In this document: piece by piece, positions 1 to 27,652 of the stretch
Layout of the letters: every line of letters starts with the position of its first letter
How positions within the stretch are numbered: position 1 is the first letter of the stretch
Notes under the pieces: generated by a model
Told to the model about the DNA's origin: nothing
Seen by the model: only the letters and a program-made list of their open reading frames with translations
Database searches by the model: none
Virus record (IMG/VR): IMGVR_UViG_3300017917_003435
Span: 1-27,652 of that record
From: a virus
Direction: 5' to 3' (one strand)
DNA: 27,652 nucleotides
Program-made: the position numbers and the translations under genes

Positions 1-2
1 CC

Positions 3-155
3 TTAGTTGAGAATACCGTAAGAAAAGTTTTAGATGAAAAATTAAATCAAATCCTTACAGCTCACCAAACTCAAACAATGAATGAAAATTTAGTGTTAAA
101 AGTAGGTGACTCTGTTTTCAAAGGAAAAATTACTGGTGTTAATAAATCCAAATAA
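3..155 (+). CDS. C-terminal end of an unrecognised protein (5' truncated by window edge)
   Basis: An open frame runs in from the left edge and ends at TAA 153-155, giving the last 50 residues of a protein. The visible part is a helical, charged stretch followed by a short segment (VLKVGDSVFKGKITG) that looks like a small beta hairpin. No family is recognised. It reads in the same direction as the downstream glycosyltransferase, with about 50 AT-rich bases between. The function is unknown. The missing start lies outside the window. Confidence 0.6.
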   Translation, partial: LVENTVRKVLDEKLNQILTAHQTQTMNENLVLKVGDSVFKGKITGVNKSK

Positions 156-206
156 TTTCTTTTTTTGATATATTTTCCTTATATTATTAAGGTTAATATA
201 TTATAA

Positions 207-1430
207 ATGTCGAAAATCAAAATTTTAGCAATTCCATCAGATAAACACGGTGTGGGTAAATTCAGAATCATGGACCCATATAAGTTTATTGGTGAGAATT
301 ATGCAGATGAAGTCCATGTGGATATCACATATAATGCGGATAATAGAGATGAATACTTTTTAGATTACAATATCGTAGTATTCCATACTTTCATTCATCA
401 AACTACACATGACCACAATAAGGAAAGAATCAAGTGGTTACAATCTAAAGGTATTAAAGTTATTATGGATATTGATGACTTATGGTTTGTAGACCAAAGA
501 CACCCAATGTACCATACCGTAAAAATGTCTAAGATTGGTGAAATGAAAGTTGATTTACTTAAATCTGTTGATTACATCACAACTACAACACCTATTTTTG
601 CGCAAACAATTAAACAAAGATTAGGATTATCTAATGTGCTTGTTTTTCCTAATGCAGTAAATGAAAATGAACCGCAATTTAAAATTGAACCTAGCAAATC
701 AGAATTAACTAGATTTGGTTGGTTAGGCGGCTCTTCACATTTATATGATTTAGAGTTGATGCAAAATGGTATTTCATCTATTCACAACTCACACAAAAAT
801 AAAGTGCAATTTGTTCTTTGCGGTTTTGATTTAAGAGGTACAGTTACAGAAATTGACCCAAATACAAAACAACAAAAACAAAGACCAATTACACCAACTG
901 AAACAGTTTGGTATAAATATGAAAAGTTTTTCACAGATGATTACAAGGCATTGAGTGATGAATATAAAACATATTTAAATTTATTTACTGAGAAACCTGA
1001 ATTTAATGATGCAAATGAACCATATAGAAGAAGATGGACTAAGGACATCACAACTTATGCAACTAACTACAATACTTTTGATGTTTCATTAGCACCACTT
1101 GTTGAATCACAATTTAATGCTAATAAGTCACAATTAAAAGTTATTGAAGCTGGATTCCACAAGAAAGCAATTATCGCAAGTGAGGTAGAACCATTTACAT
1201 TAGATTTAATCTCTGCGGTTGATGAAGGTAAATTTAATGATAAAGGAAACGCATTACTTGTAGGAGCTAAGAAGAACCACAAAGATTGGGCAAAACATAT
1301 GAAACGTTTAATTGAAAATCCAAACTTAATAGAAGATTTAGGTAATCGTTTATATGAAACAGTTAAAGACAAATATTCATTAAAAAATGTTTGTCAAAAT
1401 AGAGTAGAATTTTTTAAATCAATAAAATAA
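207..1430 (+). CDS. Glycosyltransferase, GT-B fold (group 1/GT4-like)
   Basis: Predicted to transfer a sugar from a nucleotide-sugar donor; the acceptor is unknown. The 407 residues have the two-domain look of GT-B enzymes. The N-terminal half carries MDIDDLW at 87-93 and a TTTTPIFAQ strand-turn near 125-133, followed by VFPNAVN at 146-152. The C-terminal Rossmann half starts at RFGWLGGSSHLYDL (169-182) and has the donor-binding type segment NKSQLKVIEAGFHKKAI at 306-322. The ATG at 207 follows an A/T-rich leader without a Shine-Dalgarno sequence. Two further glycosyltransferases lie at 4193 and 5247, so the phage may decorate its virion, its DNA or the host surface. The fold is fairly sure and the substrate is not. 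Confidence 0.85.
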   Translation: MSKIKILAIPSDKHGVGKFRIMDPYKFIGENYADEVHVDITYNADNRDEYFLDYNIVVFHTFIHQTTHDHNKERIKWLQSKGIKVIMDIDDLWFVDQRHPMYHTVKMSKIGEMKVDLLKSVDYITTTTPIFAQTIKQRLGLSNVLVFPNAVNENEPQFKIEPSKSELTRFGWLGGSSHLYDLELMQNGISSIHNSHKNKVQFVLCGFDLRGTVTEIDPNTKQQKQRPITPTETVWYKYEKFFTDDYKALSDEYKTYLNLFTEKPEFNDANEPYRRRWTKDITTYATNYNTFDVSLAPLVESQFNANKSQLKVIEAGFHKKAIIASEVEPFTLDLISAVDEGKFNDKGNALLVGAKKNHKDWAKHMKRLIENPNLIEDLGNRLYETVKDKYSLKNVCQNRVEFFKSIK

Positions 1431-1437
1431 AACAAAC

Positions 1438-1674
1438 ATGTATTACTTAGTAACAATCGGTTATGAAACCGAACAAATGGACAGAGAAGGAAACCCACGT
1501 ATTAAAAAAGTTAAATACGTATTGCAAGCCGAATCAGTAGAAGAAGCAACTATTGTAGCTTCAAAATACAGAGCAGGTGACATTCGTTCAAGTGAAAGTA
1601 TCTCAATTGTGAAAATGCCAATTGAATGCGTAATTGACGAAAAAAACACACCTGAGTATTATAAAGGCAAGTAA
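1438..1674 (+). CDS. Small protein, possibly DUF4494-like
   Basis: A 78-residue protein starting 7 bases after the glycosyltransferase stop. It begins with a YLVTIGYETE strand, continues with KKVKYVLQAESVEEA, and ends with a strand IVKMPIECVI. This layout (strand, helix, strand around an ESVEEA turn) resembles the small DUF4494 proteins common in Bacteroidota and their phages, but that link is from memory of the pattern only. No catalytic residues stand out. It is probably co-transcribed with its neighbours. Its role is unknown. Confidence 0.7.
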   Translation: MYYLVTIGYETEQMDREGNPRIKKVKYVLQAESVEEATIVASKYRAGDIRSSESISIVKMPIECVIDEKNTPEYYKGK

Positions 1675-1693
1675 TTATTATTAAAACCAACAG

Positions 1694-1912
1694 ATGGACT
1701 TTTATAGCAAAGAAATTCAAATAATGAGACAATCACAAAGCAAACTTGCATTAGAGTACGTCGCATCTGTTGGTATTAAAATTACCGTAGAGGAATTACA
1801 AAGAATCACAGATTTATTTGTTGAATGTTGCCTCAGACCACAAGACGATGACTTAAAGAAAAGAATTAAAAGTCTTGATAAATGGATATCAGATAAAAAA
1901 CTTGAACAATGA
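1694..1912 (+). CDS. Small helical hypothetical protein
   Basis: A 72-residue, mostly helical protein with no recognised family. It has a two-helix look: KLALEYVASVGIKITVEELQ, then a C-terminal amphipathic stretch around KRIKSLDKWISDKK. A second in-frame ATG at 1724 (residue 11) could be the true start. The stop overlaps the next start by four bases (ATGA, 1909-1912), so translation is probably coupled to the dUTPase gene. The function is unknown. Confidence 0.65.
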   Translation: MDFYSKEIQIMRQSQSKLALEYVASVGIKITVEELQRITDLFVECCLRPQDDDLKKRIKSLDKWISDKKLEQ

Positions 1913-2535
1913 CAAAAGAAGAAGCAGAAGATTATATTAAAAAATTAGAAGCATTTGAAAAAAACATCAATAGTGAAGATGATGATGAAGAAATTGACTT
2001 GAACTTTTTAAGTGAATTAGATGATTTACTAAATAAGCTTAATAGTGAGATGATATCTTCAAAAGCTCAGAAGAAGGAGTATTCAAATGAAGATTTTGAC
2101 TTTCAATTTAAGGTAAATGTAAATGTGAAAAAGTTAAATGAAAATGCGGTAATACCTTCTTATTCTAAAGAGGGTGATGCGGGCATGGATTTAACTGCAG
2201 TGGATATGAATATCACTGAAGATTTTATTAGTTATAAAACAGGATTAGCATTTCAAATCCCTAAAAATTATGTTGGGTTATTATTCCCAAGAAGTAGTAA
2301 TAGCAAAAAGGATTTATTATTAACCAATTCTGTAGGTGTGATTGATAGCGGTTATAGAGGTGAAATAGAATTTAGATATAAAAGAACCGTTGCAGATTCA
2401 GCTAAAATATATGAAATTGGTGATAGAGTTGGTCAGATTATGATAATCCCTTACCCTCAAATAAAAATTATTGAAGTTGAAAATTTAGAAGAGTCAGAAA
2501 GGGGCGAAGATGGGTTTGGCTCAACAGGAAAATAG
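1909..2535 (+). CDS. dut: dUTP diphosphatase (trimeric dUTPase) with acidic N-terminal extension
   Basis: Hydrolyses dUTP to dUMP and pyrophosphate, keeping uracil out of phage DNA and feeding dTMP synthesis. All five trimeric-dUTPase motifs are visible: AGMDLTA (91-97), PRSSNSKK (127-134), NSVGVIDSGYRGEI (140-153, with the expected catalytic Asp146), GDRVGQIMI (171-179) and the P-loop-like C-terminal arm RGEDGFGSTGK (198-208). The catalytic domain starts near residue 68. The 65 or so residues before it are an acidic helical extension that ordinary dUTPases of about 140-150 residues lack. The start overlaps the upstream stop (ATGA). The enzymatic call is sure; the role of the extension is not known. 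Confidence 0.96.
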   Translation: MTKEEAEDYIKKLEAFEKNINSEDDDEEIDLNFLSELDDLLNKLNSEMISSKAQKKEYSNEDFDFQFKVNVNVKKLNENAVIPSYSKEGDAGMDLTAVDMNITEDFISYKTGLAFQIPKNYVGLLFPRSSNSKKDLLLTNSVGVIDSGYRGEIEFRYKRTVADSAKIYEIGDRVGQIMIIPYPQIKIIEVENLEESERGEDGFGSTGK

Positions 2536-2538
2536 ATA

Positions 2539-2546
2539 TATTTATA
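2539..2546 (+). promoter_or_regulatory. TATTTATA motif, candidate late promoter for phoH-like gene
   Basis: Exact TATTTATA on the coding strand, just after the dUTPase stop and 31 bases before the TTG start of the PhoH gene. The same octamer precedes eight other genes in this window in the same orientation. Its promoter function is inferred. Confidence 0.45.
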
Positions 2547-2577
2547 GGAAATAAACAGAACTTTTAAAACAAATATT

Positions 2578-3306
2578 TTGGCGTATAAAACAAAAACCAA
2601 AAGTACCCCACCACCCGTATTAGTAGAAGAGAAAAAAGTATCACATAAGGATAGGATTAGAAATATCATAAAACGTCCTAAAGAAAAGTTCTTAACAAAA
2701 AATCAGGAAGAATACTGGAAAATTCTTGAAGAAAACCAAATCACATTATGTTTCGGACCTGCAGGTGTAGGTAAATCATATATCGCAATGAAAAAGGCGG
2801 TAGATTTGCTATATGATGACAACAACAAATACGAAAAAATTATTATTGTAAGACCTGCGGTAGAAGCTGAAGAAAAACTAGGTTCATTACCCGGTGGTTT
2901 AGAAGAAAAATTAGACCCATACATTTATCCATCATATTATTTACTTAATAAAATCATTGGAAAAGAACCAAGAGAAATCTTAAAAGACAATGGTTATATT
3001 GAAGTTGCGGCCTTAGCTTACATGAGAGGTTGGAACGTGGATAATACCATCCTTGTGTTTGAAGAAGCACAGAATGCGACCCCTGCACAGATTAAGTTAT
3101 TATTAACTCGTATCGGTTTTAATTCCAAGTTTTTCATATCAGGAGACTTGGAACAATCCGATAAGTTTAAAGATAAAACAAAATCTGGTTTATACGACGC
3201 AAAGAAAAGATTAGAAGGGGTAAAAGGAATTGGTGTTTTTGAATTTGGTAATGAAGATATTGTACGTAATCCTATTATTGGTGAGATATTAAGAAGATAC
3301 GATTAG
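2578..3306 (+). CDS. phoH: PhoH-like P-loop ATPase
   Basis: PhoH-family ATPase, common in marine and large phages; its exact role (RNA metabolism or phosphate stress) is unsettled. The Walker A GPAGVGKS lies at 60-67 and the Walker B ILVFEEAQN at 158-166. The family's typical block after Walker B, ATPAQIKLLLTRIGFNSK through FFISGDLEQSD, spans about 167-195. The conserved RPAVEAEEKLGSLPG loop is at 92-106. The start appears to be TTG at 2578, because the first in-frame ATG (residue 71) falls after Walker A. A Thr/Pro/Lys-rich tail of about 40 residues precedes the ATPase core. The gene is preceded by a TATTTATA motif and is separate from the dUTPase unit by 42 bases. Confidence 0.94.
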   Translation: MAYKTKTKSTPPPVLVEEKKVSHKDRIRNIIKRPKEKFLTKNQEEYWKILEENQITLCFGPAGVGKSYIAMKKAVDLLYDDNNKYEKIIIVRPAVEAEEKLGSLPGGLEEKLDPYIYPSYYLLNKIIGKEPREILKDNGYIEVAALAYMRGWNVDNTILVFEEAQNATPAQIKLLLTRIGFNSKFFISGDLEQSDKFKDKTKSGLYDAKKRLEGVKGIGVFEFGNEDIVRNPIIGEILRRYD

Positions 3307-3343
3307 TATTGACTTATCTTAATTATCAAGTTATATTTCCAAT

Positions 3344-4000
3344 ATGGAAATATTCATTAGTATTGACGGTGTTTTAAGAAACACAATTCAAAAATTCGAT
3401 TATCATTACAACGACGCTTATTTAGATTCTGAATTAGAAGAAGGTAATACTTTCGTGTATAATATCGAAGGTAATGTACAAAACGACAATTTACTGAATT
3501 ATTATAAATTTCAATCAAAAGAGGAGTTTGATTATTTTACATTCATTGAATATCCAATTGAAATATTTGGTCATGCGGGTTTAAGTTATTCAACAACTTT
3601 TACTGACTTACATAAAGTCATGTTTGATAATCCACAACACACTTATACCTTAATTGGTTTAGATGAATTAGGTAAAGCAAAACCAGGTACATTATTCTTT
3701 TTATCAAAAAATGGTTTTTTAGGAAACAATATTAAATTCATAACAACAAACGATATTGAAAAAAATTGGGAATTATGTGATGTTTGGATTACCGATAACA
3801 AAACTATTTTAGATACAAAAAAAGAAAATAAAGTCGGCATAAAATTCAATACCACTTATAATCAATACTTTACTAATCAATTAGAAATAAGTAAATTAAC
3901 TGAAATAGAAACTATATGTCCAAATTTTATAACGCAGGAGAAGGCTACTACATTGATATCGAATCAATCACAGAAAAATGTAGAACAGGAAATACAATAA
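3344..4000 (+). CDS. HAD-like protein with degenerate first motif
   Basis: 218 residues. The N-terminus SIDGVLRN (6-13) resembles HAD motif I (DxDGVL), but the first, nucleophilic Asp is replaced by Ser6. A later LFFLSKNG (117-124) sits where motif II (Ser/Thr) would be, and CDVWITDN (145-152) looks like the acidic motif IV. This arrangement suggests a HAD fold that may have lost classical phosphatase activity. About the last 28 residues are encoded in DNA that also encodes the start of the next gene (85-base overlap). The family call is tentative and the role in infection unknown. Confidence 0.6.
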   Translation: MEIFISIDGVLRNTIQKFDYHYNDAYLDSELEEGNTFVYNIEGNVQNDNLLNYYKFQSKEEFDYFTFIEYPIEIFGHAGLSYSTTFTDLHKVMFDNPQHTYTLIGLDELGKAKPGTLFFLSKNGFLGNNIKFITTNDIEKNWELCDVWITDNKTILDTKKENKVGIKFNTTYNQYFTNQLEISKLTEIETICPNFITQEKATTLISNQSQKNVEQEIQ

Positions 4001-4200
4001 AAGAAGATGATGGTAGTGAAACTACTGAAGTAAACATTTTTAAATATGAAGTATTAAAAATGTGTATTGATAGAGTTTTAGGTGACTATGAAGAAGAAGA
4101 TGCTGAAATGCTAAAATTTGGAAATGGAAAAAGTTTATCATTCCAAATTGCTTTCAACACATTAATTAAAAATGAAATTATAATAGAAGACAATGAGTAA
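3916..4200 (+). CDS. Small acidic hypothetical protein overlapping the HAD-like gene
   Basis: 94 residues starting at ATG 3916, 85 bases inside the previous gene in another frame, and ending with an eight-base overlap into the next glycosyltransferase. It has the look of a real protein: an ordered N-terminus (FYNAGEGYYIDIESI), a central helix FKYEVLKMCIDRVL and a C-terminal SFQIAFNTLIKNEII helix. No family or catalytic motif is recognised. The tight overlaps on both sides argue for translational coupling inside an operon from 3344 to 6038. Confidence 0.65.
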   Translation: MSKFYNAGEGYYIDIESITEKCRTGNTIKEDDGSETTEVNIFKYEVLKMCIDRVLGDYEEEDAEMLKFGNGKSLSFQIAFNTLIKNEIIIEDNE

Positions 4201-5257
4201 TCAAGAAAATTTTGAAAAATTAGAATCGGCACTAGGTCGAATTGAAATGAAAGAAAATGTAATTTATTTTCTTACATATGACACAAAAAATAATGCTAGA
4301 GCAGCAATTAAGCACATATATGATATGGCGTATACATTAAAAGAAAATGGATATAACGCTAAATTATTAGTGGAAGATAGTACATATTCTGGCGCTGCAT
4401 GGTTGGGTGAAAAATATAAAGACTTAGAAACAGTAACAATCAAAGAAGATAAAATTGAAATCAAAATTGATGACGTTTTAGTTGTACCTGAATATTATTC
4501 TAATGTGTTACAACAATTATCAAATATCAGATGTACTAAAATTATGTTAGTACAACAAAAAGAATATATTTTTGAAACCTTAGCAATTGGTAGTAGATGG
4601 AGTGATTATGGATTTGATAGAGTAATCACCACAACCGAGGAAGCTAAAAAATATATTATGGATATTTTCCCTGAGAGTTTAGTATTCATAGTTCCACCAA
4701 TTATTGGTGATATTTTTACACCAACAGAAAAATCTACCAAACCATATATTGCAATTAGTGTTAGAGATAGAGTACAACATAGAAAATTCATTTCTGAATT
4801 TTATATCAAATTCCCACAATTAAGATGGATAACATTTAGAGATATGGTACAATTAGATTATGCTGATTTTGCAAGTAATCTAAAAGAATGTATGGTATCA
4901 TTATGGGTTGATGATGAATCAACGTTTGGTACATTCCCATTGGAATCGATGAAATGCGGTGTCCCTGTGGTGGGTAAAATCCCAAAAACAGAACCAGATT
5001 GGTTATCTGAAAATGGAATGTGGACATACGATGAAAATAAAATTGTAGAGATTTTAGGTACATATGTTTTAGCTTGGGTTGAAGGTGTTGAATTGACGGA
5101 TGAAGTTAAAGAAAAAATGAAAGAAACATTATTACCATATAGCGAGGAGATTACAAAAAATAACATTATTTCAATTTTTAATTCATTTAACAATAAAAGA
5201 ATTGAAACAATTAAAAAAGGTTTAGAATCATTAAAATTAAAAGAAAATGCAGAATAA
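4193..5257 (+). CDS. Glycosyltransferase, GT-B fold
   Basis: 354 residues, the second glycosyltransferase of the cluster. The C-terminal domain has the characteristic GT-B donor-site stretch FGTFPLESMKCGVPVVG (245-261), which in the family holds the Glu that contacts the nucleotide sugar. The N-terminal domain starts at about residue 22 (ENVIYFLTYD) and includes helix NNARAAIKHIYDMAYTLKEN; a DVLVVPEYYS segment (94-103) and ITTTEEAKKYI (145-155) follow. The start overlaps the previous stop and the end overlaps the next start (5247-5257), so the three genes are likely translated together. The substrate is unknown. Confidence 0.85.
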   Translation: MSNQENFEKLESALGRIEMKENVIYFLTYDTKNNARAAIKHIYDMAYTLKENGYNAKLLVEDSTYSGAAWLGEKYKDLETVTIKEDKIEIKIDDVLVVPEYYSNVLQQLSNIRCTKIMLVQQKEYIFETLAIGSRWSDYGFDRVITTTEEAKKYIMDIFPESLVFIVPPIIGDIFTPTEKSTKPYIAISVRDRVQHRKFISEFYIKFPQLRWITFRDMVQLDYADFASNLKECMVSLWVDDESTFGTFPLESMKCGVPVVGKIPKTEPDWLSENGMWTYDENKIVEILGTYVLAWVEGVELTDEVKEKMKETLLPYSEEITKNNIISIFNSFNNKRIETIKKGLESLKLKENAE

Positions 5258-6038
5258 AAATATTACAGTAATTTTACCATTACACAAAATTGACGAAGAT
5301 TATAACAAAATGTTATTCAACGCAGTTAAAAGCGTTGAGGATTTCCACAATGATGTTAAATTATTAATTGTTTGCCCAGATAATGTTAAGACAGAAGTTG
5401 ATAAAATCACATTAAGTGAAAAGTTAGAAATAAGTTATAACGTACACACAGGTGATACCGATTTCTGTTCACAAGTAAATCGTGGTATTCAAAATTGTGG
5501 AACTGAGTGGTTTACAATTCTAGAAGTCGATGATGAATTTAAACCAATTTGGTTAAAGTCTATGACTCAATATGTTGCTGAGAATCCTGAAGTTGATGTA
5601 TTCTTACCTATTGTTAAAGATATTAATGTAGAGGGAAAATTTATGAGCTTTACAAATGAATCAACTTGGGCTTATGGCTTTACAGAAAAACAAGGTTTTT
5701 TAGATAATGAAGTATTATTAGATTTCCAAAACTATCAAACAAGTGGTGGTTTATATAGAACACAAGTTTTAATTGACAATGGCTTATTAAAAGAGAATAT
5801 TAAGTTAACTTTTACTTATGAATTATTTTTACGTTTAACAAACAACAATGTTAAAATATTAACTGTACCAAGAATAGGATATGTTCATTTAAATTTCAGG
5901 GAAGATTCACTTTTCTGGCAATATAAGAACAATGAAGAGACAAAACTTTCGGAAAAAGAAGTTAATTTTTGGTTAGAAACCGCAAAAAAAGAATTTTTCT
6001 TCACCAATAAACGTGACGTAAATTATGTAGAAGCCTAA
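5247..6038 (+). CDS. Glycosyltransferase, GT-A fold (GT2-like)
   Basis: 263 residues. The first strand TVILPLHK (7-14) and the acidic metal/nucleotide motif LEVDDEF (92-98; DxD-like) fit family-2 glycosyltransferases. The segment TDFCSQVNRGIQ (71-82) matches the usual helix that precedes the DxD strand. No membrane segments are seen, so it is a soluble enzyme. It overlaps the GT-B gene upstream by 11 bases and is followed one base later by the late sigma gene. Together with the two GT-B enzymes it could build a short glycan on a virion protein or modified base. The acceptor cannot be told from the sequence. Confidence 0.83.
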   Translation: MQNKNITVILPLHKIDEDYNKMLFNAVKSVEDFHNDVKLLIVCPDNVKTEVDKITLSEKLEISYNVHTGDTDFCSQVNRGIQNCGTEWFTILEVDDEFKPIWLKSMTQYVAENPEVDVFLPIVKDINVEGKFMSFTNESTWAYGFTEKQGFLDNEVLLDFQNYQTSGGLYRTQVLIDNGLLKENIKLTFTYELFLRLTNNNVKILTVPRIGYVHLNFREDSLFWQYKNNEETKLSEKEVNFWLETAKKEFFFTNKRDVNYVEA

Positions 6039-6039
6039 G

Positions 6040-6738
6040 ATGCCAAGAAAAAGAACCCAAAAAATATATTTTGGGGAGGATCAAGAACAAGCGGTAGTAC
6101 GATACTTAGAATCTGAATCCGATGACGAACGTAACAAGATATTCAATGAATATTTAAGAGAACCCCTGATTATTATGGTGGAAAGTATTATCCGCCGATA
6201 CAAATTATATAGAAAAGATATGGAATTTGAAGAAATCCATACAGATACCATGTCTTTTCTAATAACCAAAATAAGCAAGTTTGACCATACAAAAAATACG
6301 AAAGCGTATTCATATTTTGGTACAATTTGCAAGAACTATTTGATGGGTGCAATCCAAAAGGATACCAAAGAGCAAAACCGCCAAATTTCTTATGATGATA
6401 TATCATCTGACCTTGAAGAGAACGAAAGTCATTCCTACGTCATAGATGAATTTGTAATTGACTATCGAGATGTTATTATCAAATTAACAATTGAATTAGA
6501 AGAATTTATTGAAAAACAAAATTTGAACGAAAACGAGCAAAAATTAGGCTATGCTCTATTAGAAATATTCGGAAATTTTGACAAGATATTCCAAGTAGGA
6601 GATGGTAATAAATTCAACAAAAACCTCATATTACTCTCATTAAGAGAAATGACCTCATTATCTACAAAAGAAATCAGAATCGCACTAAAAAGGTATAAAA
6701 GACTTTATGATGGGATTTTAGGTGGGTTTTTGGAATAA
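6040..6738 (+). CDS. 55: Late-transcription RNA polymerase sigma factor (T4 gp55-like)
   Basis: Directs host RNA polymerase to late promoters. The 232-residue protein carries a sigma region-2-like core, FDHTKNTKAYSYFGTICKNY at 81-100, preceded by the helical MEFEEIHTDTMSFLITKISK segment. The pattern (FD..k.tkaySYf.ti.kN.l) is that of diverged phage sigma factors. No clear region 4 is seen, which fits gp55-type late sigmas. The C-terminal part (about 145-232) is helical and ends in a hydrophobic YDGILGGFLE tail, reminiscent of the short sliding-clamp-binding tail of gp55, though this is only a suggestion. It lies one base after the GT2 gene. Its likely targets are the TATTTATA motifs in this window. 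Confidence 0.8.
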   Translation: MPRKRTQKIYFGEDQEQAVVRYLESESDDERNKIFNEYLREPLIIMVESIIRRYKLYRKDMEFEEIHTDTMSFLITKISKFDHTKNTKAYSYFGTICKNYLMGAIQKDTKEQNRQISYDDISSDLEENESHSYVIDEFVIDYRDVIIKLTIELEEFIEKQNLNENEQKLGYALLEIFGNFDKIFQVGDGNKFNKNLILLSLREMTSLSTKEIRIALKRYKRLYDGILGGFLE

Positions 6739-6741
6739 ATC

Positions 6742-6749
6742 TATTTATT
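6742..6749 (+). promoter_or_regulatory. TATTTATT, near match to the TATTTATA motif
   Basis: Seven of eight bases match the candidate late box. It sits 4 bases before the ATG of the gene at 6754, the same spacing seen at 12281 and 22359. Promoter function is inferred and weaker than for the exact copies. Confidence 0.3.
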
Positions 6750-6753
6750 AGAT

Positions 6754-7128
6754 ATGAGAGAGAGAAAAAACAATATTACACTAGACGTTGACTCTGCATT
6801 AGCTTTGATGCAAGAAATCTACAACGATGTTGTTGAAAACAGGAATACAGCTTCTATCATCATGAAAAAAATGTTAACATTTATGAAAGATGCTGAAGAT
6901 ATGAGTACAATTGGACCTGTTATTAAAGAACAACAAAAGGTACTAAACGACCTCACAGAAAAGAAAATCTCACTAGTTAAATTACAAAGTGCATTGTTAA
7001 AACAAACTACGAATGCTGGTGGTAAAGGTATGCCAATGGGTAAACTTGAACTATCAGAAGACGATAGAAAAATGCTTGAACAGCTAGTTAATGATGACGA
7101 TAACAAATCAGATAACTATTCATTATAA
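6754..7128 (+). CDS. Small helical protein (unassigned; possible small terminase or coactivator)
   Basis: 124 residues in two long helices (about 12-50 and 55-87) followed by a Gly-rich linker TNAGGKGMPMGK and a short acidic C-terminal helix. No family is recognised. The helical-hairpin-then-linker layout loosely recalls T4 gp16 (small terminase), and its place next to the late sigma would also suit a gp33-like coactivator. Neither idea has sequence support beyond shape and position. The stop overlaps the next ATG by one base (7128). Confidence 0.75.
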   Translation: MRERKNNITLDVDSALALMQEIYNDVVENRNTASIIMKKMLTFMKDAEDMSTIGPVIKEQQKVLNDLTEKKISLVKLQSALLKQTTNAGGKGMPMGKLELSEDDRKMLEQLVNDDDNKSDNYSL

Positions 7129-9122
7129 TGTCGTTAAAAGATACTATAAATAAGGTCAATGCAAAGATTTCAACTATTAGCAAAAGTCTACAAGCTGATG
7201 ATATTGCATTAAAAATAGACAAGAGTTCACAGGACTTATTCTTACGTGATGTAAAAAATCTACAGAATAATTTAGGTAATAAATTAGAAAATTTAAAAGC
7301 TAAATTAAAAAACAAAAAGTTAAAAAAGAAAAACAAAACTAACATTTTTGAGGAACTTATTAAAACTGTTAGTTTATTTTTGGCCGCTGGTAAAAGAGCA
7401 AATGAAACTGATAAATTCGCTTCAACTGAGAGATTAAAATACCACGCTTATGCTTCAGCAGAAGTTACAATGAAATCTGCAAGAAAAATTGTAATGGACT
7501 GTGCAAAAAAAGTATTGTTTGCTGGTGATGGTATTTGTGGTGACGATAAATTTTTTGATTTAGCGCATGATTCTGTTATATTAAAACCATCAGAATTTGA
7601 TTTTTTTAATATGTTTAGAGTTCCACCTAATAGTGACTATGGAAAAATCATGTACGAAAAATTCCCTACCACTTCAGGTAAAGAACAAATTAACAGAGAA
7701 ATGTATAGTGCATTTACCTCAACTAATAACATTTATCAATACGATACATTAAGTAACAAAACATTATTTGTTGCAAAATGGGATAAACCTAATCAACATT
7801 TTGTAATAAGTGGTTTATCAAGAAACTACACAGGTTCAACAACACAAAACCCAAAGTTAGGTGAATTTTTTGACGATTATTATTCTAATATGGAAATGCC
7901 AGACTTAGTTAATATAGTCAAAAATGCTATGTTTTTAACATTGAAGTGTGCTAAGGTAAGCGCAGATAAAACTGGAATTAGCATTGGTGGTAACCCAACG
8001 GGTATGGAAGATAACTTAAATTTTTCACCTGATTTAGATAAAGCAATTAATGAGTTCGAAAGAATGATTAATAAAATATTTGAATTTTGTAACGATAAAC
8101 CAGTTGTAATGGGTAAACAAACAGCATTCAAAATGTTTGGTGAAGCGGATGAAGATGCAAATTTTTATTTTGATTTTGAGGATGTTGAAGGTATTGACTT
8201 AGATGAAGAAGATGCTAGAAGACGAAAAGTATTAATTTTTAAAGATTGTGATAACTTTGAAGTTCCGTATAATGTAAATCATATGGAAGATTTCATTTAT
8301 CTAGAAGGAAAAAGACCAATCAATGAATGGGTTAATTTAACATTAGATAAAGCGGGTAGCGATGCATATGAACAATCTTATGGGGGAATACAATTACCTG
8401 ATTTCCAAATATCATTACATTTAGGATTTTTAATTAATATTCCAAAAGCAATTGTAATGTCTATTCTTTCACCAAAAGTAATATTACCAATTGCAATTAT
8501 TTATAAATTATTTGTTGGAACAATAATAGATGTTAAAGATTTGTTGAAGAAAATGAAAGAATTTATAATGTGTGTTATAAATGAATTATTTTGGAAATTT
8601 ATACGAGAATTTTGGAAAAGAATTAAAACTGATTTGAAGAACTTTTTATTAAGAATTGTAAGAAAAATTTTAAGAGATAAATTAAAAAGATATTACTTAG
8701 TTATTGCAGCTTTAGTTGCTCTATTAAAGAAGCTATTAGATGATGGAATTGAAACGTGTGAAGATTTATTTGAAGTAATTGGTATGGCTATTGATATTGC
8801 TTTAGACGTAGCAGGTGCTAAAAATTTTAAAATACCACTACCATTATTATTGCTTGCAGACAAATTACCTGGTTTTAGCTCAGTTAAAACAAGCATGGAA
8901 GCACAAGAGAAAATGTCAGCAATGGGAATCCCAACAGGTACCGTAAACGGTGAACCAAATTATCTAACCGCAGCATTTGATGCATTTAATCAAGCTTATA
9001 CCGAGAATTTATCTAAAGCGCCATTTATATCAACAAATAAACCAATGAAAGTTTTAACACCAGGGGGTCCTGGTTTGGTATTACCTATGCAAGGTGAAAC
9101 TGGTGCATTATTAAAAACATAA
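7128..9122 (+). CDS. Large virion-associated candidate with hydrophobic C-terminal half
   Basis: 664 residues, no recognised family. The N-terminus (1-75) is a Lys-rich coiled-coil-like region ending in a strongly basic KLKNKKLKKKNK stretch. Residues 100-430 form a mixed domain with a Cys-containing segment around 125-140 and an acidic patch around 340-363. A hydrophobic run at 433-466 is followed by amphipathic basic helices (470-520) and further hydrophobic segments near 523-535 and 545-580. The last 60 residues are Gly/Pro-rich. Its location before the spike-like gene suggests a baseplate or tail-associated structural protein, possibly one that meets a membrane. That is inference from context and composition. 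Confidence 0.7.
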   Translation: MSLKDTINKVNAKISTISKSLQADDIALKIDKSSQDLFLRDVKNLQNNLGNKLENLKAKLKNKKLKKKNKTNIFEELIKTVSLFLAAGKRANETDKFASTERLKYHAYASAEVTMKSARKIVMDCAKKVLFAGDGICGDDKFFDLAHDSVILKPSEFDFFNMFRVPPNSDYGKIMYEKFPTTSGKEQINREMYSAFTSTNNIYQYDTLSNKTLFVAKWDKPNQHFVISGLSRNYTGSTTQNPKLGEFFDDYYSNMEMPDLVNIVKNAMFLTLKCAKVSADKTGISIGGNPTGMEDNLNFSPDLDKAINEFERMINKIFEFCNDKPVVMGKQTAFKMFGEADEDANFYFDFEDVEGIDLDEEDARRRKVLIFKDCDNFEVPYNVNHMEDFIYLEGKRPINEWVNLTLDKAGSDAYEQSYGGIQLPDFQISLHLGFLINIPKAIVMSILSPKVILPIAIIYKLFVGTIIDVKDLLKKMKEFIMCVINELFWKFIREFWKRIKTDLKNFLLRIVRKILRDKLKRYYLVIAALVALLKKLLDDGIETCEDLFEVIGMAIDIALDVAGAKNFKIPLPLLLLADKLPGFSSVKTSMEAQEKMSAMGIPTGTVNGEPNYLTAAFDAFNQAYTENLSKAPFISTNKPMKVLTPGGPGLVLPMQGETGALLKT

Positions 9123-9123
9123 A

Positions 9124-9324
9124 ATGGATAGTCAAAAATTAATAGATATAGCGAATGATGTTGAAAGTAAATCAAATAATGATTTATTAATTGCAGCTAA
9201 CGAATTGTATGAAGAATTTGAAAACACAAAACAATTAATTATTGATTTGACTAAACATTTAGATGGTGTTGAAAGTTTGTATAATAAAGTTAATAAAGAA
9301 ATTGAAAATAGACATAAGCAATAA
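9124..9324 (+). CDS. Short coiled-coil protein
   Basis: 66 residues, almost entirely helical with heptad-like spacing of Leu/Ile/Val (LIDIANDVE, LLIAANELYEEFENTKQLIIDLTKHLDGVESLYNKV when read in parts). It starts two bases after the 664-residue protein and shares its last base with the next ATG (9324). It is probably a small assembly or chaperone-type accessory of the flanking structural genes. No family is recognised. Confidence 0.65.
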   Translation: MDSQKLIDIANDVESKSNNDLLIAANELYEEFENTKQLIIDLTKHLDGVESLYNKVNKEIENRHKQ

Positions 9325-10868
9325 TGAAAATAATAGATATTGGTAAATGTATTGACAACAAAGACCCATTAGGAATTGGTCGTATTAGATTTAGTCGATA
9401 TAATGATTATACTGGTGAAGTTGAAAGAGCATTTGAATATGAACCATGGGATGATAGGGACATATTTGTTGCTAATCCGTTTTTACCTAATAATATTAAT
9501 TTCATTCCTGAAATTGGACAGTCAGTAAAAATTATGACATATAATGCAGATAATGATGTCATTAATATTGAATATATTGCAGGTCCTTTTAATACTATGT
9601 ATGATTATAACGGGCAGACATTTAGTCAGCAAGTTTCACATACAACGTATGGTATTTTTAATAAAAGAAAGCCAAATATTTTTACAAAAGACGGTGAATA
9701 TGTAGATAAGAAAACTGAACATGCTTTTGCAAAAGAAAATGATTTTGCAATATATGGTAAAAATGGTTCAGATATTTTAATGACTGATAATGGCTTAGTT
9801 TTAAGAGGTGGTAAACTACTTTCTAAACAAGCAGCAAGTGAAGTTAATAGAACTAAATTACTTGATTTTCCTATAATGTCTAAAAAAACTTCTAAATTAT
9901 TTTTGAAGAAGTTTCCAAAAAAAATGGTTTTAGAAGAAGTAGTATCAAAAGAAATAAATACAGAATTTAAAGATATAAAATATATTGTAGAATATAGTTG
10001 TAGAAGTAACGCAACAACACATATTGGTGAATTATACGCTGATGATGAAAACCCAATGTATATAGATTTTTACATTTATAAAGTTACAGATTCAATTGGA
10101 AATACATTTAAAACAAACTTTTTTTCGAATACAACCTTATATCAAAGTGCTGCTGTAAAACTTATCAATGATGAGGGAAACAATAGTTCACCTACATTTA
10201 CTGTCACAGTAAATTCGATTACAAATGCATATGCTGAAATCAGACATAGACTTTATGAATTACATGACAAAGGGTTTTCAAGTTTATCTACATTTTACAA
10301 GGACGATGATATACACCCTTTTTATTTCAAACCAACTACTGAGTTTGCAAATAGAGTATTTCCAAACAATGACAGTGTTGATAATAGATTATTGATATTA
10401 AACAATATAAATGTATTAAGAGTCGGCCCTAATCATGGTTTAATTTTCGATAAAAGCCGAGCAAAGCCAAAAACAAACGAAGTCCTTGTATTAAATGAGG
10501 AGGTAAAAATTATACAAGATAGTCCTGAACAGACATTTGGTGCTATAACTGCGGATAAAATTTACTTTCTATCCACAGACTTAGGAGACAACGCACTAGA
10601 AAATCCAGTACCTTTCTATAATTTAAACGAATACGAGTATACACAAGCTGATTATATCAAAAAAATTGATAAATCATCATATTCAACAGTCAGGGGTGAG
10701 AACTTACTTAGATTATTAAATTCCATGATTAACGTTATTTTCACTCACAGACACAACCCTTTAATGCCAATTGTAGGCCAATACGACTACGAAGAAGGAA
10801 ACGAACTAAAGGAGCTTTTCAAAACAATTGAAAACGACATTCTTAATAAATCGATTAGAATTAACTAA
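9324..10868 (+). CDS. Baseplate hub/spike-like protein with N-terminal OB-fold
   Basis: 514 residues. The first 90 residues look like the OB-fold of gp5/gpV-type baseplate spike proteins: KCIDNKDPLGIGRIRFSRY at 8-26, followed by a PFLPNNINFIPEIGQSVKI stretch of the kind seen where the barrel closes. The middle is beta-rich, and the C-terminus is a helical segment including LLRLLNSMINVIFTHRHN. No lysozyme domain and no long spike repeat is visible, so this is not a full T4 gp5. It is one of a run of co-directional structural candidates from 7128 to 12266. The OB-fold call is moderately supported; the exact hub role is inferred. Confidence 0.6.
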   Translation: MKIIDIGKCIDNKDPLGIGRIRFSRYNDYTGEVERAFEYEPWDDRDIFVANPFLPNNINFIPEIGQSVKIMTYNADNDVINIEYIAGPFNTMYDYNGQTFSQQVSHTTYGIFNKRKPNIFTKDGEYVDKKTEHAFAKENDFAIYGKNGSDILMTDNGLVLRGGKLLSKQAASEVNRTKLLDFPIMSKKTSKLFLKKFPKKMVLEEVVSKEINTEFKDIKYIVEYSCRSNATTHIGELYADDENPMYIDFYIYKVTDSIGNTFKTNFFSNTTLYQSAAVKLINDEGNNSSPTFTVTVNSITNAYAEIRHRLYELHDKGFSSLSTFYKDDDIHPFYFKPTTEFANRVFPNNDSVDNRLLILNNINVLRVGPNHGLIFDKSRAKPKTNEVLVLNEEVKIIQDSPEQTFGAITADKIYFLSTDLGDNALENPVPFYNLNEYEYTQADYIKKIDKSSYSTVRGENLLRLLNSMINVIFTHRHNPLMPIVGQYDYEEGNELKELFKTIENDILNKSIRIN

Positions 10869-10873
10869 TTTGA

Positions 10874-10881
10874 TATTTATA
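10874..10881 (+). promoter_or_regulatory. TATTTATA motif, candidate late promoter
   Basis: Exact TATTTATA on the coding strand, 11 bases before the ATG of the beta-rich virion candidate at 10893 and just after the spike-like gene. The A-rich leader AAGAAAAACAA follows. Confidence 0.5.
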
Positions 10882-10892
10882 AAGAAAAACAA

Positions 10893-12266
10893 ATGTCATA
10901 TTTTCGTTCATATTTTGAAAAAAACAACACGATTATAAAGAATACTTTAATCAATACCGCAAAAAACCCTACAACAGAGATTTTTTACGGTACAGGATTT
11001 TCCAAATTTATTTTCAAAATTGATTTTTCTGATTTAATTACAAAAGTGGCTAATAATGAGGTTATCATTAATTCAGACACCAAACATACACTACATTTAA
11101 CAAATACAATATTTGGTGACGAAACCTTTAAAGGTGCAAAGAGAGGTAATAGCAAACAAAGGGCTGCGTCATTTGATTTGATTTTATTTCAATTAAATGA
11201 GAATTGGGACGAAGGTATTGGATTCGATTATGAAGAAACAGGATTTGATTACAAATCAGGTAATTTTAGCGTGTCAAAAATCCCCTCAAACTGGTATTAT
11301 AGGAACACAGTAGAGACATGGTCAGAAGAGGGAATATATAGCACCGGAACAACAATAATTGATACTATACACTTTGACAATGGTAACGAAGACATCAATA
11401 TAGATGTAACAGATTATGTTAATAACATTTTAGAGGGTGGTGAAGATTTTGGACTTGGTTTAGCATTTGCGATACATTATCAGAATATCAATCCAGATTA
11501 TGACAAATCCGTAGCGTTTTTCTCAAAATATACACAAACATTTTTTGAACCATATGTAGAAACATATTTTAATGATAGAATTTTTGACAATAGACAAAGT
11601 TTTACGGTTTCGGCCCCTCAAAGCTTATATTTGTTTGTAACCAAAGATGGTAATTTTATAAATTTATACGATTTACCAACTGTTGATATATTAGATTCAA
11701 ATAACAATCCTATTCCTACACTAACGGGATTAACAACGGAACATGTAAAAGAAGGGGTATATAAGGTAACTTTTGGTATTTCAGGTATTAATTGTAGTGG
11801 TAAAAACTTCTTTTATGATGTTTGGAAAAATTTATATTTCCATTATGGAGTGCCTATACCAGATGTAAAACAAAAATTCATACCAAAACCTTTAAATTCT
11901 GATTTCCATATTGGAGAAAATCCAACAGAATTTGAAAGATATTCTATACAATATTATGGTATACAACAAAACGAAAAAATCAAAAGAGGTGACGTAAGAA
12001 AACTTGTTGTGAATTTTCGTTCAATCAATAACCCCAATCCTAAAGTAATGGATGAGGCTTATTATAGAATGTATATCAAAGAGGGTAGAACTGACGTAAT
12101 AGTACACGATTGGACGTTATTAGACACAACCAATCAAAATTACTTCACAATAGATACGTCTAGTTACATCCCTAGAGAATACTATATTGAAATTAAAGCT
12201 CGCGTAAATGGTGAAGAAATACATTATCACGAAGCTATTAAATTTGAAATTTTGTCAGAAAAATAA
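10893..12266 (+). CDS. Beta-rich virion structural candidate
   Basis: 457 residues, rich in Tyr, Phe, Asn and Asp with little predicted helix, as expected for tail or collar proteins built from beta domains. The segment INIDVTDYVNNILEGG (about 170-185) and the surrounding strands resemble the jelly-roll-like domains found in extracellular and virion proteins. Two or three successive beta domains seem present: about 25-225, 230-320 and 345-457. It has its own TATTTATA motif and follows the spike-like gene. Its likely place is the tail, baseplate or neck. No specific family is recognised. Confidence 0.65.
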   Translation: MSYFRSYFEKNNTIIKNTLINTAKNPTTEIFYGTGFSKFIFKIDFSDLITKVANNEVIINSDTKHTLHLTNTIFGDETFKGAKRGNSKQRAASFDLILFQLNENWDEGIGFDYEETGFDYKSGNFSVSKIPSNWYYRNTVETWSEEGIYSTGTTIIDTIHFDNGNEDINIDVTDYVNNILEGGEDFGLGLAFAIHYQNINPDYDKSVAFFSKYTQTFFEPYVETYFNDRIFDNRQSFTVSAPQSLYLFVTKDGNFINLYDLPTVDILDSNNNPIPTLTGLTTEHVKEGVYKVTFGISGINCSGKNFFYDVWKNLYFHYGVPIPDVKQKFIPKPLNSDFHIGENPTEFERYSIQYYGIQQNEKIKRGDVRKLVVNFRSINNPNPKVMDEAYYRMYIKEGRTDVIVHDWTLLDTTNQNYFTIDTSSYIPREYYIEIKARVNGEEIHYHEAIKFEILSEK

Positions 12267-12268
12267 AA

Positions 12269-12276
12269 TATTTATA
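12269..12276 (+). promoter_or_regulatory. TATTTATA motif, candidate late promoter
   Basis: Exact TATTTATA on the coding strand, only 4 bases before the ATG at 12281. If it is a promoter, the transcript would be leaderless or nearly so; alternatively the motif acts in translation initiation. Confidence 0.5.
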
Positions 12277-12280
12277 TATT

Positions 12281-12937
12281 ATGAAAATATTAAAACTTAG
12301 CGAAAGCCAATTAAAATCAATAGTAAAACAAGTTATTGAGGAAAACGAAATGAGGGAATCCAATTACATGTTTTTTAGTAATTTAGAACAAATTGAAAGA
12401 CAATGTAAATTACTTAGAAATATGGACCCTAGTGTCATAGATGAAATTTTGAATAACGGTCACGATTGGGCTGACGACCATATTACTGAAGCAAAAGTTA
12501 ATATGGACCAAGTTTTTGATTTCATAATGAATGAAACAAAAGGTAGTGGTGAACAGGAAGTTCATGCTGATATGGACCATTTTAGTATGAACGAGTCTAA
12601 CCAATTAGATGAAAAATGTTGGGATGGATACAAAGCAGTTGGTAGTAAGATGAAAAACGGAAAAAAAGTACCTAACTGTGTACCGACAAACGAAGCTAAA
12701 AATCCCGCACAGCAAGCAGCTATTGCTATCGCTAAGAAAAAAAAGGTTCAAACATCTGAAAATGAGTCATATGAAGAAATAGACGAAAGTAAAAATTGTC
12801 CAACAGACCCTGGTAAATGGGCCGCATCAAAAGCCGCAGCAAAAGCAAAATTTGATGTTTACCCGAGTGCATACGCGAATGGTTGGGCCGCAAAGAATTA
12901 CAAATCTAAAGGTGGCGGTTGGAGAAAATGTAAATAA
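12281..12937 (+). CDS. Tagged multi-module virion-cargo candidate
   Basis: 218 residues made of short modules. Residues 1-22 (MKILKLSESQLKSIVKQVIE) form an amphipathic N-terminal segment like those on several other proteins in this window. Residues 30-85 are helical, with NNGHDWADDHI at 58-68. A Cys module, CWDGYKAVGSKMKNGKKVPN, spans 113-132. A NPAQQAAIAIAKKKK stretch (141-155) and a basic C-terminal module with FDVYPSAYANGWAAKNYK (191-208) follow. Modules of these kinds recur in different combinations in large marine myoviruses (from memory). The segment ends in VIE-E, resembling a T4 gp21-type cleavage site. The protein may be carried in the capsid; its biochemical role is unknown. Confidence 0.7.
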   Translation: MKILKLSESQLKSIVKQVIEENEMRESNYMFFSNLEQIERQCKLLRNMDPSVIDEILNNGHDWADDHITEAKVNMDQVFDFIMNETKGSGEQEVHADMDHFSMNESNQLDEKCWDGYKAVGSKMKNGKKVPNCVPTNEAKNPAQQAAIAIAKKKKVQTSENESYEEIDESKNCPTDPGKWAASKAAAKAKFDVYPSAYANGWAAKNYKSKGGGWRKCK

Positions 12938-12938
12938 T

Positions 12939-13706
12939 ATGTCTGATTTACTACAAGAGGAAGTATCAAAAATTAGAAAAATGATGCTTTTAGAAGAATT
13001 AGTACAAGAAGAAGGTGCTAAGAAACTAAAAGCTACTCTCGATATATTAAAAAAAAAGAAAAAAGTTTTATTACTAAGTTGTTCTAACAGATACAATTGG
13101 GACGACAAAAATATTGACATACCTAAGTCTAAAATTATTGCAACATACCTGAAAGAAGAATTGGGTGAAAGTTGTGTAATGATTGATGTTACAACACTAA
13201 AAATATTACCATGCGAGGGTAATGTTTCACGTAAAGACGGTAATACTTGCGGAGTTTTAAAAGCTAAGTTGAAAGATAAAGATAAAAACCCATCAGGTGA
13301 ACATAGATGTTGGGTTAATATTAATAGTAAATCAGATGAACTTTGGAAAATTTCAAAGGAATTACTAGAGTCTGATGCTGTTATTTTCTTTAGTTCAGTT
13401 AGGTGGGGACAAACAAACATGTACTATCAGAACTTGATTGAAAGACTAACTTGGTTACAAAATAGACATTCAACATTAGGTGAGAGTAATATTTTAAAAG
13501 ACATTGAATCAGGATATATTTGTGTTGGTCAGAATTGGAATGGTGAAATCGTCAATAAAACACAAATGGAAGTTCATGAATTTTTTGGATTTAAAATTAA
13601 CAAAAACTTGTATTGGAATTGGCAGTACACAAAAGACCATTTAGATGAATCTTTAGAATCATACAAAAATTCCCATAAAAAATTCATAGATAATATGGGT
13701 TTATAA
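12939..13706 (+). CDS. Flavodoxin-fold NAD(P)H reductase-like enzyme with N-terminal tag
   Basis: 255 residues from ATG 12939; a longer reading frame from 12852 would overlap the upstream gene by 86 bases and is not preferred. After an N-terminal segment of about 27 residues (SKIRKMMLLEELVQEEG), a flavodoxin-like domain begins with KKVLLLSCSNRYNW (39-52 region), where the family binds the flavin phosphate. SDAVIFFSSVRWGQTNMYY is the second typical flavin-contact loop, followed by helix NLIERLTWLQ. Such proteins bind FMN and often reduce quinones or other small molecules. The initial tag contains LQE, LLE and VQE triplets that resemble prohead-protease sites, so it may be a packaged enzyme. 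The fold is likely; substrate and packaging are inferred. Confidence 0.65.
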   Translation: MSDLLQEEVSKIRKMMLLEELVQEEGAKKLKATLDILKKKKKVLLLSCSNRYNWDDKNIDIPKSKIIATYLKEELGESCVMIDVTTLKILPCEGNVSRKDGNTCGVLKAKLKDKDKNPSGEHRCWVNINSKSDELWKISKELLESDAVIFFSSVRWGQTNMYYQNLIERLTWLQNRHSTLGESNILKDIESGYICVGQNWNGEIVNKTQMEVHEFFGFKINKNLYWNWQYTKDHLDESLESYKNSHKKFIDNMGL

Positions 13707-13708
13707 AA

Positions 13709-13716
13709 TATTTATA
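13709..13716 (+). promoter_or_regulatory. TATTTATA motif, candidate late promoter
   Basis: Exact TATTTATA on the coding strand, 3 bases before the ATG at 13720, directly after the stop of the flavodoxin-fold gene. Confidence 0.5.
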
Positions 13717-13719
13717 TAA

Positions 13720-14469
13720 ATGAATATTATAGTTTCTAGAGAAGATTTAAAATATATCCAAGAATCAATTGATTCAGGTGAAGTTTTACAGGAAGACTTG
13801 AGAAGATGGTTCAAAGAAAAATGGGTTGATGTTAGCAAAAAAGTCAATGGAAAACATCCACCATGCGGTAGAAGTGATGCAAATGGAAAATCTTATCCTA
13901 AATGTCGACCATCAAAAAAAGTATCAAAAGAAACACCAAAAGTTGCCTCATCTTATGATAAAAAAGAAAAGAAAGCAATGACAGCTCAAAAACGTAGAGC
14001 AGAGAAAAAGAACCCTAAAATTGGTAAGGGTAATAAACCAACAATGACACATTATAACGAAAATATGGAAAAAAGAACAATCATACAAATAACTGAAAGT
14101 CAATTTAATAGACTATTTGAATACAATGAAGAAGTACCAGTTTTAATCTATGAAGATGAATGTGGTTCAGTGCAAAACACTAATTTTGAATCTACCAACA
14201 TGCTTAATGAAGCCGAATACCAAGGTCGTAAAGTTCAACTTGGTAAAATTATGCAAGGAGATGTTAAGAAATTCAAAGTATATGTTAAAAATGATAAAGG
14301 TAAGGTTGTTAAAGTAAATTTTGGTTTTGGTGGTAAATCTGCAAAAGGTAAACGAATGGTTATTAAGAAAAATAACCCCAAAAGGCGCAAATCATTTAGA
14401 GCTAGACACAACTGCGCAAATCCAGGTCCACGTTGGAAACCACGTTATTGGGCTTGTAGAACTTGGTAA
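13720..14469 (+). CDS. Tandem tagged protein: two basic modules, each with its own N-terminal-like tag
   Basis: 249 residues. Residues 1-26 (MNIIVSREDLKYIQESIDSG, ending LQE-D) look like an N-terminal tag. A basic Cys module follows, with RRWFKEKWVDVSKK (28-41) and HPPCGRSDANGKSYPKCRPS (46-65). At residue 116 (ATG 14065) a second complete tag appears inside the chain, MEKRTIIQITESQFNRLFEY, whose ITESQF is nearly the LSESQL of the 12281 protein. An LNE-AE site (164/165) then precedes a basic C-terminal domain with KRRKSFRARHNC (221-232) and a Trp/Cys-rich end. This looks like a fusion of two formerly separate cargo proteins. Both modules are highly basic and could bind DNA. Function is inferred. 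Confidence 0.7.
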   Translation: MNIIVSREDLKYIQESIDSGEVLQEDLRRWFKEKWVDVSKKVNGKHPPCGRSDANGKSYPKCRPSKKVSKETPKVASSYDKKEKKAMTAQKRRAEKKNPKIGKGNKPTMTHYNENMEKRTIIQITESQFNRLFEYNEEVPVLIYEDECGSVQNTNFESTNMLNEAEYQGRKVQLGKIMQGDVKKFKVYVKNDKGKVVKVNFGFGGKSAKGKRMVIKKNNPKRRKSFRARHNCANPGPRWKPRYWACRTW

Positions 14470-14790
14470 TTAAGACATTAACCTCATTTTAGACCAATAC
14501 CATATTCTTTCTTCAGAATATCTGTTTAGAGGTTTTGCTTCTTTTTTTTCAACTAATTTTCCTATTTGTATTAAATCATTTTGATTTCTTATATCTATAC
14601 CTATATTAAATCCCCCCTCGTTTTTTTCGTATTTGGTCTCTTTTAAAGGGATTTCGTATTTCCCTTCATCATATAATTTGAGCATTTTGACCATCTCATC
14701 TTTCTTGATTTTACAGTCAATTCCTCTAGATATTACCATTTTTTCAAGTACATCTAGTCTCAGCTTACTATAATCTACTATTTCACTCAT
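14470..14790 (-). CDS. Small SAP-like protein downstream of the capsid gene
   Basis: 106 residues from ATG 14788-14790. An in-frame ATG further upstream (14853) would put the terminator hairpin inside the coding region, so the shorter form is preferred. The N-terminus (YSKLRLDVLEKMVISRGI, then KKDEMVKMLKLYDEGKY) has the helix-turn-helix look of a SAP/LEM-like nucleic-acid-binding motif. The stop abuts the stop of the plus-strand gene ending at 14469, marking the strand switch. Role unknown; expression may come from read-through of the capsid terminator or an unseen promoter. Confidence 0.65.
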   Translation of the reverse strand: MSEIVDYSKLRLDVLEKMVISRGIDCKIKKDEMVKMLKLYDEGKYEIPLKETKYEKNEGGFNIGIDIRNQNDLIQIGKLVEKKEAKPLNRYSEERIWYWSKMRLMS

Positions 14791-14819
14791 TTGCACAAAT
14801 ATACAAAAATATTTGAACA

Positions 14820-14846
14820 ATAAAAAACCCCCGATTTCTCGAGGGT
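14820..14846 (-). terminator. Intrinsic terminator after the major capsid gene
   Basis: On the minus strand an 8-base stem (ACCCTCGA with TCGGGGGT, one G-T pair) closes on a GAAA tetraloop and is followed by TTTTTT. It lies 22 bases after the capsid stop and would end the scaffold-capsid transcript. Confidence 0.8.
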
Positions 14847-14855
14847 CTTTCATTT

Positions 14856-14876
14856 TTAAGATAAAGATTATCTTAA
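14856..14876 (-). other. Perfect 9-base inverted repeat across the capsid stop codon
   Basis: TTAAGATAA and TTATCTTAA flank a three-base AGA centre. The TAA stop of the capsid gene lies in one arm. It stands 9 bases from the terminator hairpin and lacks its own T-run, so it may protect the mRNA 3' end or be an AT-rich coincidence. Confidence 0.4.
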
Positions 14877-16649
14877 AGTATCTAATCCGTAAGATACGAT
14901 ACCTTTTACATCGATAATTGCGAAGTAACGGTTGTTTACCATTTTCTTTGCGTAACGAGTCATGATACCTTTAATTGGAGTCATGTTAAAAGGATTGTAC
15001 ATTGTTGGAGTTAATTGTAATGGCACATATGGAGCATATACATAACCTGCGTCTAATAATGACTTACCTTTGTGACCGATAAGAATTTTACCAGCTGGGA
15101 AGTAAGGATCACGATAAACTTGGTAACGACCTGCTAAAGTACCGATTTTTTCAATACCCATGTTGTATTGGTCTTGCTCTGGATGAGCGTTAGATACGTG
15201 GAAATATTCTAAATCGTCGAATACAGCAGAAACTTCCGAAGAAACAACAATCCAGTTTGCACCACCTCTTAACGTAGTCTTGTGGATTTGAGCAGATAAT
15301 TGGTTAATCTTAGTGATTAACGTTTGGTTCCAGTCTTTTTGAGTGTAACCAACGTATGCAGAACCACCGTTACCGTATTTCCACTCATTGTAATCCCACT
15401 TAGCTTTCCATGCAGCACCTTTACGTAAGTCACGTAAGATTTCACGGTCAACTTCAGCAGCGATTTGCTCTGATAATAAAGCTGTTAATTCAGCTTCAGC
15501 ATCGATGTTATGGAACGCAGAAACGTCTTGTGCTAATTCTGGAGACCAGCTAGCTCTTAATTTTCTTTCAGTTACAGAAACTGTTACAGATTCTAAATCG
15601 AAAGAAACTTCACCAATTGCATCTTCAAATTCTAAAGAAGCATATTCTCTCCAAGTTGCTCTAAACTCAGAAGCTGCTAATGTAGAACCAGTTACAGTGT
15701 ATGGAGTGAAACCTGCAGTTGCATCGTATTTCTCGATATCAACTTGTACGTAGATAATACCATCTTGAGAACATACATTGTAGTAACCACCTGTGTTTGC
15801 ACCTGAACCAAATGCTTTTTCACCGTATTCAACAATACCTTTAGCGTATTTTTGAGTAACGATGTTGATTGGTAAGTTATCAGCAGCAGTTACGCCTAAG
15901 AAGTTCTGTAAGTTAGCATCAGTTGTAACAACTTGTAAAGAAGCTAAGAATTCTTCAGAATCCATTGGGTTACCGTTTGGTCCGATTAATTTACCTTGAC
16001 CATCAGCAGTAAAACCACTTAATTTTAAAACTACATATGATTTAGTTACACCAGTTGCAACAGCTGCAGATGTACTAACTACACCATTAGCGAATGTTGC
16101 GATACTCATAGTAGAACCAGTAACTACATTGAAAGAACCTTTTGAGTAATCAAAAAGACCTTGGTCGTTGTCGTCACTTGCTTCGTAAAAACGATCATAA
16201 AGGTTTTTACCTGGAGTGTTAGCGCCAGTTGTGTAACCATCTGTAGCTGTGTTGTTTCCAGTTACACCATTTGGTCCAGAGTATGGAGTGTAATGGTTGT
16301 TACTTCCGTCTCTTTCCTGAATTTTTGGAACGAAATAGAATAATTTACCAATTGGTAAGTTCATAGCTTGAACCGATACGATATCGTTAGCTAATAATTT
16401 AGAGAACACACGACGAATGATAGGGAATACCACAGTCTCAAAAGAACCAGAAGCATCAGAAACTGCTGCTTCGTTGATTAAATAAGACGCTTGGTTTTCA
16501 TATAATTGCGCGATGTTATCTTTTTGGTGACCGTCAAGACCTTCTAAGAAGCCTAAGTCATCCCATTTTCTGATGGTATCTTCTTTGATAACACGTAAAT
16601 GTTTTAATCCGATGTTACCAACCATACCGCTTTCTAATAATGCACCCAT
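14868..16649 (-). CDS. 23: Major capsid protein (T4 gp23-like)
   Basis: Forms the hexameric lattice of the head. 593 residues, somewhat longer than T4 gp23 (521). The N-terminal propeptide ends in YLINE-AAVSDASGS, a good match to the T4 prohead protease consensus, so maturation cleavage is predicted after Glu60 (Glu65 in T4). The mature part begins with the family-typical FETVVFPIIRRVFSKLLAND (70-89) and a VQAMNLPIG stretch. The C-terminal half contains RASWSPELAQDVSAFHNIDA and AAEVDREILRDLR, also typical of gp23. The order scaffold-capsid with a 29-base gap matches T4 genes 22-23. No TATTTATA lies in the short gap, so it is probably expressed from the scaffold promoter. A strong terminator follows. 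Confidence 0.96.
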   Translation of the reverse strand: MGALLESGMVGNIGLKHLRVIKEDTIRKWDDLGFLEGLDGHQKDNIAQLYENQASYLINEAAVSDASGSFETVVFPIIRRVFSKLLANDIVSVQAMNLPIGKLFYFVPKIQERDGSNNHYTPYSGPNGVTGNNTATDGYTTGANTPGKNLYDRFYEASDDNDQGLFDYSKGSFNVVTGSTMSIATFANGVVSTSAAVATGVTKSYVVLKLSGFTADGQGKLIGPNGNPMDSEEFLASLQVVTTDANLQNFLGVTAADNLPINIVTQKYAKGIVEYGEKAFGSGANTGGYYNVCSQDGIIYVQVDIEKYDATAGFTPYTVTGSTLAASEFRATWREYASLEFEDAIGEVSFDLESVTVSVTERKLRASWSPELAQDVSAFHNIDAEAELTALLSEQIAAEVDREILRDLRKGAAWKAKWDYNEWKYGNGGSAYVGYTQKDWNQTLITKINQLSAQIHKTTLRGGANWIVVSSEVSAVFDDLEYFHVSNAHPEQDQYNMGIEKIGTLAGRYQVYRDPYFPAGKILIGHKGKSLLDAGYVYAPYVPLQLTPTMYNPFNMTPIKGIMTRYAKKMVNNRYFAIIDVKGIVSYGLDTLR

Positions 16650-16678
16650 GTTTTGTATTTTTGTTTTTTTTTAATTTA

Positions 16679-18211
16679 TTATTTTACCTTTCTCATCAAA
16701 TCTTTCATTCTCGCGAATTGTGGATTTTCATAAGCCTTAGCTTCAGATAACATTTCTTGAGAAGCTGATGATTGAGGCGCGTTAGTGATTTTTCCTGCCA
16801 CAGACTCAGAAACTGTTGTTTTTGCACCTAATTCTGTGATTATTGTTGTATACAAGTTTTTAGACTCGTTCATAGTAGAAACTGAATCAAATCTCTTTAA
16901 AATATTCAATTTCTCTTGTTTTGTCGTTGAATGTTCGGTGAAAATACGAGTAGCATAAGCTAAATTTGCGTTGAATACTGCAACTTCATTCAATTTTTCT
17001 TTGAATAATACTAATGCTTTTTTGTATTCTGTATTTTGGTTTCTCAAATTTTCAACCTCTTCATTTAATGAACCCGCTTTATTTGTATTCATTCCTTTGC
17101 TACCGGCTTTGAACTGTGTTCCACCGTTACCTTTTTTATGTAATGCAAATGTGCGTGCAGATTCAGTTGTTTCACCCTCTTTAGGTTCAACTTTTTTAGG
17201 CTTACTTAAACCTGGTAATGCAGATTCTTTAGGTTCAACCTTTTTAGGTTTACCTAAACCTGGCAAAGCAGATTCTTTTGGCTCAACTTTTTTAGGTTTA
17301 CTTAATCCTGGTAAAGCACTTTCTTTTGGCTCTACTTTCTTAGGCTTACCTAAACCTGGTAACGCGTTTTCTTTAGGTTCAACCTTTTTAGGCTTACCTA
17401 ATCCTGGTAATGCAGATTCAGTAGCTTCCATTTCATCAACTTCTTCTTCCTCTTCTTCTTCCATTTCAATTTCGTAGATTGTTTCTTCTTCCATTTCGTT
17501 CATCATATCTTCATCAGTAGACATAGATTCTTCATTCCAATCTTCGTCCATTTCTGAATCAGTATCCATGTCACCCATGTCAGAACCAAAGTCAGTATCA
17601 ACATCTGATTCATCATCAGCGTCAATTCCGCCTTCACCATCTAACTTGATAATGAATTCATCATCACCAGTTTCAAGCTCAACTTTGTTTCCGTCTTTTT
17701 TAACTACAATACCATCTTCTGGTTTCATAGCTTTGAATACTTTAAGAACTTCTGCATCAGAAGCACCTGTCATATCCATAACGTCTTCATCTTCTGTATC
17801 CATATCTGTTTCTGCATCTAAATTCATATCATCAGACATTTCATCTTCACCGCCGAAATCGTCAGTGTCAACTTCTTCTTCTGAATCAACATCATCTAGG
17901 TCAGTATCATCTGAATCCATAGAATCTTCGTCATCGCTTGATTCGTCGTCGTTATCGAGGTCTGTATCATCTTCAGTGTCGTCAGCAGTTTCATCTGCAT
18001 CGTCATCTGACATATCTTGTTCGTCCTCTTCTTTAGGCTCGGATGCAGAATCATCTACATCGTCTTCCTCTTCTTCCAATGATTCTTTAAGCAAATCCTT
18101 TAGTTCTTCCTTCATAGTTGAAGCAAGTATACCTTTTGCATTTTGCTTTACAGCTTCTTCAAGTGTATTGATTTGAAGTAACGCTTGTTCTAAAATTGAT
18201 TTTTCGCTCAT
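16679..18211 (-). CDS. 22: Prohead core/scaffold protein (T4 gp22-like) with repeats
   Basis: Assembles the internal core on which the capsid forms and is later digested by the protease. 510 residues, much longer than T4 gp22 (about 269). An N-terminal helix (1-45) is followed by a very acidic Asp/Glu/Ser region up to about residue 260. Five tandem 16-residue repeats (265-344; consensus ESALPGLGKPKKVEPK with small changes) then give a basic, Pro-rich stretch. A Gly/Lys-rich linker and a helical C-terminal region ending in ARMKDLMRKVK complete it. It lies between the protease and capsid genes, as in T4. Function is assigned by position and composition; the sequence itself is low complexity. 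Confidence 0.85.
   Translation of the reverse strand: MSEKSILEQALLQINTLEEAVKQNAKGILASTMKEELKDLLKESLEEEEDDVDDSASEPKEEDEQDMSDDDADETADDTEDDTDLDNDDESSDDEDSMDSDDTDLDDVDSEEEVDTDDFGGEDEMSDDMNLDAETDMDTEDEDVMDMTGASDAEVLKVFKAMKPEDGIVVKKDGNKVELETGDDEFIIKLDGEGGIDADDESDVDTDFGSDMGDMDTDSEMDEDWNEESMSTDEDMMNEMEEETIYEIEMEEEEEEEVDEMEATESALPGLGKPKKVEPKENALPGLGKPKKVEPKESALPGLSKPKKVEPKESALPGLGKPKKVEPKESALPGLSKPKKVEPKEGETTESARTFALHKKGNGGTQFKAGSKGMNTNKAGSLNEEVENLRNQNTEYKKALVLFKEKLNEVAVFNANLAYATRIFTEHSTTKQEKLNILKRFDSVSTMNESKNLYTTIITELGAKTTVSESVAGKITNAPQSSASQEMLSEAKAYENPQFARMKDLMRKVK
17180..17419 (-). repeat. Five tandem 48-bp repeats in the scaffold gene
   Basis: Units 17180-17227, 17228-17275, 17276-17323, 17324-17371 and 17372-17419, each encoding 16 residues of the type E(S/N)ALPGL(G/S)KPKKVEPK. 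The copies differ mainly at third codon positions, so the amino acids are kept while the DNA has drifted. Confidence 0.95.
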
Positions 18212-18236
18212 TGTGAAAATTTTGTTTTTATTATCT

Positions 18237-18244
18237 TATAAATA
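18237..18244 (-). promoter_or_regulatory. TATTTATA motif, candidate late promoter for scaffold and capsid
   Basis: The minus strand reads TATTTATA, 25 bases before the scaffold ATG at 18211, in the gap between protease and scaffold genes. The A/T-rich leader has no Shine-Dalgarno sequence. Confidence 0.5.
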
Positions 18245-18298
18245 TTACGGAATTATTAAAAATTCTTGATTTTAATATTACTGTGCCTATAAAATTGC

Positions 18299-18982
18299 TT
18301 ATTTGGATAAAAACTTGTCTAAACCACCCATTAATTTCTTCATTCTATCGTCAACAATAGGCTTTTTTTCCTCAGCTTCTTGGTATTGGTCTCTATCAGA
18401 TAAATCAGAAAAAATATACGCTCCTGGTGTAGATGGTGATGAAACTAAGTCAAAGCATACTAATTCAAAATCTTCTTGAACTATATTTTGACCTTTTATA
18501 TTTTTTAACGAACCCACACCACGTGATGAAATACCTAAAGTAGCACCATTCATCAATAACATAGCTGCTTGGTCACCTTTAGTTGACACAATACCCATTT
18601 TCTTCCATCCTGGTGATGTGAATAATTTAATTTTACCCATTAACATTTTACCATCCCACCACGTTTCTGTAATTGAATGTGAAACTCTATCTAAATCAAT
18701 AAGTGATGATGAAGGGTGGTTTAATTCGTTTAGAGCAATACCTTTTCTAATCATAGATTGGTATTTCTCGTTTTCTCTTTTTAATAATGTTTCAGGATAA
18801 ATTCTACCGTTCTTATTAGGTGTATCGTACTTTTGTAAAACAGCAAAAAGGATTAAGTCTTGTGAAAAGTCTAAATCCCTAGCTTCTTTTAAAATATTTT
18901 TATTTTCTTCTGGTGAAATGTGGCCGGCGTCATATTCAATCAAAATTCCCGTTCCGGTTTCTTTCGGTCCTAATATTTTCAT
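18299..18982 (-). CDS. 21: Prohead maturation protease (T4 gp21-like)
   Basis: Serine protease of the herpesvirus-assemblin/T4 gp21 type that trims the capsid protein and scaffold inside the prohead. 227 residues, close to T4 gp21 (212). The His of the active site is in NELNHP (His89); the nucleophilic Ser is in LGISSRGVGS (Ser152 or Ser153). FDLVSSPSTPGAY (177-189) is the conserved block that follows. The N-terminal NKNGRIYPE (57-65) is also typical of phage prohead proteases. The gene sits directly before the scaffold, as in T4, behind its own TATTTATA motif. A short C-terminal helix (DRMKKLMGGLDKFLSK) may dock on the core. Confidence 0.94.
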   Translation of the reverse strand: MKILGPKETGTGILIEYDAGHISPEENKNILKEARDLDFSQDLILFAVLQKYDTPNKNGRIYPETLLKRENEKYQSMIRKGIALNELNHPSSSLIDLDRVSHSITETWWDGKMLMGKIKLFTSPGWKKMGIVSTKGDQAAMLLMNGATLGISSRGVGSLKNIKGQNIVQEDFELVCFDLVSSPSTPGAYIFSDLSDRDQYQEAEEKKPIVDDRMKKLMGGLDKFLSK

Positions 18983-18998
18983 CTATAGATTTTATTTC

Positions 18999-19006
18999 TA
19001 TAAATA
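18999..19006 (-). promoter_or_regulatory. TATTTATA motif, candidate late promoter for the protease
   Basis: The minus strand reads TATTTATA, 16 bases before the protease ATG at 18982, in the 38-base gap after the gene at 19021-19446. Confidence 0.5.
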
Positions 19007-19020
19007 CATCAATATCAGCA

Positions 19021-19446
19021 TTATTTCTTTGATTTGTAGAAATTGAATAAGTTTTTGTCAATTAAACCTTCTTCTAAAATAGTAATAATAATATTTTTGA
19101 TTGATTCTTTTGTCTCTTTGGTTTTTACGTCAAAATGACTGTCCACGTATAATGTAATCTCAAGATTCATAAAAGACCTTTTTTCCAACTTTATCCCTTT
19201 TGTTCTAATATCTAAATCAACAATAGATTCTTTTTTAAATAAAGGGCTTTTAAGGTTATAAATTAATTCTTTAATTTTTCTTCTCGTTTTGTGAATTGTA
19301 AAATCAAAATCTTCATTTTCATTTTCTGGTTGCAACCAAGAATTTAATTTTAAATAAATGGTTTTAAGATTTTTAAAATCTACGGTACCATAACCGATTT
19401 TTACTTCATTGTATGTTCCTAATGGAATATACTTTCCTGTTTTCAT
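19021..19446 (-). CDS. Hypothetical protein between core-protein candidate and protease
   Basis: 141 residues, alpha/beta, no recognised family. It starts MKTGKYIPLGTYNEVKIGYG, has a central KTRRKIKELIYNLKSPLF helix and a later FMNLEITLYVDS strand, and ends in basic FNFYKSKK. The strand-helix-strand layout recalls small neck or completion proteins, but this is only impression. It lies in the head block with its own TATTTATA motif 41 bases upstream, so a role in head or neck assembly is likely. It is divergent from the bS21 gene. Confidence 0.7.
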   Translation of the reverse strand: MKTGKYIPLGTYNEVKIGYGTVDFKNLKTIYLKLNSWLQPENENEDFDFTIHKTRRKIKELIYNLKSPLFKKESIVDLDIRTKGIKLEKRSFMNLEITLYVDSHFDVKTKETKESIKNIIITILEEGLIDKNLFNFYKSKK

Positions 19447-19487
19447 TAATTCAGCATATTATATTATATTTTATGGTGTAATAAAAA

Positions 19488-19495
19488 TATAAATA
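19488..19495 (-). promoter_or_regulatory. TATTTATA motif, candidate late promoter
   Basis: The minus strand reads TATTTATA in the 103-base divergent gap between the 19446 gene (minus) and bS21 (plus), 41 bases before the 19446 start. Confidence 0.45.
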
Positions 19496-19525
19496 AAAAA
19501 CACATAAATTCCAAAAATATTTTTA

Positions 19526-19533
19526 TATATTTG
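19526..19533 (+). promoter_or_regulatory. Bacteroidota-type -7 box for the bS21 gene
   Basis: TATATTTG matches TAnnTTTG exactly, 16 bases before the bS21 ATG. No convincing TTG -33 element is seen at the expected distance. This differs from the TATTTATA motif used by the structural genes and suggests transcription by the host sigma. Confidence 0.45.
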
Positions 19534-19549
19534 TAATATACTTATTATT

Positions 19550-19741
19550 ATGATTATTATTAATTTAGAAAACGAAAGGAATATTGAATCTGCTTTAAGA
19601 ACTTATAAGCAAAAAGTTCAAAAAACTAAGCAAGTACAAAAACTTAGAGAAAGACAAGAGTTCGTAAAACCATCGGTTAAAAAACGAACCCAACGTTTAA
19701 AAGCAATCTATATTCAACAAATAAAAAATGGTCTTAGTTAA
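19550..19741 (+). CDS. rpsU: Phage-encoded ribosomal protein bS21
   Basis: 63 residues that read as a complete bS21, the small basic protein near the anti-Shine-Dalgarno end of 16S rRNA in the 30S subunit. The N-terminal strand MIIINLENERNIESALRTYK corresponds to the family start (IxVxxNExxxxALRRFKR). KTKQVQKLRERQEFVKPSVK matches the central helix-turn (KTG...LR.R..F.KPSV), and the C-terminal KRTQRLKAIYIQQIK helix is like that of Bacteroidota bS21. It is the only plus-strand gene in the minus-strand head block and has a host-type -7 box. Its end shares a bidirectional terminator with the opposing gene. It probably replaces or supplements host bS21 to favour phage mRNA translation (inference). 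Phage bS21 is known from other large phages. Confidence 0.9.
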   Translation: MIIINLENERNIESALRTYKQKVQKTKQVQKLRERQEFVKPSVKKRTQRLKAIYIQQIKNGLS

Positions 19742-19752
19742 GACCATTTTTT
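19723..19752. terminator. Bidirectional terminator shared by bS21 and the opposing gene
   Basis: A perfect 14-base stem with a two-base GT centre: AAAAAATGGTCTTA pairs with TAAGACCATTTTTT. Each strand ends in six T residues, so it can stop transcription both ways. Both stop codons (plus 19739-19741, minus 19736-19734) lie inside it. Confidence 0.88.
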
Positions 19753-20471
19753 AATTCATTCAATCTGTAATAATTATACCTAGAAGCGTTTATTGAATTT
19801 ACTTCCTTTTTAACATTATCAAGTTTATTCTTCAAATCTAAATCTGAAGACTCTGTCATTAATGATTCTACTTGGTTGAGTATTGATTCTTTTAATTCTT
19901 TTGTTTTTACTGTTAATTCTTCGTTAGATAAATTTAAAATATTTTTCAACTCTTCTTTTTGGCTTTCGTTTAGGGTGTTATTGTATAAAACATTAAAATT
20001 ATTTGTTAAAATAGCATTTAATAAACTTTCATTTGTAACAACTGGTCCAGATTCTGGTTTAGCAGTTTCTTTTACTGTTGTCAAATGTTCAACTAAAGTT
20101 TTCTTTGCATTTACCTTAGTTTCAATATTTGCTAATTTATCACTTTCAGATAAAACATCTAACGCATCATAAATTTCGTTGGTTGATACTTTTGCTTCAG
20201 TCAATTTTTTATCAAGTGATTTACAAAATTTAGATAACTTATTGTTTTCATTACTTAACATAGTACTTAATCCTTCAACAAATAGTTTTGCAGTTTCTTT
20301 ATCTTGAATATATTTGTTTTCAATTTCTTCATAAAACAAATACATTTCTTTGAAATCTTTATTTTCCTTTATTGTTGTTAAAATATTCTTTATCTCTGCT
20401 TTATTTTCTTTAGCATAAGATTCAGTTAATTTATTTAATAATTTAGTTTTGATAGCGCCAAATCTGTTCAT
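19734..20471 (-). CDS. Helical protein after portal; candidate prohead core protein (gp67/gp68 position)
   Basis: 245 residues, almost wholly helical and rich in Lys, Glu, Asn and Leu, with coiled-coil-like stretches around 25-90 and 170-225. It starts one base after the portal stop, the place where T4 has the small core proteins gp67 and gp68, and such a composition suits a prohead core component. Its N-terminus (MNRFGAIKTKLLNKLTESYA) resembles the helical leader segments on other proteins here. There are several Glu-Ser junctions (VLSE-S, LTE-S, MTE-S) that the protease could cut. Sequence homology to gp67/68 is not evident; the role rests on position. Confidence 0.7.
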   Translation of the reverse strand: MNRFGAIKTKLLNKLTESYAKENKAEIKNILTTIKENKDFKEMYLFYEEIENKYIQDKETAKLFVEGLSTMLSNENNKLSKFCKSLDKKLTEAKVSTNEIYDALDVLSESDKLANIETKVNAKKTLVEHLTTVKETAKPESGPVVTNESLLNAILTNNFNVLYNNTLNESQKEELKNILNLSNEELTVKTKELKESILNQVESLMTESSDLDLKNKLDNVKKEVNSINASRYNYYRLNELKNGLN

Positions 20472-20472
20472 G

Positions 20473-22359
20473 TTAATCGTTTAATATCTCTTTCAATTTA
20501 TTTTCTATTTCATAAATATTCTGTTGTGCTTTATCCATATCAAATAAATCACTTAAATCTAATTCTTCTTCACCTAGCATACCTAATATTTTTGATTTTT
20601 TTGTTTTGTTACCTAAAGATTCACTTAAAGGTGCTGCTGGTGCTGCTGCTGCTTCTCCACCTAATGGTGCTTCAGGTGCTCCACCAATTTCTCCACCAGG
20701 TGCTCCACCCATATCACCACCACCTAACGATGGCATACCACCACCCATATCTCCACCACCCTCTGGTGATGCTGCTGCCATAGCTTTTTCTCTTTCTTCC
20801 TCAGGTATACCGTACTTCTTATCAACTTCATCAAATACGCCTGAACGCTTAATTACATTTTGTGTATTCGTCAATTCAAATCCTAATGCACGTTCTAATC
20901 TTTGTTGTTGTAAATCTAATAATACTTCAGAATCACTCATACCTAAAATGTTTTTCTTAGCCCATGTATGTGATACTGGTAAGATACCCATTTGTGATTG
21001 GTCAGATGTTGCGTCCTTATACAAAGTTACTTTTTCTTTCCATGATTCAATCTTTAATAAATCTGATTGTGTTGATGGGTTAGATAAAGACAATTGGAAA
21101 TTATTTAATTCATCTTCCATACCCAAAAGGTATAAATGAATTAATGCAATTTTATTTAATTCTTGTATTAAAGATTTTTGTATCTTATTGATAGTTCTTG
21201 CAAAACGAATATCCATCAAAGCAAGATTCTTACCATCACCAACAACTTCTTCAAATCCTAAAAATGCTTTAGGAATACGTAGAGCAGCTAACATCTTTTT
21301 TTGGATGTATTCAATGTCCGCAATTTCACCTAAGTTCTGTGCACCTGGTAATGTTTCAATTGGATTAGCTTGTGATGGGTCACGTACAGGAATGAAATAA
21401 TCTTGGTCTACTGCCATTTGATTATATCTCATATCTACCTGTCCGTTTTTGGGGTCTGCAATTTGGTCTCTTTTAAATTTATTTGCAACACGTTGTACGT
21501 ATGGTTCAATATCCTTATCATCCATATTACCAACAAAAATCTTGAACACACGTCTTTCAGGTGCTCTTGATGTTCTATAAATTAACATTGCATCTTCTGC
21601 AAGTAAAAGTTGTTTCCAAATTCTTCTAACCTTATCCAACATTGAAGTTCCGTATGGTAATTTTCTATCGTCACCTAACAATCTAAAGTGCGCCATTTCC
21701 CATGCCTGAAATTCCATGTCTTTATTTTTCCAAGTAAATCTTAATTCTCTACTTGGCATTTTTTTATCCATTATTTGACCGTTATTCTTAGCGGCCGCTC
21801 CTTCTAATCTTTCTATTTCAATATTTGGTAATTGCTGACATCCAACAATACCTTTCTCAGGGTCAACTTTCAAATAAACAAAGTTGTCACCATACTTACA
21901 TACACCACGAGCCCACATTTGTAAATTCGTGTTGATATCTAATTTATCTTTAAATAAATCTTCTAATATTGCTTTGATTCTATCTGAATCAGAAAAGATT
22001 GTTAAAATCTCACCTTTTTCTGACATTGTTGTTGATTCCTCCGAATAGATATCTAATGCAGCTGAAATCTCTGGTGTAAATTCCATAGATTCGTAATCAT
22101 AATATGCTGCTAATCTATTAGGTTCATAATATACTGATTGATTGTAAAGCGATTGATCTAACTTAGCCCATTTGTCAGCAACGTAAGCACTTTGTTGTGC
22201 TTGTAACATAGCTTTTTCAAATTCGGTTCTATCGTCTGTTTTTAATAATTCGTTTTTATTGAAATTAAATGTTGGTGTATCTTCCTTAGATGCAACACCA
22301 GGAAAACCAAACATTCTTGTTAATTTCTGAAAAACTGTTAAATTTTGATTATTTGCCAT
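20473..22359 (-). CDS. 20: Portal protein (T4 gp20-like)
   Basis: Forms the dodecameric ring at the head vertex through which DNA is packaged. 628 residues against 524 in T4. The family core is visible: EFTPEISAALDIYSEEST near residues 93-110, the wing/stem region with QMWARGVCKYGDNFVYLKVD, then FRLLGDDRKLPYGTSMLDK and RRVFKIFVGNM. A later IQKKMLAALRIPKAFLGFEE is typical of the crown-side helix. A Gly/Met/Ala/Pro-rich linker (about 529-578) and a short acidic helical tail (about 579-628) extend the C-terminus beyond T4 gp20. It lies between terminase and the core-protein candidate, as in T4, with a TATTTATA motif 4 bases before the ATG. Confidence 0.94.
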   Translation of the reverse strand: MANNQNLTVFQKLTRMFGFPGVASKEDTPTFNFNKNELLKTDDRTEFEKAMLQAQQSAYVADKWAKLDQSLYNQSVYYEPNRLAAYYDYESMEFTPEISAALDIYSEESTTMSEKGEILTIFSDSDRIKAILEDLFKDKLDINTNLQMWARGVCKYGDNFVYLKVDPEKGIVGCQQLPNIEIERLEGAAAKNNGQIMDKKMPSRELRFTWKNKDMEFQAWEMAHFRLLGDDRKLPYGTSMLDKVRRIWKQLLLAEDAMLIYRTSRAPERRVFKIFVGNMDDKDIEPYVQRVANKFKRDQIADPKNGQVDMRYNQMAVDQDYFIPVRDPSQANPIETLPGAQNLGEIADIEYIQKKMLAALRIPKAFLGFEEVVGDGKNLALMDIRFARTINKIQKSLIQELNKIALIHLYLLGMEDELNNFQLSLSNPSTQSDLLKIESWKEKVTLYKDATSDQSQMGILPVSHTWAKKNILGMSDSEVLLDLQQQRLERALGFELTNTQNVIKRSGVFDEVDKKYGIPEEEREKAMAAASPEGGGDMGGGMPSLGGGDMGGAPGGEIGGAPEAPLGGEAAAAPAAPLSESLGNKTKKSKILGMLGEEELDLSDLFDMDKAQQNIYEIENKLKEILND

Positions 22360-22363
22360 TGTA

Positions 22364-22371
22364 TATAAATA
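22364..22371 (-). promoter_or_regulatory. TATTTATA motif, candidate late promoter for portal
   Basis: The minus strand reads TATTTATA with 4 bases to the portal ATG at 22359, in the 54-base gap after the terminase stop. Confidence 0.5.
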
Positions 22372-22413
22372 CTTTTCTTTATAATATAAACAAAATATAT
22401 ATCAAATTGAACT

Positions 22414-24189
22414 CTATTTCCGTTTACCAAACAACCAATTATATTGCTGGTAGGCTTCTTTTTGAGATGTCATTTGTTCAGGTCTCATTCTTGTTGGTGT
22501 GCCATCAATACCCATTGAACTAATCTGGTCAAACACTGTACCATAAGAATAAAATGATTTTTGTGGTTCATACGTTCTTTCAGATAAAGTCCATGACTCC
22601 ATCATAGCAACATTTTTTGCAGTGTTCCTTTCTAATTGATTAAAACATATATCACCAGCATACAAAGCCATAGATAAGCTCATAATAGCATCGTCATGTG
22701 ATCCTTTCATATGGTCTGGTCTACCATTGATATAAACAAACGTATTCAGTTCATTTAATAATCTATTTGAACGTACTTGAAATCCTTTTCTTACTTGCTC
22801 TTCAAATGCTGCGATTATTTGTGTTCTTTTATTATTAAAATTCAAACCTGGTATTTTTTCTAGTGCTTTACGGTTATAGTCCCAAATATTTTGTGTGTTA
22901 ACTCCATCAATATATAAATTTTTATAATTCATTTCTTGGAGTTTACGAGATGTTGCAATTCCCATACCGCCTGTGATATCAATTACAATAAAACATTCGT
23001 ATAATATCCCCCATTTGTATGCGATTTCAGCTAAATTATCTGGTTCTATTTTTCCAACATATTCAAGCACCTGTTCTCTATCATCAAAGTCAACAATGTT
23101 AATTGATGAAAAGTCTTCACTATCTCCTCTACTCACGTCAACGCCCATAATATAACGATGACCTTGGATTGGTTCTTTCCATTGCCACATTGTGCCCTGC
23201 ATGTATTTTTCTTTTGGTTCTCTAATTTGATTTTTTCTGATTTCTTGCTGAACATCACTTGGAATTACACCATCACCCGAACCGAGGAAATCACACTCCA
23301 ACTCCTGTGCAATTTTACGTCTATCGAATTTGAATTTTTTAGACATAGATTCAAACCAAGATGAAAAAGGTTTGTATCCTTGTTCTTCATATTCACGATA
23401 TTTTTTAATATCAAAGTCCCACAAAACAACTTCATCATCATTATATTGTTCTCTGTTTAACATATAATGGCATATATCATCACATTTAACCCATCTTAAA
23501 TCTTTTGTATATCTTGGGTCTTTAAACCATCTTAAGTCTGTAATATGAAAGTCATTAATACCACGAACAGCTTGGTCATATACACCATAATAAATTGGGT
23601 CATAACCGTTTGGTGTGGAAATCAATATAATCTTACCACCCGTAGAAAGAGAGGCCATAGAAGCCGCCCAAAAGTCTTCACCTGCTTCAATATACGCAGC
23701 CTCGTCAAATATTAATATTGTTGGAGTAAATCCTCTCAACGCATCACCTGATGTTGCTACCGCTTTTACTTCACTACCATTATTAAGTCTAAATCTACTT
23801 TCTGAGTTTTTATCAGGTGAAAAACCAACATTCATCCACTCAGGCCATTGTTCCAAAAAGTGTCTGATTTTGTTTGCAAGTTCTATTGCGGTATCACGTT
23901 TGTTCGCAATACATAAAACTCTTTCAGGGTTTTCTGGTTTAGCTAATTGTAATTTTCTTGAAACCCATGCGGCTGTTACTGTAGACACACCTGCTTGTCT
24001 ATATTTTTTTGTGATGTTTTCATTGTAATTTTCATAGTCCAAAATCAATTGCTCTTGGTCTTCGAATAATACTAATGGAACAAATTTTTTCTGTGTGTTA
24101 TCGTAAGTTTGTAAGTAAGTTCTAAGAGCATACGGACAATCTTTCATAATTTTCGCATACTCTTTTAGTTGTTCTACTCTTGTATTCAT
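22414..24189 (-). CDS. 17: Terminase large subunit (T4 gp17-like)
   Basis: ATP-driven DNA packaging motor and headful nuclease. 591 residues (T4 gp17 has 610). The ATPase part has a deviant Walker A, YRQAGVSTVTA (63-73), lacking the usual GK(S/T) as in many T4-like terminases. Walker B is ILIFDEAA (158-165), and the coupling motif LISTPNG is at 189-195. The nuclease domain begins at IMGVDVSRGDSEDF (347-360; metal-binding Asp351). It continues with FIVIDITGG (400-408, Asp404) and the last acidic site in SHDDAIMS (497-504). It starts its own transcription unit after a terminator, with TATTTATA 3 bases before the ATG. Confidence 0.97.
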   Translation of the reverse strand: MNTRVEQLKEYAKIMKDCPYALRTYLQTYDNTQKKFVPLVLFEDQEQLILDYENYNENITKKYRQAGVSTVTAAWVSRKLQLAKPENPERVLCIANKRDTAIELANKIRHFLEQWPEWMNVGFSPDKNSESRFRLNNGSEVKAVATSGDALRGFTPTILIFDEAAYIEAGEDFWAASMASLSTGGKIILISTPNGYDPIYYGVYDQAVRGINDFHITDLRWFKDPRYTKDLRWVKCDDICHYMLNREQYNDDEVVLWDFDIKKYREYEEQGYKPFSSWFESMSKKFKFDRRKIAQELECDFLGSGDGVIPSDVQQEIRKNQIREPKEKYMQGTMWQWKEPIQGHRYIMGVDVSRGDSEDFSSINIVDFDDREQVLEYVGKIEPDNLAEIAYKWGILYECFIVIDITGGMGIATSRKLQEMNYKNLYIDGVNTQNIWDYNRKALEKIPGLNFNNKRTQIIAAFEEQVRKGFQVRSNRLLNELNTFVYINGRPDHMKGSHDDAIMSLSMALYAGDICFNQLERNTAKNVAMMESWTLSERTYEPQKSFYSYGTVFDQISSMGIDGTPTRMRPEQMTSQKEAYQQYNWLFGKRK

Positions 24190-24192
24190 ATA

Positions 24193-24200
24193 TATAAATA
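24193..24200 (-). promoter_or_regulatory. TATTTATA motif, candidate late promoter for terminase
   Basis: The minus strand reads TATTTATA with 3 bases to the terminase ATG at 24189, directly downstream of the terminator at 24202-24227. Confidence 0.5.
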
Positions 24201-24201
24201 C

Positions 24202-24227
24202 AAAAAAAGGGAGTTAAACTCCCTTTT
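24202..24227 (-). terminator. Intrinsic terminator upstream of terminase
   Basis: On the minus strand GGGAG and CTCCC pair around TTTAA, extended by A-T pairs, and are followed by TTTTTTT. It ends the transcript of the 538-residue protein just before the terminase promoter motif. The flanking T-runs would also allow some function on the plus strand. Confidence 0.8.
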
Positions 24228-24241
24228 CAATATTATCTAGT

Positions 24242-25858
24242 CTACACATATTCTCCACCGTCATCTTCATCATCTTCTTCTTCGTCCGATAATCTAATAC
24301 CAGGAATACCTTTTAATAAATTAACTAAATCATCATCTTCAGTTTCTTGGTCGATATCGTCAAGCTCATCTTCATATTGTGACATTGCTTCTTCGTAATC
24401 TTCATTTGCTAACATCTGTTCAATTCCTTGTACTAATGTTGAAATGATATTTTTAGCTTTCTCAGTACCCTCCATAATTTCTTTCATCAAAGCCAAGAAC
24501 TTACGAGCAGGTAATTTGTAGATGTATGATTGTACCCATCTTTGTAATTCGATTCTTTGGTCAGGGTCAACAACATCTTCTGGATGTGCTAATCTATATC
24601 TTTGCCAAATTGCTGGCCCTAAACGTAAATCCCACATTTCATAATCTAATACGTCTTCATGTTGTTTTACCATTTCAACAAAATTAACATGTCTAGGATT
24701 TGATGAATCATAACCAGGAAAAGCCATACCATGACCTGCTATAAGTTTTTGTAAACCTTTCATAACTTCATGGAACAAAACTGGAAAATTGATACCCGCA
24801 ACATAAACTTGAGGTTTATTTAGGTCAATTGGATTACCTAATGTATCAGTACCACCGCCTTGTTCTTCACCACCTTCATCTCCATTATTTCCTTCTTCGT
24901 TATCATCATCATCACCACCCATGTCACCCATATCACCACCTTCACCATCTCCTTGTGCTTGAGGGAATTTAACTTCGGCCCTACCTGCAACCGAACTTGC
25001 TAAACCTTGAATTTGCATGTCAGATAAATGCCAATAATTTGTGTCATTTACAGCCATCATTGTAGCATATAAATCCATTATATTACTATCCGCACCTACA
25101 ATATTATTTAATCCTTCTTGGAAGTATTTGTATAAATTATAAGCCGAATGTGCTGCACCTTGAATCATTGCATTTAACAACCTTCTTTTAGCTCTTTCTA
25201 AATTAAAGTTTTCTAATTTATCAACATAATCTTCTTCAACCTTTTCTTCCTCTTCAGGGTCAATATTCGGTGTTTCAACATCATTGTCATCAATTTCAGG
25301 CGCATCAGGATTTTCTTGGTCTTGTGGTTGACCGAATCCTGTATTATCAACACCTTGATTAATTGATACTAATTTAGCATGAATATTAACACTATCATGA
25401 GGGATTTTGTAAATATCTAAAACTGCTTGTACTGCAAATTTTTCTAATTCTTGTCTATGTTCAGATTCAATCTCATCTATCGCATATACTGCGTTATACA
25501 TTAATTGAATTAAATTTTCACCTGGTTGATGAACCGCTTGTTTTACTCTTCTAATAACTTCTTCATATGTTTCCGAAGCTAATTTTTCTTGGAAATTTTG
25601 ATTACCTTGCGCTTGTGGCATAGGTACCTTTTTTAGAGGTGTATTTTGAGTCTGTAATTTTGATTGTAAATCTCTATGGGGTCTTTCAGTAAACGGCTCC
25701 TCAACATCAATCATTTTTGGATTATCTGCATTTTCAGGTGCATTTTCATCATAATTCGGGTTAGGGCGTTTTACTGATACTGACCTCGGAAAATCCATTG
25801 GCATTTCTTGTAAGTTTTGTTCTAACAAAATTAAGAAATTCTTTTTAGATATACGCAT
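24242..25858 (-). CDS. Tagged acidic virion-protein candidate with HExxKG motif
   Basis: 538 residues, no recognised family. The N-terminus MRISKKNFLILLEQNLQE is an amphipathic tag-like segment with LLE and LQE cleavage-like triplets. A Pro/Asn-rich stretch (25-90) follows, then a helical domain (95-165), an acidic linker (175-215) and a second helical domain (215-300). A Gly/Asp/Glu-rich low-complexity linker (302-340) leads to a C-terminal domain starting INFPVLFHEVMKG (357-368). HEVMKG resembles the first half of a zinc-metalloprotease motif (HExx) but lacks the usual HExxH second His. The tail is very acidic. Its location in the head block before terminase suggests an internal head or neck protein; any enzymatic activity is speculative. 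Confidence 0.65.
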   Translation of the reverse strand: MRISKKNFLILLEQNLQEMPMDFPRSVSVKRPNPNYDENAPENADNPKMIDVEEPFTERPHRDLQSKLQTQNTPLKKVPMPQAQGNQNFQEKLASETYEEVIRRVKQAVHQPGENLIQLMYNAVYAIDEIESEHRQELEKFAVQAVLDIYKIPHDSVNIHAKLVSINQGVDNTGFGQPQDQENPDAPEIDDNDVETPNIDPEEEEKVEEDYVDKLENFNLERAKRRLLNAMIQGAAHSAYNLYKYFQEGLNNIVGADSNIMDLYATMMAVNDTNYWHLSDMQIQGLASSVAGRAEVKFPQAQGDGEGGDMGDMGGDDDDNEEGNNGDEGGEEQGGGTDTLGNPIDLNKPQVYVAGINFPVLFHEVMKGLQKLIAGHGMAFPGYDSSNPRHVNFVEMVKQHEDVLDYEMWDLRLGPAIWQRYRLAHPEDVVDPDQRIELQRWVQSYIYKLPARKFLALMKEIMEGTEKAKNIISTLVQGIEQMLANEDYEEAMSQYEDELDDIDQETEDDDLVNLLKGIPGIRLSDEEEDDEDDGGEYV

Positions 25859-25880
25859 TTTTTATTAAAATATTCTAAAT

Positions 25881-26915
25881 TTATTTTTTCTTCTTCGCCT
25901 GTGGTCTTGGGTTAGGTTGAATACCAGGATTTAAAGGGTCATGTTTTGGTTTTGTACCAGGTTTAGTATCTGGTTTTGTTGTTGGCTTTGGCTTTGTTGT
26001 AGGTGCGCTTTCAGCTTGAGGGCCTGGACTAGGTTGAACACCTGGATTTAACGGGTCGTGCTTTGGTTTTGTACCAGGACTTGTACCAGGTTTAGTGGTT
26101 GGTCTTGGTTTTGTTGTTGGAGCACCTGAACGTTTCATTGTTGACTTAATTGCTTTTGATGTTAAAAAATCAGGTAAAGCATTTTTCTCAGCAACTTCTT
26201 CTTCGTTTAGTTTAGTTTTGATAAGTTCCATAATTTCATTTTTAGAAGTGAAGTTATGAAAATATTTGTTTTCTACCAAACCTTTTACCCAATTTGTTGT
26301 TTCATCTAAGTGTGAATGATCACATGTACATTTGCTAATTGCTTTTCCGCAATCATCACATGTTTTTTCACTTTTTTTGGATGTAGTTTTTTTATCTTTA
26401 CTATCAATATTTTTGCTTTTTGTCTTTTCTTTAAAGTCTTTATCTTTTGTTGAAACTGCAGATTGTTTACCCTTTTTATCTTTTATTGGGTTACCATCAT
26501 CATCATAAAAACGTAACAATTCATTAGTATCTTTTTTCTTATCAGTTTTTTTCTTTTGACCTTTTAAAATTTTGAAATCTTGAGCATCAATAACACCATT
26601 ATGGTTTTTATCAATTTTCTTTTGATTACCTTTCAATGTTTCAGCCATATCTTGCTGACCTTCTTTTGTTGATACTGTGATTGCACCATCGTTACTTAAA
26701 GTTACAGTACCATCCTTAACACCAAAACCTTGTCCCTTTTGTTTAGCTGCGCTAACTTCAGAAGGGGAGTACACGGTATTCTTAACCGTTGATGTCGTAG
26801 CCTCACCTAGTAATCTTTCAGCAAGATTATTAATTTGTCTATCTGTAAAATTTACTAAAGTTTTTTCAGATATACCTTCGCGAATTAATCTGTTAATTAG
26901 TTCAATTCTTTTCAT
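25881..26915 (-). CDS. Tagged protein with EF-hand-like loop, Cys cluster and Pro/Thr/Lys repeats
   Basis: 344 residues in modules. Residues 1-40 are an N-terminal helical leader with two protease-like sites, LIRE-G (13/14) and LLGE-A (38/39). A canonical EF-hand-type calcium loop DKNHNGVIDAQDF lies at 102-114 with Asp/Asn at positions 1, 3, 5, 9 and 12. A Lys-rich stretch (120-185) is followed by a CxxC-x6-CxC cluster (Cys186, 189, 196, 198) with His200/202, a possible zinc knuckle. The end (265-340) is two copies of a Pro/Thr/Lys repeat. The start overlaps the upstream gene by four bases. It is probably a virion component, perhaps internal; no enzymatic function is evident. Confidence 0.65.
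   Translation of the reverse strand: MKRIELINRLIREGISEKTLVNFTDRQINNLAERLLGEATTSTVKNTVYSPSEVSAAKQKGQGFGVKDGTVTLSNDGAITVSTKEGQQDMAETLKGNQKKIDKNHNGVIDAQDFKILKGQKKKTDKKKDTNELLRFYDDDGNPIKDKKGKQSAVSTKDKDFKEKTKSKNIDSKDKKTTSKKSEKTCDDCGKAISKCTCDHSHLDETTNWVKGLVENKYFHNFTSKNEIMELIKTKLNEEEVAEKNALPDFLTSKAIKSTMKRSGAPTTKPRPTTKPGTSPGTKPKHDPLNPGVQPSPGPQAESAPTTKPKPTTKPDTKPGTKPKHDPLNPGIQPNPRPQAKKKK
25896..26123 (-). repeat. Two 37-residue Pro/Thr/Lys repeats
   Basis: Copies at 26013-26123 and 25896-26006 with a 117-base period encode near-identical segments (APTTKP..PTTKPG, GTKPKHDPLNPG and QP.P.PQA blocks). Their unstructured, basic, Pro-rich nature suggests a flexible linker or nucleic-acid-binding tail. Confidence 0.9.
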
Positions 26916-27313
26916 ATTTCTTCAATTTTAATTTCTTCTTTTATAAGTTCAAAATCTCTTTGTGCTAATTTTTTTGTTACACTTTCTATTGACTCACCAA
27001 ATTTGAATGTTATACGTTCTGCTTCAGCATCAAAATCAAATTTCTCCCATGCTAAAGCTATGACACCATCTACAGCGTCAATAACCCCAAAATAATCAGA
27101 GTTTTGTATGAGTTCTAATTGTAAATCTGTGTTTTTTAGTAATCCTACTAAGTTGATATATTCTATGTCAGGGGATTTGCTCCTAGATGTAGTAGAAGCG
27201 GGGATTGCAAACCAATCCCCATTCTCAATTTCTGTTGACTCGCTAAAAATGAATTCGTATTGCTTTTGACCTTTATAATCAGCTCCGATTTCATTGACAT
27301 AGATAAGATGCAT
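26912..27313 (-). CDS. Hypothetical protein of the head block
   Basis: 133 residues, alpha/beta, without a recognised family. The N-terminus MHLIYVNEIGADYKGQKQYE and a later DYFGVIDAVDGVIALAWE strand-turn-strand are the most ordered parts. The C-terminus (TFKFGESIESVTKKLAQRDF) is a strand plus helix. From memory, similar short proteins sit next to head genes in large marine myoviruses, but no role is known. The stop overlaps the next ATG by four bases (26912-26915), so the two are probably translated together. Confidence 0.7.
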   Translation of the reverse strand: MHLIYVNEIGADYKGQKQYEFIFSESTEIENGDWFAIPASTTSRSKSPDIEYINLVGLLKNTDLQLELIQNSDYFGVIDAVDGVIALAWEKFDFDAEAERITFKFGESIESVTKKLAQRDFELIKEEIKIEEI

Positions 27314-27316
27314 TTT

Positions 27317-27652
27317 TTAGTTAAAATATTTGCTCAAAGTCTCGCCTATTGCGTTTTTTATTTCGTCTAAATCTAATTCTTTAAGTTCATCACTTTCTTC
27401 TTCGCTCATTTCAAAACTATCTCCTTCTTTCATCGCATATTTTGATAAATCAATTTCATTGTTTGGTACAGGTGAATTGATAAATTCGTCTAATGACGCC
27501 ATAGGGTCATTTTCATTCATTTCTGTTGGAGGTGCTGGTGCTTCATCAGATGGCATATCAGATGACATATCATCTGAACCAAAATCAGAATCCCCATCTA
27601 AACCTCTTTCCTTTTCTTCTCTTTCAAAACGTTTTGCTATTTCTTCAATATC
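27317..27652 (-). CDS. Acidic protein, 5' truncated by window edge
   Basis: The frame stays open from the stop at 27317 through to the window end, giving 111 visible residues. An internal ATG at 27568 is possible, but coding-like sequence (EEIAKRFEREEKERGLDGD) continues upstream of it, so the gene probably starts outside the window. The visible part is acidic and Ser/Met/Pro-rich (DMSSDMPSDEAPAPP), then helical with DLSKYAMKEGDSFEMSEE and a final DEIKNAIGETLSKYFN. No family is recognised. Composition recalls scaffold or core-interacting proteins. It ends three bases before the 27313 start. Confidence 0.6.
   Translation of the reverse strand, partial: DIEEIAKRFEREEKERGLDGDSDFGSDDMSSDMPSDEAPAPPTEMNENDPMASLDEFINSPVPNNEIDLSKYAMKEGDSFEMSEEESDELKELDLDEIKNAIGETLSKYFN

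Follow-up and report, generated by a model that had tools for sequence, protein, structure and literature searches.

The window analyzed here, a virus record of 27.7 kb, carries on its plus strand a complete bS21 gene (19550–19741; 63 aa, ATG to TAA). Profile searches place the product in the bS21 family, with curated cut-offs exceeded across the domain: the PF01165 match scores 45.5 bits (Pfam; cut-off 27, E 6e-12), the score lies above the cut-off of the TIGR00030 equivalog (NCBIfam), and the PHROG match is "ribosomal protein S21". The best PDB sequence match is F. johnsoniae bS21 (7jil chain z, E 4e-13, residues 1–62). The genes on both sides are encoded on the minus strand and form a T4-like head block. 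The ORF is thus confirmed as a real bS21 gene amid T4-like head genes, and the original prediction, which was made from the letters of the window, was right about both its identity and its opposite orientation.

A T4-like head block and its plus-strand bS21 gene

On one side of bS21, we observe a 245-aa hypothetical protein, p245 (19734–20471), which is convergent with bS21, overlaps it by 8 nt and ends in KNGLN, followed by the portal protein gp20 (20473–22359) and the large terminase TerL (22414–24189). On the other side are the divergent hypothetical protein CN141 (19021–19446, 141 aa), a prohead protease of the Peptidase_S77 family (18299–18982), an acidic 510-aa protein (16679–18211) and the major capsid protein gp23 (14868–16649). 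The acidic protein is a probable prohead scaffold, as it matches proteins located between the protease and the capsid gene in cultured relatives. Matches in Pfam and PHROG identify a T4-like head module with gp17, gp20, the gp21-type protease and gp23. Just past the block, the protein encoded at 13720–14469 on the plus strand matches DUF5872 above cut-off (51.6 bits).

This arrangement has already been described. Chen et al. 2022 (PMC9723584) reported 47 Bacteroidetes phages from freshwater in which bS21 runs opposite to the same head genes, and the window, in which bS21 opposes TerL, portal, protease and capsid genes, is a further example. As in clades a–e of that study, the gene lies between two conserved hypothetical genes, encodes a Flavobacteriia-like bS21 with Tyr54 and shares its genome with PhoH and dUTPase genes. 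CN141 is probably one of the two constant bS21 neighbours of Chen et al. The cultured Microcystis phage Mel-JY01 (PP395634) is likewise T4-like, has a portal protein with 41% identity and carries RpsU in its head block (L304, 11617–11844). Unlike in the window, however, the Mel-JY01 bS21 shares the strand of the head genes, lies two genes after the protease and is divergent in sequence, and no CN141 match was found in that phage.

The phage protein belongs to the same family as the product of F. johnsoniae rpsU (McNutt et al. 2023, PMC9976891), with 50% identity, and is of the Bacteroidia type, which is recognized by an aromatic residue at F. johnsoniae position 54. This residue, Tyr54 in the window, stacks on the 3′ tail of 16S rRNA, and its retention is in keeping with the known link to masking of the anti-Shine-Dalgarno (anti-SD) sequence on which the original prediction drew. 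Among 106 phage rows, position 54 is Y in 102, H in three and F in one. The residues that separate phage from host bS21 are instead found in and after the first helix, at positions 21, 23, 27 and 28; the window has the phage-type Q21, V23, K27 and Q28, and the host residues at the last three of these positions are mainly F, G and T or V. Chen et al. also noted that phage bS21 retains Tyr54 and diverges in the first helix (PMC9723584). Across 51 distinct sequences, the median dN/dS is 0.115, which indicates purifying selection.

CN141 has no credible family in Pfam or PHROG and no match in annotated phages. Its AlphaFold model (mean pLDDT 85) is confident and predicts a mixed alpha/beta fold that matches nothing in the PDB below E 0.001; the sole viral structural match below that value is A0A8S5L9A5, an uncharacterised myovirus protein. 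These family, phage and structure comparisons rule out a recognizable enzyme or known ribosome factor, and the protein is left without a known function.

Relatives, origin and loss of the phage gene

A search of IMG/VR yielded 295 candidate stretches with relatives of the window bS21. Wherever the contig is long enough, the neighbours lie on the opposite strand without exception (CN141 in 74/74, p245 in 73/73 and the protease in 65/65). The same layout recurs at 20 loci of a second, deeper lineage, in which bS21 is ~50% identical. One viral-labelled contig (L162) is probably host sequence, as its bS21 and leader nearly match those of bacterial loci such as L234, and was set aside.

In a tree of bS21 built with host sequences (64 columns), as had been suggested with the original prediction, the two phage lineages group together, next to Flavobacteriales hosts, which is consistent with one old acquisition. 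Among the nearest host rows, two (L273 and L299) carry the Shine-Dalgarno (SD) sequence. The phage bS21 alignment, run against bacterial genomes, retrieved no relative.

Six loci have no bS21 between p245 and CN141 (L370, L379, L381, L384, L385 and L389), while p245 and the portal gene are still in place. On the CN141 tree, these empty sites fall in two separate, supported places inside bS21-bearing lineages, from which we reconstruct that bS21 was lost at least twice with the head block retained. These losses imply that, in some hosts, the phage can do without the gene. Four of the empty-site records, which are fragments, showed no bS21 at any other position. With adjacent bS21 absent at 6 of the 73 CN141 loci, CN141 is ruled out as an obligate bS21 partner. 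If CN141 is the bS21_CN of Chen et al., it is found here also in phages without adjacent bS21, unlike in their two outgroups.

The bS21 leader and the shared terminator

Upstream of bS21, we observe three elements on the plus strand: a CCAAAAA tract (19511–19517) that is conserved and has no assigned function, the host-type −7 box TATATTTG (19526–19533), and TACTTAT (19539–19545), a variant of the phage-wide element TATTTATA. The box, which has the form TAnnTTTG, starts 24 nt before the ATG, a position kept in relatives. Its count in the window is near chance (5 found, 4.0 expected); between −30 and −18, TAnnTTTG occurs in 29 of 38 distinct phage leaders, with 0.3 expected from shuffles. The rpsU genes of Flavobacterium have this box as well. 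A stricter definition of the host promoter, with TTG 17–23 nt before the −7 box, was non-discriminating, being found in 8/29 boxed phage leaders and, in a comparable test, in 19/80 Flavobacterium rpsU regions.

In the set of 38 distinct phage leaders, TAYTTAT starts at −12 in 26, and in the window it starts at −11; it resembles the TATTTATA that precedes the head genes. The window contains 12 copies of TATTTATA where 5.6 are expected, a count reached in 0/100 shuffles, and most copies lie just before gene starts. On the minus strand, they precede the scaffold (18237–18244), protease (18999–19006), CN141 (19488–19495), portal (22364–22371) and terminase (24193–24200) genes. Further copies before gene starts lie at 10874, 12269 and 13709 on the plus strand and in L305–L312. 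In 160 kb of a 335-kb relative, TATTTATA precedes 35/196 ORF starts versus 1/196 in-gene controls, starting mostly at −15 to −11. It often lies just 4–5 nt from the ATG; if it is a promoter, the mRNAs would be nearly leaderless. A candidate late sigma factor resembling gp55 (6040–6738, plus strand), with a weak but specific match to the PHROG late sigma family (E 3e-4) and Sigma70_r2 below cut-off, is a possible reader of this putative promoter element. In the data of Chen et al., bS21 transcripts appear late in infection, alongside those of capsid genes (PMC9723584). In line with these RNA data, and taking TATTTATA as a putative promoter, we infer late-programme expression of bS21, contrary to the originally proposed expression on a different schedule from the late genes around it.

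Compared to Flavobacterium rpsU, the phage leader differs in the absence of an SD. In F. johnsoniae, bS21 limits its own synthesis via an extended SD in rpsU that is best used by bS21-deficient ribosomes (McNutt 2023, PMC9976891). We find an extended SD at 80/80 Flavobacterium rpsU loci (32 distinct leaders), with pairing to the 16S tail of −16 to −17.2 kcal/mol, whereas 0/38 distinct phage bS21 leaders have an SD, and their pairing ranges from +2.2 to −3.2 kcal/mol (+0.9 kcal/mol in the window). The phage gene thus falls well short of the extended SD of −13 kcal/mol or better that marks autoregulated Flavobacteriales rpsU. Among 47 distinct bS21 genes reached through the CN141 search, a partly overlapping set, none pairs below −3.7 kcal/mol. 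Spacing differs as well: TAnnTTTG starts at −37 in most Flavobacterium rpsU leaders and, in those of phages, at about −25, which is ~12 nt closer to the ATG. The segment missing from the phage gene is roughly the one containing the SD. By its leader, phage bS21 appears not to be subject to the feedback loop described in F. johnsoniae.

The reach of this contrast depends on the host. In wider host samples, with loci chosen partly by profile score, only 14% (class) and 17% (order) of rpsU genes have an SD at −13 kcal/mol or better; an extended SD in host rpsU class-wide is therefore rejected, and the contrast holds only if the phage's host is Flavobacterium-like. In these samples (L183–L302), the extended SD is far rarer than the ~80% reported for Flavobacteriales, and many of the order-sample genomes are small. 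The phage genes themselves were originally described as lacking SD sequences, and we find no credible SD before any gene in the window and no SD signal above shuffled controls in 196 ORFs of the 335-kb relative. Because phage genes are generally without an SD, the SD-less bS21 leader may be the default phage style rather than a selected escape.

Downstream, a bidirectional terminator-like hairpin (19722–19753; 15-bp stem, 2-nt loop) spans both convergent stop codons. Among 13 distinct sequences, three pairs changed on both sides, and the covariation score exceeds those of all 500 shuffles and all slid versions. The bases of the hairpin also encode the C-terminal NGL of both bS21 and p245: being palindromic, it makes the two convergent proteins each end in NGL plus one residue. 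At the six loci without bS21, a hairpin comes after p245 and before CN141, and in 4/6 it overlaps the p245 stop codon as in the window. In the second lineage, bS21 has a different C-terminus, and any hairpins observed are located past the stop. From this comparison, the conserved NGL tail of bS21 can be explained at least partly by the terminator, which calls for caution in reading a conserved phage bS21 C-terminus as an adaptation to ribosome binding. 

Overall, the original interpretation stands as to identity, strand, −7 box, shared terminator, SD-less genes and retained Tyr54, while its separate schedule does not; nor does its novelty, as the idea had already appeared in print in 2019 and 2022. 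The text of Chen et al. (PMC9723584) does not deal with the leader and terminator, and for these and the losses, we found no earlier report in the literature searched, which did not cover most subscription journals and preprints. What is new here is a viral bS21 copy without the SD control signal by which Flavobacterium limits bS21 production.

Possible roles of phage bS21 on host ribosomes

Phages carry bS21 more often than any other ribosomal protein (PMC6375957, PMC9976891). We favor, with moderate confidence, a functional phage bS21 that would escape the host feedback. The gene would have been acquired long ago from a Flavobacteriales-like host and retained by selection in a lineage of T4-like jumbo phages. 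Its product keeps the end that masks the anti-SD (Tyr54) and alters the first helix and the following turn (V23, K27, Q28). Most likely, it is made along with the head proteins and would take the place of host bS21 on 30S subunits. As the gene has no extended SD, its synthesis should persist once ribosomes are saturated with bS21, a state in which expression of host rpsU should be reduced. Against this reading stand the 64 columns of the bS21 tree, the repeated losses and the sole functional test of a viral bS21. In that test, the bS21 of Pelagibacter phage HTVC008M, also phage-borne but of the alphaproteobacterial type, was shown to enter E. coli 70S ribosomes, a foreign host, and the ribosomes were nearly inactive (Mizuno et al. 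2019, PMC6375957).

A simpler account, which we consider possible though rather unlikely, is that the phage supplies extra copies of an ordinary, exchangeable subunit protein, keeping ribosomes complete during heavy late synthesis with no bias toward phage mRNAs. Retention of Tyr54 and most core positions and the purifying selection agree with it, as does the observation that F. johnsoniae ribosomes without bS21 initiate poorly on SD-less mRNAs (PMC9976891), given that phage genes lack an SD; a plain copy, however, would not be expected to have phage-specific residues fixed at 21, 23, 27 and 28. Less probable still is the proposal, shared by the original prediction and Chen et al., that the altered first helix attracts phage mRNAs. 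The phage-specific residues do fall in a region of bS21 placed near the mRNA path by Chen et al., who also found late expression shared with capsid genes, but we know of no sequence feature by which bS21 could distinguish phage from host leaders, both being SD-less. Because Flavobacterium host mRNAs also lack an SD, anti-SD masking alone cannot favor phage mRNAs, and a preference, if there is one, would have to arise from the changes in the first helix and turn. A non-ribosomal role, for example as a virion or assembly protein, is suggested by the constant position in the head block, and packaging into the virion was raised by Chen et al., but it is very improbable given that bS21 was lost at least twice with head genes retained and that the ribosome-contacting Tyr54 is kept in 102/106.

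Returning to the replacement of host bS21 on the 30S subunit, we tentatively suggest a further step, in which the phage exploits the host feedback: its SD-less gene would be immune, while its product would fill ribosomes, mask the anti-SD and in this way shut off SD-dependent host rpsU. If so, host bS21 would be replaced without any protease. With the leader comparison, the vague notion of "retuned" ribosomes becomes a single measurable prediction for F. johnsoniae, which is genetically tractable: phage bS21 expressed there would lower rpsU′-gfp and not phage-leader reporters.
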